The position numbers and the translations under genes were made by a program. Shown one piece after another: positions 1 through 64,000 of a DNA stretch of 64,000 nucleotides. The stretch is from Spirosoma pollinicola. GTDB taxonomy: Bacteria; Bacteroidota; Bacteroidia; Cytophagales; Spirosomataceae. A model generated the notes under the pieces. It was not told where the DNA came from. It saw nothing but the letters and a program-made list of their open reading frames with translations, and did no database searches. Within the stretch, counting starts at the first letter, position 1. Every line of letters starts with the position of its first letter. The DNA lies in assembly GCF_002831565.1 (NCBI RefSeq), contig NZ_CP025096.1:1054001-1118000 (forward strand), read 5' to 3'.

Positions 1-1
1 C

Positions 2-1180
2 TGCCTGATGGCTGCAAAGTCAGTCAATGAAACCCCTGTTTCCAATCCTCAATTCGTGGGGGGCGTTCCGCGTTTTACTACAGATGCAACTGGTAGCCCG
101 TTGCTGAGTTGGGTAGAAAAAATCAGCGAAAAGGAAGCGGCATTTTATTTTGCCATTTCGTCTGATGGACAAACCTTCGGGGAGAAGATAAGGGTGAAGG
201 CACCCCCCAATATATCCGTTCATGCCGAAGGAATGCCCAAAGTCGCGGTCAAAGCCGACGGGACACTACTGGCCGTTTTCGAAGTGCCAAACCCCACACC
301 CGAATCACGCTTTGCCGGTGATTTACTGTACACGATGTCTACCGATAACGGGAAATCCTGGACTGAACCCGTGCCCGTTCATCAGAACGTGAAACCCGGT
401 ACGAGCCATTCGTTTAGTGACATTACCCGACTGCCTAACGGCGAAATTGGCGTTGTATTCTTGGATGAGAAACTGCCGGGTCGGGAGGGACGACCGGTTG
501 TATTCGCCCAAACAATAAAAGGCAAAGGTTTTGGCACGGCGGTACTGGTCGATGATAATGCCTGTCAATGCTGCCGAACGAATGTATTCGTGGACGCAAA
601 AGAGAACATTCATCTGACCTACCGCGACTTACTACCCTCCGGTAAAACCGATGTGCCAGCCTCGCGCGACATCAGCACGGCGGTTTCGACTGATGGCGGG
701 AAAACATTCGGAAAGCCGCAAGTGGTCTTTGCCGACCATTGGCAGGTGAACGCCTGTCCGCACGCCGGGCCGGTGGTGGCGCAACTGGGTAATGATATTC
801 TGATGACGTGGTTCTCGGGGAAAGAAGACGCCGTTGGCTTACGACTGGCTCGTCTGGGTTCCGATAAATTAGCGTCGAGCGTGTTATCCAATCGGGCGAA
901 GCATCCGCAGATAGCTACGGCGGGCAATCAACTGGTTTGGGTTTGGGATGAAGCTGTTTCGAAAGATGGTTCTAATCAGATGGGGTCGTTTGTGCAGCGA
1001 ATTGGCATGTGCACCTTTGCCGGGGGAGAAAGCAGCTCAACAACTTACCTGACCCCCGAAACCGTAGACGCGACCTATCCGGCTGTGCTCGCTACGAAAC
1101 AGGGTGTGCTGGTAGCCTATGAGCAGACGAAAGACAAAGGAAAGCCGGTAATTGTTGTGCGGCAATTAGCCGCTCAGTAA
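2..1180 (+). CDS. sialidase-like (BNR-fold) protein with CxCC motif, 5' end possibly outside window
   Basis: Predicted beta-propeller protein of the sialidase/BNR-repeat type. Seen: repeated Asp-box-like segments (STDNGKSW near residue 111, STDGGKTF near 227, SSDGQTF near 51), counted from the ATG at base 8. The frame is open to the left edge, so a signal peptide and true start may lie upstream. Distinctive is a cysteine cluster, C186-x-C188-C189, followed by CPHAGP at 250-255. Paired CxCC and CPxxGP motifs occur in a Bacteroidota subset of sialidase-like proteins; a metal-binding or disulfide role is inference. The sialidase catalytic set (Arg triad, Tyr, Asp) could not be confirmed, so sialidase activity is doubtful. 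It precedes a two-component system by about 200 bases and is followed by a strong hairpin. Confidence 0.75.
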   Translation, partial: CLMAAKSVNETPVSNPQFVGGVPRFTTDATGSPLLSWVEKISEKEAAFYFAISSDGQTFGEKIRVKAPPNISVHAEGMPKVAVKADGTLLAVFEVPNPTPESRFAGDLLYTMSTDNGKSWTEPVPVHQNVKPGTSHSFSDITRLPNGEIGVVFLDEKLPGREGRPVVFAQTIKGKGFGTAVLVDDNACQCCRTNVFVDAKENIHLTYRDLLPSGKTDVPASRDISTAVSTDGGKTFGKPQVVFADHWQVNACPHAGPVVAQLGNDILMTWFSGKEDAVGLRLARLGSDKLASSVLSNRAKHPQIATAGNQLVWVWDEAVSKDGSNQMGSFVQRIGMCTFAGGESSSTTYLTPETVDATYPAVLATKQGVLVAYEQTKDKGKPVIVVRQLAAQ

Positions 1181-1186
1181 GTACAA

Positions 1187-1235
1187 GGATAAACGCAAAC
1201 AGGGCGTTAACTTGACGTCCTGTTTGCGTTTATCC
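1187..1235. terminator. 17-bp perfect hairpin after sialidase-like gene
   Basis: Arms 1187-1203 and 1219-1235 are exact inverted complements of 17 bases with a 15-base loop, starting 7 bases after the stop codon. There is no long T-run, so this may be an extragenic palindrome acting as a terminator or mRNA 3' stabiliser. Confidence 0.6.
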
Positions 1236-1382
1236 CCTATCGGAATGCGTAGGCCAATCTAACAATAGGTGTGAAGTTCACGTTTTACGAACGGGGAGTT
1301 TGCGGCTAAAGGTTGCAAAATCGGCCTTGGCGGGCTTGTTCAACGAATCGTTTGTTAGAATGAGTCACTACCGGAAGATACT

Positions 1383-2066
1383 ATGCGCGTGTTGATCGTT
1401 GAAGATGAATGGGAAGTTGCTTCGCTCATTAAGGCCGGTCTGGAGGAGTATGACTTCGTACCCGACATTGCCGGTAACGCTATGGAGGCCCAGAAGCAAC
1501 TGGCCGATCATGAATATGAGGCTATTATACTGGACGTAAATCTGCCGGTAATTAGTGGGTTCGACTTATGCCGGATGATACGCAACCGATTTGATACGCT
1601 CCCTATATTGATTCTGACCGCCTTTGGCAGTACGGATAGCAAAGTGAATGGATTTGACGCAGGAGCCGATGATTATCTGGTAAAACCATTCGAATTTCGC
1701 GAACTGGTTGCCCGCCTGCGTGCCCTTAACCGGCGCAGTGGGGCCATGGCGCAGGAGGCTGTGGTGCTTAAAATTGCTGATCTTGAACTAAATCAGCAGA
1801 GTAAGACCGTAAAACGGGATAACCAGAAACTCATCCTGACCGCCCGGGAATTGGCCTTGCTGGAGTTTTTCCTGAAAAACCAGAACCGCGCCCTGACACG
1901 TAACGAAATCACGGAGCATGTCTGGGATATCAACTTCGACACAGGGACCAATCTTGTCGACGTGTATGTCAATTACCTCCGAAAAAAGATTGATAAGGAC
2001 TTTTCGCCAAAACTGATTCATACCATCAGCGGTATTGGCTATATCATGCAGGCCGGCGATGAGTAG
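1383..2066 (+). CDS. OmpR/PhoB-family DNA-binding response regulator
   Basis: Cytoplasmic response regulator of 227 residues. The N-terminal receiver domain (about 1-120) shows the acidic pair E7-D8, phosphoacceptor D51 in ILDVNLP, the switch Thr in LTAF and K101 in LVKPFE. The C-terminal half (about 130-225) is a winged helix of the OmpR/PhoB class, with the typical ending KLIHTISGIGYIM. It resembles the CusR/RprY group. The partner sensor kinase begins about 100 bases downstream on the same strand, so the two form a pair and probably an operon. The upstream gap holds TTAGAA and TCTAAC, matching single units of the repeat array found at 3527-3592, so autoregulation is possible. Confidence 0.93.
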   Translation: MRVLIVEDEWEVASLIKAGLEEYDFVPDIAGNAMEAQKQLADHEYEAIILDVNLPVISGFDLCRMIRNRFDTLPILILTAFGSTDSKVNGFDAGADDYLVKPFEFRELVARLRALNRRSGAMAQEAVVLKIADLELNQQSKTVKRDNQKLILTARELALLEFFLKNQNRALTRNEITEHVWDINFDTGTNLVDVYVNYLRKKIDKDFSPKLIHTISGIGYIMQAGDE

Positions 2067-2076
2067 AATATAGAAC

Positions 2077-2154
2077 AATGGATAATGGACAATGAATAAT
2101 GGGCGGCAAAGTGCCTGACAATCATTGTCTATTATTCATTGTCCATTATTCATT
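2077..2154. repeat. 25-bp AT-rich inverted repeat between regulator and kinase genes
   Basis: Arms 2077-2101 and 2130-2154 are inverted copies with two mismatches, made of the short words AATGGATAATGG and ACAATGAATAATG. The second arm ends 10 bases before the preferred kinase start. Similar AT-rich text (TTTCATTATCCATT) recurs near 20362, so this looks like a dispersed extragenic palindrome. It could form an mRNA hairpin that changes the ratio of the two products. Confidence 0.6.
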
Positions 2155-2164
2155 CGTTTTAATT

Positions 2165-3532
2165 ATGAAGATACGGACTCGTCTTTCGCTAACGTTCGTG
2201 GGCGTTGTTGCGGCAATTCTGCTGCTGTTTTCGTTCGTTGTATACGCCACGGCAGAATATTTCCGGCAGCGGGATTTCTATACTCAGTTAAGCGATAAAG
2301 CGAAGAACGTGGCCCGCCTTCTGCTCGACGAAGATGAGGTTAATACCCGTTTGCTTCGGATCATTGAACGGAATAACATTACCGCCCTGCCCGAAGAGCA
2401 AATCAATATTTATGACGAGAACAACCAAATTCTGTATTCAACGCGGGATAGCTCGATTGTAAAGCCTGAAGTTCTGAGCCTTATCCGGGAGAAAAGAGAG
2501 GTGTTTATTCGTAGAACCCATGCCGAAATAGTCGGTTTTACACATCGGCATCGGAATCGGAATTATGTACTGGTCGCATCTGCCTACGACCGGTACGGAA
2601 TTGAAGAAATAGGTCATCTACAAACGATTATGGTCGTAGGTTTCCTGTGTAGCCTGGCGTTGGTGGGTGCTATTGGGTGGGCTTATGCAGGGCGGTCACT
2701 TCGTCCTATTTCCAATGTTGTCAGGGAGGTTGATCAGATAACGGCCTCGAACCTGAACCAGCGCCTAACGGCCGGGAGTGACGATGATGAGCTGGCTCAG
2801 CTGGCACATACATTCAACCTGATGCTCGACCGGGTACAGGAGGCCTTTGAAGTGCAGCGGAATTTTGTGGCCAATGCCTCGCACGAATTACGCACTCCCC
2901 TCACCATTATTACGGGGCAAATTGAAGTAACGCTGCTGAAACGACGCACCGTCGAAGAACACGAAGAAAAGTGGAAGGCAGCGTTGGAGGTCATCCAGCG
3001 GATGAACAAGCTGACTAATAATCTGCTCGACCTAACAATGGTTAGCCTTGGGGCTACACCCTTGAAATTCAGCGAGGTATCCATCGACGAAATCATTTAT
3101 CAGGCTGCCCAGATGCTTATGAACCGGCAACTGGACTACACTGTCTTTTTTTCGTTTGATGGCGAGATGGATAAACTACACCCCTCCCTGACGATGGAGG
3201 GAAATAAATCCCTGCTGTATTCAGCTTTTTTCAATCTCATGGAAAACGGCTGTAAGTTTTCGGAGAAAAAACAGATCAATGTCATTCTCGGTGCCAACGA
3301 GCAATGGGTAACGATTGATTTTAAAGATGAGGGTGTTGGTATTCTGGAATCGGATATAAAGAGTATTTACGAGCCTTTCTTCCGGGCTGAAAACGTTAAG
3401 CGTATTCATGGGCATGGCGTCGGACTACCACTGACGTATCGAATCATTCAACTCCATCGCGGCCAGATTGATGTTGTCTCTCAAATTGGGCAGGGTACCA
3501 CCTTCACCGTTCGGCTGCCCAAGCGATTCTAA
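2165..3532 (+). CDS. sensor histidine kinase (HAMP, HisKA, HATPase)
   Basis: Membrane sensor kinase, partner of the upstream response regulator. Start chosen at 2165 (MKIRTRLSLTFVGVV), giving 455 residues, because an earlier in-frame ATG at 2099 would translate through the inverted repeat. A first membrane helix at about 8-28, a periplasmic sensor region at about 30-150 and a second helix at about 155-178 are followed by HAMP, then a HisKA box with the phosphorylated His in NASHELRTPL. The HATPase domain shows an N-box (LMENGCKFS), a G1 box (DEGVGI) and a late G box (HGHGVGLPL). The ligand cannot be read from the sequence. The stop codon lies inside the first unit of the 11-bp repeat array. 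Confidence 0.92.
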   Translation: MKIRTRLSLTFVGVVAAILLLFSFVVYATAEYFRQRDFYTQLSDKAKNVARLLLDEDEVNTRLLRIIERNNITALPEEQINIYDENNQILYSTRDSSIVKPEVLSLIREKREVFIRRTHAEIVGFTHRHRNRNYVLVASAYDRYGIEEIGHLQTIMVVGFLCSLALVGAIGWAYAGRSLRPISNVVREVDQITASNLNQRLTAGSDDDELAQLAHTFNLMLDRVQEAFEVQRNFVANASHELRTPLTIITGQIEVTLLKRRTVEEHEEKWKAALEVIQRMNKLTNNLLDLTMVSLGATPLKFSEVSIDEIIYQAAQMLMNRQLDYTVFFSFDGEMDKLHPSLTMEGNKSLLYSAFFNLMENGCKFSEKKQINVILGANEQWVTIDFKDEGVGILESDIKSIYEPFFRAENVKRIHGHGVGLPLTYRIIQLHRGQIDVVSQIGQGTTFTVRLPKRF

Positions 3533-3592
3533 TCGTTTTCTAATCGTCTTCTAACGGGTCTCTCATCATATTCTAACAGACCCTTAATTAAA
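3527..3592 (+). promoter_or_regulatory. array of 11-bp-phased TTCTAAT-type direct repeats, probable OmpR/PhoB-class operator
   Basis: Units start at 3527, 3538, 3549, 3560, 3571 and weakly 3582, exactly 11 bases apart. The sequences are TTCTAAT, TTCTAAT, TTCTAAC, CTCTCAT, TTCTAAC and CCTTAAT, each followed by a 4-base spacer. Seven-base half-sites at 11-base spacing are the known operator layout for PhoB/OmpR/CusR-type regulators. The array begins inside the kinase 3' end and stops 64 bases before the small membrane protein gene at 3657. The nearest candidate regulator is encoded at 1383-2066. Binding is inferred. Confidence 0.6.
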
Positions 3593-3656
3593 GGCACCTG
3601 CGCGCGAACGACCTTTGTTGTGTGAACTGTCATGTGGTTAGTTAACCAATTACGTC

Positions 3657-3953
3657 ATGAACAACAATGTCAACGATACAAAAAAATCAAGCAGCCTTGT
3701 CAATTGGATAACCGTCTGGGGCTTCATTTTTGCGGTTATTGTCTATAACCTGTATGTCGACAATCGACTGAACCGGAACTGGTACCGGACGCAATATAAA
3801 GCAGAAAGCCAGCGGGCCGATTCACTGTATGCGGAGAAAGTGCGACTTGAGCAACGGCTGCGAGAAATTGAATCGACAAGAGACCCGTCGGTATCGACGG
3901 GTCTATCGCCTAATTCCAGAGGCACGGCTATTGTTGCCACGAGTGGATTTTAG
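3657..3953 (+). CDS. small single-pass membrane protein of unknown function
   Basis: A 98-residue protein not recognised. Seen: a polar N-terminus (about 1-15), one hydrophobic helix (WITVWGFIFAVIVYNLYV, about 17-34), then a charged, probably helical segment rich in Arg, Glu and Gln (about 40-72) and a flexible Ser/Thr tail. It lies between the phased repeat array and the SulP transporter, 35 bases before the latter, on the same strand. An operon with the transporter and control by the adjacent two-component system are plausible. It may be an accessory subunit of the transporter, but no sequence motif proves this. Confidence 0.7.
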   Translation: MNNNVNDTKKSSSLVNWITVWGFIFAVIVYNLYVDNRLNRNWYRTQYKAESQRADSLYAEKVRLEQRLREIESTRDPSVSTGLSPNSRGTAIVATSGF

Positions 3954-3988
3954 GAAGAAATACCGTTGACGACAACCGAAATTGAACC

Positions 3989-5668
3989 ATGAAAAGAAGA
4001 CAAACCAATACCAATTTTTTTGATTTAACGAATCTGTCCGGCGACATTCGGGGTGGAGCTATTTCGTTTCTGGTAGCTGTTCCTTTATGCCTGGGAATTG
4101 CGCTGGCTTCGGGTGCTCCACTTTTCGCCGGTATCATCGCCGGGCTTGTTGGTGGTCTTGTCGTTGGTTTGTTTAGCCGGTCGGCGCTGAGTATTTCGGG
4201 GCCGGAAGCGGGCCTCATCGTCGTGACGCTGAGCGCTATTGAAACGCTGGGTTCATTTCCGGCTTTTCTGCTGGCTACTTGTATTGCCGGACTGATGCAG
4301 ATAGGTCTCGGATTCGCAAGAGCGGGTATGGTCAGCAATTTCTTTCCCTCATCGGTCATCAAGGGGATGCTGGCCGGTATTGGCATTATTCTGATTATAA
4401 AGCAACTGCCGCACCTGGTGGGGTATGATGCCGATGCTGCCGAAGGACTTGCTCTTTTTCAGCCGGGCGGTTTCAATATTATCGAGCAGCTGCGCATGTC
4501 CCTTGGGCAGTTTAGCGGGGTCGCAATGTTGATAGCGCTATCCTCACTGGCCGTGTTTTACCTGTGGGGGCGGCTTTTGTTCCAGCAACGGGCTTTTGTC
4601 AAAAACGTACCCGCAGCCCTGATCGTGGTGCTGTTGGGCATCTTCATCAACGAACTCGTGCGTATGGTGTTCCCGCAACTTGCCTTGCGTGGCAATCATC
4701 TGGTGCAACTGCCCGTTCCCGGAAGCCCACAGGAATTTCTTCAATTATTTACTATGCCCGATTTTTCACAGTGGAACAACCCACTGGTGTATACGTCGGC
4801 AGTAGCCATCGCGCTTGTAGCAAGTCTGGAAGCACTCCTGTCGGTTGAAGCCACCGATGAACTGGACCCTCTCAAACGGAAAACACCGGCCAATCACGAG
4901 CTAAAAGCACAGGGTATAGGCAACATAGTGAGTGGTTTGATTGGTGGTATTCCGCTCACATCGGTAATTGTGCGGAGTTCGGTCAGTATCAATGCGGGTG
5001 CCCGCACGAGGTTAGCGGCTCTGGTCCACGGAACGCTGCTGCTGATTTGTGTCGTAACGTTGCCTACGTTGCTCAATAAAATTCCGTGGGCAAGTCTGGC
5101 GGCTATTTTGTTGGTAACAGGCTACAAGCTGGCGCGTATCGAGGTTTTCAAGGGTGTATTTGCCGAAGGCCCAGCGAAATTTATTCCCTTTGCTGTAACG
5201 ATCATCGCTATTTTGCTGACCGATTTGCTAACGGGTATTGGCATCGGTATGATAACGGGTATTGTCTTTATTCTGCGCGAACATTATCAGAATACGCATC
5301 GCGTTCGAACGGAGCATGCCAATAACATAACGCGTATTCACGTGAGTTTGGGCGATCACGTTTCCTTTCTGAGTAAGGCCAAGTTGCTGAAACTGCTGAA
5401 GAATATTCCCGACAATGCGGTCGTAGAAATAGATGGTACAGGCTCTTCTTATATTGACAGCGACGTAATTAAAGCTATCGAAAATTTTGGCGTGGCGGCC
5501 TGTCAGCGGAATATTCAGCTTGTCTTTTTGCCCGCCCGGCCAGCGGAATCACCTGTGTATACCTTGACGGAATTAGCCGATAACTACCGACGCAACAATT
5601 CTGAACGAGGGTTTCGGCATGACTCACAACCGCACCTGCATCGTCAGGTAAACCCCACGCCGATTTAA
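3989..5668 (+). CDS. SulP-family anion permease with C-terminal STAS domain
   Basis: Inner-membrane transporter of the SulP (SLC26) family, 559 residues, of normal length. The N-terminus (NLSGDIRGGAISFLVAVPLCLGIALASG) matches the start of the transport domain. Many hydrophobic helices follow to about residue 435, and a STAS-like domain occupies about 440-540 (VSFLSKAKLLKLLK..VVEIDGTGSSYID). Family members carry sulfate, bicarbonate or other anions; the substrate cannot be read here. No carbonic anhydrase gene is adjacent. Being downstream of the two-component genes and the operator-like array suggests regulated anion uptake. Confidence 0.9.
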   Translation: MKRRQTNTNFFDLTNLSGDIRGGAISFLVAVPLCLGIALASGAPLFAGIIAGLVGGLVVGLFSRSALSISGPEAGLIVVTLSAIETLGSFPAFLLATCIAGLMQIGLGFARAGMVSNFFPSSVIKGMLAGIGIILIIKQLPHLVGYDADAAEGLALFQPGGFNIIEQLRMSLGQFSGVAMLIALSSLAVFYLWGRLLFQQRAFVKNVPAALIVVLLGIFINELVRMVFPQLALRGNHLVQLPVPGSPQEFLQLFTMPDFSQWNNPLVYTSAVAIALVASLEALLSVEATDELDPLKRKTPANHELKAQGIGNIVSGLIGGIPLTSVIVRSSVSINAGARTRLAALVHGTLLLICVVTLPTLLNKIPWASLAAILLVTGYKLARIEVFKGVFAEGPAKFIPFAVTIIAILLTDLLTGIGIGMITGIVFILREHYQNTHRVRTEHANNITRIHVSLGDHVSFLSKAKLLKLLKNIPDNAVVEIDGTGSSYIDSDVIKAIENFGVAACQRNIQLVFLPARPAESPVYTLTELADNYRRNNSERGFRHDSQPHLHRQVNPTPI

Positions 5669-5678
5669 GCATTCAGAT

Positions 5679-5723
5679 CTGCCTTGATGAACGTGTAACC
5701 AGGATACACGTTCATCAAGGCAG
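5679..5723. terminator. 19-bp perfect hairpin after SulP gene
   Basis: Arms 5679-5697 and 5705-5723 are exact inverted complements with a 7-base loop, beginning 11 bases after the stop codon. No strong T-run follows. Likely a terminator or an extragenic palindrome. Confidence 0.65.
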
Positions 5724-6009
5724 ACTAAAGACAGCAAGCCAAAATTTGCCAACACGTTCTTATGTGTGACCTGCTTGGTAAAAAAGCAGTTTTTGCTGGT
5801 TTGGGATAGATTGTATAGTTTTTAGTTAAATTACAATTAAATAGACTAAGCAAATAGTAGCTTTTTGGTCGGCAGCGTGATATATTTGACTCATCCTTTG
5901 GCAACATCCGCACCCGCAACTCAATCTTTCCCGGTCTGACCGACGTGTAAACACCGTGTAAAATGGGCTAATCACTTTTTTACCCTTTGTAATGCACTGC
6001 AATCAGTAA
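5724..6009. other. AT-rich intergenic region upstream of lone receiver gene
   Basis: No coding signal. TATATTTG at 5881-5888 fits the Bacteroidota -7 element TAnnTTTG, but no TTTG at the expected -33 spacing was found, so the promoter is tentative. Confidence 0.35.
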
Positions 6010-6474
6010 ATGAGTTTACTTCATCACGTTAAACGTTCATTCGTCATGGCTTTTCACTCACCTATGGGTATTGGGCACACAGAGGCTCCTGCCGTTTGGG
6101 TCGTTGATGACGACGAGGACGACCGGCTTTTTATCAGTTCGGCCTTCGAAGATACCCCACAGCCCATTAGTGTATTGACACTGGCTGATGGCGACCAGCT
6201 ACTGCCCAAACTAGCTGTCTGTAAGAGATTGCCTCAACTGATTTTACTGGATATTAACATGAGCCGGCAAAACGGTTTCGATACGCTCGCTCAACTTCGC
6301 AACACACCCACATTCGCCCATTTGCCGGTCGTTATGCTGAGTACGTCGTCAGATACCTTGGATCGCCAGCGTAGTTTGGCCCTCGGTGCCAATCAATTTA
6401 TGACGAAACCCAACAGTTATACCCAATTGGTGACGCTCGTAAAAGGCCTAACCGAAACCTGGGCACTGGCTTGA
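6010..6474 (+). CDS. single-domain response regulator (receiver only)
   Basis: A 154-residue protein that is a receiver domain with a short N-terminal extension and no output domain. Conserved sites: acidic cluster DDDEDD at 33-38, phosphoacceptor D81 in LLDINM, Ser/Thr in MLSTSSD and K133 in MTKPNS. It resembles the CheY-like Rcp1 type often controlled by hybrid or phytochrome kinases. An internal ATG at 6046 would give a shorter protein lacking a non-conserved segment. No kinase gene is adjacent, so the partner is unknown. Confidence 0.88.
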   Translation: MSLLHHVKRSFVMAFHSPMGIGHTEAPAVWVVDDDEDDRLFISSAFEDTPQPISVLTLADGDQLLPKLAVCKRLPQLILLDINMSRQNGFDTLAQLRNTPTFAHLPVVMLSTSSDTLDRQRSLALGANQFMTKPNSYTQLVTLVKGLTETWALA

Positions 6475-6555
6475 GAATGCCCTGTCGTTAGTGCATTATA
6501 CTAACTTTCCTGAGCGTGGCTGAACCAACTCGCCCTGCTAACCGATTCTTTACGT

Positions 6556-7632
6556 ATGTCTTCATCACTACGTTTAGAATTGAGTACGCACATCACAGAT
6601 GACCGCCCGGTCTTTGTGTCGGGTAATTTTTGCGACTGGCTTCCCGATTTGGATCTGTTCAGGATGCAGCCAGTGGGGCCGGGTCAATTTGTCTATGAGT
6701 TTCCGCCAGAAATAGAACTTCCTGATTTACTGGAGTATAAGTACACACGGGGCGGATGGGATCATGTTGAACTGAATGCATTAGGCGAAGGCGTTTCCAA
6801 TCGAACGGCATCGCATTTTGATTCCCTAAAACAGGAATATGTACCCCATTGGCGGTGGTTTGGCATGCCGTTCAACCCCGAATTTCTGCCTAAAATAGAA
6901 TTACTGGGCGACACCTTCGATGCTCCCGGACTTGGTTCGACTCGCCGGGTTCATGTGTTGTTGCCTCACGACTACGAAACATCAGGAAAGCGCTATCCTG
7001 TTCTATATTTACACGATGGGCAGAATCTGTTCGGTGGCGGGTCTGGTTATGGAAGTTGGGAAGTTGATCAGAAAATGGCCTTGCTGGCTTCCCGGAATCA
7101 TCATGAAGTGATCCTTGTTTCGATCGATCACGCCAACGACGAACGTATCCGGGAGTTTACCTTCCACCGCACCCGTGCTGGTGCAGGACGAGGAAAATAT
7201 TATATGGATTTCATTCGGCATACTGTAAAGCCTCTCGTCGACAAGCGGTTTCGTACCGTACCCGATGCGGCTCATACAGGCATTGGTGGCAGTTCGCTGG
7301 GTGGTTTGATTAGCATCTATGCCGGACTGATGCACCCTGATGTGTTTGGTCGCATGATGGTTTTCTCGCCTTCGCTCTGGATTTCGCCGAAAATTTATTT
7401 CGATGCTATTCGCTTTCAGGCGCCCGTACCCATCAAGGTATATGCTTACGGAGGGGAGAAAGAATCGCAATATATGGTGCCAAACATCCAGCGGTTCAAC
7501 GAAGCACTGGCCCGCCAGAATTATGGTGGAAATGCTATCGATATTCACCTATCCGTTGACCCAACCGGTACGCATCAGGAAGCCCATTGGAGCCGAGAAT
7601 TTCCAAAAGCGGTGGAGTGGCTGTTTTATTGA
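6556..7632 (+). CDS. alpha/beta-hydrolase esterase (enterochelin esterase-like) with N-terminal E-set domain
   Basis: A 358-residue enzyme. Residues about 1-95 form a beta-rich domain like the E-set/CBM48-type module (VFVSGNFCDWLPD..EYKYTRGGWDHVE). Residues about 115-358 are an esterase-D/Fes-like alpha/beta hydrolase. The nucleophile is probably S247 in GGSSLGG, with an early HDGQNLF motif at 153-159, and a C-terminal His near HQEAHW. Such enzymes cleave esters including siderophore and carbohydrate esters. No signal peptide is seen, so it is probably cytoplasmic. The TGA stop overlaps the first bases of the 103-bp palindrome. Confidence 0.85.
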   Translation: MSSSLRLELSTHITDDRPVFVSGNFCDWLPDLDLFRMQPVGPGQFVYEFPPEIELPDLLEYKYTRGGWDHVELNALGEGVSNRTASHFDSLKQEYVPHWRWFGMPFNPEFLPKIELLGDTFDAPGLGSTRRVHVLLPHDYETSGKRYPVLYLHDGQNLFGGGSGYGSWEVDQKMALLASRNHHEVILVSIDHANDERIREFTFHRTRAGAGRGKYYMDFIRHTVKPLVDKRFRTVPDAAHTGIGGSSLGGLISIYAGLMHPDVFGRMMVFSPSLWISPKIYFDAIRFQAPVPIKVYAYGGEKESQYMVPNIQRFNEALARQNYGGNAIDIHLSVDPTGTHQEAHWSREFPKAVEWLFY

Positions 7633-7733
7633 GTGTATTTGCTGAAGTGTGCAGTAGACGCTGCAGTATACGCCATATCTTCAAGATATGGCGTATACTG
7701 CAGCGTCTACTGCACACTTCAGCAAATACACTC
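7631..7733. repeat. perfect 103-bp palindrome (51-bp arms)
   Basis: Arms 7631-7681 and 7683-7733 are exact inverted complements with a single C at 7682 as the centre; every base was checked. It overlaps the stop codon of the esterase gene and ends 22 bases before the aminopeptidase gene. It may act as a terminator or be a MITE/REP-like element. Perfect identity over 51 bases suggests recent origin or active maintenance. Confidence 0.9.
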
Positions 7734-7755
7734 GTTTTATTGACTATTATTAACC

Positions 7756-9231
7756 ATGAATATTACGCTAACCACGCAAGTATCCGCTACCGGCGACCTC
7801 ATTATCCCGGTGGTGCAAACCGATACACTGGCCGACCAACTGACTGACCTTGCCCCAAAACTGGGGATATCAGCCGAGGTGCTGCAACGCGATTTTAAGG
7901 CAGATGCCAAAGAAGTGCTTGCCGTCTATGGCCCGAACGACCAGAAAACGTACTTGCTGGGCATTGGGGCCGACCCAATGGAAATGGATTGGCTGCGTGC
8001 CTTCCGGAAATTCTTTTTTGATCAGAAAAGTAAACTGCCTGCTCAACTCGCTATCGACCTGACGGCCTTTGCCGGTAGCGTTAGCCAGGGCGTTGTGCTG
8101 GGTGTTCGCTGGGGCGGCTATGATCTTAAGCTGTATCAGACAGATAAACCCGAAGGACCGATTTTCTTTTCCGAGGCTGGCGAGTTGACGATCTACGTGA
8201 CACCGGAGCAACAGGAAGCCGCAGAGAAAGCCCTGTCGCAGGCCGAGGCCATTGCCCAAACCCATCGGCAAATGCTTGACCTGATGAATGCCCCCGCCAA
8301 CTATAAGAATCCGCAGACGCTGGCCGATTGGGCTGTTGAATCAGGGGGGCAGAATGGGTACTCCGTAACAGTTCTCGACAAAGCCGAACTGGAACGGCAG
8401 AAATTGGGAGCCTTGCTGAGCGTTAGTCGGGGGAGCGATGTACCGCCCGTGCTGATCATTGCCGAATATAAACCCGAGGGTATCGAGAATCTGCAAAAAG
8501 TGGGTCTGGTAGCCAAAGGCGTCACCTTCGATACGGGCGGTGTTTCCATTAAAAGCTCTGCCAGTATGCACCTCATGAAAAGCGATATGGGCGGGGCTGC
8601 GGCTGTACTCGGAACTGTTGAGGTGGCAGCTAAACTGAAATTGCCAATTCATGTGATCGGCATTGTTCCATCAACCGAAAACTCGACCGACGGTAGCTCC
8701 ACAAAACCCGGCGATGTTGTTACGGCCTATTCCGGCAAAACCATCGAAATCATAGATACCGATGCCGAAGGCCGAGTTATTCTGGCTGACGGGCTGGGTT
8801 ATATGGTCCGGAATTTCCAGCCCGATGTGCTCATCGACCTGGCTACCCTCACCGGCAGCGTTATTGGCGCTTTAGGGTATCACGCGGCTGGTATGTTCAC
8901 GAAGAATAACCAGTTAGCCGCCCAACTTACCGAAGCCGCCGACCAGACGGGCGAGCAGCTCTGGCGATTGCCGCTTTGGGACGTGTACAACGAGGATATA
9001 AAATCGGATGTGGCCGATGTGAAAAATTACAGCGGAAAGCCCGTTGCCGGGTCGATCAGCGCGGCCAAATTCCTGGAAGTGTTCAGTGAAAAACACGTGG
9101 CCTGGGCACACCTGGACATTGCGGGGATGGCCTTTGCCGACACGGAATTTGGTTCGCAAAAGAATGCGACAGGTTTTGGTATTCGTCTGTTAATCGCCTA
9201 CTTACAGATACTTCTTGCAGAAAAGGCGTAA
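7756..9231 (+). CDS. M17-family leucyl aminopeptidase
   Basis: Cytoplasmic zinc/manganese aminopeptidase of 491 residues that removes N-terminal amino acids from peptides. The metal and active-site motifs of family M17 are present: GVTFDTGGVSIK with the metal-binding Asp and catalytic Lys, LMKSDMGGAA, and DTDAEGRVILAD, corresponding to the NTDAEGR signature. The C-terminal end (HLDIAGMAF..ATGFGIRLL) is also typical. The N-terminal macro-like domain is present. The long palindrome just upstream separates it from the esterase gene. Confidence 0.93.
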   Translation: MNITLTTQVSATGDLIIPVVQTDTLADQLTDLAPKLGISAEVLQRDFKADAKEVLAVYGPNDQKTYLLGIGADPMEMDWLRAFRKFFFDQKSKLPAQLAIDLTAFAGSVSQGVVLGVRWGGYDLKLYQTDKPEGPIFFSEAGELTIYVTPEQQEAAEKALSQAEAIAQTHRQMLDLMNAPANYKNPQTLADWAVESGGQNGYSVTVLDKAELERQKLGALLSVSRGSDVPPVLIIAEYKPEGIENLQKVGLVAKGVTFDTGGVSIKSSASMHLMKSDMGGAAAVLGTVEVAAKLKLPIHVIGIVPSTENSTDGSSTKPGDVVTAYSGKTIEIIDTDAEGRVILADGLGYMVRNFQPDVLIDLATLTGSVIGALGYHAAGMFTKNNQLAAQLTEAADQTGEQLWRLPLWDVYNEDIKSDVADVKNYSGKPVAGSISAAKFLEVFSEKHVAWAHLDIAGMAFADTEFGSQKNATGFGIRLLIAYLQILLAEKA

Positions 9232-9369
9232 GAAAGTTCGTCGTTTGCTCATTTGGCCGTATCTTTTTTGGCCAAACATAGTTTACCATTTCGTCCGGCC
9301 AGACATTACGAACGAGAGGCCTATACGGTTTCTAAAACCTTACAGGTCTAGCACTAAACCATCGAAAGT

Positions 9370-10581
9370 ATGAGCCAATTGTCTTTTCTATGCATCGCCA
9401 CTTTTTTGAAAGGGCAGGATTTCATGCGGGCCTGCAAGGAGTTGGGAAACACGGTTTACTTGCTAACCGATCAGAAGCTTGCCAACGAAGCCTGGCCCCG
9501 CGAGTCCATCGACGAGATGTTTTTCCTTAAATCGCCCAGCAATGCGCCCGAAGATCTGGAGCAAATGGTTGTAGGGTTAGCCCACGCCATGCGTTCCCGA
9601 AAAATTGATCGGGTGGTGGCGTTGGATGATTTCGACGTGGAGAAGGGCGCCCTTATTCGGGAAACGTTCCGCATCGACGGGATGGGGCAAACTACCGCCC
9701 GCTACTTTCGGGATAAACTGGCTATGCGTACACGGGCTTTTGTAGCCGGTATTCGGGTACCGGCTTTCTGTCCGCTTTTTCACGACGAAACCGTTACGGC
9801 ATTCCTGCAAACGACAGAAGCCCCCTGGCTCATAAAACCCCGCTCTGAAGCATCGGCAACGGGTATCCGGAAAGTACATTCACTGGATGAAGCCTGGTCG
9901 GCTATTCATTTGCTGGGCGACAATCGGCACACCTATCTTATTGAAGAGTTTAAGCCGGGAAAGGTCTACCATGTCGATTCGTTGTCGGTAGATGGCAAAG
10001 CGGTTTTTACACGGGTGAGTCAATACCTGGCAACACCAATGGAAGTGGCGCATGGGGGCGGGGTGTTTCGCACAGGAACTCTTGACGTCGATACACCGGA
10101 AGCCGAAGCCCTCCGCCAGATCAACGATCAGGTAATGGCCGCCTTTGGTATGCGGTATAGCGCATCGCACTCCGAATACATCCGGGGCGATCACGATGGG
10201 GAGTTATATTTTCTGGAAACAGCTTCCCGCGTGGGTGGTGCGCACATTGCCGAAATGGTAGAAGCTGCTTCGGGCGTGAACCTCTGGCGGGAATGGGCCA
10301 AACTCGAAAACGCCATTGCGCTCAAAGAACATTATGTACCACCGATCGACAACGGACGCCATGCCGGATTGATTGTGTCGTTGGCTCGTCAGCAATGGCC
10401 GGACCTTGCAGTATTTACCGAACAGGAAATTTACTGGCGTATGAACCGCGAATACCACGTCGGGCTCATTATCCAATCGGACGACCGGACCCGAATCCGA
10501 ACCTTGCTGGACGATTATATGCACCGTATTTACGAGGAGTTTCACGCATCGGCACCCTTGCCCGATAAACCCACGAGTTAA
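9370..10581 (+). CDS. ATP-grasp domain protein of unknown substrate
   Basis: A 403-residue protein with an N-terminal pre-ATP-grasp domain (about 1-95) and an ATP-grasp fold (about 105-310). Seen: WLIKPRSEASATGIRKV with the nucleotide-binding Lys, LIEEFKPGKVYHVDSL for the adenine region, and YFLETASRVGGAHI with metal-binding Glu residues. The family joins carboxylate substrates to amines or thiols through acyl-phosphates, in the style of biotin carboxylase or peptide ligases. The substrate cannot be inferred, and no biosynthetic cluster surrounds it. Confidence 0.82.
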   Translation: MSQLSFLCIATFLKGQDFMRACKELGNTVYLLTDQKLANEAWPRESIDEMFFLKSPSNAPEDLEQMVVGLAHAMRSRKIDRVVALDDFDVEKGALIRETFRIDGMGQTTARYFRDKLAMRTRAFVAGIRVPAFCPLFHDETVTAFLQTTEAPWLIKPRSEASATGIRKVHSLDEAWSAIHLLGDNRHTYLIEEFKPGKVYHVDSLSVDGKAVFTRVSQYLATPMEVAHGGGVFRTGTLDVDTPEAEALRQINDQVMAAFGMRYSASHSEYIRGDHDGELYFLETASRVGGAHIAEMVEAASGVNLWREWAKLENAIALKEHYVPPIDNGRHAGLIVSLARQQWPDLAVFTEQEIYWRMNREYHVGLIIQSDDRTRIRTLLDDYMHRIYEEFHASAPLPDKPTS

Positions 10582-10589
10582 TTTAGCTC

Positions 10590-10668
10590 TGTACCCACGG
10601 CCTTTAGGTCGTGTTTTTATGAGAGAGTTTGCCTTTCCATAAAACACGGGCTAAAGCCCATGGGTACA
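10590..10668. repeat. imperfect 30-bp inverted repeat between convergent genes
   Basis: Arms around 10590-10620 and 10639-10668 begin and end with TGTACCCA/TGGGTACA and carry CCTTTAGG and CTAAAGCC cores, with several mismatches. It sits between convergent genes and probably ends transcription from both sides. The mismatches show it is older than the 103-bp palindrome. Confidence 0.6.
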
Positions 10669-10676
10669 AATTACGA

Positions 10677-10973
10677 CTACAACGTATCCCGTTTTGTCTT
10701 CCCAACAGGAACCGAAACGCCAAATGCTCTTGGGTCGCTGGGGGGCATGGTTTTCCTTTTCTTATTATCCTGAACAGGCGGCATTGGGTTATTTGGTGTT
10801 TGAGCCGTCATGCCACCCCCGGATATGGGCGTATCTACCCCCGGAATGGCTACCTGCCGTTGAACAGGCGACTGCTGAACAGGGGTTTCCTGTACCGCTT
10901 TGGATGAGTCGCTTTGCGCAAAAGATACCGAACCATAGAGGCTTATTGCTAAAAAGAACAGGAGCGTACGCAT
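10677..10973 (-). CDS. small secreted proline-rich protein of unknown function
   Basis: Starting at the ATG whose complement is 10971-10973 gives 98 residues with a clear signal peptide, MRTLLFFLAISLYGSVSFAQ, cleaved after SFAQ. The mature part is rich in Pro, Gln, Ser and Lys with no recognised domain and is probably disordered in the periplasm. An earlier in-frame ATG at 11039 would put 22 residues before the signal peptide and is less likely. Confidence 0.55.
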   Translation of the reverse strand: MRTLLFFLAISLYGSVSFAQSDSSKAVQETPVQQSPVQRQVAIPGVDTPISGGGMTAQTPNNPMPPVQDNKKRKTMPPSDPRAFGVSVPVGKTKRDTL

Positions 10974-11071
10974 TTGAAGAGATCGTTTGTTGAGTAAACC
11001 GTCGCCAGCAGGATTGCCAGTGATTGGGTATCTTATCAACTAACTTTCATGCGTAAAGTTTTACGCTCATT

Positions 11072-13654
11072 CTACAGCTCATCGATGCGAACGAATTGAT
11101 AGCCCTTCTGTCGAAATTCGCTTAGAAATTCGTCCAGATGAGCGTAAAGCTTGTCTGTTCGAGCGGAGGCTGTACCAATGTGCATCAGTAGAATAAAACC
11201 GTTTAATCCAGCTGTTTTTTGCTGCTCATAGGCGCGAATGGATGTCAAAATGGTGGCGCTGCTTCGATAATTCCGGTCTTGCGGTGTCGTGTAATCGGCA
11301 TGGCTCAACGTGCCGGGAGTGTAATTAATAAGTTGAACACCTTCACGTTTCGTCCAGGCGGCAATGCTGTCATTATACCATTCATAGGGTGGCAGAAAGA
11401 GCCGGGGTGTTTTGTCTGTATGATCAACTTGAGCCAGAGCCGCGTAATTAGCCCGCAGATCGTTAACAAATTGCTGCCGATTGACCAGCAAACTGTCGCG
11501 CCTTGTCCAGTCGCAATACAGTAAATGCTGATCGGAATGCGGCCCCAGATAATGCCCTCCTTGCTTTAGTTGTTTTACCAGCGACGCAAAAGCCGGGTTT
11601 CGCAAAAAACGGCCTGTCAGAAAAAAAGAAGCCCGAACGCTATGCTTCTGCAACGTCCGGGCAATGCTTGAGCCACCATCGGCAAACTCGTCGCCGGTAA
11701 AGACCAGCGCCAGGTTGCGAACGGTTGTATCACCCCTGATTTTAGCGCCTTTAAAATAAGTTGAATTACGATCTGTACCTCGTTTTACAGGTAGCTTGTT
11801 TGCTGGTAAAGTTGCCTTTCTACCGGGTATGGGTTTGGGCGCGGGTTTATACGTTTCGGCATGTTTGGCTGCTAATAGATAAACGAGTGATGCCGTCCCA
11901 TCCATAGTCGGTTCATTGGTACTGTAGTCACCATAATCGTCATGGTACACGGCTACTTTACTCTGAAAGGGCGCATATTCGTCGGGTTCGTGTAAGGTGA
12001 TGCCAATTAAATTCCCGTAAATGCTGCCCCGCACGGGCCCATCTACCAGACCCCCATCAATGGGGTAGTTTTTCAGGTGCGTAAAGGATGAATGCGGATC
12101 GGAGGGGGTATCCGCATTGGCGGGCAGGCCATACACGAAACTCGTGCCCCACGGATTACAGCCAAATAACCAGTCAAAATTAGCTTGTTCGAGCGAGGCA
12201 AATTGATCGTCGGCGGTGAGTTGCCGATACCAGAAGCATTGTGTGGCGAAAGAAGTCGTCAGGTTGTTGCTGCACCAGGTAAACGGCACGCCCCGGTAAA
12301 ACGCATTCTGACTGCCCCGTTTCCAAATCGTTTCGATACCCGATTTATAAAAGTCAGTGACGGTTTTGCGACTGGCCCTGGGCAGGTGTTTAGCCAATTC
12401 CGCATGACCGACGTTGACGAACGGATACCACTGATAATGTCGTGCGGTGTCGTTCAGAATCCAGGGGGTAACCGGCTCGCGACGGGCAAACGCCAGAGCC
12501 GTATTTTGCCATTTAGTAGCCTGTGCGCCTGTAGCTCGGGTCGCGTTAAGTTGCTCGACAGTAGCCAGTTCCATGTCGTCGACATAATTGTCTTCTTCAT
12601 AGAAATAGGGTGCCCGACCTGGAGCCGTTTGACTGTTGCCCGGCTTCTGGATACCAAGCGTATAGGCCGACTGCGATCGCTTTTGCAGTTTGTCGACATA
12701 GGCCCGACTCACATAATTGGCCTGGCGATTTCGCAAAAGCTGATACCCCAAAGACAAAGCACTACTTACTTTGCCTGCCGTGGAAGCTACACCCGTTGCC
12801 CGATTTTTATATTTAAACAACCCTTGTGGCTGGCCTGTGGCAAAATAAACCGGCCGTTCGGCTCCCTTCCCATACATACTGTCCTGTTTGGGAATCCGCA
12901 TGGCCGAATGATCGCGGTCGTCGCCAAGCTGGTTGAAGAGCCATGTGTCGGTAGGGTGCATTTTGAGCAACCAGTCAAGGCCCCATCGGGCTTCATCGAG
13001 TACGTCGGGCTGGCCGTTCATACCTGCCAGCCCATTGGTCTGATACTGATCGCCAAAGGCCGTTGGAAAATCGCGCAGTGCCGCCAGTAAATGATAGGTT
13101 GCATTGGCCGAGGTGGTCACATACTGCAAATAATCGCTGGCATCATGCCAGCCGCCGGATGCGTCGATATGCGTACTGTCGGGCATTGGGCCATACATGG
13201 TGTAGCCATCGTGGGTATGGCAGGAGTCTTTCAGGAATGGATTGTAGCCGCTCCGTTGCTGGCGCATATACCGCAAGCAAAAATCGGCCGCACCGGCATA
13301 CACACCTTCGCCAATGCGAAAACCGGGCGACCGGGCGCCATCTGCTGTACGCAGGTAATACCGGCCAGGTTTTCGGAAAGCCGAGAAATCGAGCCGATAC
13401 GTTTGCCGGAAGGGACCATATTCGCCAAACGCCCGGCCCGCCGGTAGTTGCCGGATAACCTGACTTGTCTGCTCATCGACCAACTCGAATGTACCTGCCG
13501 TCTGCCCGGTCAGGCTTCCCCAAACGGCTATTTTAGGGCTGCCGGGCCGATAGCCGAGCAAATTGATTCGAATAACGGCGGGCGGATCGTCGGGCGTTAT
13601 AACGGATAGTGAGCTTAGTAGCAGAGAGACGAAAAGGACAAAGCGCATGATCAA
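11072..13654 (-). CDS. secreted GH9 glycoside hydrolase fused to a NodB-type polysaccharide deacetylase
   Basis: An 860-residue two-enzyme protein. After a signal peptide (about 1-20) comes a cellulase N-terminal Ig-like domain (about 25-115; INLLGYRPGSPKIAV), then an (alpha/alpha)6 GH9 domain to about 600. Catalytic features are GGWHDASDY (Asp171 and Asp174) and the C-terminal DDYGDYSTNEP with Glu581 as likely general acid. A linker (about 602-640) leads to a CE4/NodB domain (about 645-860) with TGDEF at 653-657 in place of the usual TFDDG, and metal-binding PHSDQH at 705-710. GH9 enzymes cut beta-1,4-glucans and CE4 enzymes remove N- or O-acetyl groups, so it may process an acetylated beta-glucan or chitosan-like polymer. 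The substrate is inference. Confidence 0.88.
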   Translation of the reverse strand: MIMRFVLFVSLLLSSLSVITPDDPPAVIRINLLGYRPGSPKIAVWGSLTGQTAGTFELVDEQTSQVIRQLPAGRAFGEYGPFRQTYRLDFSAFRKPGRYYLRTADGARSPGFRIGEGVYAGAADFCLRYMRQQRSGYNPFLKDSCHTHDGYTMYGPMPDSTHIDASGGWHDASDYLQYVTTSANATYHLLAALRDFPTAFGDQYQTNGLAGMNGQPDVLDEARWGLDWLLKMHPTDTWLFNQLGDDRDHSAMRIPKQDSMYGKGAERPVYFATGQPQGLFKYKNRATGVASTAGKVSSALSLGYQLLRNRQANYVSRAYVDKLQKRSQSAYTLGIQKPGNSQTAPGRAPYFYEEDNYVDDMELATVEQLNATRATGAQATKWQNTALAFARREPVTPWILNDTARHYQWYPFVNVGHAELAKHLPRASRKTVTDFYKSGIETIWKRGSQNAFYRGVPFTWCSNNLTTSFATQCFWYRQLTADDQFASLEQANFDWLFGCNPWGTSFVYGLPANADTPSDPHSSFTHLKNYPIDGGLVDGPVRGSIYGNLIGITLHEPDEYAPFQSKVAVYHDDYGDYSTNEPTMDGTASLVYLLAAKHAETYKPAPKPIPGRKATLPANKLPVKRGTDRNSTYFKGAKIRGDTTVRNLALVFTGDEFADGGSSIARTLQKHSVRASFFLTGRFLRNPAFASLVKQLKQGGHYLGPHSDQHLLYCDWTRRDSLLVNRQQFVNDLRANYAALAQVDHTDKTPRLFLPPYEWYNDSIAAWTKREGVQLINYTPGTLSHADYTTPQDRNYRSSATILTSIRAYEQQKTAGLNGFILLMHIGTASARTDKLYAHLDEFLSEFRQKGYQFVRIDEL

Positions 13655-13663
13655 TCACCTAGT

Positions 13664-14233
13664 CTAAAGTTTATCTTTTCCCCGGTTGGAAGGATTTAAT
13701 TCTATATAATCGTTGATACGTTGGTATTCAATATCATTGCGAACAATATGGTCGTGAAAACGCGTCTGCCAGCCAAAATCAAAACCCAGCCGATGTGCGT
13801 GTTTGGTTACTGCTGCTTTGTACGATCCAATAATTGATGAAACCGTATTCTTTCCCTGATTCTGAAATCGTTGTTCGCCGGGTGATGTATGCGGTTGCGG
13901 TAGAGACAAGGCATGCCTTGTCTCTACGATTGGACCGGTTGCATTTTGGTCATTTGTATGGGTTTCGTTCAATATTAATATCCCGTGTATATGGTTAGGC
14001 ATTACGACAAATGAACCCAATTCTAGTTGTTGTGAATGGTGACGGATTTCATGCCAAAACACGTCAGCCAATACCCCTATATTCGACAGTTGCATTTTTC
14101 CGTCTTCAATTTCACCAAAAAAATGCTGGCGCTGGGCGGTACATATCGTAATAAAATAGGCTCCTGCCCAACTGTAATCCCACCATGCGGCCCTTGCCGA
14201 TGCAATACGATATTTGTTTTGGAACCTATCCAT
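13664..14233 (-). CDS. REP-associated tyrosine transposase (RAYT, IS200/IS605-like Y1 family)
   Basis: A 189-residue single-strand transposase-like protein. The HUH motif is H81-I82-H83 in VVMPNHIHGIL, and the probable nucleophile is Y138 in SSIIGSYKAAVTKHAH. The opening GAYFITICTAQRQHFFGEI and the ending HDHIVRNDIEYQRINDYIELNP are characteristic of RAYT proteins in Bacteroidota. These proteins are linked to the spread of REP palindromes. Residues about 103-111 (VETRHALSL) are encoded by a 28-bp perfect palindrome, so the gene carries what may be a REP-like sequence in its own reading frame. It lies between two unrelated genes on the same strand and looks like an insertion into that run. The frame is intact. 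Confidence 0.88.
   Translation of the reverse strand: MDRFQNKYRIASARAAWWDYSWAGAYFITICTAQRQHFFGEIEDGKMQLSNIGVLADVFWHEIRHHSQQLELGSFVVMPNHIHGILILNETHTNDQNATGPIVETRHALSLPQPHTSPGEQRFQNQGKNTVSSIIGSYKAAVTKHAHRLGFDFGWQTRFHDHIVRNDIEYQRINDYIELNPSNRGKDKL
13900..13927. repeat. 28-bp perfect palindrome inside the RAYT coding sequence
   Basis: The sequence begins GTAGAGACAAGGCA and is followed directly by its exact inverted complement, with no loop. GTAGAGAC-type palindromes are common dispersed repeats in Bacteroidota and cyanobacteria. Here the repeat is in frame and adds about nine residues between the HUH and Tyr motifs. Confidence 0.85.
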
Positions 14234-14240
14234 TTTGCGG

Positions 14241-15602
14241 TTACGGTTTTATCTTTTCCAGTAACCCCATCATCATTTCTTCAAAATAGGCGCCATTATA
14301 CGGACCAAACCAGTTCATGTCCCGGGTTTCGTAGGTCGTTCGATTGTAGTATTTATCGGGGGTGACATAGCCAATATAACCGCCATCGAAACTGGTAATC
14401 ATCAGGTTGATGCCTTTTTTAGCAGCCAGTGGTTTGAAGTCGGCTACAAACTCGCCGGAGTAATCGCAGGGGGTGCCGAGCAATACGGTTTGGCCAATGC
14501 GCAGGGCTTTCAGGTCGGAAGGGTAGTCGCCATAAACGGCGTAAAAGAGCCAGGGGCGCACCCGCCAGTTGCCAATTACGCGGGGATGTGGCTCGCGCAG
14601 ATCGAGGGGTAACGTAAGAATGGACAGGGCGCTATCCGATTTAGTCTGAATCTCTGGAACGGTGCGTTCGATGCGAAGGGCCAGATCACCCGCGTAATTA
14701 CGAATTTCCTGAAAGTCGGTTTTACCCCGAGCCTCTGGTCCTGTGCTGCCAACGGCTCCTGCCATAAACACCGCAAAATCGGCCGATTTTTTTTCCAGCC
14801 GGTCTACCAGCGAGCCGGGATAATCGCGGCTGAGGTAGTTCCACATGCTGTCTTCGTAGAGAGTTGCGTGGCCGGAAAACGTGCAAAGCAAAGCCGATTC
14901 GCCCGATGCTTTTTTTAACTTCAACAAGTGAATCAGCCCATCGAGCGGCCCCGTTGGTCCCGACGAGCCAATGCGGTTATAGATATGGTCGCTGGCATCG
15001 ACCTCACCATAGCCTACCTGCACCGGAGCCATATTCATTTGGGCGGCCCGGATGGCGGCCAGAATGCCCTCTGTAACGCGGGTCACGATTTTTTCGTCGT
15101 AGCCTCCCGCAATCAATTGGCCAACCAGGCCCGGTGCCCAACCGCCCATGCTGTTGTGTGAGTGAATGGCCCCGGTATAGATATTCTCCCAGCGCAGCCC
15201 TACTTCGGGCAACCGTTTTTTTAGAGCCTCGACAACCGTTGGGGGTGTAATGAGCAGGTCGAGCCCTATCATGGCAACTTTGGTGCTGCCATTATCGAGA
15301 ACAATGGCGCGGGCAAAAATCGAATCGCTCACAACGTGCCAGTGTTTGCCCCGGCGAGCCCCATAACCACCTGTTGGGGTTGAGTAGGGAGGAGTTATGT
15401 TGGCTTTTGCCCAGCCTGCCCGAATTGGCGTTTTTGCTGCTGGTGGTGTGGGAAGTTGAGTCAGCCGTTCTTTTGTCCGGGTGTAATACGGCATTTGCTG
15501 GTATGGCGTTTCATCGACCGGTGCCAGGCTAACAGCCAGAAAAAGCAGGATAAGAATAACAAGTCCCAGCAGAACTTTCAGAAAAATACGAACGAATTTC
15601 AT
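14241..15602 (-). CDS. neutral/alkaline ceramidase-like hydrolase, membrane anchored
   Basis: Start taken at MKFVRIF (complement of 15600-15602), which begins an N-terminal membrane helix; an ATG at 15638 adds 12 residues. The body matches the N-terminal catalytic domain of neutral ceramidase: RAGWAKANITPP, a Gly-rich TGGYGARRG and TGAIHSHNSMGGW with zinc-binding His residues, then FSGHATLY. At about 453 residues it is shorter than true ceramidases (about 650) and lacks a clear C-terminal Ig-like domain. Such proteins are common in environmental Bacteroidota and may act on sphingolipids, which this phylum makes, or on other amides. The substrate is inference. Confidence 0.8.
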   Translation of the reverse strand: MKFVRIFLKVLLGLVILILLFLAVSLAPVDETPYQQMPYYTRTKERLTQLPTPPAAKTPIRAGWAKANITPPYSTPTGGYGARRGKHWHVVSDSIFARAIVLDNGSTKVAMIGLDLLITPPTVVEALKKRLPEVGLRWENIYTGAIHSHNSMGGWAPGLVGQLIAGGYDEKIVTRVTEGILAAIRAAQMNMAPVQVGYGEVDASDHIYNRIGSSGPTGPLDGLIHLLKLKKASGESALLCTFSGHATLYEDSMWNYLSRDYPGSLVDRLEKKSADFAVFMAGAVGSTGPEARGKTDFQEIRNYAGDLALRIERTVPEIQTKSDSALSILTLPLDLREPHPRVIGNWRVRPWLFYAVYGDYPSDLKALRIGQTVLLGTPCDYSGEFVADFKPLAAKKGINLMITSFDGGYIGYVTPDKYYNRTTYETRDMNWFGPYNGAYFEEMMMGLLEKIKP

Positions 15603-15679
15603 ACGATTTGCGACCAGCGCGAACGGATTTGTCTGCAAGCAACAAAAAAACGAACGGATGGGAAAGGGATAGGAAAACT

Positions 15680-15712
15680 AAAAAAGGCACCGGAGAAAAT
15701 CCCCGATGCCTT
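15680..15712 (-). terminator. intrinsic terminator for the ferritin-like gene pair
   Basis: Read on the minus strand, a GC-rich hairpin (GGCATCGGGG, loop, CTCCGGTGCC) is followed directly by a run of T. It lies about 45 bases after the stop of the gene ending at 15756. Confidence 0.75.
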
Positions 15713-15755
15713 CCGCCATCCTACCGGTTTCCCGGCCTCCCTATTATAAGGTTTA

Positions 15756-16499
15756 CTATAAGAACGCTGCCGCAGCGGCTAAAACCTCTGCTTTGGTCAG
15801 CGGCTCGTCAAATGCGCCACGGAAATTATCGTCTGTTATACCGGTTACGTTGGGTAGTGTTTTCAAGCTTACACCCCCTTGTGTAAAGGTTGTTTGGTTG
15901 GCATTAGACATCCAGGCTTTCATCCCCATCATCCGGCGAATCTCCGATGCATGCCTTGCTTCGACCGAGTGAATTTGCAGGGCTGTCTGCAAAATGGCTT
16001 TATCGTTGATCAAATTACCCGCCTGACCTTTATAAGCCTGAACGCCCGTGTCTTCGAGAGCACGTGCTGTGGCCAGGAATTGCGCATACGTTGTGAATGT
16101 CCCGGCTGGATATTTGAACGTTGGTTTCGCCACAGCCGCAGCACCCAAAGCTCCTTTCAGCAAGGCAACGTGTGCCGCTTCATGCTTGCTGATTTGATTG
16201 ATAACCGTTTGGTCGCTGGCGGGTACCAGTCCCGCAGTCGCTAGGCCGGTACGGTAAAATTCATCCTCAAGATACTCAAGTGTGAGGGCAAAATTAACGG
16301 CGTCAATAGCCGCCTGCGTTGGCGCTGTGGTGGTTTGAGCAAAGGCTTTATTCAGGCTGGCGGCCACAAGGGTTGGAATACCGGCGGCTGCCAGATTTGA
16401 GCCAAATTTGAGAAGATTCCGACGCGAATAGAAACTATACCGCTCGCTGATTTCGGGATCAGCCTTTTCAATTTCAGATATTAATTTAAATAGATTCAT
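15756..16499 (-). CDS. ferritin-like domain protein with Tat-like signal
   Basis: A 247-residue exported protein with a ferritin-like four-helix domain. An RRNLLKFGSNLAAAGIPTL segment after an N-terminal extension resembles a twin-arginine signal, ending near KAFAQ. The body has helices with the Glu/His pattern of the Ferritin_2 family: ALTLEYLEDEFYRTGL, ISKHEAAHVALLKGALG, and IHSVEARHASEIRRM. The family's role is unclear; some members bind di-iron centres or are desiccation/stress linked. It lies 15 bases from the next gene, its paralogue, on the same strand, so the two are probably co-transcribed. Confidence 0.85.
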   Translation of the reverse strand: MNLFKLISEIEKADPEISERYSFYSRRNLLKFGSNLAAAGIPTLVAASLNKAFAQTTTAPTQAAIDAVNFALTLEYLEDEFYRTGLATAGLVPASDQTVINQISKHEAAHVALLKGALGAAAVAKPTFKYPAGTFTTYAQFLATARALEDTGVQAYKGQAGNLINDKAILQTALQIHSVEARHASEIRRMMGMKAWMSNANQTTFTQGGVSLKTLPNVTGITDDNFRGAFDEPLTKAEVLAAAAAFL

Positions 16500-16514
16500 G
16501 GCGTTGTGTCTGGT

Positions 16515-17234
16515 TTACATGGGAAGAGTAGCGGCCGTGATTTGTGTTTTCACGTACTTCTGGGCAATGGGCAATACAACAGCTGGTTTGTTGGCAGCAT
16601 CGAGCCCGGTGGTAGGTGCTACCACGTCGTCACCGGCAAAGTCGGCAGATTTTGGGTTCAGTAAATCGCGGATCGCGGCTGCATGACGCGCTTCTACCGA
16701 TACAATCTTGCCTGCCAGCGCCAGATAATTTACGTCTGTAATCAATGGGCCAGCTCCGTTATAAGCTGACACGCCAAGATCTTCAAATGCTTTGGCCGTT
16801 CCTAACACACTGGCCCGATCGCTGAAGTTAATGCTGCTGAAATTTGGAACCAGATCGGCAATTCGATTGGCAGCTGGAATAGCGGCTTTAAAAAACTCGC
16901 GGTGGATGATTTCGTGGTCGCGAATGTCCATCAGAATTGTCTTTTCGGCATCGGTCATGCCGCTGTAAGGCGTGGTAATGACCTGAGAATAAAAAGCCGC
17001 TTCCAGTTGTTCCAGTGCAAACGCATAGTTAAGAATACCGATATCACCAGTTCCCAAATCGACAGGGGCCATTACGGTGGTTGGGTTTTCTTCTCCTTCT
17101 TTGCAGGACGCCAGAAGGGCACCACCGGCGGCAAAAGCACCTGCGTAGCGCAGAAATAACCGACGACCTACCATCACCGGCTCTAACTGGCCTGGTAACA
17201 TGGTCAGGCCCGATTCATTCTGTTGCTTGCTCAT
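16515..17234 (-). CDS. ferritin-like domain protein, Tat-type lipoprotein signal
   Basis: A 239-residue paralogue of the downstream gene and the first gene of the pair. The N-terminus has GRRLFLRYAGAFAAGGALLASCKEG: twin Arg, a hydrophobic stretch and a lipobox (LLASC), so a Tat-exported lipoprotein is likely. The ferritin-like body repeats the same motif order: YAFALEQLEAAFYSQV, IRDHEIIHREFFKAAI and IVSVEARHAAAIRDLL. The two proteins may form a hetero-oligomer in the periplasm; this is inference from the matching architecture and adjacency. Confidence 0.85.
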   Translation of the reverse strand: MSKQQNESGLTMLPGQLEPVMVGRRLFLRYAGAFAAGGALLASCKEGEENPTTVMAPVDLGTGDIGILNYAFALEQLEAAFYSQVITTPYSGMTDAEKTILMDIRDHEIIHREFFKAAIPAANRIADLVPNFSSINFSDRASVLGTAKAFEDLGVSAYNGAGPLITDVNYLALAGKIVSVEARHAAAIRDLLNPKSADFAGDDVVAPTTGLDAANKPAVVLPIAQKYVKTQITAATLPM

Positions 17235-17596
17235 AACGTATGTAGTTAATTGTGTCAGTATAACCGCTATTTAACCAGACGGTTCGATAGATGTACGCCA
17301 TCTTTTCTGACTTGGATTTATTTTTCTTAACAAAAGTCCCTCCAACGAAAGATATAGGGACTTTTATACACGCATAGAATTGCTTACTTTTTTGATGGTG
17401 TAACGTTTCTGAATAGACTGATACTTTGTAAAACAGATACGCTGAATTGTATAAAAACGATGGGTTTATCGCCTATTTTTACAGATTGTGTTGACGCAAC
17501 AGACCGACGAAATGATTGACAGATGTTTACTGCAACTGTAACATGTCATGTGCGATCTGCATCCATTACCGTAACCGATCCTAATCCTCTGGTTTA
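17235..17596. other. divergent intergenic region with a 10-bp hairpin
   Basis: A 362-base AT-rich gap between divergent genes must hold promoters for both. It contains a perfect 10-bp stem (17332-17341 with 17356-17365, AAAAGTCCCT/AGGGACTTTT, 14-base loop) followed by TATA. No ORF is supported. TACTTTG near 17420 resembles part of a -7 element. Confidence 0.5.
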
Positions 17597-19585
17597 ATGA
17601 AACAATTATTGGCCCTATCTCTGCTGTTTTTTGTCGCCGTTTTACCTGGACTAGCCCAGAAAAATTTGCATGTCAGATCGCCTAATGGACAAATCGACTT
17701 TGTCTTCAATCTCTCCAAAACAGCCCCGTCGTATAAGGTTACGTTCAATGAAAAAACACTCGTTGAACCCTCAGAGTTAAGTCTGACATTTCAGCAGACG
17801 GGTGTTTTTGGGCCAAACCTGACGCAGAGAAAGTCAATAACCCGAATCATTGACGAGACTTACGAATTGGTAGTGGGCAAAGTTAAAAAAGCGAGAAATC
17901 ACTGCCGGGAAACAACCATACCCTTGTACGAAAAGGAGGGCAACAAACGTCAGATTAACCTGGTCGTCCGGGTGTTTGATGATGGTGTCGCGTTTCGGTA
18001 TGAGTTTCCTGAACAGGAAAATTGGTCATCGTATGTACTGACCGACGAAAATACAACCTTCCAACTAACCCAAAACCCCACGGTTAGGGCGCTGTTTCTG
18101 CCCAACTTCACCAGTTCGCACGAGGGATTATACACCACTACACTGCTAGGAAGTATTAAAAACGATACCTTGATGGATATGCCCGCGTTGTTCGAATTTC
18201 CGGATAAAACGTACTTAGCCATTACCGAAGCCGCTCTGCACGATTATGCAGGCATGTACCTGACAATGAAAAACGGGCCGTCGGGTAGTTCGGTATTAAC
18301 GAGCCAGCTTTCGCCCCTGCCCGGTCAGACAGAAAACAAAGTGAAAGCCATTTTGCCCCACAAAACGCCCTGGCGGGTCATGCTGATTAGCGACCGGGTT
18401 GGTGCATTGATTGAATCCAATATCCTGACGAGCCTGAACGAACCGTCGAAGATTGTCGATGTGTCGTGGCTGAAAGCCGGAAAAACAACTTTCCCCTGGT
18501 GGAATGGAAACGTAACGCCGGATACAAGTTTTGCGCCGGGCAATAACTTCGACACCCAGAAATATTACATCGACTTCTGTGCCGCGAACCACATTGAGTA
18601 TCATTCGGTGGTTGAATATGGACTGCACGAATGGTACGTAAACGATGGCGCGGGGTTCGTGCCGGGACCAAATGTCAATGCGGCCAAAGCTGTGCCGGGA
18701 CTGGATATGCAGCAGGTGTGCGACTATGCCAAAACGAAAGGTGTGGGCATTCGGGTGTGGGTGTTCTGGACGGCCTTATACCCGAAAATTGACTCGGTGT
18801 TTGCACAGTATGAACGCTGGGGCATCAAGGGGCTGATGGTCGATTTTATGGATCGGGATGATCAGGAGATGGTTGCTATTCAGGAGCGTATTCTGCAAAA
18901 AGCGGCCGAACATAAACTGCATATTCAGTTTCATGGGTCATACAAACCCACCGGTATGCATCGGACGTATCCGAATGAGTTGACCCGCGAAGCAACGCTC
19001 AATTATGAAACCAGTAAATGGAGCGGTCTGGATACCCCCGATCACGACATTTCGTTTCCGTTTACGAGGCTCCTGGCCGGGCCAATGGATATGCACCTGG
19101 GTGGTTTCCGGGCGGTACCCGATAACCAGTACAAAATTCAATATACTCGCCCGCTCATGCACGGCACGCGATGCCATCAGTTAGCTATGTATGTGGTGAC
19201 CGAAAGTTACCTGGGTATGGTAGCAGACTACCCCGACGCCTACAAAGGTCAGCCGGGATTCGACTTCCTGAAACAAATACCAACAGTCTGGGATGAAGTT
19301 CGGGTACTCAATGCCGCTGTTGGTCAGTTTATCACCATTGCCCGACGCACAGGCGACGACTGGTTTATTGGCAGTATCACCAATTCAAGAGCGCGGGAAA
19401 TTTCGATTCCGTTTGATTTTCTTCCCGAAGGAAACTACACCGCCGACCTCTATTCCGATGCCCCCGACGTTGCCCAAAACCCTAACCACCTGACCCAACA
19501 AATCAGGACGATTACACGAGCCGATGTGCTAACCATAAAACTGGCAGCGGGTGGAGGGCAGGTTATCCGGTTGAGGAAACAGTGA
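17597..19585 (+). CDS. glycoside hydrolase family 97, probable retaining alpha-galactosidase
   Basis: A secreted or periplasmic enzyme of 662 residues with a signal peptide (MKQLLALSLLFFVAVLPGLAQ). The layout is that of GH97: N-terminal beta-sandwich (about 25-290; LHVRSPNGQIDFVFNL), a central TIM barrel (about 300-560) and a C-terminal beta domain. The barrel shows GLMVDFMDRDDQEMV, where the Asp after V fits the nucleophile of retaining GH97 alpha-galactosidases. Inverting alpha-glucosidase members instead use Glu residues, absent at this position. Substrates would be alpha-galactosides. It is not adjacent to SusCD genes. Confidence 0.88.
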   Translation: MKQLLALSLLFFVAVLPGLAQKNLHVRSPNGQIDFVFNLSKTAPSYKVTFNEKTLVEPSELSLTFQQTGVFGPNLTQRKSITRIIDETYELVVGKVKKARNHCRETTIPLYEKEGNKRQINLVVRVFDDGVAFRYEFPEQENWSSYVLTDENTTFQLTQNPTVRALFLPNFTSSHEGLYTTTLLGSIKNDTLMDMPALFEFPDKTYLAITEAALHDYAGMYLTMKNGPSGSSVLTSQLSPLPGQTENKVKAILPHKTPWRVMLISDRVGALIESNILTSLNEPSKIVDVSWLKAGKTTFPWWNGNVTPDTSFAPGNNFDTQKYYIDFCAANHIEYHSVVEYGLHEWYVNDGAGFVPGPNVNAAKAVPGLDMQQVCDYAKTKGVGIRVWVFWTALYPKIDSVFAQYERWGIKGLMVDFMDRDDQEMVAIQERILQKAAEHKLHIQFHGSYKPTGMHRTYPNELTREATLNYETSKWSGLDTPDHDISFPFTRLLAGPMDMHLGGFRAVPDNQYKIQYTRPLMHGTRCHQLAMYVVTESYLGMVADYPDAYKGQPGFDFLKQIPTVWDEVRVLNAAVGQFITIARRTGDDWFIGSITNSRAREISIPFDFLPEGNYTADLYSDAPDVAQNPNHLTQQIRTITRADVLTIKLAAGGGQVIRLRKQ

Positions 19586-19602
19586 ACCGGGCGTTTTGGT
19601 AC

Positions 19603-19743
19603 GGGTATGTACGATCTGGCGCGGGTATTTACCCGTGCCTTTTAATGAAGTCAGTATTTACTGACGCAAGCGAACCGGGACGCCGGACCGGCTTGCTTTA
19701 TGAACAGGCACGGGTAAATACCCGTGCCAGATCGTACATACCC
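19603..19743. repeat. long palindromic element (37-bp arms) with structured core
   Basis: Arms 19603-19639 and 19707-19743 are inverted copies with one mismatch. They include the self-complementary word CGGGTATTTACCCG, so each arm can also fold alone. The core contains GTCAGTATTTACTGAC and GCAAGC..GCTTGC. The same words occur in the element at 23093-23196, with the core in the other orientation. Probable non-autonomous mobile palindrome (MITE or REP-like). Confidence 0.8.
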
Positions 19744-19815
19744 GCCCCAGATTACGTTCCAAAAACAAAGATGATTGGTTCCTGTTTTGACTCATAACAC
19801 TCAACGGAAACAACC

Positions 19816-20286
19816 ATGATTCGAACATATTTGAATGCCTTCCAGATAGGAATTGTTGCGGGGATGCGTGCCATGTCGGCACCTGCTTTTGTTAGTCATA
19901 AACTATCGCGTGAAACCCCGAATCCGCTGCCGGATTCTAAATTTCATTTTTTGACCTCGTCCAAAGCCGCTAACACCCTGGCTGTATTGGCGGGTGGCGA
20001 ATTAATTGGCGACAAAATGCCCAATGCACCAAGTCGGATTGCGCCGGCACAATTGCCCTTCCGTTTGATTTCCGGGGCTGCGTCTGGTGCTGCACTAACC
20101 GAAGCTGATGGACAACCCGTTGCCTATGGCGCAGTTTTGGGAGCTGTGGGTGCCGCTGTTGGCAGCTTTGCATTCTACCACCTGCGCCATTGGCTGACGC
20201 ACGAGAAGGATTTGCCAGACACTGTAGTCGCTCTGGCCGAAGATGCATTGACTATGGGTTTGGGCTTGCTGACTATAAATGAATAA
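19816..20286 (+). CDS. DUF4126-family membrane protein
   Basis: A 156-residue hydrophobic protein. The pattern AFQIGIVAGMRAMSAPAFVSH at the N-terminus, then KAANTLAVLAGGELIGDKMPNAPSRI and a Gly/Ala-rich segment (SGAASGAALTEADGQPVAYGAVLGAVGAAVGS) match the DUF4126 family. About three or four membrane helices are expected. Function is unknown. It stands alone between a palindromic element and thrA. Confidence 0.8.
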   Translation: MIRTYLNAFQIGIVAGMRAMSAPAFVSHKLSRETPNPLPDSKFHFLTSSKAANTLAVLAGGELIGDKMPNAPSRIAPAQLPFRLISGAASGAALTEADGQPVAYGAVLGAVGAAVGSFAFYHLRHWLTHEKDLPDTVVALAEDALTMGLGLLTINE

Positions 20287-20629
20287 TGTACAATTTATAA
20301 TGTAGAATGAAGGATCAATAATGTGCAAAAAGCATAGTTTTAGCATTTAGCACTATCAATTTTTCATTATCCATTAACTGAGTACGGCATCTTAATTGTA
20401 GGGGATTAACTGTCAATGGAAAAGGCGCTCATGGTAAGGCGCCTTTTCTGTTGTAAACACCCGGAAATAAGCTTACCATGTTATCTTTGCGTTTCCGAAA
20501 TAACCCTCATCAACGTCTACCGGATTAATTTGTTAAGAGTGTTTGCCCGGAATTTACCGCTCGGTAGTAACAGATCGTCGGTGATTCAGCCACTCACTCA
20601 TTCGCTCATTCGCTCATTCACCAGTACAA
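20287..20629. promoter_or_regulatory. thrA leader region with terminator-like hairpin and -7 element
   Basis: This 343-base gap has AT-rich repeat remnants near 20287-20390 (TTCATTATCCATT resembles the repeat at 2077-2154). A hairpin AAAAGGCGC..GCGCCTTTT lies at about 20419-20447. TATCTTTG at 20482-20489 fits the Bacteroidota -7 consensus TAnnTTTG and would be the thrA promoter. Because the hairpin is upstream of that box, it more likely ends earlier transcription than attenuates thrA. No Thr/Ile-rich leader peptide was seen. Confidence 0.5.
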
Positions 20630-23086
20630 ATGCAGGTTCTTAAATTTGGCGGCACCTCGGTTGGGTCCGTAGATAGCATAAAACAGGTTATCCAGATCAT
20701 TGAAAACCATCGGCAAAACGGCGACCAGATAGCGGTCGTGTTCTCGGCGATGGGTGGCATTACCAATCAGCTTATCGAGATTGGGCGGATGGCTACGACT
20801 GGCGAAACCGACTACATGGAACTGGTTCGCCGAATTGAGGATCGCCATTTTAATGTAATAAAGGCCCTGATTCCAGTTAAAGAACAAAGCAAAGTATTCG
20901 CGCACATTCGGGGCATTATTAACGAACTGGAAGATTTACTGCGGGGTGTTTCGCTCATCCGCGAGCTTACGCTTCGTACTCATGACCTGATTACCAGCTT
21001 TGGCGAACGCCTATCGACAACGGTTATTACCGAATGCGTAAAAAGTCTGGGTATTCCCGCGCAGTTTTGCGATGCCCGCAAGATCATTAAAACGGATACC
21101 CAGTTTGGACAGGCTGAGGTAAATTATACCCTGACGAACCAACTCATTCAAGAGCATTTCGCCAAAACGTCTGACCTGCAACTGGTGACGGGCTTCATTG
21201 GCTCGACCGAAAAAAACGAAACGACAACCCTCGGTCGGGGTGGTTCCGACTATACGGCTTCCATCCTGGGCGCGGCTCTGAATGCAGAGGTTATCGACAT
21301 ATGGACGGATGTTGACGGAATGATGACCGCCGACCCGCGCAAGGTGCCCAACGCGTTTAATATTCCAACCATCACCTATGCCGAAGCGATGGAACTGTCG
21401 CACTTTGGGGCCAAAGTAATTTATCCACCAAGTCTGCAACCGGCGTTTGCCCGCAATATTCCGGTTCGGGTGCTCAACACCTTCAATCCAACACACGAAG
21501 GCACCGTGGTGAGCCGCACCGCCGAACGGCGTCAGTATACCATAACGGGTATTTCGAGCATCGACGATATTGCCCTCGTGAACGTACAGGGTTCCGGTAT
21601 GATTGGCGTGGCGGGAGTATCGGCCAAGCTATTTGGCGTGTTGGCGGCCCATAAAATCAGCGTGATTCTGATTTCGCAGGCTTCGTCGGAGCACTCAATT
21701 TGCTTTGCCATCGACCCGCGCGGAGCCGAGAACGTAAAGACAATTCTTGACGCTGAGTTCGCCACCGAAATTGCTCACGGGCACATCGACAACATCGCTA
21801 TTGAACGCGATCTGTCGGTTATTGCGACGGTGGGTGAGGGGATGAAGAAAAGCTCCGGTATTGCCGGGAAACTGTTTTCTGTACTGGGTAAAAACGGCGT
21901 CAACATTGTGGCTGTGGCGCAGGGGTCGTCGGAGATCAACATCTCGGTGGTTATTAATAAAAATAACCTCTCGAAAGCCCTTAACTCGCTGCATAACATC
22001 TTCTTCCAGTCCGAAGCCCGCGTACTAAACCTCTATCTGGTGGGTACGGGTCTGATTGGGAAAACGCTGTTGAAACAGATCTTCGACCAGTCAGAATACC
22101 TGCGTTCGGAGAAGCTGCTGAAGGTTTGCGTGGTGGGTATGACGAACACCAAAAAGATGGTGCTTGACCCAAAAGGTATCTCGTTGGACGGCTGGCGCGA
22201 ACGGCTTTTAACGGATGGCGTCACGACGTCGCTACCGGCCTTTGTCGAGAAAATAAAAGACTATAACCTGCCCAACTCGGTATTTATCGACTGTACGTCG
22301 GACAAAGACATTGTGCAGTTTTACGAATCCTTGCTGGATGCCAATATCTCGGTCGTAACACCGAACAAAGTTGCCAATTCCGGCCCCTATAGCGAGTACC
22401 GACGGTTACAGCGCACAGCCCTGAATCGGGGCGTCAAGTTCCTCTACGAAACCAACGTGGGGGCTGGCCTGCCGATTATCAATACCGTGCAGGGGCTGAT
22501 GACCTCCGGCGACCGTTTTCTTAAAATTGAAGCGATTCTATCGGGTACGTTGTCCTATATTTTCAACACCTTCCGCCCCGGCATTTCCTTTGCCGATGTG
22601 GTGCGCGAAGCCAAAGAAAAGGGCTATACCGAACCCGACCCCCGCGATGACCTGAGCGGCCTGGATGTAGCCCGGAAAATCCTGATTCTGGCCCGGGAAG
22701 CCGGTTTTCCACTTGAGCCGGACGATGTTACAATTACGAACCTGCTGCCGAAGTCGTGTCTGGATGCACCCACGATTCCTGCCTTTTTTGAGGAATTAGA
22801 GCGCAACAATGACTACTTCGAGAATCTGCTCAGCACTGCTTATGAGAAAGGCGAAAAACTCCGGTTTGTGGCTAGTTTCGAGAACAACAAAGCGACCATT
22901 GGCTTAAAACCAGTCGATGCTGACCACCCGTTCTATCAATTAACCGGCGCCGACAACATCGTTTCGTTCACCACCGAGCGGTATAAAGACCGGCCCTTAG
23001 TGATCAAAGGACCGGGTGCCGGTGCGGAGGTAACGGCCTCGGGCGTGTTTGCCGATGTGGTGAGTATCGGAAGCTATTTGGCGTAG
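20630..23086 (+). CDS. thrA: bifunctional aspartokinase / homoserine dehydrogenase
   Basis: An 818-residue fusion catalysing two steps of the aspartate pathway to threonine, methionine and isoleucine. The aspartokinase part (about 1-290) opens with VLKFGGTSVGS and has the TLGRGGSDYTA motif. Two ACT domains (about 310-460) bind feedback inhibitors. The homoserine dehydrogenase part (about 465-818) starts with the NAD(P) motif VGTGLIGK and holds the VGAGLPII and DDLSGLDVARK segments. Length equals E. coli ThrA. Unusual for a threonine operon, thrB and thrC do not follow. A diverged second copy of the last codons lies downstream beyond a palindromic element. Confidence 0.95.
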   Translation: MQVLKFGGTSVGSVDSIKQVIQIIENHRQNGDQIAVVFSAMGGITNQLIEIGRMATTGETDYMELVRRIEDRHFNVIKALIPVKEQSKVFAHIRGIINELEDLLRGVSLIRELTLRTHDLITSFGERLSTTVITECVKSLGIPAQFCDARKIIKTDTQFGQAEVNYTLTNQLIQEHFAKTSDLQLVTGFIGSTEKNETTTLGRGGSDYTASILGAALNAEVIDIWTDVDGMMTADPRKVPNAFNIPTITYAEAMELSHFGAKVIYPPSLQPAFARNIPVRVLNTFNPTHEGTVVSRTAERRQYTITGISSIDDIALVNVQGSGMIGVAGVSAKLFGVLAAHKISVILISQASSEHSICFAIDPRGAENVKTILDAEFATEIAHGHIDNIAIERDLSVIATVGEGMKKSSGIAGKLFSVLGKNGVNIVAVAQGSSEINISVVINKNNLSKALNSLHNIFFQSEARVLNLYLVGTGLIGKTLLKQIFDQSEYLRSEKLLKVCVVGMTNTKKMVLDPKGISLDGWRERLLTDGVTTSLPAFVEKIKDYNLPNSVFIDCTSDKDIVQFYESLLDANISVVTPNKVANSGPYSEYRRLQRTALNRGVKFLYETNVGAGLPIINTVQGLMTSGDRFLKIEAILSGTLSYIFNTFRPGISFADVVREAKEKGYTEPDPRDDLSGLDVARKILILAREAGFPLEPDDVTITNLLPKSCLDAPTIPAFFEELERNNDYFENLLSTAYEKGEKLRFVASFENNKATIGLKPVDADHPFYQLTGADNIVSFTTERYKDRPLVIKGPGAGAEVTASGVFADVVSIGSYLA

Positions 23087-23092
23087 AGATGT

Positions 23093-23196
23093 GGCTGGCG
23101 CGGGTATTTACCCGTGCCTTTTTGTGAAGCAAGCATTCGCTTGCGTCAGTGAATACTGACTTCATGAACTGGCACGGGTAAATACCCGCGCCAGCC
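23093..23196. repeat. long palindromic element (26-bp perfect arms), sibling of the one at 19603
   Basis: Arms 23093-23118 and 23171-23196 are exact inverted complements and share GGCGCGGGTATTTACCCGTGCC with the element at 19603-19743. The core holds GCAAGCATTCGCTTGC and TCAGTGAATACTGA, the same words as the sibling but in the opposite order. It begins 6 bases after the thrA stop codon. Confidence 0.8.
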
Positions 23197-23208
23197 GCGT
23201 GCATAGAG

Positions 23209-23268
23209 CAGGTAATGGCTTCGGACGTATTTGCCGATGTAGTAAGTATCGGGAGCTATCTGGCGTAA
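23209..23268 (+). pseudogene. orphan second copy of the thrA 3' end
   Basis: Bases 23215-23268 read MASDVFADVVSIGSYLA then TAA, against TASGVFADVVSIGSYLA then TAG at the true end of thrA (23033-23086). There are 9 differences in 54 bases, 7 of them synonymous or in the stop codon. Similarity extends only a codon or two upstream (GAG-GTA against CAG-GTA). No start or upstream coding sequence remains, so it is a remnant. Confidence 0.8.
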
Positions 23269-23372
23269 GAATAGAGAACTGTAGTGCCGCACCGGCGGCC
23301 TTTACAAGTAGGTGACTTAGAGACTTTCAACAGTCTCATTGCGTAAATCGGCTATACTCTTACCCCCGCACC

Positions 23373-24587
23373 ATGCGCTTTTGGCTCTCGCTTGCCTGCT
23401 TTTTATTTCTTTCATTCTCCGTTTTCGCTCAGCAGAACACCGCTTATAAAGACCCGACTGTAGCTTTAGAAAACTTCGACTTCGAGGCTATTGATTACAA
23501 TACATTAGATTCCATTTCACGCGATTATATCAACGCTATGGAGCACAGCCTGTACCACCGATTTGATAAGGCTGAAGCATTGCTGAAGAAAGTGGCTTTA
23601 CAGACGACCTCCCCGTTGAGCGGGGTAGCTCGTTATCACTTGCTAAACGAGCTTTACTTCTGGCGGGGTAACTACGCGGAGTATGTGAAATTTGCTGACC
23701 AGATAAATGAGAAGCCAGAGTTCTATGAGTTGGCTAGCTTGTTAGCCGTACATCCGGCCATGCACGTCAATTTCTCCACCGACAGTTTAGTGATTCCCGT
23801 CACGATTCGAAAGCATAGTTATATTATCGTAGAGGTGTTTCTTAACGGAAAGCCTGTACGGCTCATCCTCGATTCGGGGGCTAGTTTTTCAATTGTTTCT
23901 CATAAGTTGAATGACGAACTGAAGGTAAAGCCTTTAGCGAATATAAACTTTCAGAATTCGGTTGGCACAATGATTAAGGAGCCTGTCGGCCTACTTGATT
24001 CACTGTCATTTGGTAACGTTCAACTAAAGAATGTACCAATAATCTACACGGCAAAGAATAGCGTTTTCAAACGGATGCACGTCGATGGCCTGTTGGGCTG
24101 GGATATTCTGCAAAAGCTCGCTTATACGGCTGATTTCAAAGCACAGACGCTTATGATCTGTAAGCCTGTTATAGACTCAACCGCCGAAAAAAATCTATTT
24201 GGTATAGGGCATCCTATTCTGATTGTTCGCACATCTTCGGACAACCCACTCAATATGTATTTTGACTCCGGTTCCAATAGTGTTGATTTACGGGAGAAAG
24301 GAGCCGCTAAACTTGGAGAATATAAGACCAGGAAAAGGCCGGGGGCAACCTTTGGCATTGGTAAAATGAAAATAGGCCTGTTTCGTTATGTGAAGGGTTT
24401 TACGTTTCAGACAAGCGGTCAATCATTTAGCCGGAAGTCTACTTATTTATCGCCCGTTGAGTATAGTTCGTTGAACATCATCTGTGACGGTGTCATTAGT
24501 AATGCACCTTTTCAAAAAGGCCGTCTCACGATTGATTACCTGAACAATCATTTCGGCTATACCGAGATGAAAGCCACAAAACGCTGA
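23373..24587 (+). CDS. secreted retropepsin/pepsin-like aspartic protease
   Basis: A 404-residue protein with a signal peptide (MRFWLSLACFLFLSFSVFAQ). Residues about 20-130 form an alpha-helical region. The rest carries two clan AA half-sites: LILDSGASFSIVS with D167, and MYFDSGSNSVDL with D298. A hydrophobic-Gly motif (VDGLLGWDIL, about 237-246) matches the partner of the first site. Two DSG motifs in one chain suggest an intramolecular pepsin-like pair; many bacterial relatives instead dimerise. It is probably periplasmic. The McrB-like gene starts 39 bases downstream on the same strand, so the two may be co-transcribed, though compartments differ. Confidence 0.85.
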   Translation: MRFWLSLACFLFLSFSVFAQQNTAYKDPTVALENFDFEAIDYNTLDSISRDYINAMEHSLYHRFDKAEALLKKVALQTTSPLSGVARYHLLNELYFWRGNYAEYVKFADQINEKPEFYELASLLAVHPAMHVNFSTDSLVIPVTIRKHSYIIVEVFLNGKPVRLILDSGASFSIVSHKLNDELKVKPLANINFQNSVGTMIKEPVGLLDSLSFGNVQLKNVPIIYTAKNSVFKRMHVDGLLGWDILQKLAYTADFKAQTLMICKPVIDSTAEKNLFGIGHPILIVRTSSDNPLNMYFDSGSNSVDLREKGAAKLGEYKTRKRPGATFGIGKMKIGLFRYVKGFTFQTSGQSFSRKSTYLSPVEYSSLNIICDGVISNAPFQKGRLTIDYLNNHFGYTEMKATKR

Positions 24588-24626
24588 AAGTTTCGTAGCT
24601 TCGTAAACGACAATTTCCTCTTTCCT

Positions 24627-26213
24627 GTGCTAGCCGATACCCAACAACAACCCCTCATTGACCGCATTCGTGATATTGATCACCCCGAAGCTGTTCGGCG
24701 ATTTTTTGGGTTGTTAAAGGAATTGATCGACATGGTTAACCTGCCCAATGGCGATGCCCGGCTGGCCTTTACGGTTCGGCAGGAGAAAGCCGCCATCACG
24801 GCGCATATCAATTTCTTTCAGGCTCTGCGTATTCAACGCCAGCGTCGCAGTGAAGTTGAATACCACCTTACCATTAAGAAATCCTGTCAGGATCGGCTGA
24901 AAACCATTGAGGAACTGGTTTTTGAACCCCTGACCGAAAAGTCCGATTATCTGGCCGTCATCATTGGGCAGTCGAATGTGCATTTGCTGTATATGCCGGT
25001 GCTGCGAACCTGCTGGGAAGACTGCCTGCTCGAACTGGTCGAGACGAGTAAACGGGGGCCGCACTCCGCCCGACATAACGCCGATGTGTACCGGGCCGCC
25101 GAAGACGAAGCTTTTCTGAGTGAAGTTATCCGGCTTGCCGATGATCCAACGCTGGCAGATCGGGTGTCGAACGGTAATGCCGTTGAGGAGCCGGAAGCCG
25201 GGTATGAACTAGAGCCAGCGCTGCCAAATCAACCCCATAATCTCATTCTGTTTGGCCCACCAGGTACGGGCAAAACGTTTGCCTTACAGCCCTATTTGCG
25301 GGAAAATAACTCGTTTATTACGTTCCATCCATCCTACAGCTACGAAGAGTTTATTGAGGGCATTCGACCGGAGGTACTCAACGGGCAAATCAGCTACAAA
25401 ATTCGCAAGGGTATTTTTTATAAAGCCTGTATGTCGGCCATTCAACAGGCGGGATACGGCACTCTGGCCGACTGCCTGAACGACTCGGTGGAAAACCGTA
25501 CCCGAAAGTTAAAAAAAGCACCAGCCTATTATTTGCTCATCGACGAGGTCAACCGCGCCAACGTTGCCAGTGTGTTCGGGGATTTGATTACACTGCTCGA
25601 AACCGACAAGCGGCTGGGTGCAGCCAATGAACTTTGGCTTACCTTACCCTATTCGCAGGAGCGTTTTGGCGTGCCGCTAAATCTATTCGTTGTGGCAACC
25701 ATGAACACCACCGACCGCTCGATTGCGCTGTTGGATATTGCCCTTCGACGCCGGTTCTCGTTTCGGGAAATGCTGCCCGATCCAACGATTTTAGGCGTTA
25801 TCGACGGTATTGATCTGGCCCAATTGCTGCGGACCATCAACGAGCGTATCGAATACCTGCTCGACCGGGACCATCAGATTGGTCATGCCTATTTTACAAC
25901 GGTCGAAACCCACGCTGAACTTTGTGCCGTCTTTCGTGATCGGATTATTCCGCTGCTGCAGGAATATTTTTTTAATGATTGGGCTAAGATTCAGCTTGTT
26001 CTGGGCGACAATCCCGCCTGGGGTAAAGACCCCGACTTACGTTTGATTCGGATTAAGAAAAAATATACGTCGGTAGCAGCCAGTAAGTTATTTGGCGAAA
26101 TGCCGGATTCTGTAGATGAAATAGTAACCTATGAAATTAACCCAAGTCTAAAAGATGATAACTGTGAACAAATACCGGCCGATGCCTTTGTTCGAATTTA
26201 TCAGAAGCAGTAG
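24627..26213 (+). CDS. McrB-type AAA+ NTPase without a neighbouring McrC
   Basis: A 528-residue cytoplasmic AAA+ protein starting at GTG (stops upstream leave no ATG). The N-terminal domain (about 1-190) is not recognised. The AAA module holds Walker A GPPGTGKT at 210-217, the FHPSYSYEEFIEGIRPEV segment typical of McrB, Walker B YYLLIDEVNRAN at 301-312, and MNTTDRSIALLD..ALRRRF near 359-376, close to the MNTADRS signature of the GTP-hydrolysing McrB group. McrB normally drives the McrC nuclease in cutting modified DNA. No McrC-like gene is adjacent: the next gene is an alcohol dehydrogenase. It may work with a distant partner or have a different role. Confidence 0.85.
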   Translation: MLADTQQQPLIDRIRDIDHPEAVRRFFGLLKELIDMVNLPNGDARLAFTVRQEKAAITAHINFFQALRIQRQRRSEVEYHLTIKKSCQDRLKTIEELVFEPLTEKSDYLAVIIGQSNVHLLYMPVLRTCWEDCLLELVETSKRGPHSARHNADVYRAAEDEAFLSEVIRLADDPTLADRVSNGNAVEEPEAGYELEPALPNQPHNLILFGPPGTGKTFALQPYLRENNSFITFHPSYSYEEFIEGIRPEVLNGQISYKIRKGIFYKACMSAIQQAGYGTLADCLNDSVENRTRKLKKAPAYYLLIDEVNRANVASVFGDLITLLETDKRLGAANELWLTLPYSQERFGVPLNLFVVATMNTTDRSIALLDIALRRRFSFREMLPDPTILGVIDGIDLAQLLRTINERIEYLLDRDHQIGHAYFTTVETHAELCAVFRDRIIPLLQEYFFNDWAKIQLVLGDNPAWGKDPDLRLIRIKKKYTSVAASKLFGEMPDSVDEIVTYEINPSLKDDNCEQIPADAFVRIYQKQ

Positions 26214-26214
26214 A

Positions 26215-26267
26215 GCGGACATCTTGTCCGCTTCATAAAGTACTATTTTTGCGGACAGGATGTCCGC
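26215..26267. repeat. paired GCGGACA..TGTCCGC palindromes
   Basis: Two 17-base hairpins, 26215-26231 and 26251-26267, each with a 7-bp stem and 3-base loop. They are also near-perfect inverted copies of each other (16 of 17). The same pair occurs at 58443-58495. The unit ends 7 bases before the preferred start of the dehydrogenase gene. Confidence 0.75.
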
Positions 26268-26274
26268 GTTACTC

Positions 26275-27306
26275 ATGAAAGCACTAGTCCTCACTCAATA
26301 CAATCAGTTCGATTTACAAGACGTACCAACTCCAACCATCCGGCCAAACGAGGTGCTGGTACGCGTGCAGGCGGTTGGCATTTGTGGCTCCGATGTACAT
26401 GGAATGGACGGCAGCAGCGGTCGACGGATTCCGCCCATCGTAATGGGTCATGAAGCCAGCGGCATTATTGCCGAAGTAGGCAGCGATGTAAAAAACTGGG
26501 CCACCGGCGACCGCGTTACCTTCGATTCGACGGTGTATGTTCTCGACGACTGGTACAGCCGTCGGGGCCAGTATAACCTGAGCGATGGCCGCGAAGTAGT
26601 GGGCGTATCAACGCCCGATTTTAAGCGACATGGCGCATTTGCCGAATTCGTAGCCATTCCCCAGCATATTCTGTATGCGATTCCTGATAATGTCAGTTTT
26701 ACGCAGGCGGCTTTGGTTGAACCGGTTGCCGTGGCGCTCCATGCCGTTAGTCTGACGCCCATTCAGGTGAACGATTCGGCGGTGGTTGTCGGGTCGGGCA
26801 TGATTGGCCTATTCGTAATTCAAGCCTTAAAACTGTCTGGGTGCGGCACTATCATAGCTATTGACCTTGACGATGATCGGCTTGCTTTAGCGCAAGAACT
26901 TGGGGCAACGCATACTATAAATGCCGAAAGTGGTGAGATAGCCAAACAGGTACAAGAACTTACTGGTGGGCGCGGAGCCGATGTATCCTTTGAAGTCGTA
27001 GGCGCAGGTCCAGCTGTTAAAACCGCTATCGACTGTGTTCGGAAAGGGGCCACGGTAACGTTGGTAGGCAACCTTGCGCCAACGGTTGAAATGCCTTTGC
27101 AGGCCATTGTAACCCGCCAATTACGGCTACAGGGCTCGTGCGCCATCAATGGCGAATATGAAGCCGCGCTGGCCCTGATCTCATCGGGCCGGATAAATGT
27201 CGAAGCCATTCTCAGTGCCGAAGCGCCACTAAATGAAGGTGCCGACTGGTTCAAACGGTTATACGAGAAAGAGAAGGGATTAATAAAGGTCGTGTTAAAA
27301 CCGTAA
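26275..27306 (+). CDS. medium-chain zinc alcohol dehydrogenase (sorbitol/threonine dehydrogenase-like)
   Basis: Start at 26275 (MKALVLTQYN, 343 residues) is preferred over 26260, whose first codons fall in the palindrome. Catalytic zinc ligands appear kept: C37 in GICGSDVH, H59-E60 in MGHE and E149 in LVEPVAVALH. The NAD-binding Rossmann motif is VVVGSGMIGLFVIQALK. The structural zinc loop, normally CxxCxxCxxxxxxxC, reads YVLDDWYSRRGQYNLSDG: all four Cys have become V89, D92, S95 and S103. The fold around it is otherwise well conserved. The substrate is probably a polyol or secondary alcohol; not determinable here. Confidence 0.9.
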   Translation: MKALVLTQYNQFDLQDVPTPTIRPNEVLVRVQAVGICGSDVHGMDGSSGRRIPPIVMGHEASGIIAEVGSDVKNWATGDRVTFDSTVYVLDDWYSRRGQYNLSDGREVVGVSTPDFKRHGAFAEFVAIPQHILYAIPDNVSFTQAALVEPVAVALHAVSLTPIQVNDSAVVVGSGMIGLFVIQALKLSGCGTIIAIDLDDDRLALAQELGATHTINAESGEIAKQVQELTGGRGADVSFEVVGAGPAVKTAIDCVRKGATVTLVGNLAPTVEMPLQAIVTRQLRLQGSCAINGEYEAALALISSGRINVEAILSAEAPLNEGADWFKRLYEKEKGLIKVVLKP

Positions 27307-28692
27307 TCATTGTTTAGCGGCCCATGCTATAATATCCGGGTACAAATCGGCAACGGTTTGGCCCGGTTTTTTGGTTTTATACAATCGAAGTAATTCCTGA
27401 TTGAACCCGGTGAATTGCTGAAAACCCCGGTTAGCCATGCGATTTTCGAGGTCTCTATTAAGGACAGCAAATGTTTGTTCGTCAAACAGGTCGTTGAACA
27501 GTAAGGTGACGAGCGAATAATTCATGTATTCTTCAAAACACGAAAAAGCATTGTTGTAGTTAGCCGACGATTTGCCCGCTGTTATCCACTTGGTCAGGTT
27601 TTTATAGGCATCTGAAACCGCTTTTTTATTCCTGTCGGCTTCTGCTTCGGGGTTAAGGTAGGTGTGATTTAATTCAGTAAAAGCGATAATCATTCGCTGG
27701 CCTCTTGTAATATTTTTAGGTTGTTTGGCTTGACTGTCGTCAATAAATGGATAATTGATGTGGGACTGTGCTTCCGTAAAGCCATTGTCGGTGAAGTGGT
27801 TGGCCGATTGATTCCAGCCAACAAGGGGCGAGAATAGTATTTTTACCGCGGAATAATGCGTGGAAGGGAATTGCTTTTCCAGCCACGCTTTCATCGTCGC
27901 TACGTCCACATTCTTCTTGAAGTCAGTTATCAGACTATTGTAATAAGGCGTATGTTTCTGGAAAAACGAGCGAAAATTGGCCTGTTTGGTAAACTGTTCC
28001 AGTTTAGGAACATACGGAGTCAATTGATTGACTTCTCCCCAACTTGCCCGGTCATAAATGGGGCTTTTTACGAGTTTATTGCCTTGGAATAAGTAAGCGT
28101 AACTGTCCATTTTTAGATTGGCGTAGTTATCCTCTGACTTCAACAGCAGGGAATCAACCGTGCGAACTGCCGGATGATTTTTGTAGGGCGAGAAGTGCCT
28201 CATGACCTGCTTATAATAGTCGGTCTCCTTATAAATGGCAGGTGTCTTTCCATAGTTAGTGAGTGCAAAAATGACGTTTATGAGTTCATAGACTTCAGGT
28301 ACTTCAACGCTCGTCTTGCCTTCATTAGCTTTTTTATAAGCATCTGTGAATGTGGCCGCTTTAACGAATTTATGACTCGTAAAATGACCCAGTAAGGTAT
28401 CGCCTTTGGCTTCACGAATTATCTGAAAATCAGTCATAGCGTTATGCTGTAGAGTCATAACGACAGAGTCTTTTTCTGTAACCAGTACAAACGGAACGGA
28501 TGCTTTCTCAAGAGGGAAATTGTAAGAAAAATCTTTAGGCACGTCGTTGACACCGTTAAAGTTTGACCGTTCACCATCAATGTACATAACGATTCTATTC
28601 TGCTTCGTACGAAGGGTGGGAGGGGTGGCCGTTTGCCCTGATGCGTCAAGTATTGTGAAGATAATCAGCAGAAAAGTGGCTATTCTTTTCAT
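27307..28692 (-). CDS. secreted protein, possibly DUF4932-like
   Basis: A 461-residue protein with a signal peptide (MKRIATFLLIIFTILDASGQ); an ATG at 28749 adds 19 residues before it and is less likely. The C-terminal half has FTELNHTYLNPEAE and, later, FEEYMNYSLVTLLF. This pairing recalls the H/E pattern of DUF4932-type, possibly metallopeptidase-like, proteins, but the classic HExxH is absent. This assignment is tentative. The gene converges on the alcohol dehydrogenase with no gap between the stop codons. Confidence 0.65.
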   Translation of the reverse strand: MKRIATFLLIIFTILDASGQTATPPTLRTKQNRIVMYIDGERSNFNGVNDVPKDFSYNFPLEKASVPFVLVTEKDSVVMTLQHNAMTDFQIIREAKGDTLLGHFTSHKFVKAATFTDAYKKANEGKTSVEVPEVYELINVIFALTNYGKTPAIYKETDYYKQVMRHFSPYKNHPAVRTVDSLLLKSEDNYANLKMDSYAYLFQGNKLVKSPIYDRASWGEVNQLTPYVPKLEQFTKQANFRSFFQKHTPYYNSLITDFKKNVDVATMKAWLEKQFPSTHYSAVKILFSPLVGWNQSANHFTDNGFTEAQSHINYPFIDDSQAKQPKNITRGQRMIIAFTELNHTYLNPEAEADRNKKAVSDAYKNLTKWITAGKSSANYNNAFSCFEEYMNYSLVTLLFNDLFDEQTFAVLNRDLENRMANRGFQQFTGFNQELLRLYKTKKPGQTVADLYPDIIAWAAKQ

Positions 28693-28782
28693 GTGGTCGG
28701 GTGTGTTGAATTGCACCTGCATTTTAGCAAAAAGGCGTAACAGTATCACTAATACATGAAATCTTATTGATGCAAACAGTTT

Positions 28783-29193
28783 CTATTTGGCCACTTCGTA
28801 CTGACTGATCGTATAGCCATCATTCAACTCAAGCAAGTCGTCTGTTAGCTGAGTAATTATAGTTTTCTTGGTAGTTGCACAGAAAGCAGTTGGACAGATA
28901 ACCCAGTCAGTGTAGTTGACGACAATTCCCTGGCGATTGAACTTGGTGGGGGCGCAACAATTAGCCGGGGTCGTTACACCATTTCGCTGATAAGCCACTG
29001 TGCCGTCTTGTCGGTATTCGATTGTGTAATAGGCATCCGTATCTCTGGATTGCCAAACATGGCTATCCAGCGTTCGGGTTTGGGTTAAATGCCACCGGTT
29101 ATACAGCAAATCGGACGGGCCAATTAACTTGTCTTTCTGACATGAACCGAAAATGATTGTTGTCAGTAGGGTGAAAAACGCGCTCCGTTGCAT
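28783..29193 (-). CDS. small lipoprotein of unknown function
   Basis: Start at the complement of 29191-29193 gives 136 residues with a lipobox signal (MQRSAFFTLLTTIIFGSC). The mature part (LIGPSDLLYNRWHLTQTRT..TIEYRQDGTVAYQRNG) resembles lipocalin-like Bacteroidota lipoproteins with a W-x-L-x start and a beta pattern. It has two CC/C-rich spots (ANCCAPT, CPTAFCATT). A longer reading from 29319 would overlap the divergent oxidoreductase gene. Role unknown. Confidence 0.65.
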   Translation of the reverse strand: MQRSAFFTLLTTIIFGSCQKDKLIGPSDLLYNRWHLTQTRTLDSHVWQSRDTDAYYTIEYRQDGTVAYQRNGVTTPANCCAPTKFNRQGIVVNYTDWVICPTAFCATTKKTIITQLTDDLLELNDGYTISQYEVAK

Positions 29194-29262
29194 ATAATTG
29201 AGTCTTTGTTTGAGTAGAAGACCTATCGAAAACGCATTTCGTTGGAAGACGTTTAAAAAATT

Positions 29263-30339
29263 ATGCCTGAACCCATACGCATTGCCATCATTGGCCCCGG
29301 CAAAGTGGCTCACCTCCACGCCCAGGCCGTTCTCGACACCCCTAATGCCGAATTAGTCGCCGTTTATGGCCGGACGTATCAGAAAGCGGAAGACTTTGCC
29401 AATAAATACGGTATACATGCGTACAGTGATGTGTACGACATGATTGACCGGGAAAACGTGGACCTCTGTCTTGTCTGTACAACGCACCCCGCCCACCGTG
29501 AACCCACTGTGGCTGCTTTAAACGCGGGTTCGCACGTTTTGGTTGAGAAACCACTGGCGTCAACGCTCGAAGACTGCGATGCCATGATGGAAGCGGCAAA
29601 ACGGAACAATCGCCATTTGGGCGTTATCAGCCAGCGACGCTTTTATGCACCCAGTCAGCGCATTCGGGAAGCTATCGATACCGGAAAAATTGGAAATCCT
29701 GTGCTGGGCACGATCCAGATGCTCGGCTGGCGTAGTGAAGCCTATTACCAAAGCGATGCCTGGCGCGGCACCTGGGCCGAAGAAGGGGGCGGTGTACTGG
29801 TCAACCAGTCACCACACCAACTCGATCTGTTGCTCTGGTACATGGGCGAAGCCGACGAAGTATATGGTGTTTGGCGCAATCTGAACCACCCATATATTGA
29901 GGTAGATGACACAGCACTGGCCATTGTGAAATTTAAAAATGGCGGGCTGGGTAATGTTATTGTGAGCAACTCACAAAAGCCGGGCATCTTCGGAAAAGTC
30001 CATGTACATGGAGAGAACGGCGCATCGGTTGGCGTTCAAACCGATGGCGGAGCTTTGTTTATTGCCGGTATGTCGACCATCACCGACCCGCCCGTTAATG
30101 ACCTTTGGACGGTGCCGGGCGAAGAGAATTTGCTGGCTCAATTCATCGAAGAAGACACCGCTTTTTTCAACACCATCGACGCAACGGTTTATTATTTCGG
30201 TCTGCAAATTGCCGAGTTCTGCGACGCCATTCGCGAAGGACGTGCACCGTCTGTAACAGGTCAGGAAGGCCGGAATGTAGTGGCCCTATTTCAGGCCATT
30301 TACGAATCAACGAGAACGGGCTTGCCGGTGAAATTGTAG
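29263..30339 (+). CDS. Gfo/Idh/MocA-family NAD(P)-dependent oxidoreductase
   Basis: A 358-residue cytoplasmic dehydrogenase. The N-terminal Rossmann fold begins RIAIIGPGKVAHLHAQAV, followed by the LVEKPLAST motif with the catalytic Lys of this family. The C-terminal alpha/beta domain holds GGGVLVNQSPHQLDLLLWYMG with the conserved His. Family members oxidise sugars, inositols or their derivatives. It points toward, and is convergent with, the susD gene, so a shared role in sugar use is possible but unproven. The stop codon lies inside the 24-bp inverted repeat. Confidence 0.9.
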   Translation: MPEPIRIAIIGPGKVAHLHAQAVLDTPNAELVAVYGRTYQKAEDFANKYGIHAYSDVYDMIDRENVDLCLVCTTHPAHREPTVAALNAGSHVLVEKPLASTLEDCDAMMEAAKRNNRHLGVISQRRFYAPSQRIREAIDTGKIGNPVLGTIQMLGWRSEAYYQSDAWRGTWAEEGGGVLVNQSPHQLDLLLWYMGEADEVYGVWRNLNHPYIEVDDTALAIVKFKNGGLGNVIVSNSQKPGIFGKVHVHGENGASVGVQTDGGALFIAGMSTITDPPVNDLWTVPGEENLLAQFIEEDTAFFNTIDATVYYFGLQIAEFCDAIREGRAPSVTGQEGRNVVALFQAIYESTRTGLPVKL

Positions 30340-30417
30340 TGCCGACCGTCCCGGTCGGGAGCAATGCCATACGGCAGTTGGGCCGTTTTTGCACCCGACC
30401 GGGACGGTCGGCACTAC
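30336..30417. terminator. 24-bp perfect inverted repeat between convergent genes
   Basis: Arms 30336-30359 and 30394-30417 are exact inverted complements with a 34-base loop. Each arm contains the palindrome GACCGTCCCGGTC-like core (CCGACCG..CGGTCGG). It fills the gap between the convergent oxidoreductase and susD genes and ends 2 bases before the susD stop. Probable bidirectional terminator and extragenic repeat. Confidence 0.7.
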
Positions 30418-30418
30418 G

Positions 30419-31729
30419 TTAATTCGCTGGATCGGCGGGCGTGCTTGTATTATTGTTACGCTCCGTTAGCGGGTAGGGGAAAAAGTTACGATTCCGCTCG
30501 GCACCCGTTGCGCCCGGACCCGGACGATTAAACCGGCGACTATCTTCCAATCGGAAACCCTGATACGCCAATTCGATCTGGCGATTCCGGTAAATTTCCG
30601 TCAAAATGGCATCGGCAGTTTGCGCACCGGCATAAGCTGGCAGAGCTGCTCCCAAACCAAATACATCCGTAGTGGCGGTTTTGGTCAAGACTTTGTTCAG
30701 TGCCACTACCGCGTTGGTCAGATCTCCTTTTCGGGCATAGGCTTCCGCCTGAATCAACAAAATCTCACCCGGCAGGTAAACAGGAACAGCCGCATTGTTG
30801 GCCGTATAGAAAGCCGTTGCTACGACAGGCGCCACCGCCGGATTAGAACTAACCTTGGTCAGAAAACTGATCCGTTTGTCGGCTGCGTCGGGAGTGAGGG
30901 CACCGGTCAGGCCAAGGCTGGCGTTGGTTGGTTGAAACACGTTCAGGTTGCCAAAGGTGTATTCGAACAGCGGGTTGCGTGTGTTATCGTCGAAGTTATA
31001 GACCGATTTTTTCGTCAGATCAACCTTTGCGGCAGCGGCAAGCGCTTTGTCGTAATCACCGGAAAACAAGGCATAACGGGCAATCAGGGCCTGAATCGTG
31101 TTCGGAATATCAATTCCGGTTACGATCTTACTCGTAAAATCGGCCGATACGGGAGCGGCTGAGACCTGCGTTGCTGCCGTTTCGAGGGTGCTGATGGCTT
31201 CTTTGAAAACCTGCGCCCGAGGCACAAACGGCACGTTATTGCCTGTCGTAACGGGCGACTGCTCGAAAAACAAGCCCAGGGTTCCCAACGATAACGCCCG
31301 GAAAATCGACGCATAGCCAATAATACCGCTCTTTGTTCCGGCATCGCTCACTACACCCGTATTTGCCAGAATCAGTTCGGCATTTGAGCGTACCAGGTGA
31401 CTTTGAGTCCAGAGGTTACGAACAACACTGTTGATGTTACTGACGTTTCCGGCACCCGTGGCGAGGTTAGCCTCATCAAGATTACCAACGTTTAGTACGG
31501 CCTCCTCTTTTGTCGTCAACCCACCACCCGCTGTGCTGGCGTATAATACGCTTAAGGCGCCACCGGTTGTGTAGCGGTATTGGAGTCCGTTGGAAAGGGT
31601 CATCAACCCATCGGGCGAGCTAACGGCTTGCGACTGGCTGATGGTGCTTGGGTTCAGATATTCCTTATTACAGGCAACCTGCGTCAGCATGAAGCCCGTA
31701 AGGAGAATGGGAGTTATTATTTTTTTCAT
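30419..31729 (-). CDS. SusD/RagB-like nutrient-binding outer membrane lipoprotein
   Basis: A 436-residue surface lipoprotein. The signal peptide ends in a lipobox (LLTGFMLTQVAC). The TPR-like body and the C-terminal RNRQIELAYQGFRLEDSRRFNRPG followed by NRNFFPYPLTERNNN are hallmarks of SusD proteins. It caps the SusC transporter encoded 2 bases upstream and binds the substrate, usually a glycan but sometimes a peptide. It is on the short side for the family. No glycosidase or ECF/anti-sigma gene adjoins; the next upstream gene, a peptidase, is divergent. Confidence 0.9.
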   Translation of the reverse strand: MKKIITPILLTGFMLTQVACNKEYLNPSTISQSQAVSSPDGLMTLSNGLQYRYTTGGALSVLYASTAGGGLTTKEEAVLNVGNLDEANLATGAGNVSNINSVVRNLWTQSHLVRSNAELILANTGVVSDAGTKSGIIGYASIFRALSLGTLGLFFEQSPVTTGNNVPFVPRAQVFKEAISTLETAATQVSAAPVSADFTSKIVTGIDIPNTIQALIARYALFSGDYDKALAAAAKVDLTKKSVYNFDDNTRNPLFEYTFGNLNVFQPTNASLGLTGALTPDAADKRISFLTKVSSNPAVAPVVATAFYTANNAAVPVYLPGEILLIQAEAYARKGDLTNAVVALNKVLTKTATTDVFGLGAALPAYAGAQTADAILTEIYRNRQIELAYQGFRLEDSRRFNRPGPGATGAERNRNFFPYPLTERNNNTSTPADPAN

Positions 31730-31731
31730 AG

Positions 31732-34700
31732 TTAGAATGTCGCTGACAGTTTAAGTTGGTAGGTACGTGGAATAGGAACGTTTCCGAAGTCGATGCCCCG
31801 CAGCAAGTCGTTGTTGCCACCGGCATTGGTTTCCGGATCGAAGCCCGTGTATTTGTCCCATGAGTACAGGTTACGACCTACTGCCGATAGTGTCAGGCGA
31901 CTAATGGCCTTAACAAATGTAGGCAGGGTGTAACTGAGGGAGACTTCGCGCAACTTGGTGTACGAACCTTTGTCAACCCGAAACTCCTGCGTGTTATAGA
32001 TGCCGAAGATATAACCGCGCGTCAGCGTACCGCGTAATTCCTGTTCGGCATAATCGCCCAGGCCAACACCTTGCCGTGTCCGTTTGTCGGCGTTGAAAAC
32101 ATCAACACCCTGAACCATATCCAGAAGAACATGCAGGTTCAGTTTTTTATACGCCAGATTGGTGCTGAACGAACCCGTCCATTTTGGGTTTGGGTTACCA
32201 ATGATCACGTTGGCCGTTGGTTTGGTCACGTCTAATGTACCGTCGGAGTTACGCGCCGGCGTGTAGTCGATAGCACCGTTTGCCTGGGCACTTGCCCGTT
32301 CGGACTGCGGGAAACCCGAAGGCGAAAGCAGCAACGTGCCGTCTGTATTGCGGGCATAAGCGGTGCCGTAGAAAACACCAACCGGCTGGCCAACAATTAA
32401 GTTAACCGGCGTTCCTGATGCCGACGATGCATCGGGGTTAATAATGGGCAGACCGCCTAAATCAAGAACTTTGTTGCGGTTTTGGTTATAAATGAAGGTT
32501 ACATCCCAGCTCAGATTTTTGGTCTTAATGGGCGTTGCGTCCAGAACAATTTCAAATCCTTTGTTTTCCATCGAGCCTACGTTGTTAACGATACTGGTAC
32601 CGCCAGTTGTTGGGGCCAGCGTCCGGTTTACAACCAGATTGGTGATCTTCTGATGGTAGGCAGTGATGCCCAACCCAATCCGACCGCTCAGAAACGATAA
32701 ATCAGCACCGCCTTCGAGTTCGGCCATGCGTTCGGGTTGCACCTCGGGATTAGCCAATTGTGTACCCGGCGTTATAGTATTCTTACCCAGAAAAGCCACT
32801 GGGCTAAACTGGTAGAAACGAGCATACGAACCAATACCCGACAAGTTACCCGCTTCGCCGTAACTAGCCCGTAGTTTCAGGCTGTTGAATGCGTTGCCAC
32901 CCGATATATTTTTCCAGAAATCGAGGTCCGACACAATGAACGAACCGCTCACTTTAGGGTAATACTGGTTGGTTTGACTTGTCGAGAATTTCGACGACTG
33001 GTCGCGACGGACGGCACCAGTAATAAAGGCCAGATTTTTATAACCAAACGTAGCCTGTGCAAACAACCCACTCAAACTAAAGCGATCCAGGTTATAGGCA
33101 ACGCCCAACGTTGTACTACTGGCCCCATTAACGGTTTCAATAAATGGGGCCAGATTTTGCCCACTGTTGTAGGAATAATCGGCCTGAAAATACTGGTAGC
33201 TATACCCGATAGCCGAGTTTATCTTAAACTTATCGTTGAACTGATGCTCATACTGCGCGTTCAGGTCGTTGTTGAATTGCAGCGACTGGTTGGTAGCGGT
33301 AGCGGCAAATCCACCCGGATAGCGGGCGGCTGGCAAACCGGCCACTGCCTGATACGGATAGGGCCGAATGTAGTTTTTGCCAAACTGCGAGTAGGCGTCA
33401 ACCCCCACAATGTAGTCTATACTTAGCCCTTTCAGCGGGGTCAGATTCAACTGAAGGCTGTTGATTGTCCGGCTCACCGACTGCGAAAACTTCATGTCTT
33501 CGATGGTCGAGAGTGGATTTACACGCGTGGGCTCCACAGCCTGCAAGTTTCCAGCCGCATCGCGCTTGGTGATGTCGTAGATGTTGTTGGTAATGTTGAC
33601 CGAGTTGATCGGGCTGTAGAATACGTTCCCGTTCGCTTTCTCGTTGGAAAGGCTATTGATGTAGCTTAACCCCACCGATATTTTTGCCCAACTGGCCAGT
33701 CGCTGATCAATGCGGGCGCGGAGGTTATACCGGGTGAAATCGGTTCCTTTTATAATCCCCTCATTCTTCAGATAGCCAAACGACACATAATATTGTGTGT
33801 TGTCGCGGCCACCCGAAACAGACAGATTATTATCTGTACCGTAACCCGTCCGGAAAATCTGGTCGAAATAGTTGTACCGTTGCACATCCACCAAATTGGT
33901 TGCCAATGGCGTGTTCGTGCCATCGCGGTAAATACTGGTCGTTGTGGTACCGGGATTGGCCGCAATCTGGGCTGCCGAAATACCACCAATCGGATACAGA
34001 CGCAGAGCCGCAAAGCCAAACTGTTTGCCATACGTATTGACAGGTACGCTTTTGCGTAGTTCATTGACGTTGAATGAAGTTGAGAACGTAACCTGTGCTT
34101 TACCACTTTGACCACGCTTGGTTGTAATAATAACAACGCCGTTGGCCGCCCGCGAACCATACTGAGCCGCAGCAGCCGCGCCATTAATTACGTTGAGCGT
34201 TGCAATATCATCGGGATTAATATCCGAGAGTCGGTTCTGACCCACGTTGGCATTACCCACATCATTGGCAATGGCAAGCTGCGACACGTTGGTGCTTGCA
34301 TTGCTAACAATCACCCCATCGACCACGTACAGCGGGTCCGATGAGCCAACCAACGACTTGATACCCCGTAAACGAATGCTGATTCCACCAGCAGGGTCGC
34401 CGGAGTTTTGTGTAATCTGCGCACCCGGTACTTTGCCCTGCAACGAGTTGATCAGGTTACCCGAACCCGTTTGTTGCAAATCGGTTGCTTTAATTGTGCT
34501 GATGGCATTGCCCAATTCGCGTTTGGGTGCTGACAGGGTAGATCCCGTTACTACAACTTCATCGAGGTTGGTGGTGGCGGCTACCAACTGAGCGTTTATC
34601 GTAACTTCGTCCGCATTACCTAATGTGGTGTTTTGACGAAGTGTTTCGTAGCCGATGGCCGTAAACGCAACGGTTACTGGGCCCGGCTTTAGGGTTACGG

Positions 34701-34920
34701 GAAAGGTGTAATTTCCGTCGGCATCTGTTGTGGTGCCAAGCGTTGTGCCAACAATCACTACGGTGGTGCCGGGCAGTGCCAGTTTATCCGCGTCTGTTAC
34801 GCGGCCTTTGATTGTGAAGCGAGCGGTCTGCGCAAATACGTTTGTGCAAAACAGCAGGGTTAGGCAAAGTATCCCAAGGAAAGGAACACGTTGCCCAACG
34901 GGTGGGTATTTGTTTGTCAT
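31732..34920 (-). CDS. SusC/RagA-like TonB-dependent outer membrane transporter
   Basis: A 1062-residue outer membrane protein. In order: a signal peptide (to about 31), a carboxypeptidase-D-like domain (about 35-115; FTIKGRVTDADKLALPGTTVV), a plug (about 120-240; VTGSTLSAPKRELGNAIS, then VDGVIVSN and NVINGAAAAAQYGSRAANGVVIITTK) and a beta-barrel ending YQLKLSATF with terminal Phe. It imports a ligand together with SusD using TonB energy. Upstream (34921-35095) is a divergent promoter region shared with the dipeptidyl peptidase gene. No sigma-factor gene adjoins, so regulation is unclear. Confidence 0.93.
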   Translation of the reverse strand: MTNKYPPVGQRVPFLGILCLTLLFCTNVFAQTARFTIKGRVTDADKLALPGTTVVIVGTTLGTTTDADGNYTFPVTLKPGPVTVAFTAIGYETLRQNTTLGNADEVTINAQLVAATTNLDEVVVTGSTLSAPKRELGNAISTIKATDLQQTGSGNLINSLQGKVPGAQITQNSGDPAGGISIRLRGIKSLVGSSDPLYVVDGVIVSNASTNVSQLAIANDVGNANVGQNRLSDINPDDIATLNVINGAAAAAQYGSRAANGVVIITTKRGQSGKAQVTFSTSFNVNELRKSVPVNTYGKQFGFAALRLYPIGGISAAQIAANPGTTTTSIYRDGTNTPLATNLVDVQRYNYFDQIFRTGYGTDNNLSVSGGRDNTQYYVSFGYLKNEGIIKGTDFTRYNLRARIDQRLASWAKISVGLSYINSLSNEKANGNVFYSPINSVNITNNIYDITKRDAAGNLQAVEPTRVNPLSTIEDMKFSQSVSRTINSLQLNLTPLKGLSIDYIVGVDAYSQFGKNYIRPYPYQAVAGLPAARYPGGFAATATNQSLQFNNDLNAQYEHQFNDKFKINSAIGYSYQYFQADYSYNSGQNLAPFIETVNGASSTTLGVAYNLDRFSLSGLFAQATFGYKNLAFITGAVRRDQSSKFSTSQTNQYYPKVSGSFIVSDLDFWKNISGGNAFNSLKLRASYGEAGNLSGIGSYARFYQFSPVAFLGKNTITPGTQLANPEVQPERMAELEGGADLSFLSGRIGLGITAYHQKITNLVVNRTLAPTTGGTSIVNNVGSMENKGFEIVLDATPIKTKNLSWDVTFIYNQNRNKVLDLGGLPIINPDASSASGTPVNLIVGQPVGVFYGTAYARNTDGTLLLSPSGFPQSERASAQANGAIDYTPARNSDGTLDVTKPTANVIIGNPNPKWTGSFSTNLAYKKLNLHVLLDMVQGVDVFNADKRTRQGVGLGDYAEQELRGTLTRGYIFGIYNTQEFRVDKGSYTKLREVSLSYTLPTFVKAISRLTLSAVGRNLYSWDKYTGFDPETNAGGNNDLLRGIDFGNVPIPRTYQLKLSATF

Positions 34921-35059
34921 AAGTGAAGAAATTTGGTAGGTGTTATCAAATTGTTAAAAAAATTAACGTCGAAATATACCGCTAAAATGATCTTCTAGGC
35001 TACCGTTCATCATCAATTGCCAGGGTTTGACAAGAACTAATGAATTCTTACTTTTTTAG

Positions 35060-35067
35060 TAAATTTG
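35060..35067 (+). promoter_or_regulatory. -7 element for the dipeptidyl peptidase gene
   Basis: TAAATTTG fits the Bacteroidota -7 consensus TAnnTTTG, 28 bases before the start codon. No TTTG at the usual -33 spacing was found. Confidence 0.45.
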
Positions 35068-35095
35068 AATCTTAGATAAGTTCTATATATACTTC

Positions 35096-37330
35096 ATGAT
35101 CAATCAAACTCTTTCTAGATGGCTGCTGGGTATTGCCATCCTGCTGGCGCACCTGGCCACTGCTCAACAAGCTAAACAACGCTATACGAATCTTCAACAG
35201 GCGCTATCGTCTGGTCGGGAGTTAGCCGGATCTGCCGGGCCACGTTCTGTAAACTGGATTGAAGGCGGCAGCAAATTCTCCTTCATCGACGGGCAGAACA
35301 TCAAAACGCTTTCACCAAAAGATCAAAAGGAAGACGTCGTTTTTGATGGCAGTCACCTAAAATTTCCCGGTACCGACAAGCCGTTTTCGTACGGCTCGTT
35401 TCAATGGTCGAAAGACTCGAAGAATATTCTGTTTCAAGCTAATTTTCGGCCGGTCTACCGGCGGTCGGGGGTGTCGGATTATTATGTGTATGCGGTTGCC
35501 GACAAGAGCCTGAAACTCGTGGCCAAAGATGCACAAACCGCCGAACTGGCTCCCGATGGCAGTAAAGTCGGTTACGAGCGGGGTGGCAATCTGTTTGTTT
35601 TTGATTTTTCGACACAGAAAGAAATGCAACTGACCGACGATGCGAAAGCCGCTTTCTATAACGGTCGTTTTGGCTGGGCTTATGAAGAGGAATTTGGCCT
35701 GGCGCAGGCCTGGGACTGGTCGCCGGACAGTAAGTTCATCGCTTTCTGGCAGTCCGACGAGCGGAAGGTGCCGATTTACAAACTAACGGATTACAAAGGG
35801 TTCGATGAGAAATTCGACTCACTGCCGTACCCACGTGTTGGCGATCAGAATCCAATAGTGCGCATTGGCGTTATCGAGATCGCGAACAAAGCCAAACAAT
35901 GGATGAAGGTCGATCTAGGTCGCGACGGCGAACCGGACGGCTACATTCCGCGCATCTACTGGACATCGCAGGAAGGCCAGTTAGCTTTGATGCATTTAAA
36001 CCGCAAACAGAACCATCTGCGGCTATTTATGGCAAATGCCCGCACAGGCGATGCCAAACAGATTATGGAGGAAAAATCAACGACCTGGGTCGATGTATTT
36101 GATTTCTTTGCGGGTATCAATCACCTGATCTATTTTCCGGCGGGTGTTCAGGAGTTTTACTGGGTATCAGATCGCGATGGTTTTGCCCACTTATATCGCT
36201 ACGATTACACGGGTAAATTGCTTAATGCGGTTACAAGTGGTAAGTGGGAGGTAAGCTACGTTCATCACATCGATCCGAAAACGAAGAAGGTGTATTTCAC
36301 GTCGACCGAAGCATCACCGCTGGAACGGCAGCTATTTGTTATTGACGTAGATGGCAGAAATAAGCGTCGGCTCACCACTGTTCCCGGTAGGCACGCCGTC
36401 AATTTCTCGCCCAATGGCCAGTATTTTATTGACCGTTACTCAAACGTGTCAACACCTACGCAGGTGGAACTACGCGACACAAAAGGGCAACTTATTAAAA
36501 CCCTAGAAACTAATACTAAAGTAAAGGATTATCTGGCCGGTCATGAGTTTGCACCCAAGGAATTAAGCAGCTTTACTACCTCCGATGGACAGCAAATAGA
36601 CATTTCGATCATCAAGCCACTCAACTTCGATCCCACAAAAAAATACCCAGTCATGCTGGATATTTACGGCGGGCCGGGAGCGCAGTCAGTCTATAATGAG
36701 TTTTCGGCATCGGCCTGGCATCAGTGGCTGGCGCAAACGGGCTACATTGTGGTTGGCGTAAACAACCGGGGCAGCGGAGGCTACGGCCGTGAATTTGAAA
36801 AAGTTGTTTATGAGAAACTAGGGAAGTACGAGAGCCTGGATTTTGCTGAAACGGCGGCTTATTTAGCTAAGCAGCCGTGGGTCGATGCGAACCGTATGGC
36901 GATTCGCGGGCACAGCTACGGCGGCTATATGAGTAGCTATACCATGCTTACCCACCCCGGCGTGTTCAAAGTCTCGCTCGTGGGCGCACCCGTTACGGAC
37001 TGGCGGCTCTATGACTCCATCTATACCGAACGATACATGGGTTTGATTCCCGAAAATGAAGAGAAATACAAAGCCAGCGCAGTAACGACCTATGCAAAGA
37101 ATCTAGCTGGAAAAATGTTCATAGCCCACTCGACAATGGACGAAAACGTCCACGTTCGGAATACGTTTCAACTAATGAACGCGCTTGAAGATGCCGGAAA
37201 AGATGCTGATCTGAGGATATATCCACCCGGTACTCACGGTGTAGCTTACAGCTCAGGGACGCAGCTACTGTTGTTTCAGCAGTATACCAGTTACCTGGAA
37301 ACGAATTTGAAAGGTAGCCCAGTAAATTAA
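35096..37330 (+). CDS. dipeptidyl peptidase IV-family serine peptidase (S9)
   Basis: A 744-residue periplasmic enzyme with a signal peptide (to about 24), an eight-bladed beta-propeller (about 40-480) and an alpha/beta hydrolase domain (about 490-744). The propeller holds the double-Glu motif YEEEFG used by DPP IV to bind the free N-terminus. The nucleophile is S607 in GHSYGGY; the Asp lies in STMDENVH near 682 and the His in GTHGVAY near 714. It cuts dipeptides, typically X-Pro, from peptides. It is divergent from the susC gene. Confidence 0.93.
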   Translation: MINQTLSRWLLGIAILLAHLATAQQAKQRYTNLQQALSSGRELAGSAGPRSVNWIEGGSKFSFIDGQNIKTLSPKDQKEDVVFDGSHLKFPGTDKPFSYGSFQWSKDSKNILFQANFRPVYRRSGVSDYYVYAVADKSLKLVAKDAQTAELAPDGSKVGYERGGNLFVFDFSTQKEMQLTDDAKAAFYNGRFGWAYEEEFGLAQAWDWSPDSKFIAFWQSDERKVPIYKLTDYKGFDEKFDSLPYPRVGDQNPIVRIGVIEIANKAKQWMKVDLGRDGEPDGYIPRIYWTSQEGQLALMHLNRKQNHLRLFMANARTGDAKQIMEEKSTTWVDVFDFFAGINHLIYFPAGVQEFYWVSDRDGFAHLYRYDYTGKLLNAVTSGKWEVSYVHHIDPKTKKVYFTSTEASPLERQLFVIDVDGRNKRRLTTVPGRHAVNFSPNGQYFIDRYSNVSTPTQVELRDTKGQLIKTLETNTKVKDYLAGHEFAPKELSSFTTSDGQQIDISIIKPLNFDPTKKYPVMLDIYGGPGAQSVYNEFSASAWHQWLAQTGYIVVGVNNRGSGGYGREFEKVVYEKLGKYESLDFAETAAYLAKQPWVDANRMAIRGHSYGGYMSSYTMLTHPGVFKVSLVGAPVTDWRLYDSIYTERYMGLIPENEEKYKASAVTTYAKNLAGKMFIAHSTMDENVHVRNTFQLMNALEDAGKDADLRIYPPGTHGVAYSSGTQLLLFQQYTSYLETNLKGSPVN

Positions 37331-37339
37331 GGCGCTTCC

Positions 37340-37387
37340 AAAGCGAAAACACCCAGTTCACCACAGCTTTTTGGATATTTTCGCTTT
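37340..37387. terminator. hairpin terminator after the DPP gene
   Basis: AAAGCGAAAA (37340-37349) pairs with TTTTCGCTTT (37378-37387) and a T-run continues to 37390. The gene's stop codon is at 37330. Confidence 0.6.
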
Positions 37388-37655
37388 TTTGTTTCCTGCG
37401 TTTTTGCCGCTAAAAGTTTAATGAGCTCTCAGGCAGGAATGTGATTTTCCTAAAATTTTTTCTAAAAATTTAGGAAAATCACAAGTATGTAAAAGTACTA
37501 TTAATCAATTACTTGTGTATTTATATCTATATTCTATAGTTAATCTAGGGTATATACTTAGGTAAAATACTGTTGAACAAAATTGTTTTGTGGTAGTTCA
37601 GAACGATTAACATGCTTATCAATACAAAAGTATACTGCACAAAACATCATTCGTT
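37388..37655. other. AT-rich intergenic region with a 14-bp palindrome
   Basis: Arms 37441-37454 and 37469-37482 (GTGATTTTCCTAAA and its complement) form a perfect stem with a U/A-rich loop. The remaining very AT-rich text to 37655 probably holds the promoter of the small secreted protein. No ORF is supported. Confidence 0.5.
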
Positions 37656-37970
37656 ATGAAAAAATTAATCATTGCTGCTATTGCATTCCTGGCTGTAGCT
37701 CAGCCAAGCATTGCTCAAGCTGTTCAGGAAGGCAAAGCTGCCAAAAAAGAGATGAAGGCTGAGAAGAAAGTAGCCAAAGCACAGGAATATAAAATGGAAG
37801 CCAGAACTCATAAAGGCTTGGAAGTAAAAGGGATTTCTGATCCAAAAACGAGGATGGCTAAAGCAGACCGTAAAATGGAAAAGGCCGAAAAGAAAGTGCT
37901 GAAAGGAGAAGCTAAAGAACTAAAAGCTGTTGCAAAAGAAAAAAAGAAAGAAGGGGCTGGGGTTAACTAA
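37656..37970 (+). CDS. small secreted Lys/Ala-rich helical protein
   Basis: A 104-residue protein with a clear signal peptide (MKKLIIAAIAFLAVAQPSIAQ). The mature part is highly basic, rich in Lys, Ala and Glu, with repeating K-A-E-K words (KAAKKEMKAEKKVAKAQ, KADRKMEKAEKKVLKGEAKELK) that predict long charged helices. No family recognised. The histone-like composition could bind nucleic acid or polyanions, but export argues for an envelope role. It has an AT-rich promoter region and its own terminator. Confidence 0.7.
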   Translation: MKKLIIAAIAFLAVAQPSIAQAVQEGKAAKKEMKAEKKVAKAQEYKMEARTHKGLEVKGISDPKTRMAKADRKMEKAEKKVLKGEAKELKAVAKEKKKEGAGVN

Positions 37971-37984
37971 GGCCAAAAAACTGT

Positions 37985-38069
37985 AAGACGACGATTGCAC
38001 AATTATCGTCGTACATTCATTCACACACGAAGAACGGGCTTGAGGTAAATATATCTTAAGCCCGTTCAT
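37985..38069. terminator. two hairpins between convergent genes
   Basis: The first is ACGACGAT..ATCGTCGT (about 37985-38010). The second is GAACGGGCTT..AAGCCCGTTC (about 38031-38067), followed by ATTTT. They separate the small secreted protein gene from ruvA and can serve both strands. Confidence 0.6.
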
Positions 38070-38079
38070 TTTATAATCA

Positions 38080-38673
38080 CTACTGACGTAAAGCCCGCCG
38101 AATAACGTCTTCGACACTCAGAGCTGGGTCAGCTTTTAGTGCGTCATCGACACTTTTCTCAGCCGTTGCTTTAGGGAAGCCCAAAGCAACAAGGGCGGCC
38201 ATTGACTCTTCCCGAATGGGGTTTGCAGCTGGTTGCTGGCGGTAACTTGGGCCATCGGGAACAACACCCGATTTCTTCATCTTATCGCGCAGTTCGAGAA
38301 TGATCCGTTGCGCCGTTTTTGCACCAATGCCTTTAATAGCCTGTACTGCCCGGACGTTTTCGCCCAGAATAGCCAGTCGTAAGTCGCCCGGCTGCATGGC
38401 AGAAAGCATGCCCAACGCTGTATTTGGCCCAACACCCGACACACCAATCAGATCCAGAAACAGACTTTTTTCATCGGCGTTGGCAAAACCATAAAGAGCC
38501 TGTAAATCTTCGCGAAAAAGATGGTGAATAAACAATTTGATTCGGTCGCCACCGCCCGGCAGAACAGCATACGTTTGGAGAGATATATGAACCGAATAAC
38601 CCACGCCATGTACGTCTATTATGGCGTAGGCAGGTTCTTTATAGGACAGAATTCCGTCTAAATAAGCAATCAT
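38080..38673 (-). CDS. ruvA: Holliday junction DNA helicase subunit RuvA
   Basis: A 197-residue DNA-binding subunit of the RuvAB branch-migration motor, which tetramerises on Holliday junctions. Domain I (about 1-62) begins MIAYLDGILSYKEP. Domain II (about 65-140) has the two helix-hairpin-helix motifs, LIGVSGVGPNTALGML and IKGIGAKTAQRII. Domain III (about 150-197), which contacts RuvB, ends SVEDVIRRALRQ. Length is normal. ruvB and ruvC are not adjacent. Confidence 0.95.
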   Translation of the reverse strand: MIAYLDGILSYKEPAYAIIDVHGVGYSVHISLQTYAVLPGGGDRIKLFIHHLFREDLQALYGFANADEKSLFLDLIGVSGVGPNTALGMLSAMQPGDLRLAILGENVRAVQAIKGIGAKTAQRIILELRDKMKKSGVVPDGPSYRQQPAANPIREESMAALVALGFPKATAEKSVDDALKADPALSVEDVIRRALRQ

Positions 38674-38724
38674 TCGTTAACTGAAAAAGCTTGTTTTTAA
38701 GGTAGTTATAGAGAGTAAAGATAC

Positions 38725-38760
38725 AAAAAACCCACGACATTTTAGGTGAAATGTCGTGGG
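38725..38760 (-). terminator. intrinsic terminator for the coiled-coil protein gene
   Basis: CCCACGACATTT (38731-38742) pairs with its exact complement (38749-38760), and on the minus strand a six-T run follows. It is 20 bases after the stop codon. Confidence 0.8.
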
Positions 38761-38780
38761 TTCATCAGGCTGTTGGGAAG

Positions 38781-39215
38781 CTATTTTAAGCGCTCCTGTA
38801 AGAGCTTGAAAATGGCTTTTACGTCCTGTTGCATTTCATCTTGCCGAGCTTCTATCCGTATCTGTCCTTCTTTTAAAGACGTTACATCCGCTTTTAATTC
38901 GGCTACATCTGTTTTTAGTTCAGCTACATCTGTCTTCAGTTCAGCTACATCTGTTTTTAGTTCAGCTACGTCTGTTTTTAGTTCAGCTACGTCTTCGGCT
39001 ATTTGGCTGGTTCGTTCTTCCAGCAGGTCAACCTTTATTTCCAATCGACTAAGACGTTGAAGGACGACTGTAACCTGCTCGCGGGTGTCAGTAACGTAAT
39101 CAACTATTTTGCCAATTTGAAAAATAATGCGTCCCTGTGTTCGAACAACGTCGGCTAGAACGGGCTCGATTTGATCTAATCGCTGGTCTGATGTCATGGC
39201 GGGCTTAGTAGTCAT
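38781..39215 (-). CDS. coiled-coil protein with heptad-repeat expansion
   Basis: A 144-residue, largely helical protein. Residues about 70-112 contain five near-identical seven-residue units (AELKTDV), a perfect heptad pattern with hydrophobic a/d positions, so a long coiled coil is expected. The flanks (QRLDQIEPVLADVVRTQGRII and RIEARQDEMQQDVKAIFKLLQERL) continue it. No signal peptide or membrane segment is seen. Function unknown. The repeat region is built from 21-base tandem units and its length may vary between strains. Confidence 0.7.
   Translation of the reverse strand: MTTKPAMTSDQRLDQIEPVLADVVRTQGRIIFQIGKIVDYVTDTREQVTVVLQRLSRLEIKVDLLEERTSQIAEDVAELKTDVAELKTDVAELKTDVAELKTDVAELKADVTSLKEGQIRIEARQDEMQQDVKAIFKLLQERLK
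38882..38994. repeat. 21-bp tandem repeat within the coiled-coil gene
   Basis: About five copies of a 21-base unit (GCTACATCTGTTTTTAGTTC plus A) with few substitutions, each coding for one heptad on the minus strand. Confidence 0.85.
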
Positions 39216-39257
39216 GTGAGTCTGGCAAATTAGACGTTTCGAACAACATTAAGTTAC

Positions 39258-40874
39258 TTAGCCTACAATTAACTTTTGTCCCGGCCGGAGGGAATTACTT
39301 TGAATATGGTTCATTTTCTTGAGCTGATCAATCGTCAGGTCGTATCGTTGAACAATGTTCCAGAGCGTGTCGCCACTTTGTACCCGGTGATAGCGAGGTT
39401 TGTAGTGTTTCGATTTAGCAATTGCCTCTGCTTTTTTACGACCTTTCACCGTGCCCTGATCAGCCAAGCGTTCAGCGCGTGTTTCCGCTACTTCTTTCAG
39501 TATAACCAGTTTCTGACCGCGCTGAATTTTCGTGGATTTAAGATGATTCCAACGTTTTATGTCGTAAAGCTCAACATGGTATCGATCGGCAATATCACCA
39601 AGATTATCTCCTTTTCTAACGACATATGTTTGCTTCTTCGGCTTGCGCAGTACAACCGTTTCAATATCCTCTTCTGGTTCATCAGCCGATTCTGCTATGG
39701 CAAGCTTGGAGGCCAGTTTAGTGGATTTCCCCCCTGCTTTCTCCGCGGCAACCATTTCTTCGGTTGGCGTTTCGTCAAGGTTCATATGCGCCAATGGGTT
39801 GCGACCCAGTGCATTCCAGGCACCCATTGTGTCATTGCCATAGCGAATGTCTTCGGCATTAGCCAGTAGTATATGCTCCATAACGCCGGGTCGTTGTCTT
39901 GCCGAATCAAGAATGGCCCGACGACGATTGGCGAAATAGCCATATTGCTGATGAGGAACTCGCAACGGGTACCGGTTTGTGTACTCAGGCAGGATGGTCG
40001 TTGTAATGGCCGGATTCATCTTTTGCAAATCGGCCAGCGGCATCGTGCTGTGTTTGGCAAACGTTTCGAGGTTGAAATAACCACTAACCTGAATGGTGTC
40101 GTGCGGAATGGGATACTCGTAGGTTTCGGCAACGATGCCATGGTCATCCGCATGGTTCATCAGATACATGAACGCCACAAACTGCGGCACATAACCCCGG
40201 GTCTCTTTTGGTAACGCATCGTAAATGGTATAAAACGAATCACCGCCAGACCGGCGCATAGCTCGTTTAACCGCGTTTGGTCCACAATTGTAGGCAGCCA
40301 GTGCCAGTTCCCAATCGCCAAAAATATTATATAAATCGCGGAGGTATTTGCAGGCAGCTTCGGTTGCCTTGACGGGGTCCATCCGCTCATCTATATAATC
40401 GTCCTGATACAAACGCAGGTCACGACCGGTACCGGGCATAATTTGCCAGAGCCCTCCTGCGCCAGCATGGGAAATAGCGCGCGGATTTAACGCAGATTCA
40501 ACAATGGATAAGTATTTGATTTCGTCCGGGAGGCCATATTGCGCCAATACGCGCTCATAGAGTGGAAAGAAAAGCGGCATTCTCTCCAGCATTGTCTTGG
40601 TGGTGCTGGCTTTGCGGAAGGTAAAATAATCCACATAAGCCTGTACGGCTTTGTGGTAGTTTAGCGGAATGTTTTTCTGCAACTTTGCCAGTCGTTCGCG
40701 TAGTAAGCTGTCGGGTACCGTTGGCACGACGGCAATGGTATCTTTTTTAACGATAATACTATCCTGTTGAATCGTCGTTTTGGTTCGGCCAGGCATAGCA
40801 TGAGCCACTGTCAGCAGACCCATTACCACGCTCAACAGCCCCATTCTCAGCAGGCTACGGTTAATGTAGTTCAT
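39258..40874 (-). CDS. membrane-bound lytic murein transglycosylase with two LysM domains (MltD-like)
   Basis: A 538-residue exported cell-wall enzyme that cuts peptidoglycan between MurNAc and GlcNAc, leaving 1,6-anhydro ends. A signal peptide (about 1-27) is followed by an SLT domain (about 95-230) with the catalytic Glu in SIVESALNPRA, then GAGGLWQIMPGT and LAAYNCGPNAVKRA. Two LysM modules that bind glycan lie at about 416-460 (TYVVRKGDNLGDIADRYHV) and 493-537 (YHRVQSGDTLWNIVQRYDL). The architecture matches MltD. Confidence 0.92.
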   Translation of the reverse strand: MNYINRSLLRMGLLSVVMGLLTVAHAMPGRTKTTIQQDSIIVKKDTIAVVPTVPDSLLRERLAKLQKNIPLNYHKAVQAYVDYFTFRKASTTKTMLERMPLFFPLYERVLAQYGLPDEIKYLSIVESALNPRAISHAGAGGLWQIMPGTGRDLRLYQDDYIDERMDPVKATEAACKYLRDLYNIFGDWELALAAYNCGPNAVKRAMRRSGGDSFYTIYDALPKETRGYVPQFVAFMYLMNHADDHGIVAETYEYPIPHDTIQVSGYFNLETFAKHSTMPLADLQKMNPAITTTILPEYTNRYPLRVPHQQYGYFANRRRAILDSARQRPGVMEHILLANAEDIRYGNDTMGAWNALGRNPLAHMNLDETPTEEMVAAEKAGGKSTKLASKLAIAESADEPEEDIETVVLRKPKKQTYVVRKGDNLGDIADRYHVELYDIKRWNHLKSTKIQRGQKLVILKEVAETRAERLADQGTVKGRKKAEAIAKSKHYKPRYHRVQSGDTLWNIVQRYDLTIDQLKKMNHIQSNSLRPGQKLIVG

Positions 40875-40964
40875 AGAGTTTTCGTTCGGTTAAGTTCGGT
40901 TATTATATTTAGTGTGAGACATGCTGTAGTATACCATTACTGGAAATATGTCATACGTCACATA

Positions 40965-42398
40965 TTATGCATCATACATTTGTTTTGCCAAGGCAACCAA
41001 TGCACCTTCGGCAAAAGGCGGGGCCATCAATTGTAAACCAATGGGTAATCCAGATGCATCTGTACCATTTGGAATGGATATGGCCGGATAACCAATTACG
41101 TTGGCCTGCACCGTAAAAATATCGGCGAGGTACATTTGTAAGGGATAATCCGTTTTCTCGCCTAACCGAAACGCTGGTGTTGGGGTAGTGGGCGATACTA
41201 AAAAGTCATATTTCTCAAACAACTGTTCGGCTTCCTGACGAATCAATCGCCTAACCTGCTGGGCTTTGGTATAGTAAGCGTCATAATAACTGGCACTTAA
41301 TACAAACGTGCCCAGTAAAATCCGCCGACGTACCTCTGCACCAAAGCCTTCAGTACGGCTTTTTTTGTACAACGTCAAAAGATCCAAAGCTGATGTATCT
41401 GCTGATACACTTCTGTAACCATAACGCACTCCGTCGAAGCGCGACAGGTTCGAAGAAGCTTCGGCAGTAGTGAGGATATAATAGGTTGGTAACAGATATT
41501 TAAGGAGCGATATATCGACAGGCTCTACCGTATGCCCTGCGTTCTGAAGGGCATTGATCTTCGCCTGGGTGGCTTCGCGGATGGTTTGGTCAACGCCCGA
41601 ACTTTCGACCCCATCGCGCAGGTAGGCAATGCGAAGTGGCCGATTTGGCAATGTCGCCTGTGTATAGGCAGAGACGGGCTGACTCGAAACGGTACTATCG
41701 AAATCGTCGGCACCCGCCATAATTTCCAGCAAGAGGGCTGCATCATCGACGGTATTAGCAATAGGTCCGATACAGTCAAATGAAGAGGCATAGGCAATTA
41801 GGCCCCAACGGCTAATACGCCCGTAGGTTGGTTTCAGCCCAACTACGCCACAGAAGGCGGCTGGCTGGCGAACCGAGCCACCCGTATCGGAACCGATGCT
41901 GGCTAAACAAAGGCCAGCCTGCACAGCTACAGCCGAGCCACCACTCGACCCGCCCGGCACCCGACTTGTGTCGGCGGCATTGAGAACAGGACCAAAGGAT
42001 GAGTTTTCATTGGATGAGCCCATGGCAAACTCATCGCAGTTTTGCCGACCAATGATAATCACATCTTCGTTGAGCAAACGTTGTACGGCCGTTGCGGTAA
42101 ACTGCGCCGTGAAGTTGTCCAGAATATGGCTCCCCGCCCGAACGCCGTGCCCTGTGTAACTTAAAACATCTTTGATGCCAATGACCATACCTGCCAGGCG
42201 GCCAGCCGTACCATCGGCTATTTTTTGATCGACAGCCTCAGCCTGTTGCCGGGCTTCATCAGCATAAATCTCTGTAAAAGCATTAAGATGGCGATGTTCG
42301 TTAATACGAATGAGGTATTGTTCTACCAGTTGGCGGCAGGTAATTGAGCCGGAATGGATATCGGCCTGAACGGTGGTAAAGCTACGGTAGAAAGTCAA
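40965..42398 (-). CDS. gatA: glutamyl-tRNA(Gln) amidotransferase subunit A / amidase-signature protein
   Basis: A 477-residue amidase-signature enzyme. The Ser-cisSer-Lys triad is visible: Lys in GIKDVLSYTG, and the two Ser in the Gly/Ser-rich GGSSGGSAVAVQAG and GSDTGGSVRQPAAFCG segments. Length and the motif MGSSNENSSFGPVLNA match GatA, which releases ammonia from glutamine to amidate Glu-tRNA(Gln) in the GatCAB complex. Bacteroidota commonly keep gatA apart from gatB and gatC, as here. Another amidase is possible but less likely. Confidence 0.9.
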   Translation of the reverse strand: MTFYRSFTTVQADIHSGSITCRQLVEQYLIRINEHRHLNAFTEIYADEARQQAEAVDQKIADGTAGRLAGMVIGIKDVLSYTGHGVRAGSHILDNFTAQFTATAVQRLLNEDVIIIGRQNCDEFAMGSSNENSSFGPVLNAADTSRVPGGSSGGSAVAVQAGLCLASIGSDTGGSVRQPAAFCGVVGLKPTYGRISRWGLIAYASSFDCIGPIANTVDDAALLLEIMAGADDFDSTVSSQPVSAYTQATLPNRPLRIAYLRDGVESSGVDQTIREATQAKINALQNAGHTVEPVDISLLKYLLPTYYILTTAEASSNLSRFDGVRYGYRSVSADTSALDLLTLYKKSRTEGFGAEVRRRILLGTFVLSASYYDAYYTKAQQVRRLIRQEAEQLFEKYDFLVSPTTPTPAFRLGEKTDYPLQMYLADIFTVQANVIGYPAISIPNGTDASGLPIGLQLMAPPFAEGALVALAKQMYDA

Positions 42399-42436
42399 AA
42401 CAAAGGATGTAAAATAAAACCCCTATAAAGCAGAAA

Positions 42437-42479
42437 CAGACAATCAAGCGGCTCCGGATTGGGGCTGCTTAATTGTCTG
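42437..42479 (-). terminator. hairpin terminator after tatA
   Basis: Arms 42437-42455 and 42462-42479 (CAGACAAT..AAGC..GCTC pairing with GGGCTGCTTAATTGTCTG) form a stem with minor bulges in the gap after tatA. Confidence 0.6.
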
Positions 42480-42496
42480 CCTATAAAAAGACTAGA

Positions 42497-42700
42497 CTAT
42501 TTCTCGGACTCTTTCAGACCTTCTTCGATATTCTCGCGAACGTCTTTGGTAGCGTCTTTGAATTCTTTAATGCCTTTACCAAGTCCCCGAGCGAGTTCGG
42601 GAATCTTTTTAGCGCCGAACAATAGGAGCAATGCAAGGAAGATAAAAATCATCTCCTGGCCGCCCAAACCCATAAATGCCAAAATGCTTGCCAAAATCAT
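42497..42700 (-). CDS. tatA: Sec-independent translocase TatA/TatE-type subunit
   Basis: A 67-residue membrane protein of the twin-arginine translocase. It has one membrane helix (about 5-24), the hinge FGAKKIPELARGLGKG with the conserved Phe-Gly, and an amphipathic charged tail (IKEFKDATKDVRENIEEGLKE). TatA pores carry folded proteins such as the two Tat-type ferritin-like proteins in this window. tatC is not adjacent. Confidence 0.93.
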   Translation of the reverse strand: MILASILAFMGLGGQEMIFIFLALLLLFGAKKIPELARGLGKGIKEFKDATKDVRENIEEGLKESEK

Positions 42701-42906
42701 GTTTCCTGGGATTTGAATGTATGCAAAATTAACAAAACTCTCTCGTACAATCTATTAAAATTCACTGAAACTTACGCAGCAACCGTTCGTTTGGTTTCGA
42801 GCTTTCTGTTTAAAGTTTCAACTGGTACCGGATAGGTTCTGAATTCAGGGGTATAGATAGCAGATAGAGTAACATAACCTTAAACCCTGAACGGCAAACT
42901 TTATAC

Positions 42907-43368
42907 TCAGCCAATTTTAATAGTCTCGACCGAACGGGATGCTTTCTTACCCGAGCCCGTCGCCGTTTGTTCCCACTGACGGAACTTCTCAATGTCATCT
43001 TTCATGCCACTAAATAGCCAGAACATCAGGGCAATATCATCTGTAAGCCCAACGATGGGCAGAAAATCGGGTAGTATATCGATCGGGGAAACAAAATAGA
43101 TCAATACAGCAATGACCCGAATCAATGTTTTCCAGGGTAACTGGCGGTATTCGCCCGATGCATAAGCTTTTAACAAGCGGGTAACAACGCCTAGCTGCTC
43201 CCGAAAAGCGGAAATGTTGTTGCCTGACAGACCACCACTTTTTGCTATTGCCTCCTGAACTAACTGATAGAGACTCCGGGAGTTACGGGCATAGCGCACC
43301 GCTCCCACATTAGCTCGTTTAAAGAAAAGGGATGTTAGAATTCGCGAAATAAGACTCTTGTTTGCCAT
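42907..43368 (-). CDS. YkvA/DUF1232-family membrane protein
   Basis: A 153-residue protein with start at MANKSLISRIL; an ATG at 43407 adds 13 residues. The central motif LIRVIAVLIYFVSPIDILPDFLPIVGLTDDIALMFWLF is the DUF1232 signature, with two short hydrophobic segments around the SPIDxxPD turn. Function is unknown. It is divergent from mdh across a 191-base gap. Confidence 0.88.
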   Translation of the reverse strand: MANKSLISRILTSLFFKRANVGAVRYARNSRSLYQLVQEAIAKSGGLSGNNISAFREQLGVVTRLLKAYASGEYRQLPWKTLIRVIAVLIYFVSPIDILPDFLPIVGLTDDIALMFWLFSGMKDDIEKFRQWEQTATGSGKKASRSVETIKIG

Positions 43369-43516
43369 TGGATTAACTGTTACGACTGGCTGGTAGCCAA
43401 CTAACAAAGCAACTTAAAATGAAAGTATAACAAAAAAAATCATTGAATAATCTATAAACGTTGGAACCTTGTATAAGTTTTAACCGAACGTCTTGGTTTG
43501 TCTTGAACCTGAACCG

Positions 43517-43524
43517 TACTTTTG
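43517..43524 (+). promoter_or_regulatory. -7 promoter element of mdh
   Basis: TACTTTTG matches TAnnTTTG, 36 bases before the start codon. TTTG at 43497-43500 is a possible -33 element, slightly close (16 bases). Confidence 0.55.
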
Positions 43525-43559
43525 CGGTCACTTGTTAACCTTTTAATTTCGAATACAAT

Positions 43560-44501
43560 ATGAAAGTTACCGTAGTAGGTGCCGGAGCCGTTGGAGCTAC
43601 CTGCGCCGACAACATTGCCCGCCGTGAAATTGCTCATGAAGTTGTTCTTCTGGACATCAAAGATGGCATCAGTGAAGGCAAATCCCTCGATATGCTTCAG
43701 GCGTCAACATTGCTCGATTGCGACGTAAAAATAACAGGTTCGACAAACGATTATGAAAAAACAGCGGGTTCGAAAGTTGTTGTAATTACGTCGGGTATAC
43801 CGCGTAAGCCAGGTATGACCCGCGAAGATCTTATTGGTATCAATGCGGGTATTGTAAAAGGCGTAACGGAAAATATTCTTCGCTACTCGCCCGATGCGAT
43901 CTTCATTATTATTTCTAACCCAATGGACACCATGACATATCTGGCGCTGAAATCGTCGGGTATACCGAAAAATCGCATAATCGGTTTGGGTGGTGCTTTG
44001 GATTCGGCTCGTTTCAAAACGTATTTATCACTGGCATTGGAATGCTCGCCAAACGATCTGCAGGCTTCTGTTATCGGTGGTCACGGCGATACGACCATGA
44101 TTCCTCTGACACGTCTGGCAACCAAAGCCGGTGTTCCGGTAAGCCAGTTCCTGGATGAGGATACCCTGAAGAAAGTAGCTGCCGACACGATGGTGGGTGG
44201 TGCTACCCTGACGGGTCTGATTGGTACATCGGCGTGGTATGCACCGGGTGCGGCTGGTGCCTATATGGTTGAAGCTATCCTGCGCGATCAGAAACGGGTA
44301 ATTCCCTGCTGCGTATTGCTGGAAGGTGAATATGGTCAGTCAGATATTTGCCTTGGCGTACCGGTTGTATTAGGCATTAATGGTTGGGAAGAAATTATTG
44401 ACTATAAATTAACCGACGAAGAGCAAGCCGCTTTTAACAAATCGGCCGATGCTGTTCGGAATATGAATGGTGTGTTGAGCACGCTGAATCTTGGCGTGTA
44501 G
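43560..44501 (+). CDS. mdh: malate dehydrogenase (NAD-dependent, LDH-like type)
   Basis: A 313-residue TCA-cycle enzyme interconverting malate and oxaloacetate. The NAD motif is VVGAGAVGATCADNIA at the N-terminus. The active-site loop has RKPGMTREDL with substrate-binding Arg residues, then ISNPMDTMTY. The catalytic His is in VIGGHGDTTMIPL. The sequence fits the LDH-like (type 3) malate dehydrogenases typical of Bacteroidota. It has its own promoter and a strong terminator. Confidence 0.95.
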   Translation: MKVTVVGAGAVGATCADNIARREIAHEVVLLDIKDGISEGKSLDMLQASTLLDCDVKITGSTNDYEKTAGSKVVVITSGIPRKPGMTREDLIGINAGIVKGVTENILRYSPDAIFIIISNPMDTMTYLALKSSGIPKNRIIGLGGALDSARFKTYLSLALECSPNDLQASVIGGHGDTTMIPLTRLATKAGVPVSQFLDEDTLKKVAADTMVGGATLTGLIGTSAWYAPGAAGAYMVEAILRDQKRVIPCCVLLEGEYGQSDICLGVPVVLGINGWEEIIDYKLTDEEQAAFNKSADAVRNMNGVLSTLNLGV

Positions 44502-44517
44502 CCTATACCAGATGCAC

Positions 44518-44556
44518 AAAAAAAATACCCGCCAAAAACTTGGCGGGTATTTTTGA
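44518..44556. terminator. strong bidirectional intrinsic terminator after mdh
   Basis: AAAAATACCCGCCAA (44521-44535) pairs exactly with 44540-44554, flanked by A-run and T-run. It serves mdh on the plus strand and the porin-like gene on the minus strand. Confidence 0.9.
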
Positions 44557-44607
44557 TTTGTGCCGGTGTCGGTTTTAAACCGTCCGGCGGGTCCAACTTG
44601 CAAAGTT

Positions 44608-46098
44608 TTAAATGAATATCTGGTATTGCAGGGTTAACTGACCACGTCGGCCGCCTGCTGATAGTTGGGAAGTACCTGATGAGGGTTCATAGTAGGGCCG
44701 ATTCTGGTAATCGAGCGTAAGTTTACCATTGTGGCCTTTAATCAGGTAATTAAGACCAAGGTTATAAACACCCAGCGTGCTGGATACCCGTTGGTAATTA
44801 GCAATCTGAGCCTGCACATACGGCATAAGGGTGCCGTTTCCGGCACCGAACAGGTCCCGTTTCATCAGGTAACCGAACTGACCATAAACAACGCTGCCTG
44901 TACCAAACATAGGAAAGGTATTTCCTTGTGTACCGCCTAATGCACCCGGACGCTGGGCTGCCGAAATGTCGCTGGCGGGGTTCATGGCACCATTGAAACG
45001 AAGGTAGTTATTGCCATAATCTGTATGAAAATAGCCTAGATAGGCATTTACAGCTGTTCCTTTTTCCTTGCTCAGCGGCATATCCAGGAACGAAGCAACC
45101 GACCACAGGTTCATATTTTCGTAAATCGTATCGCCCGGAGCCGCCAGGTGTACCATAGCATTTTTCTGAGTAATGAAACCGGCTTCCAGATTAAATACTT
45201 TCTTCGCGCCGAGGTAAGTGCCCGTGTTATAGCCCGGAGCCTGATGAGATTCTTTATCGAAGAACTGCCACATGAAGAAACCCTGAAGCTGCTTTTCATG
45301 TCCTTTCAGCGCAAAAATAGAGTTTGGCCCGTAGGCTGGCAGAGCCGAACCGTTTGTCTGAATAGGGAAGGGATCACTCATGGCAATCCGATAATCGAGA
45401 TGACCAACCTGTCCACGAGCATACAAACTCAGTTTTCGGGAAAATTCGTCTGTCTGGTCAACGGTCGCCTGAGCAAATACCGGTACATCCATCGACATGA
45501 TCGTTGCCACGCTAGGAGCGCTGAAGCGCGAAAGTCCGTTGACAATCGTTAAGCCACCCCCAATATTAAGGTAGTTTTTGTTTTTAAAGACCAGGTATTC
45601 TGCAACGGCATCGTGGAAGAAAGCCTGTACTTTTCGCTGCGATGATGCCGTTTGATTAAATCCACCGTTCAGATAGTTAAAATTGTTCATCCCAAACTGG
45701 AAGTAAACAAAGACGTGATCGCTTAGCTGACCGAATAGCTGCATCCGGGTACGGCGCAGACCAATAGTAAGGGTATTGCCTTTTGGAACCCCAATCACTG
45801 TTGAACCGGGATTACTCTGGTTAAGCTGGAGCCAGGCCTGATTCAGAAAGGTAACTTTGAAAAAATGCGAACCCGACTCGTTAAGATTATATTTCAATTC
45901 GTTTTTCTCTGTTGCTGGCTTATGTTTGGGTGCGGTAGTTACCATCTCATTGACAATTACTGGCCCAGTTGTAATGATTACGGGTGCCGCAGGTTTAGTT
46001 GTATCGGTTAGCGATGGAGAAATAGACTGTTGAGCAAGTGTAAGTTGACAAATCATCAACAAAGTACTTACCCAAACGATCTTCATAAAAATATACAT
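44608..46098 (-). CDS. outer membrane porin-like beta-barrel protein
   Basis: A 496-residue protein; an internal ATG (MKIVWVSTLL, complement of 46084-46086) is the better signal-peptide start. A linker rich in Thr, Pro and Lys (about 25-60) precedes a region of alternating hydrophobic strands with many aromatic residues (GLRRTRMQLFGQLSDHVFVYFQFGMNN) ending LTLQYQIFI, suitable for an outer membrane barrel. It resembles phosphate-selective porin-type proteins of Bacteroidota. The solute is unknown. Confidence 0.75.
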   Translation of the reverse strand: MYIFMKIVWVSTLLMICQLTLAQQSISPSLTDTTKPAAPVIITTGPVIVNEMVTTAPKHKPATEKNELKYNLNESGSHFFKVTFLNQAWLQLNQSNPGSTVIGVPKGNTLTIGLRRTRMQLFGQLSDHVFVYFQFGMNNFNYLNGGFNQTASSQRKVQAFFHDAVAEYLVFKNKNYLNIGGGLTIVNGLSRFSAPSVATIMSMDVPVFAQATVDQTDEFSRKLSLYARGQVGHLDYRIAMSDPFPIQTNGSALPAYGPNSIFALKGHEKQLQGFFMWQFFDKESHQAPGYNTGTYLGAKKVFNLEAGFITQKNAMVHLAAPGDTIYENMNLWSVASFLDMPLSKEKGTAVNAYLGYFHTDYGNNYLRFNGAMNPASDISAAQRPGALGGTQGNTFPMFGTGSVVYGQFGYLMKRDLFGAGNGTLMPYVQAQIANYQRVSSTLGVYNLGLNYLIKGHNGKLTLDYQNRPYYEPSSGTSQLSAGGRRGQLTLQYQIFI

Positions 46099-46227
46099 GT
46101 TACGGATGTTTTGGTATCACAACAAAGCTAGGTTGGTAACTTACAATGAGGACAAAACGCTGGTTAAATTGTAATTAAACTTAGACAAATAACCGTTTAA
46201 ATGATCTTTTGGTGATGTTTTTTGGAC

Positions 46228-46272
46228 AAAAAAAAGCCATCTGATGTTGAACAGACGGCTTTTTTTTTCTAC
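46228..46272 (-). terminator. intrinsic terminator after the DUF5117 metalloprotease gene
   Basis: AAAAGCCATCTG and CAGACGGCTTTT form a stem (one G-T pair) flanked by A and T runs on both sides, directly after the stop codon at 46277. Confidence 0.8.
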
Positions 46273-46276
46273 TGAA

Positions 46277-48814
46277 TTATTTCCAGTCACAATCTGGCGA
46301 AAGCCATTCCTGACCGGGATCGATAGGAGCGCCATCGGGGGGGGCAAGGGAAGGTGAAACAGGAATGGAGGCAGGATTTGTCTCGTATTGACTAATAAGC
46401 CAATACAAATAATCGGGCGTTGTACCAAGTGACGTTTCGTTATTAATTGTTCGGCCTGTGGGTATATTGACCGTTGGTTTAACCGCGTATTGGCTCTTGA
46501 TACGCATTATGCCCTCATGTGCCGATGCCCGAACAGCACCATCTACATCCTTGTCTACGGCTAATTGCATCAGGCTTTCCAATACTTTACGCTGCAACAT
46601 ACGACTAATAGAACCTGCATAGGTAATATCTTTCTTTACTTGATTGTAGCCTTTCGAACTGTTATACGTTGACGAAATCAGTTGGTCGATCACCTGATCA
46701 AGGCTTGGAAGTAAACCATTCACGACCCATCGCTGGCTGGCTAACCGCGCACATCGCTCCGGATTCAATAGCATCCTGAGCGTCATAGCCGCAGCGGCTT
46801 CGGGTGGACCGAGGGGGTCAAATGTAATACCTGTGTGCCGTTTAAATACCTCTCGCTGATTGGGGTCATACCGAAATGGCCGAGGAGGAATCAGTGTAAG
46901 CACCACTGGCGGTACAGAAAGGAAACCAGGATCTAAAGTGGCTAATAAGGCATCTAAAGCTCGTTTTTGCTCTGGTGCGGGTACCGTCGACAAAACCGCC
47001 TGCCCATCGCCACGAAGGGCATTGGTGTAGGTTTGCCCACCTAATACTTTGGCAGCTGCTTCCACCTGATACCGATGGAACATATACATGGGCACAAGTA
47101 CTTCTTCGAGTGTTGCCATTGGCATGCCGACCGGTATTTTCTTTTCCGTGAAATTGGCTAATGCCATTTTACGTACGTCCATAACACGCCGAAGTTCATC
47201 AACAGCATTTGCGCCGTTATCCCATAAGTGTGTGCCGGGGTGTGCCGAACCTTCGGGCCGGGCATCCTGATCAGTCAAAAAGGTAAGGCCCGCCTTATGC
47301 ATATCGGTGACCAGTTTATTCAGCGCCTGTTTCTCATTCGTTCCGGCAGGAAACTGCTCATAACCATAGCGAATGCTCCATTTGTCGTAATCTCCAATGT
47401 TTTTGGCGTAGGCATCCGACAGGTCAATACTCGCGCCTTTAATTTTCGCAACCATCGTTGGGTAATCCATCACCGATGCCCGCTCCTGCGTGCTGGCGAT
47501 GTAATTGTGTGGCAAGCCAAGCGTATGCCCAACTTCGTGAGCCGCCAGTTGCCGTAGTCGGTCGAGCGACATGGTCATCATAGGGTCGGCCTGTGACGAA
47601 TCCGGCGACGGGCCAGTAAAATTGCCAACCAGACCCTGTGCAATCAGGTAATCCTGCCGAACACGTAATGAACCAAGCGTAACTTTTCCTTTAATGATTT
47701 CGCCCGTACGTGGATCGATGATGCTACCGCCGTATGACCATCCCCGAGTGGAGCGATGCACCCATTGAACCAAATTATAGCGGACATCCATTGGATCAGC
47801 GTCGGCAGGCAGCAACTTCACCTGAAACGCATTTTTGTATCCGGCGGCTTCGAACGCCTGATTCCACCAGGCAGTGCCTTCCATCAAAGCTGAGCGAATG
47901 GGTTCGGGGGTGCCGGGATCAATGTAATAAACGATAGGTTTTATGGCTTCGCTCACCGCTGCCGACGGGTCTTTCTTTTCCAGTCGATGCCGCGAAATGT
48001 ACCGTTTCATAATTGGCTGACTTACGGGCGTGGCATAATCGAAATATTCGATACCACCGTAGCCGATGCGCGGGTCAAACAAACGGGGCTTATAATTCGC
48101 GTCAGGCAACTGCACAAACGAATGGTGCTGGTGCATCGTAACAACCGAGGGGGTTGGCACTACTTCGCGCAGGTAAGCCCCCGGATTGTCGCCAGTAAGG
48201 GTAATAATGGTTTCAAATTCAGTATTTTGTGGAAACGCTTTCGTGCGGGGTAAATACATCGCACTACGGGCTGGATCGAATTTAAAAGAACCCTGTTTCG
48301 TCCGGGCGATAGCCTGAACCGCCCCAACGGCATCCTGAATAAGAAAGGGTGTTAAATCGACGAGTACCTTTCCATTCTCTTCGGCTACAATATCGAAGCC
48401 GGCATGAACCGATTTGGCGAATGATTCCTCTACGGCCCGGCGTTCCTGAGGATCGTTGCTAATAGCACGATAGCTGTAATTGGGTTCAATGAGCAGCACT
48501 TTGGGGCCGCTGCGCTCAAATTTTACAACGTGCTCCTGACCTAACCGACCCCGATCAAGGCCAATATCATTCGATCCAACACCCTGTGCCAAGGTCGGAT
48601 AATACAGGAATTCAGTGTTAAAAGAGGTTATTTCAAGCCATACTTTCCCCTTTTTGGCATCCCAGTAATAGGTCATGAAACCGGGGTTGCGTTCCATACC
48701 TGTGGTGAATGTGCCAATACTTCCTGATGTTCCGGTACTGCTGGTAGGTTGGGCCGACACCAGATAAGGGACGGCGAGTAATGAGTAGATAAATAAAAGT
48801 ACCTTTTTATGCAT
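46277..48814 (-). CDS. zinc metalloprotease of the DUF5117/DUF5118/DUF4953 type
   Basis: An 845-residue secreted protein with a signal peptide (MHKKVLLFIYSLLAVPYLVSAQ). The opening FTTGMERNPGFMTYYWDAKKGKVWLEI is the DUF5118/5117 start. The catalytic site in the middle is AAHEVGHTLGLPHNYIAS, an HExxHxxGxxH zinc motif of metzincin type. The C-terminal part is alpha-helical. Bacteroidota carry several such paralogues; substrates are unknown. It is probably periplasmic or surface located. Confidence 0.88.
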   Translation of the reverse strand: MHKKVLLFIYSLLAVPYLVSAQPTSSTGTSGSIGTFTTGMERNPGFMTYYWDAKKGKVWLEITSFNTEFLYYPTLAQGVGSNDIGLDRGRLGQEHVVKFERSGPKVLLIEPNYSYRAISNDPQERRAVEESFAKSVHAGFDIVAEENGKVLVDLTPFLIQDAVGAVQAIARTKQGSFKFDPARSAMYLPRTKAFPQNTEFETIITLTGDNPGAYLREVVPTPSVVTMHQHHSFVQLPDANYKPRLFDPRIGYGGIEYFDYATPVSQPIMKRYISRHRLEKKDPSAAVSEAIKPIVYYIDPGTPEPIRSALMEGTAWWNQAFEAAGYKNAFQVKLLPADADPMDVRYNLVQWVHRSTRGWSYGGSIIDPRTGEIIKGKVTLGSLRVRQDYLIAQGLVGNFTGPSPDSSQADPMMTMSLDRLRQLAAHEVGHTLGLPHNYIASTQERASVMDYPTMVAKIKGASIDLSDAYAKNIGDYDKWSIRYGYEQFPAGTNEKQALNKLVTDMHKAGLTFLTDQDARPEGSAHPGTHLWDNGANAVDELRRVMDVRKMALANFTEKKIPVGMPMATLEEVLVPMYMFHRYQVEAAAKVLGGQTYTNALRGDGQAVLSTVPAPEQKRALDALLATLDPGFLSVPPVVLTLIPPRPFRYDPNQREVFKRHTGITFDPLGPPEAAAAMTLRMLLNPERCARLASQRWVVNGLLPSLDQVIDQLISSTYNSSKGYNQVKKDITYAGSISRMLQRKVLESLMQLAVDKDVDGAVRASAHEGIMRIKSQYAVKPTVNIPTGRTINNETSLGTTPDYLYWLISQYETNPASIPVSPSLAPPDGAPIDPGQEWLSPDCDWK

Positions 48815-48887
48815 TTTGAGATGAGGTTGTAATTCGTGCTCAAGATACGGTAAAAGGATTTATTGGCGATAGATATGCTCATAAAAG

Positions 48888-48927
48888 GATAGCCCGGCCA
48901 TACTTTATGTTGTATGGCCGGGCTATC
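48888..48927. terminator. 16-bp perfect hairpin terminator
   Basis: GATAGCCCGGCCATAC (48888-48903) pairs exactly with 48912-48927 around an 8-base loop. It lies between two minus-strand genes, 27 bases after the stop of the upstream one (48954). Confidence 0.75.
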
Positions 48928-48953
48928 ATGTTTATTATGTGAACGCTTCTCGA

Positions 48954-49463
48954 CTATCGCAAACGATCTGATCCCCGTACTAATTTCTCATCCCGACGAA
49001 TGAATCGATTGGCAAGCGCGTTAAAAACCAGAGCCGCAATAACGGCATAGAAACCCGGCAAAAAAGTGCCCTGGTCGGCAGGGTTGCCAAATTCTTTACC
49101 TACATAGAGCGTCCGATAAAGAATAATACCCATAATGGCAGTTAGCATCAACGCGTTTACGGCGCACATAGCCGTTTGTGTCAGCCTGTTTTTGTATTGA
49201 AAAATAGTGTAGAAAGACGACAGGCCAACAAGAGCAATTAAAAGGGCTAGATACCAGACCGTTTCGCCAAACGTTGCTGGTGAAGTTGGAACTGGAATGC
49301 CTGCTTGTGGTGAAACTAGTTGTTGTTGTGTGTACTGTAAGGCGGTAAGATGTGCCATCTCAGCCGGGGTTGCTCCTGCTTTCTCCCATAGAGGATTTGT
49401 GAGAGCAATACCCATGGCAACTGTGATGAGAAACAAAAATATCGTTTGAACGCGTTGGATCAT
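48954..49463 (-). CDS. DUF4293-family membrane protein
   Basis: Start at MIQRVQTIFLFL (complement of 49461-49463) gives 169 residues; a longer frame from 49613 would overlap the divergent gene. Four hydrophobic helices are evident (VQTIFLFLITVAMGIAL, VWYLALLIALVGLSSFYTIF, MCAVNALMLTAIMGIILY, FYAVIAALVFNALAN) with a conserved R-D-E-K-L tail. This is the DUF4293 pattern, known from Bacteroidota; function unknown. Confidence 0.85.
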   Translation of the reverse strand: MIQRVQTIFLFLITVAMGIALTNPLWEKAGATPAEMAHLTALQYTQQQLVSPQAGIPVPTSPATFGETVWYLALLIALVGLSSFYTIFQYKNRLTQTAMCAVNALMLTAIMGIILYRTLYVGKEFGNPADQGTFLPGFYAVIAALVFNALANRFIRRDEKLVRGSDRLR

Positions 49464-49557
49464 TGGAGTTAATGATAAATGAATACTGAATAACGTATAA
49501 GGAAATTGTCCGTTACACCCTAAATGATTGGCAAAAATAGGCCAAAAACGACACATA

Positions 49558-50232
49558 ATGAAAGCAGATATTCGCCTGATGGTAACAGCCGATGGATCGC
49601 ATACCGCCATCAATGAGGGGTTGGATAAACCATATCATTCAATTCATGGTGCCTATCAGGAGTCGCAGCGGGTTTATATTGAATTGGGTTTGTTTCAGGC
49701 ATTCAAAGAATTCCCTGAAACTGAGTTATATATCTTCGAAATGGGCTTTGGCACAGGCTTGAACGCACTACTCACGGCCCGCGAAGCGCAGATGCACAAA
49801 CGAACTATTTTTTATTCGGCTATTGATGCTTATCCGCTGCCTATTGACGATGCCGGCCAGCTTAATTACGATGAACTATTTGGCACCTCTTATCTGCCAA
49901 AACTTCATGAATCTGCCTGGAATGAGCCGATTCATATAAACCCTTACTTCACGCTGGTGAAAAATGAAATCAAATTACAGGATTTCCAGACCGCCAATCG
50001 GTTCCACCTGATCTATTACGATGCTTTTGCGCCAACTGCTCAGGCCGAACTTTGGGAACCGGAAATTTTTGCCCAAATGGCCCGTTTATTGCTACCGGGT
50101 GGTATGTTAACCACCTATTGTTCGCGGAGTTATGTGCAGCGTAATATGCGGGCTGCTGGCCTGACGGTTGAAAAACACGCTGGCCCTTTGCACAAGCGCG
50201 ACGTTTTGCGGGCAACGAAACAAGTTGAATAG
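49558..50232 (+). CDS. MnmC-like (MnmD) tRNA 5-methylaminomethyl-2-thiouridine methyltransferase
   Basis: Start at 49558 (MKADIRLMVTADGSHT) gives 224 residues. The SAM-binding motif is LYIFEMGFGTGLNALLTA, and FHLIYYDAFAPTAQAELWEPEIF matches the conserved substrate motif of DUF752/MnmC methyltransferase domains. The LPGGMLTTYCSRSYVQRNMRAAGL ending also fits. It lacks the FAD oxidase domain of E. coli MnmC, as in MnmD-type enzymes that make the last methylation at U34 of certain tRNAs. Confidence 0.85.
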   Translation: MKADIRLMVTADGSHTAINEGLDKPYHSIHGAYQESQRVYIELGLFQAFKEFPETELYIFEMGFGTGLNALLTAREAQMHKRTIFYSAIDAYPLPIDDAGQLNYDELFGTSYLPKLHESAWNEPIHINPYFTLVKNEIKLQDFQTANRFHLIYYDAFAPTAQAELWEPEIFAQMARLLLPGGMLTTYCSRSYVQRNMRAAGLTVEKHAGPLHKRDVLRATKQVE

Positions 50233-50366
50233 TAGGAGTAACACACCTGGCAATCATTGGCGATACTTCACTGCCTTTAACAGTCTATCAGTGCAGGTTA
50301 AATACAGTGATTATTCTAATTTTATTAACCACCGTGCGTTAGTACTTAAAAACAACAGTAGCACCT

Positions 50367-50957
50367 ATGAACCGTCTGCTTCTCTTCTTTGCAGGTTTCG
50401 TTTTGATCACCGTAAGCGCATTTCGAACCACTTTGCCGATTGACCCAGCCATTAGAAAAGTCCGTAACGAACCCAGACATATCAAGTGGCTAACCATTCA
50501 GGAAGCGTATGCCCTGACGCAAAAAAAGCCCAAAAAGTTTGTGGTAGATGTATACACAGATTGGTGTGGCTGGTGTAAAGTAATGGATCGTGAAACGTTT
50601 TCGAAGCCCGCCATTGTCGATTATGTAAACGAAAACTTTTACGCTGTTCGGTTTAATGCCGAGCAAACGGGCGACGTTACTCTGGGAAAACAGACGTTCA
50701 AATACATTAGTGGGGGGAGTCGGGGTGTTCACGAACTGGCCGCAGCCCTATTGAAAAACCAGATGAGCTACCCAACGACGGTATTTCTTGATGAGAAATT
50801 CAATCTAATTCAGCCAATTCCCGGCTATCTGGAACCACGCACCTTTCATCAGATTATCACGTACTTCGGTGAAAACTACCATCAGAAAGAGCCATTTGAC
50901 CAATATAAAACAGGCACATATAAAGGATTTCAATCGGCCTTGACGGCAAGTAAATAA
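50367..50957 (+). CDS. exported thioredoxin-fold protein
   Basis: A 196-residue protein with an N-terminal signal segment (about 1-20). The thioredoxin-like domain (about 40-180) holds the redox pair C67-G-W-C70 in VDVYTDWCGWCKVMDRETF, then the cis-Pro motif SYPTTVFLDEKFNLI. The layout matches the DUF255/thioredoxin_7 group of Bacteroidota. It may reduce or form disulfides in the periplasm. No partner gene is adjacent. Confidence 0.85.
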   Translation: MNRLLLFFAGFVLITVSAFRTTLPIDPAIRKVRNEPRHIKWLTIQEAYALTQKKPKKFVVDVYTDWCGWCKVMDRETFSKPAIVDYVNENFYAVRFNAEQTGDVTLGKQTFKYISGGSRGVHELAAALLKNQMSYPTTVFLDEKFNLIQPIPGYLEPRTFHQIITYFGENYHQKEPFDQYKTGTYKGFQSALTASK

Positions 50958-50972
50958 GCGCAAACTTACCAG

Positions 50973-51049
50973 GAACGCAGACTAAATGGATTGAGCGAAT
51001 TAGAACAGATTTATCTGTTTTATCTGCCAAATCCGTTTAATCTGCGTTC
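50973..51049. repeat. 20-bp inverted repeat upstream of the M13 peptidase gene
   Basis: GAACGCAGACTAAATGGATT (50973-50992) and its near complement (51030-51049) differ at two positions. The centre also holds ACAGATTTATCTGT. Likely a terminator for the preceding gene and an extragenic repeat of a type common in Bacteroidota. Confidence 0.55.
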
Positions 51050-51061
51050 TTATTTTTTACT

Positions 51062-51069
51062 TAAATTTG
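51062..51069 (+). promoter_or_regulatory. -7 element of the M13 peptidase gene
   Basis: TAAATTTG matches TAnnTTTG, 32 bases before the start codon. No clear -33 box. Confidence 0.4.
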
Positions 51070-51101
51070 TAGTCTTTCATCAACCCAAACTGTCATAAAA
51101 A

Positions 51102-53123
51102 ATGACTAACCGAGTACGTTTTTTTATACCAGTAGCCCTTGCTATAAGTCTTATAGCCGCTATTGCCCCAAAATTCATCGATCCAGAAAATATGGATTTA
51201 TCGGTGAAGCCAGGCGATAATTTTTACCAGTATGCCAATGGTAACTGGCTCAAAAAAAATGCAGTTCCTGCGTCCAAAACATCATGGGGTAGCTTTAATG
51301 AATTACGTGAAAAGAGCCTGGATGCAATGAAGTCGTTGTTGGAAGAAGCATCCAAAACATCGACAAAAGGGCGCTTATATCAAATGGTAGGTGATTATTA
51401 CCTGAGCGGTATGGATAGCCTGGCCATTGAACAACGTGGCTTTGATCCTATCAAGCTCGATCTTGCCCGCATCGACCAGGTTAACAATAAAGCCGGATTC
51501 TTTAATGAACTGGCCTACCAACGTACGCAAAGTAATGGTATGCTATTTGGCTTCTTTGTCGCGCAGGACCGAAAAAATGTAAGCAAATACCTTCCGCAAT
51601 TTGGTCAGGGTGGTACTACACTTCCTGACCGGGATTATTACCTGAAAAATGATGCTCGCAGTCTGAAAATACGGGATGCCTACCACGACAATTTGACTAA
51701 AATGTTTGCCCTGATTGGTGAAGAGCCTACGCAGGCAGTTCAGGATGCAGACGTGATTATGCGCATCGAAACTGCGTTGGCCAAAGCACAAATGCCGCGT
51801 GTCGATATGCGTGATCCGTACAAAACGTATAACAAACTGACTGTTGCCAGTTTTTCTCAGCAGACACCCGGTATCAATTGGTCCGACCAGCTAACGAAAT
51901 ATGGTATAAAAGGTCAGGATACAGTATTGGTACAGAGCCCTGCATTTTTTCGGTCGCTTGATAGCCTGGTTTCGGCTACACCAATTGAGGACTTGCGTAC
52001 ATACATGCGCTGGAACATTCTCAAAGGAGCGGCCCCTTATTTGAGCGATGCCTTTGTAAAACAAAACTTTGCTTTCTCGCGCGTGCTGACCGGTCAAAAG
52101 GAGCAAACACCCCGCTGGCAGCGCATTAGTGGCCTGATCGACAATTCGCTTGGCGATTTGTTAGGCCAGCTTTACGTCCAGAAGTATTTCAAGCCCGAAG
52201 CAAAACAGCGTATGATGACGCTGGTGGATAACCTCGAAACATCCTACAAAGAGCATATCAATAAACTCGACTGGATGAGCGAGGAAACCAAGAAAAAAGC
52301 ACTGACGAAATTAGTAGCGTTTAAACGTAAGATCGGCTATCCCGATAAATGGAAAAGCTACGAAGGCGTTGTCATCAATCGAAATGATTATTATGGCAAC
52401 GTTAAATCGGCCAGTAAATGGTCGTACAATTACATGATCAACCGATTGGGCAAACCTGTTGATAAAACAGAGTGGGGGATGACACCACCAACGGTAAACG
52501 CCTACTACAACCCCGTAAATAACGAAATTGCTTTCCCGGCGGCTATCCTGCAATTCCCATTTTTCGATTTCGAGGCCGATGACGCCATAAACTACGGCGG
52601 TATCGGTGCTGTGATTGGTCATGAAATGACACACGGCTTCGATGATTCGGGTCGCCAATATGATGCTGACGGAACACTCCGCGATTGGTGGACGAAAACC
52701 GATGCCGACAACTTCAAAAAACGAGCCGACCAGGTAAAAGAGCAATTCTTCGGGTTCAAAGTGCTTGATTCCATTAAAGTGAATGGTCAGCTAACCCTCG
52801 GCGAAAATCTCGCCGACCTCGGTGGACTTAACATAGCGTACGACGCCTTCAAAAAAACGGCACAGGGTAAGTCGAGCGGCAAGAAAAGCCTGGTGGATGG
52901 GTTCACTCCCGATCAGCGATTTTTCCTGTCGTGGGCACAAGTGTGGCGAATCAATGTGCTTCCTGAAACAGAAGCGCAACTCATCATGACTGATCCGCAC
53001 GCACCGGGTTTGTACCGCTGCAACGGGCCGTTATCAAATATCAACGCCTGGTATCAGGCATTCAATGTTCAGCCCGGCGATAAGATGTACAAGAAGCCAG
53101 AAGATCGGATTAAGGTCTGGTAA
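51102..53123 (+). CDS. M13-family (neprilysin/PepO-like) zinc endopeptidase
   Basis: A 673-residue exported peptidase. A signal peptide (about 1-22) precedes an N-terminal M13 domain starting VKPGDNFYQYANGNWLKKN. The zinc motif is H507-E-M-T-H511 in VIGHEMTHGFDDSGRQ; the third ligand Glu is in LGENLADLGGL, and substrate-binding NAYYNP lies upstream. The C-terminal end MYKKPEDRIKVW is typical. The family digests oligopeptides. Length is normal and the frame intact. Confidence 0.94.
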   Translation: MTNRVRFFIPVALAISLIAAIAPKFIDPENMDLSVKPGDNFYQYANGNWLKKNAVPASKTSWGSFNELREKSLDAMKSLLEEASKTSTKGRLYQMVGDYYLSGMDSLAIEQRGFDPIKLDLARIDQVNNKAGFFNELAYQRTQSNGMLFGFFVAQDRKNVSKYLPQFGQGGTTLPDRDYYLKNDARSLKIRDAYHDNLTKMFALIGEEPTQAVQDADVIMRIETALAKAQMPRVDMRDPYKTYNKLTVASFSQQTPGINWSDQLTKYGIKGQDTVLVQSPAFFRSLDSLVSATPIEDLRTYMRWNILKGAAPYLSDAFVKQNFAFSRVLTGQKEQTPRWQRISGLIDNSLGDLLGQLYVQKYFKPEAKQRMMTLVDNLETSYKEHINKLDWMSEETKKKALTKLVAFKRKIGYPDKWKSYEGVVINRNDYYGNVKSASKWSYNYMINRLGKPVDKTEWGMTPPTVNAYYNPVNNEIAFPAAILQFPFFDFEADDAINYGGIGAVIGHEMTHGFDDSGRQYDADGTLRDWWTKTDADNFKKRADQVKEQFFGFKVLDSIKVNGQLTLGENLADLGGLNIAYDAFKKTAQGKSSGKKSLVDGFTPDQRFFLSWAQVWRINVLPETEAQLIMTDPHAPGLYRCNGPLSNINAWYQAFNVQPGDKMYKKPEDRIKVW

Positions 53124-53199
53124 ATGAATCAGGCTTGACAGAAGGGCTCGGATAAACTCTGGCTATCCGGGCCCTTTAATTATCCTAAACCTCCCTTTT

Positions 53200-53736
53200 A
53201 TGAAAACATCATTCCTGTTCACTGCTCTTTTAATTGCCAGTTTATCCTGCCAAACCAAAACAAAGCAGGAAGCGCAAACAACTTCGGCAACAGTCACAGA
53301 AGACAGTGCCACCGCACTGGCAAAGCGGCCGGGGCCTGACAGCCCCCGAACGGCGGCCGACCGCTTAGTAAGAGCTTTATACTTTGAACATAACAAGACA
53401 GAAAATCCCATGCGAGAGACAAAAGACCGCTCATTAGTGGACCAGTTTTTCGCCAAGCCTACCGCAGACCTAATCTGGAATGACGCACAAAAATTAGGAA
53501 GCAAACTAAATCGAACGAAAATAAATTTGCTCTATAATGCGCCCGATGCGGCTATAAAAAAGACCTGGGTGTTGCCATCAGTGTTAGGAGGAACGAGGGC
53601 AATTGTGTATGTAACTTTTGAGAATAAGGCTAAACCAGAAGAAGTTAGAGTTGATATGCAGCAAGTTGCCGGACGGTGGCGCATTACTGAAATGCAGTAT
53701 CCTGACGGGAAACAGCTCACCAAATTGTTGCACTAA
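53200..53736 (+). CDS. small lipoprotein, possibly DUF3828-like
   Basis: A 178-residue lipoprotein with a lipobox (TALLIASLSC, lipidated Cys17). A low-complexity Thr/Ser/Ala linker (about 18-45) precedes a domain starting TAADRLVRALYFEHNKTE and ending VDMQQVAGRWRITEMQYPDGKQL. The pattern resembles DUF3828-type proteins, a weak resemblance only. It follows the M13 peptidase gene by about 75 bases and may share its transcript. Confidence 0.65.
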   Translation: MKTSFLFTALLIASLSCQTKTKQEAQTTSATVTEDSATALAKRPGPDSPRTAADRLVRALYFEHNKTENPMRETKDRSLVDQFFAKPTADLIWNDAQKLGSKLNRTKINLLYNAPDAAIKKTWVLPSVLGGTRAIVYVTFENKAKPEEVRVDMQQVAGRWRITEMQYPDGKQLTKLLH

Positions 53737-53771
53737 AATTCATCTTTGTTAAATTATTTTTGGGGCATCTG

Positions 53772-53801
53772 TTGACAACACCGTAAAAACGTGTAATTTT
53801 G
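53772..53801 (+). promoter_or_regulatory. promoter of the tRNA-Tyr/Gly/Thr-tuf unit
   Basis: TTGACA at 53772 (-33 TTG) and TAATTTTG at 53794-53801 (-7, TAnnTTTG) are separated by 19 bases from TTG, the spacing expected for the Bacteroidota primary sigma factor. The first tRNA starts about 50 bases downstream. Confidence 0.7.
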
Positions 53802-53852
53802 CAACTCCAAACCGGAAACGGGGTGGAAAATCGTTCTTTAACAGTGTTTTTT

Positions 53853-53935
53853 GGGGAGTTTCCAGAGTGGCCAAATGGATCAGACTGTAAATCTGCTGGT
53901 GTACGCCTTCGGAGGTTCGAATCCTCCACTCCCCA
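53853..53935 (+). tRNA. tRNA-Tyr (GTA)
   Basis: An 83-base class II tRNA. Acceptor GGGGAGT pairs with ACTCCCC, discriminator A. The anticodon loop CTGTAAA gives GTA. A long variable arm (CTGGTGTACGCCTTC region) and GGTTCGAATCC T-loop are present. CCA is not encoded in full. Confidence 0.95.
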
Positions 53936-54005
53936 CTCTTTAGTAATTAGTTAATGGTGATTTACTGTATCAGTCAGTACCCACTGTTAGTTAATCATTA
54001 AGTAA

Positions 54006-54078
54006 GCGGAAGTAGCTCAATTGGTAGAGCGATAGCCTTCCAAGCTATAGGTTGCGGGTTCGAGACCCGTCTTCCGCT
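54006..54078 (+). tRNA. tRNA-Gly (TCC)
   Basis: A 73-base tRNA. Acceptor GCGGAAG pairs with CTTCCGC; anticodon loop CTTCCAA gives TCC; the T arm contains GGGTTCGAGACCC. Confidence 0.95.
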
Positions 54079-54103
54079 CTGTTAATTACATTGTTAAAAA
54101 CAA

Positions 54104-54175
<72 letters not shown>

Positions 54176-54201
54176 CAGGACTTCTTAATGGAGTCTTTTT
54201 G

Positions 54202-54220
54202 ACGGGGCCGCCCGTGCGGT
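54202..54220 (+). promoter_or_regulatory. GC-rich leader motif before tuf, shared with nusG
   Basis: ACGGGGCCGCCCGTGCGGT, with internal stem CCGC-CCGT-GCGG, lies in the 156-base tuf leader. The same 19 bases with one change (T to C) lie 13 bases before the nusG start (55991-56009). The rest of the tuf leader holds CAGTCCTCAAACGAGGGTGA.., another small hairpin. Function unknown. Confidence 0.5.
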
Positions 54221-54331
54221 ATTAAGCCCAAACGGCATCAGTCCTCAAACGAGGGTGATCTCGCTGGGTTTAATTTATTTTCAGCGAGTTCATTCAATAA
54301 CAAAAACAGTTCACAATAGCGTTTTAAAAAC

Positions 54332-55519
54332 ATGGCAAAAGAGAATTTTGACCGCTCGAAACCGCACGTAAACATCGGTACGATTGGTCACGTTGACCAC
54401 GGTAAAACGACGCTGACGGCTGCCATTACGAAAGTGCTGGCCGGAAAGGGTCTGGCCGCAATTCGGGACTTCTCCTCGATTGACAACGCTCCGGAAGAAA
54501 AAGAGCGCGGTATCACCATCAATACATCGCACGTTGAATATTCAACGGCAAAGCGTCACTACGCGCACGTCGATTGCCCAGGCCACGCTGACTATGTGAA
54601 GAACATGGTTACGGGTGCTGCTCAGATGGACGGAGCTATCCTTGTGGTAGCTGCAACAGACGGACCAATGCCACAAACGCGTGAGCACATCCTGCTTGCT
54701 CGTCAGGTAGGTGTTCCTCAACTTGTTGTGTTTATGAATAAAGTGGACATGGTTGATGATCCGGAACTTCTTGAACTCGTTGAAATGGAAATTCGCGAGT
54801 TGTTGAGTTTCTACAACTTCGACGGTGACAATATTCCAGTTATTCAAGGTTCGGCTCTTGGTGGCCTGAACGGCGATGAAAAATGGGTTGCTACCATTGA
54901 AGAGTTGATGGACAGTGTTGATAGTTTTATCCCACTGCCTCCTCGTATGACAGAACTTCCATTCCTTATGCCCGTAGAGGACGTATTCTCGATCACAGGT
55001 CGTGGTACAGTTGCTACCGGTCGTATTGAACGGGGTATCATCAACTCGGGCGAACAAGTTGAGATCCTGGGTATGGGTGCTGAAAACCTTAAATCGGTTG
55101 TAACAGGTGTTGAAATGTTCCGGAAAATTCTGGACCGTGGCGAAGCTGGTGACAACGTAGGTCTTCTGCTACGTGGTATTGAAAAAACCGATATCCGTCG
55201 TGGTATGGTTATTTGCAAGCCAGGTTCAGTAACTCCTCACGCTAAATTTAAGGCTGAGATCTATGTACTGTCGAAAGAAGAAGGTGGTCGTCACACACCA
55301 TTCTTTAACAAGTACCGTCCACAGTTTTACTTCCGTACCACAGACGTAACGGGTGAAATTACTTTGCCAGCCAACGTTGAGATGGTAATGCCAGGTGATA
55401 ACATTACGATTGAAGTAAGTCTGATCAATAAAATTGCTATGGAAAAAGGTCTTCGTTTCGCTATTCGCGAAGGTGGCCGTACCGTAGGAGCTGGTCAGGT
55501 AACGGAAATTATCGACTAA
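54332..55519 (+). CDS. tuf: elongation factor Tu
   Basis: A 395-residue GTPase that delivers aminoacyl-tRNA to the ribosome. G motifs: GHVDHGKTT (G1), [12 protein letters not shown] (switch I Thr), DCPGHADY (G3), NKVDMVDD (G4) and GSALGG (G5). Domains II and III follow ([26 protein letters not shown]), ending AGQVTEIID. It lies after three tRNA genes and before trpT-secE, the order usual in bacteria. The first ATG is supported by the conserved [14 protein letters not shown]. Confidence 0.98.
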
Positions 55520-55530
55520 GGTAAATATCT

Positions 55531-55570
55531 CAAAACAAGTGCATTTCTTAACAGAGATGCACTTGTTTTG
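55531..55570 (+). terminator. terminator after tuf, overlapping the next promoter
   Basis: CAAAACAAGTGCAT (55531-55544) pairs exactly with 55557-55570. The right arm contains the CTTG that would be the -33 box of the tRNA-Trp promoter. Confidence 0.8.
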
Positions 55571-55592
55571 CTAATAATAGTTCGTACTTTTG
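55563..55592 (+). promoter_or_regulatory. promoter of tRNA-Trp-secE-nusG unit
   Basis: TTG at 55563-55565 and TACTTTTG (-7) at 55585-55592 are 19 bases apart, as in the tRNA-Tyr promoter. Confidence 0.6.
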
Positions 55593-55641
55593 CAGTCCGT
55601 TTCGGGGCACGTCGATTCGGTCATTTTTGCAAAAAAATTAA

Positions 55642-55712
55642 ACGGGTGTAGTTCAAGGGTAGAATAGCGGTCTCCAAAACCGTTGATGGGAGTTCGAATC
55701 TCTCCACCCGTG
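55642..55712 (+). tRNA. tRNA-Trp (CCA)
   Basis: A 71-base tRNA. Acceptor ACGGGTG pairs with CACCCGT, discriminator G; anticodon loop CTCCAAA gives CCA; T-loop GTTCGAATC. It is 18 bases before secE and probably on the same transcript. Confidence 0.95.
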
Positions 55713-55730
55713 CAAATCCCTTACTTTAAC

Positions 55731-55922
55731 ATGGACAAGTTTATCTCGTTTCTGAAAGCCTCCTGGGAGGAAGTTCAGCACAACGTGACTTGGCCCAAAT
55801 TCAGCGATCTGCAATCCAGTTCAACGCTGGTACTGGTAGCATCGCTGATTTTTGCGCTACTAGTCGGTCTAATAGATTTAGTATTTGAGAATGGCCTGAA
55901 TATGTTTTATCAGTCATTCTAA
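55731..55922 (+). CDS. secE: preprotein translocase subunit SecE
   Basis: A 63-residue inner membrane protein of the SecYEG channel. Start MDKFISFLKASWEEV at 55731; a longer frame would run into tRNA-Trp. It shows the amphipathic helix with EEVQHNVTWPKFSDLQSS and a single membrane helix (about 32-52), the minimal SecE form. Position before nusG is universal in bacteria. Confidence 0.95.
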   Translation: MDKFISFLKASWEEVQHNVTWPKFSDLQSSSTLVLVASLIFALLVGLIDLVFENGLNMFYQSF

Positions 55923-55990
55923 ATTGATTTATGAGGGACAATCAAGGCGTGTAGTTAACACATTACTGGATTCGTAACTCATAATTCTTA

Positions 55991-56009
55991 ACGGGGCCGC
56001 CCGCGCGGT
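55991..56009 (+). promoter_or_regulatory. GC-rich leader motif before nusG, shared with tuf
   Basis: ACGGGGCCGCCCGCGCGGT, one base different from 54202-54220, ends 12 bases before the nusG ATG. The internal stem CCGC..GCGG is close to the expected ribosome-binding region, so it may influence initiation. Confidence 0.5.
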
Positions 56010-56021
56010 CGTAACGACAAG

Positions 56022-56582
56022 ATGAACGGCATACAGTGGTACGTCATACGGGCAGTGTCGGGGCAGGAAAAGAAGATCAAATCCTACCTTGATAACGAAA
56101 TTATCCGGCAAAAGTTGGACGAAGTAATTCCGGAAGTCCTTATTCCGGCAGAGAAAGTGTATGAAATGCGCAACGGTAAGAAGCGTGTTCGGGAAAAATC
56201 ATTCTTTCCCGGTTACATTTTGATTTCGGCTGATCTGGGGAACAATCGGGCACTCGATATGATTCTAAATATGCCGGGCGTACTTGGTTTTTTGGGTAAC
56301 GCGCAGGTAGGAACTACCTCAAAAGTACCCGTTGCATTGCGTCAGGCAGAAGTCAATCGTATTTTAGGTAAAGTGCACGAAGAAGCGCAGGAAGTTGCTG
56401 CACCAACGGTTGCTTACATTAAAGGCGAATCAGTAAAAGTAGTCGATGGTCCATTTGGTGGTTTCATCGGTACAGTAGAAGAAGTATTTGACGACCGGAA
56501 GAAAGTGAACGTCGTTGTAAAAATATTTGGCCGGAATACTCCGGTAGAACTCAGTTACGCGCAAGTAGAAAAGGAACTTTGA
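56022..56582 (+). CDS. nusG: transcription termination/antitermination factor NusG
   Basis: A 186-residue RNA polymerase-binding factor. The NGN domain (about 1-115) starts WYVIRAVSGQEKKIKSYLD and includes KSFFPGYILI and MPGVLGFLGN. The KOW domain (about 130-186) holds GESVKVVDGPFGGFIGTVEEV and ends AQVEKEL. It promotes pausing control, Rho action and coupling to ribosomes. Confidence 0.97.
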   Translation: MNGIQWYVIRAVSGQEKKIKSYLDNEIIRQKLDEVIPEVLIPAEKVYEMRNGKKRVREKSFFPGYILISADLGNNRALDMILNMPGVLGFLGNAQVGTTSKVPVALRQAEVNRILGKVHEEAQEVAAPTVAYIKGESVKVVDGPFGGFIGTVEEVFDDRKKVNVVVKIFGRNTPVELSYAQVEKEL

Positions 56583-56730
56583 TTTTAATCAAATTCCGTG
56601 ATCGGACGTCCTATGCTTCCCTCAGAGGATAAACGATCAAAACAAGTTGGTTTGCCGTGAAGAAACCTGGATCGGTTATGTGACTAACTCCCGGGCAACG
56701 TAAATAGCAGATCGTAACTCAATTATCACA
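56583..56730. other. rplK leader region
   Basis: A 148-base gap between nusG and rplK with no ORF. In many bacteria the L1 protein represses this operon from the rplK leader; no clear match to a known L1 site could be drawn here by eye. Confidence 0.3.
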
Positions 56731-57174
56731 ATGGCAAAAGAAGTAGGTGGCTACGTAAAGCTGCAAGTCAAAGGCGGGCAAGCCAACCCCTCTCCTCCGA
56801 TCGGTCCGGCTCTGGGTTCCAAAGGTTTGAATATCATGGAATTCTGCAAGCAGTTCAATGGCCGGACGCAGGATAAAATGGGTACGGTGCTTCCGGTTCT
56901 GATTACATATTATAAGGATAAGTCCTTTGATTTCGTCATCAAAACTCCGCCCGCACCGATTCTGCTGTTGGAAGCAGCTAAGCTGAAAGGCGGCTCTGCT
57001 CAACCAAACCGCAACAAAGTAGGCTCTGTATCATGGGAGCAAATTCGGACCATCGCGGAAACAAAGATGCCCGATTTGAACGCCTTTACGGTGGAGTCAG
57101 CAATGAAGCAGGTGGCCGGTACGGCCCGCAGCATGGGAATCACGGTGACGGGCACAGAGCCCTTCGAGAACTAA
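56731..57174 (+). CDS. rplK: 50S ribosomal protein L11
   Basis: A 147-residue protein that binds 23S rRNA at the GTPase-associated centre. The start [25 protein letters not shown] and the [20 protein letters not shown] segment are typical, as is the C-terminal RNA-binding domain ending [10 protein letters not shown]. Confidence 0.97.
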
Positions 57175-57199
57175 TAGACTTGCCGAAGCAAACACAGAC

Positions 57200-57898
57200 A
57201 TGGCTAAGTTAACGAAAAAACAAAAGGAAGCTCAATCGAAGTACGATGCTGCCAAAGAATATTCGCTCCAACAGGCGGCTGAAATTCTGAAGGACATCTC
57301 GTTCACGAAATTCGACGCTTCCGTGGATATTGACGTTCGGTTGGGCGTTGACCCGCGTAAGGCCGACCAAATGGTTCGTGGCGTTGCTACGTTGCCACAT
57401 GGTACGGGCAAAACGGTTCGCGTTCTGGTGCTTTGCACCCCGGACAAGGAGAACGAAGCGAAAGAGGCTGGTGCTGATTACGTGGGGCTGGACGAGTATA
57501 TCCAGAAGATTGAACAAGGCTGGACGGACATCGACGTGATTATCACGATGCCAAGCGTCATGGCTAAAGTTGGTCGTCTGGGTAAAGTTCTTGGTCCACG
57601 CGGTTTAATGCCAAACCCAAAATCGGGTACGGTAACTCCTGACGTAGCGAAAGCAGTTCGCGAGGTGAAAGCTGGTAAAATCGACTTTAAAGTCGATAAA
57701 CAGGGAGCTATTCACACCAGTATTGGTAAAGTATCGTTTACGCCAGAAAAACTGGCCGAAAACGCGCAGGAAATTATTGCTACACTGATGCGTCTAAAGC
57801 CTTCATCGGCCAAGGGAACGTATGTGAAAACAATCAACCTGTCGAGCACAATGAGTCCGGGAGTAACGATTGATAAAGGCACAGTAGCCGGAATTTAA
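57200..57898 (+). CDS. rplA: 50S ribosomal protein L1
   Basis: A 232-residue protein of the L1 stalk, which helps release E-site tRNA and often represses its own operon. Seen: [24 protein letters not shown] near the start, [19 protein letters not shown] in the middle and [18 protein letters not shown] at the end. It starts 26 bases after rplK and lies 3 bases before rplJ. Confidence 0.97.
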
Positions 57899-57901
57899 GC
57901 C

Positions 57902-58435
57902 ATGAAGCGCGAGGACAAAGGAGCAATTATTGAGGAATTAACTGGAAAGTTCCAGTCTATTCCCTTCTTCTACATCACGGAAGCCAATGGCATGACGGTT
58001 GCTGAAACAAACAACCTCCGTCGGATGTGTTTTGAGCGGGGCATCGAGTATAGAGTGGTGAAAAATACATTCATCAAGAAAGCACTCGAACCCCTTGATA
58101 CGGATTATACTCCGTTCAACGATACGGTATTGCATGGTCAGTCGGCGGTGATGTTTCACCCCGAAAATGGCAAAGCACCGGCTAAGCTTATTAAGGAGTT
58201 CCGTAAAACGAACGACAAGCTGCAACTGAAAGCTGCGTCTATTGACAATAGCTTATTTATTGGTGCTGATCAACTTGATATGCTCATCGCACTGAAGAGC
58301 AAAGAAGAGTTAATCGGAGAAATCATCGGTCTGTTGCAATCACCTGCCAAAAACGTCATCTCGGCGTTGCAAAGTGGCGGCAACAAATTGGCCGGTATCC
58401 TCAAAACGCTGTCGGAGCGCGAGGAAGCAGCCTAG
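57902..58435 (+). CDS. rplJ: 50S ribosomal protein L10
   Basis: A 177-residue base of the L7/L12 stalk. The N-terminal domain has the pattern FFYITEANGMTVAETNNLRRMCFERGIEYRVVKNTFIKKAL; the C-terminal helix that binds L7/L12 dimers ends LAGILKTLSEREEA. It starts 3 bases after rplA, so there is no room for the separate L10 leader known in E. coli. Confidence 0.97.
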   Translation: MKREDKGAIIEELTGKFQSIPFFYITEANGMTVAETNNLRRMCFERGIEYRVVKNTFIKKALEPLDTDYTPFNDTVLHGQSAVMFHPENGKAPAKLIKEFRKTNDKLQLKAASIDNSLFIGADQLDMLIALKSKEELIGEIIGLLQSPAKNVISALQSGGNKLAGILKTLSEREEAA

Positions 58436-58442
58436 CTGTAAC

Positions 58443-58495
58443 GCGGACAGGATGTCCGCACTATCCGGCAAATTAAATGCGGACAAGATGTCCGT
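58443..58495. repeat. paired GCGGACA..TGTCCGC palindromes between rplJ and rplL
   Basis: Two 17-base hairpins (58443-58459 and 58479-58495, the second with one end mismatch) identical in type to those at 26215-26267. They occupy the 104-base gap between rplJ and rplL inside a co-transcribed operon. Confidence 0.8.
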
Positions 58496-58539
58496 ATTAC
58501 TAACATATTGTATCACAACCAAATTAATATATTACTACA

Positions 58540-58923
58540 ATGGCAGATTTGAAAGCGTTCGCGGAGCAGCTTGTAAGCCTGACAGTTAAAGAAGTTAACG
58601 AGTTAGCTACTATCCTGAAGGATGAGTATGGTATCGAACCGGCTGCAGCCGCTCCAGTAATGGTAGCTGGTGGTGCAGGCGCAGGTGATGCCGCTCCGGC
58701 TGTTGCTGAGAAAACGTCGTTTGACGTTGTTCTTAAGTCGGCTGGTGCTGCTAAACTAGCTGTCGTGAAACTGGTTAAAGATCTAACGGGTCTGGGCCTG
58801 AAAGAAGCCAAGGAATTGGTTGACACAGCACCGAAACCAGTTAAAGAAGGTGTAAGCAAAGACGAAGCCGAAGCGCTTCGTAAGCAACTTGAAGAAGCTG
58901 GTGCTGAAGTAGAAGTTAAGTAA
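58540..58923 (+). CDS. rplL: 50S ribosomal protein L7/L12
   Basis: A 127-residue stalk protein recruiting translation factors. N-terminal dimerisation domain (about 1-35; [22 protein letters not shown]), an Ala/Pro-rich hinge (about 36-55) and the globular C-terminal domain (about 58-127; [35 protein letters not shown]). The gap before it contains a palindromic repeat, which may help set its high stoichiometry. Confidence 0.97.
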
Positions 58924-58946
58924 GCAACTTGCTCTTTCGCATATCG

Positions 58947-58995
58947 CTCCAAGCAGGGGAGGCCAGACCAACGTCTGGTCTTTTCCTGTTTGGAG
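58947..58995 (+). terminator. attenuator-like hairpin between rplL and rpoB
   Basis: Outer arms CTCCAAGCAGG (58947-58957) and CCTGTTTGGAG (58985-58995) enclose an inner AGACCA..TGGTCT stem followed by TTTT. It is placed like the E. coli rplL-rpoB attenuator. A second small hairpin (CGGGT-GAC-ACCCG) lies near 59068-59082. Confidence 0.65.
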
Positions 58996-59107
58996 ACTTT
59001 TTGTCTAAGCTCTTGCAGAAGACAAACTTATTTATATTGCCTTATGTTGTCTATTTACGCCCCTTAGGTCGGGTGACACCCGGGGCCTGAATAGCCGCTT
59101 AGTTCGA

Positions 59108-62100
59108 GTGCCGTGGCAAATCTTCGCAACGCACTCATTGAGAATCGGTTACGCAACTAAACGAAGCACAATCTTGGCGACAAACGCGAAAATCAGTACG
59201 CGCAAAAATTTTGCGACGATTCAGCCAGTGATTGGGTATCCAGACTTTTTGGATATTCAAGTAAAATCCTTCAAAGATTTTTTCCAGCTTGACACGCCCT
59301 CCAACCAACGGTCGGAAGAAGGGTTGTTCAAAGTTTTTCAGGAAAATTTCCCCATTTCAGACTCCCGCGAGAATTTTAAGTTGGAGTTCATCGACTACTT
59401 GGTCGATCCCCCGAAATACTCGGTTGACGAGTCTATCGATCGGGGTTTGACGTATTCGGTGCCTTTGAAAGCGAAACTGCGCCTTACAAACAATGACCCC
59501 GACAACGAGGACTTTGAAACGATTGAGCAGGAAGTATTCTTAGGAAACATTCCGTATATGACCGAGAAAGGCTCGTTTGTCATTAACGGAGCCGAACGTG
59601 TGATTGTTTCTCAATTGCACCGTTCGCCGGGTGTGTTCTTCTCCATGAGCAAGCACACAAACGGAACAAAGCTTTATTCAGCTCGGATTATTCCTTTTAA
59701 AGGCTCTTGGATTGAATTCTCAACCGATGTTAACAATGTCATGTATGCGTACATTGACCGCAAGAAGAAATTCCCGGTTACAACGCTTTTACGGGCTATT
59801 GGTTTCGGTTCAGATAAAGACATCTTGGACTTGTTCGGTTTATCGGAAGAAGTACCGGCAACGCCTGCCAACCTGAAAAAGGCCATTGGCCGTCGGTTAG
59901 CGGCTCGGGTACTGCGCACGTGGACGGAAGATTTCGTGGATGAGGATACGGGCGAAGTGGTGTCGATCAGTCGGAACGAGGTGCTCCTGGAGCGCGACTC
60001 GGCTATTTCCGTAGACGATATCGATGTAATTACGGAATCGGGACAGAAGTCGGTCATTCTGCATAAGGAAGACATGAACATGGCCGATTACAACATTATT
60101 TACAACACGCTGCAAAAAGATAGCTCTAACTCTGAAAAAGAGGCTGTAGAGCAAATCTACCGGCAGCTTCGGAACGCTGATGCACCTGACGAGCAAACCG
60201 CTCGTGAAATCATTCAGAGCTTGTTCTTCTCGGATAAGCGCTATGACCTTGGTGACGTAGGCCGCTACCGGATTAATAAAAAGCTCGGTCTTGACATTTC
60301 GTCAGACATGAAAGTACTGACCACAGAAGACATCGTGTCGATTGTGAAGTACCTGATTGGTCTGATCAACTCGAAAGCCGTTGTCGATGATATTGACCAC
60401 CTGAGTAATCGACGTGTTCGGACAGTAGGTGAGCAGTTATATGCACAGTTTGGCGTTGGTCTGGCCCGTATGGCCCGGACGATCAAAGAACGGATGAATG
60501 TGCGGGATAATGAGGACTTCAAACCTGTCGACCTTATCAATGCCCGGACGCTATCGTCGGTTATTAACTCGTTCTTTGGCACTAACCAGCTATCGCAGTT
60601 CATGGACCAAACCAACCCACTGGCCGAAGTGACGCACAAGCGTCGCATGTCAGCATTGGGACCCGGTGGTCTATCTCGCGAACGGGCGGGCTTCGAGGTT
60701 CGTGACGTACACTATACCCACTATGGTCGTCTGTGTACTATCGAAACACCTGAAGGACCAAATATTGGTCTGATTTCATCACTGTGTGTCTATGCTAAAA
60801 TTAATAGCATGGGCTTCATCGAAACACCTTACCGGATTATTGAAAATGGTAAAGTATCGATGGACAAGCCGGTGATGTATCTGACGGCTGAAGAAGAAGA
60901 TACGCACTATATCGCGCAGGCTAACGCAGGTATCGACAAGAAAGGAAATTTCATGGTTGATCGCCTGAAGGCCCGTTTTGAAGGTGACTTCCCGATTGCT
61001 GAACCGCAGAATGTAACCTTCATGGACATTGCGCCAAACCAGATTGTGTCGGTTGCTGCGTCTATGATTCCGTTCCTCGAACACGATGATGCTAACCGTG
61101 CCCTGATGGGTTCGAACATGCAACGTCAGGCTGTGCCACTTCTCCGTCCTGAAGCACCTATCGTAGGTACAGGTTTGGAAGCTCGTGTAGCGGTTGATTC
61201 GCGGACATTGGTTATTGCTGAAGCTGATGGCGTAATTGAATTTGTTGACGCATCTAAAATCATTGTTCGCTATAGTCTTGATGAAGATCAGTTGGCTATT
61301 ACGTTCGATGAAGATCGGAAGACATACAACCTCATCAAGTTCCGTCGTACCAACCAGGATACATGCATCAACATTCGTCCAACTGTTCTTAAAGGACAGA
61401 AGGTGAAGAAAGGTGATGTATTGTGCGAAGGCTACGCCACACAGGCCGGTGAACTGGCCCTTGGCCGGAACATGAAAGTAGCGTTCATGCCTTGGCAAGG
61501 ATATAACTTTGAGGATGCTATTGTGATTTCGGAGCGTGTTGTACGCGAAGATATCTTTACCTCGATTCACATCGAAGAGTTTGAACTGGAAGTTCGTGAT
61601 ACCAAGCGGGGCGAAGAGGAATTAACCTCTGAAATTCCGAACGTAAGCGAAGAAACTGTTCGTAACCTCGATGAAAATGGTATCGTTCGGGTAGGTACAG
61701 AAGTGAAGGAAGGCGATATTCTGATCGGTAAGATTACACCGAAGGGCGAAAGCGATCCGACACCAGAAGAAAAACTTCTCCGTGCCATTTTTGGCGACAA
61801 AGCTGGCGACGTGAAAGATGCTTCCAAAAAAGCACCACCATCGCTGAAAGGCGTCGTGATCGATACCAAGTTGTTTGCGCGTCCGGCCAAAGAAGATCGG
61901 GGCAAGCATAAAGACGAGGTAAAAGCACTGATGAAGAAATATGGCCGTGAGTTGAATGACTTCCGGGCTCGTATGATCGAGAAATTGGTGCATTTGCTGG
62001 ATGGCAAAACCAGCGCGGGTGCTAAACATAAGTTTGGCGACGAGATTGTGAGCAAAGGCGTGAAGTTCAACCGTAAGAATATTACGGATAACCTCTTCCC

Positions 62101-63043
62101 GGATCGCAATGCCTACCGCGATGAAAGCAGCTACTCTGTACCAGAGGAAGCTAACCTTCTGGCCGATATGAACCTCGACAACTGGACGGATGATGAAAAA
62201 CTGAACCAGATGCTTGTCACGCTGATTAAAAGCTACAACAATCGTCGCAGTGAAATCACCGGTCGGTTCAAACGTGAACGGTTTACGCTCGAAGTTGGTG
62301 ATGAATTACCTGCCGGTATCGTGAAACTAGCTAAAGTCTATATTGCCAAGAAGCGTAAGCTGAAAGTAGGGGATAAGATGGCTGGCCGTCACGGTAACAA
62401 AGGGGTTGTTGCCCGGATCGTGCGCGATGAAGACATGCCATTCCTGGAAGATGGAACGAAAGTCGATATTGTACTGAACCCGCTTGGCGTACCATCCCGT
62501 ATGAACATCGGGCAGATTTACGAAACTGTACTGGCCTGGGCCGGTCAGAAATTAGATCGTAAATATGCAACCCCGATTTTCGACGGTGCGACAGAACAGC
62601 AGGTAGCTGATGAGCTGGATGAGGCAGGTTTGCCATCATTTGGCCGGACGTACCTATACAATGGTCTGACGGGCGACCGTTTTGATCAGCCTGTAACGGT
62701 TGGGATCATCTACATGCTCAAGCTCGGTCACTTGGTGGACGATAAGATGCACGCCCGTTCCATTGGGCCCTACTCGCTCATTACACAGCAACCGCTGGGT
62801 GGTAAAGCGCAGTTTGGTGGTCAACGGTTCGGTGAGATGGAAGTGTGGGCGCTGGAAGCCTTCGGTGCTTCGCACATCCTGCAGGAAATCCTGACGGTGA
62901 AATCCGATGACGTGGTTGGCCGCGCGAAGGCATATGAGGCAATCGTGAAAGGTGAAAACCTGCCGAAGCCAAATATTCCTGAGTCGTTCAACGTACTCGT
63001 ACACGAGTTGCGTGGTCTGGCACTTGAAATTACACTTGAATAA
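59108..63043 (+). CDS. rpoB: DNA-directed RNA polymerase beta subunit
   Basis: The 1311-residue catalytic beta subunit. The conserved body begins about residue 34 ([23 protein letters not shown]). Rifampicin-region motifs [47 protein letters not shown] and the C-terminal [23 protein letters not shown] are present. The N-terminus is uncertain: the frame has no ATG and could start at GTG 59108, or at TTG 59174 (giving [12 protein letters not shown]). The latter looks more natural. It lies 184 bases after rplL, beyond an attenuator-like hairpin. Confidence 0.96.
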
Positions 63044-63053
63044 AAGTGAAGTC

Positions 63054-63114
63054 GTGGAGTAAGTGGAGTGAGTAAAGGTGGTAAATCCTTCTTTACTCAC
63101 TTCACTTACTCCAC
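63054..63114. repeat. 24-bp inverted repeat between rpoB and rpoC
   Basis: Arms 63054-63077 and 63091-63114 pair with one mismatch (built from GTGGAGTAAGTGGAGTGAGT). Further ACTCCACTTACTCCACTC units follow to about 63125. It lies in a transcript that must read into rpoC, so it is more likely an mRNA-processing or extragenic repeat than a terminator. Confidence 0.65.
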
Positions 63115-63149
63115 TTACTCCACTCATTTTAACCTATAATCTCCAACCA

Positions 63150-64000
63150 ATGTCGTTCAAAAAGAACAAAAAGCTCAACAGCGACTTTGCCAGCGTGACG
63201 ATCAGTCTGGCATCGCCGGAGTCTATTTTGGAGAGTTCCTACGGCGAGGTAACACAGCCGGAGACAATCAACTACCGGACCTACAAACCCGAAATGGGTG
63301 GCTTGTTTTGCGAGCGCATCTTCGGGCCAGTGAAGGACTGGGAATGTCACTGCGGTAAATACAAGCGGATTCGCTATAAAGGCATTATCTGCGATCGTTG
63401 TGGTGTTGAAGTAACCGAGAAAAAGGTACGCCGGGAGCGTATGGGCCACATCGAACTGGTGGTGCCTGTTGCGCATATCTGGTATTTCCGCAGCTTGCCC
63501 AACAAAATTGGGTATCTGCTGGGCCTTTCGACCAAAAAACTTGATCAGGTCATTTACTATGAACGCTACGTTGTTGTACAGCCTGGCGTAAAAGCAGAAG
63601 ATGGCATTAATCAACTCGATTTCCTGACGGAAGACGAGTATCTGGACATTATTGACAAATTGCCGGGTAACAACCAGCATCTTGACGACAAAGACCCGAA
63701 CAAATTCATCGCCAAGATGGGGGCCGAAGCGTTAGAGATGTTGTTGTCGCGGGTAGAGTTAGACGAACTGTCGTACTCGCTACGTCACGCGGCTGCAACG
63801 GATACGTCGCAACAACGGAAAGCAGAAGCGCTGAAACGGCTTAAAGTCGTTGAAGCATTCCGGGAAGCAAACGGCCGTATTGAAAACCGTCCTGAATGGA
63901 TGGTGATCAAGATGGTACCGGTTATTCCGCCCGAACTTCGTCCGCTCGTCCCTCTGGATGGTGGTCGTTTTGCTACGTCCGATTTGAATGACCTGTATCG
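63150..64000 (+). CDS. rpoC: DNA-directed RNA polymerase beta' subunit, 3' part outside window
   Basis: Only the first 283 codons are present; the frame is open at the window end. Start [24 protein letters not shown] at 63150. The zinc-ribbon is visible: [24 protein letters not shown], with four Cys, preceded by [16 protein letters not shown]. The later [30 protein letters not shown] segment leads into the active-site region. It is co-transcribed with rpoB. Confidence 0.97.

Follow-up and report, generated by a model that had tools for sequence, protein, structure and literature searches.

Duplicated thrA 3' ends bracket predicted toxin-antitoxin cassettes in Spirosoma and related genera, with a probable cargo-less scar in Spirosoma pollinicola

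Restriction-modification genes were reportedly found by Nobusato et al. in 2000 to insert with a long duplication of the target. The minimal mobile elements of Neisseria are small alternative gene sets that lie between conserved genes and are presumed to be swapped via their flanks by homologous recombination, and integrative elements that insert in the 3' ends of genes restore the open reading frame, leave the target intact and place a second copy of the gene end on the far side. To our knowledge, it is an open question how chromosomal toxin-antitoxin (TA) genes that encode neither transposase nor integrase are moved. Some restriction-modification systems that have no linkage to a mobile element are described in PMC3874152 as duplicating, on insertion, a long stretch of the target whose length varies and is of the order of 100 bp, and a Helicobacter pylori case of such an insertion is summarised in a passage of PMC1643837; passages of PMC2654758 and PMC3031569 do no more than cite Nobusato et al. 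2000 or treat IS-linked movement. The PIN-COG2442 and MNT-HEPN modules and their mobility, including insertion differences between strains, are described in PMC2701414. A literature search that covered titles and the beginnings of abstracts, with most subscription papers and bioRxiv outside its scope, brought up no description of TA cassettes with host-gene tails on both sides.

The locus considered here lies in the window, the whole stretch of 64,000 nucleotides of Spirosoma pollinicola DNA that was analysed, and its features are collected in Table 1. The first-pass annotation had noted that the end of thrA reappears 182 bases downstream with nine changes, seven of them silent or in the stop codon, and this is borne out. 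A direct repeat of 58 nt (23028-23085 and 23210-23267) was found by repeat search, with 86% identity and a spacing of 182, and its coding differences are six synonymous and two nonsynonymous, the third base of the stop codon (TAG/TAA) being the ninth. The local score of the repeat is 42, compared to 13 in the reverse-strand control, and it is therefore not a chance similarity.

Table 1. Features at the thrA locus of the window (positions are those of the whole stretch)
Feature	Position	Strand	Basis and remarks
Copy of the palindromic repeat upstream of thrA (distance about 0.9 kb)	19616..19730	-	Same repeat as between the tails; score 11, no comparable duplication in its flanks
thrA, bifunctional aspartokinase / homoserine dehydrogenase, 818 aa	20630..23086	+	ORF; Pfam AA_kinase, ACT, NAD_binding_3, Homoserine_dh; 3' end would be the cassette address
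Tail 1, functional thrA 3' end, stop TAG	23028..23086	+	Direct repeat search
Palindromic MITE-like repeat between the tails	23093..23196 (core about 23095-23194)	.	Arms 23093-23141 and 23148-23196, 49 nt, 84% complementary
Tail 2, thrA 3' end repeated, with its own in-frame stop TAA	23210..23268	+	Direct repeat; read as old resident end or relic
Aspartyl-protease-like gene (Asp_protease_2), resident, downstream	23373..24587	+	ORF, Pfam; leader also behind tail 2 in S. fluviale (G026)
AAA ATPase gene (AAA_5)	24627..26213	+	ORF, Pfam; homologue directly behind thrA in relatives, e.g. G014, G004, G016 (DNA alignment)

The palindrome that separates the two tails had been placed at or near the junction; a role as the agent of the duplication is not supported by the evidence. 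It belongs to a family of dispersed, MITE-like repeats of about 100-120 bp with many copies in this genome; a genome search with the 120 bp between the tails returned 81 matching rows, many of which are the same copy on both strands or in pieces. Among the 28 best-matching loci, which were fetched without the weaker matches and include some duplicates and two that are the window copy itself and were set aside, comparable flanking duplications were absent, with flank-repeat scores of 7-15 compared to 42 at the window. Since these other copies lack a comparable duplication and relatives carry TA-like genes between their tails, the palindrome was rejected as the duplicating agent and looks incidental to the duplication in the window.

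Comparison with close relatives indicates how the window is put together. Tail 1 and the palindrome align with tail 2 and the palindrome of two relatives (G025 and G035), in which the same palindromic repeat stands right behind the thrA tail. In the window, as in S. fluviale, the nearest named relative of the window thrA (97%), tail 2 is directly followed by the leader of the aspartyl-protease gene. The window thus joins two alleles of the thrA end in series. An earlier proposal was that a resident thrA had been replaced by a related allele, with the old tail left behind and the palindrome at the junction. In its favour are the silent-biased divergence of the two tails and the divergence of the window from G026, G025 and G035, which rises after column 2165 of the thrA alignment from 0.063 to 0.137 (permutation P 0.003) and hints at an imported tract. 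However, the rise is confined, relative to the nearest relatives, to roughly the last 300-350 nt of thrA, background divergence rises in the same columns, and other thrA pairs and species break elsewhere. Moreover, of the two tails it is tail 1 that lies closer to the three nearest relatives, and it is no more foreign than tail 2 (the two 58-nt tails being too short for nearest-neighbour placement to decide), and tail 1 with its repeat matches an arrangement that two relatives have behind their tail 2. Given also that the palindrome is dispersed and shared with those two relatives, replacement of the whole gene is very improbable; what survives of the proposal is the divergence of the tails while coding and, for some of the relatives discussed below, the persistence of an old resident end.

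Second tails are not peculiar to the window. Eighteen thrA loci were found to have one 0.1-1.2 kb downstream, in Spirosoma, in Fibrella and its kin, in Rudanella and in an Arcicella-like MAG. They were present at 14 of the 41 thrA loci with downstream DNA (window included) and at two of 16 further loci (G168 and G172), these 16 being the ones with a recognisable thrA stop out of 20 fetched and the other four being without. Two more clear cases, L164 (a Rudanella MAG) and L219 (a Cytophagales MAG with an Arcicella-like flank), came from a scan of 79 of 80 named thrA loci, in which L173, L187, L221, L222 and L225, with scores of 16-18, were left out of the count. Among the first 14 the weakest second tails are those of G013 (16 vs 12) and G009 (18 vs 12), the former being supported by its junction. 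In all 17 loci besides the window predicted type II TA genes, some of them broken, lie between the tails, so that a tail-TA-tail architecture recurs at thrA and the site first noticed in the window is one instance of a recurrent TA cassette site. The repeats are 20-65 nt long, and 70 nt in L219; a further six thrA cassettes (G031, G032, G020, G018, G002 and G021) have no detectable second tail.

TA activity of the cassettes is predicted from Pfam matches. Representatives of three of the four types match DUF433 with DUF5615/PIN_10, PemK_toxin and Kinase-PolyVal; the partner of the PemK-like toxin comes near DUF2281 without reaching the cut-off, and the pair in L219, a locus outside the Pfam test, was read by eye as PIN-like. 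The cargo being DUF433-DUF5615, PemK or Kinase-PolyVal, no restriction-modification genes were found among it, and a PADLOC search with four cassette proteins, none of them PemK, gave no match. Neither integrase nor recombinase was seen among the inter-tail ORFs (lists of at least 40 or at least 60 aa, judged by eye and from Pfam of representatives), which comprise the TA-like genes and otherwise ORFs that merely overlap them mechanically; an integrase may act in trans. Most cassettes are codirectional with thrA, the pair being reversed in G029 and G021, and in most of them the upstream partner starts about 20-40 nt after the thrA stop and tail 2 begins no more than about 30 nt from the end of the toxin, the exception being L219 with nearly 500 nt. 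Signs of decay include internal stops in the kinase of G017, G027, G031 and G020 and in the PemK of G009, and a truncated kinase in G012, which has two cassettes in a row. The PemK cassettes have differing right junctions, and the close relatives G025 and G026 carry different TA families at the site.

Between the tails of the window about 20 bp lie outside the repeat and no TA remnant is visible. The arrangement of tail 1, palindromic repeat and tail 2 is probably a cargo-less scar; its relatives suggest that the lost cargo was a TA pair, the alternative being that the cargo was the repeat alone.

Within the genus the close homologues of three types of cassette were found at thrA only, the more distant ones standing behind other genes. 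In 36 genomes, every kinase-cassette copy of at least 65% identity (7 genomes) lies directly behind thrA, with copies of 40-45% identity elsewhere, and all DUF433 copies of at least 81% (6 genomes) and all PemK copies of at least 77% (3 genomes) are likewise at thrA, as are two reverse-oriented DUF433 cassettes (G021 and G029) of 61-63%. When the kinase, DUF433 and PemK searches are combined, thrA is followed by a TA-like cassette in 17 of the 36 genomes. In a DUF433 tree with 29 rows, from which three short ones (L130, L131 and L136) had been dropped, the thrA label needs three changes compared to 8.4 when shuffled, none of 500 shuffles being as low, with the qualification that near-copies alone can cluster a label. 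Other addresses are also shared between genomes. By the end of the preceding gene, the kinase copies L108, L109 and L110 follow one and the same gene in three genomes, and the DUF433 copies L128, L129, L130, L135 and L136 have the same preceding gene in five genomes, alpha-amylase-like by Pfam of L128; no tail repeat was detectable at these five loci.

The same architecture occurs at genes other than thrA. Away from thrA, the set fetched from the genus comprised 29 TA loci (of 45 DUF433 matches, 15 were left unfetched); 11 passed the flank-repeat threshold, and eight of the 29 are bracketed by the tail of the preceding host gene, L121 and L122 (repeats not at the gene end) and L109 (weak) being left out of the count. 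Six of the bracketing genes were assigned by Pfam to a YceG/mltG-like protein, an FGGY kinase, a pantoate ligase, a gamma-glutamyltranspeptidase, a MoCoBD protein and a HATPase_c histidine kinase; the remaining two are another histidine kinase (L124), whose C-terminus is similar, and one that is unnamed (L147). These tail repeats are 37-167 nt long, and the FGGY kinase with its bracketed cassette is in the same genome as the window. Scores of at least 30 were obtained at 10 of the 29 TA loci compared to 30 of 1500 random segments (Fisher P 6e-10), the segments coming from this genome alone and the TA loci from several. A scan for tail copies behind 990 ORFs in 1.264 Mb of this genome gave 16 that scored at least 20 compared to four in the reverse-strand control, and only two of the 990, thrA and the FGGY kinase, have an isolated copy of the tail alone, the other 14 being judged tandem paralogues or weak. 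General local duplication in this genome was therefore rejected as an explanation. Beyond the genus, a sample of 60 loci (30 DUF5615 from the phylum and 30 PemK from the family) yielded one further clear case in a Rudanella MAG (L339), with 76 nt at 97% at the gene end, and an ambiguous 36-nt repeat at L309. From this sample L315, L326, L336 and L364 were dropped on account of short contigs and self-overlapping flanks, and L310, L311, L318, L319, L325, L333, L344 and L348 were flagged and not counted as tails.

An important consideration is how the two tails of a locus came to differ. Pooled over 24 loci, a set without G168 and G172, 68 differences are silent and 39 are replacements, compared to a silent expectation of 24% that is uniform and ignores transition bias (P 8e-18). 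Tails in general thus appear to have diverged while coding, as had been claimed for the window with its six silent and two replacement changes, and they probably came from different alleles. Many single pairs, e.g. G012, G017, G214, G171, L146 and L147, show no silent bias of their own, and the tails are identical in G029 and at the pantoate ligase. One explanation of the repeats is insertion with a long target duplication in place, in which illegitimate recombination would copy the native tail and the copies would then drift with no later travel by homology arms. Identical tails are consistent with this, as are the varying lengths of the repeats at thrA and elsewhere, the differing right junctions of the PemK cassettes and the restriction-modification precedent as far as the sources cited above describe it, and in G214 both tails look native to the lineage, which fits a duplication in place. 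The pooled silent bias argues against it, as do the cassette families specific to thrA within the genus and the single junction, described below, that is common to six genomes of two genera, and this explanation appears unlikely.

Relatives without a cassette offer a further comparison. For seven of 16 filled loci the sequence that follows tail 2 is also present in relatives that lack the cassette, the match running from the first bases behind thrA in G214/G215, in G010/G007 and in G029 with G019 and G001, and starting 18-39 bases in for L219/L221, for G009 and G012 with G014, and for G013/G015; the nine others, G000 included, gave no empty-site match or an indirect one only. In G010 the tails differ at five positions. 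At three of these, including two among the last four bases, the empty sister G007 shares the base of tail 2 and not that of tail 1, which argues that tail 2 is the resident end; at the other two it is tail 1 that agrees with G007, one of these being a nonsense change in tail 2. In some relatives, then, the second tail with its flank appears to be the old resident end.

The junction between toxin and tail is also informative. In G025, G035, G010, G013, G168 and G172, which belong to two genera, the tail starts right at the terminal -H(E/D)-stop of the toxin, with the stop lying on the joint; eight forward DUF433 cassettes were looked at for this joint, of which G018 and G002 have no tail 2. Behind the shared joint tail 2 has local features, with GCT GCG in G010 as in G007 and an ending GGGTAA in G168. 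A common joint followed by a local tail is the outcome expected of recombination through the tail, the alternative being gene conversion between the tails.

It has to be asked to what extent the cassettes have simply been inherited. Between species they are more diverged than thrA in 38 of the 39 pairs with both values (62-82% vs 74-91% nt), and much of the pattern could therefore reflect old vertical inheritance together with clean losses and gene conversion. On that account there would have been one or a few ancestral insertions, the tails would have been kept alike by concerted evolution and the empty sites would be losses by recombination of tail with tail. The junction common to two genera is consistent with this, and so are the agreement of the closest pair (G025/G035) in the cassette tree and in thrA and the finding that, in five of seven genomes compared, the closest match of tail 2 is the tail 1 of the same genome. 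By contrast, the tail 2 of G000 and that of G035 are closer to the tails of some other species than to their own tail 1, and the site holds different TA families in G025 and G026; inheritance as the whole explanation is distinctly unlikely.

The reading that we favour, with a probability of roughly 0.6, is that TA cassettes are addressed to the 3' end of a host gene, are bracketed by its tails and are gained and lost by homologous recombination through those tails, the window probably being a scar without cargo. Movement as such we infer from the sequence comparisons. According to this reading small type II TA-like cassettes would have the thrA 3' end as their address, tail 1 would complete a functional thrA, tail 2 and the downstream flank would be the old resident end, and the tails would serve as portable homology arms. 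RecA-dependent recombination with a donor fragment or circle would insert the cassette whichever gene lies further downstream, recombination of tail 1 with tail 2 would remove it cleanly and addiction would favour retention of a cassette once gained. The first capture of a tail was probably by illegitimate recombination, as with the long target duplications of restriction-modification genes, and in the window the cassette would have gone (or the cargo would have been the repeat only), leaving the two tails on either side of the palindromic repeat. A broader claim, which we advance tentatively and at somewhat short of even odds, is that mobile TA cassettes without a transposase form a class in which each is addressed to a single conserved host gene and carries that gene's own 3' end as a portable arm, with RecA inserting them into other species regardless of the downstream gene and with removal that leaves no scar; even the stop codon of the toxin could come from the host tail. 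If this is true, the use of host tails as homology arms would explain why TA genes are patchily distributed, stand directly after household genes and are lost cleanly, and a search for small inserts flanked by duplicated ends of genes would provide a way to find TA-like cargo. The findings suggest that small TA pairs could travel using the tail of a host gene as a landing strip.

Comparison with described systems shows partial resemblances in each case. The thrA cassettes resemble the minimal mobile elements of Neisseria as small gene sets with recombination in their flanks, but differ in that the right arm is a copy of the tail of the left gene and the far flank need not match. Unlike integrative elements that target the 3' ends of genes, they have no integrase that was seen, measure about 0.6-1.2 kb, have repeats of variable length and use several target genes. 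In gene content, small size and patchy mobility they are like the type II PIN-DUF433 (COG2442) and MazF/PemK modules; in PMC2701414, which treats such modules, the term "direct repeat" does not occur. By analogy, the closest precedent appears to be the insertion of restriction-modification genes with long target duplications, with which the cassettes have in common the selfish two-component character of the gene set, its lack of linkage to a known mobile element, long and variable direct repeats of target DNA, and related genomes with an empty, single-copy target (G215, G007 and G019; L221, G014 and G015). They differ from it in that the cargo is TA-like, lies at the 3' ends of household genes, is mostly codirectional and comes in locus-specific families, and in that the tails have diverged at silent sites and the junction of cassette and tail is common to two genera.

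Within the predicted toxin-antitoxin (TA) kinase cassettes located 3' of thrA in relatives, the Kinase-PolyVal gene carries a short ORF nested in another frame, which is about 50-65 aa long when counted from the first ATG and has the core YLNEYH...SEQPLMSLQECIEQAKRL. In every one of the 21 genome pairs, the part of the kinase gene that overlaps this ORF was more conserved at the DNA level than the remainder (0.77-0.92 versus 0.68-0.78). The ORF is likely to encode a nested partner or antitoxin.

Two TA-like pairs can be stacked between a single pair of tails, the two copies of a host gene's 3' end, as was seen both at thrA and, in Spirosoma fluviale, at the end of a histidine kinase gene. In a distant genome of the same phylum a DUF5615 pair is flanked on both sides by a short repeat, which begins immediately after the toxin stop but is located downstream of a terminator-like sequence and does not clearly coincide with the end of a gene.

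Features of the TA-like loci
Feature	Locus	Position	Content
Repeat copies	L309	1451-1486 and 2084-2119	36 nt, 92%
Short nested ORF	L099-L104, L069 (G171); kinase cassettes at thrA	start of Kinase-PolyVal gene, other frame	
Stacked pairs	L124 (G026)	653-2100	two small MNT/HEPN-like genes (by eye) + DUF433-DUF5615
Stacked pairs	L063 (G012)	3' of thrA	PemK + truncated kinase

Different palindromic elements, recognised by eye, were observed immediately 3' of the thrA stop in two other species (L036 in G034 and L054 in G005), and neither locus has a second thrA tail.

The search match to thrA in G016 (L064) was split into four pieces with one internal TGA, which would reflect a frameshift or an assembly error in a biosynthetic gene that is otherwise conserved. 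Divergence between the G025 and G035 thrA genes rises from 0.015 to 0.098 at alignment column ~284 (permutation P 0.001), which probably marks a recombination breakpoint within the gene, unrelated to the tail.
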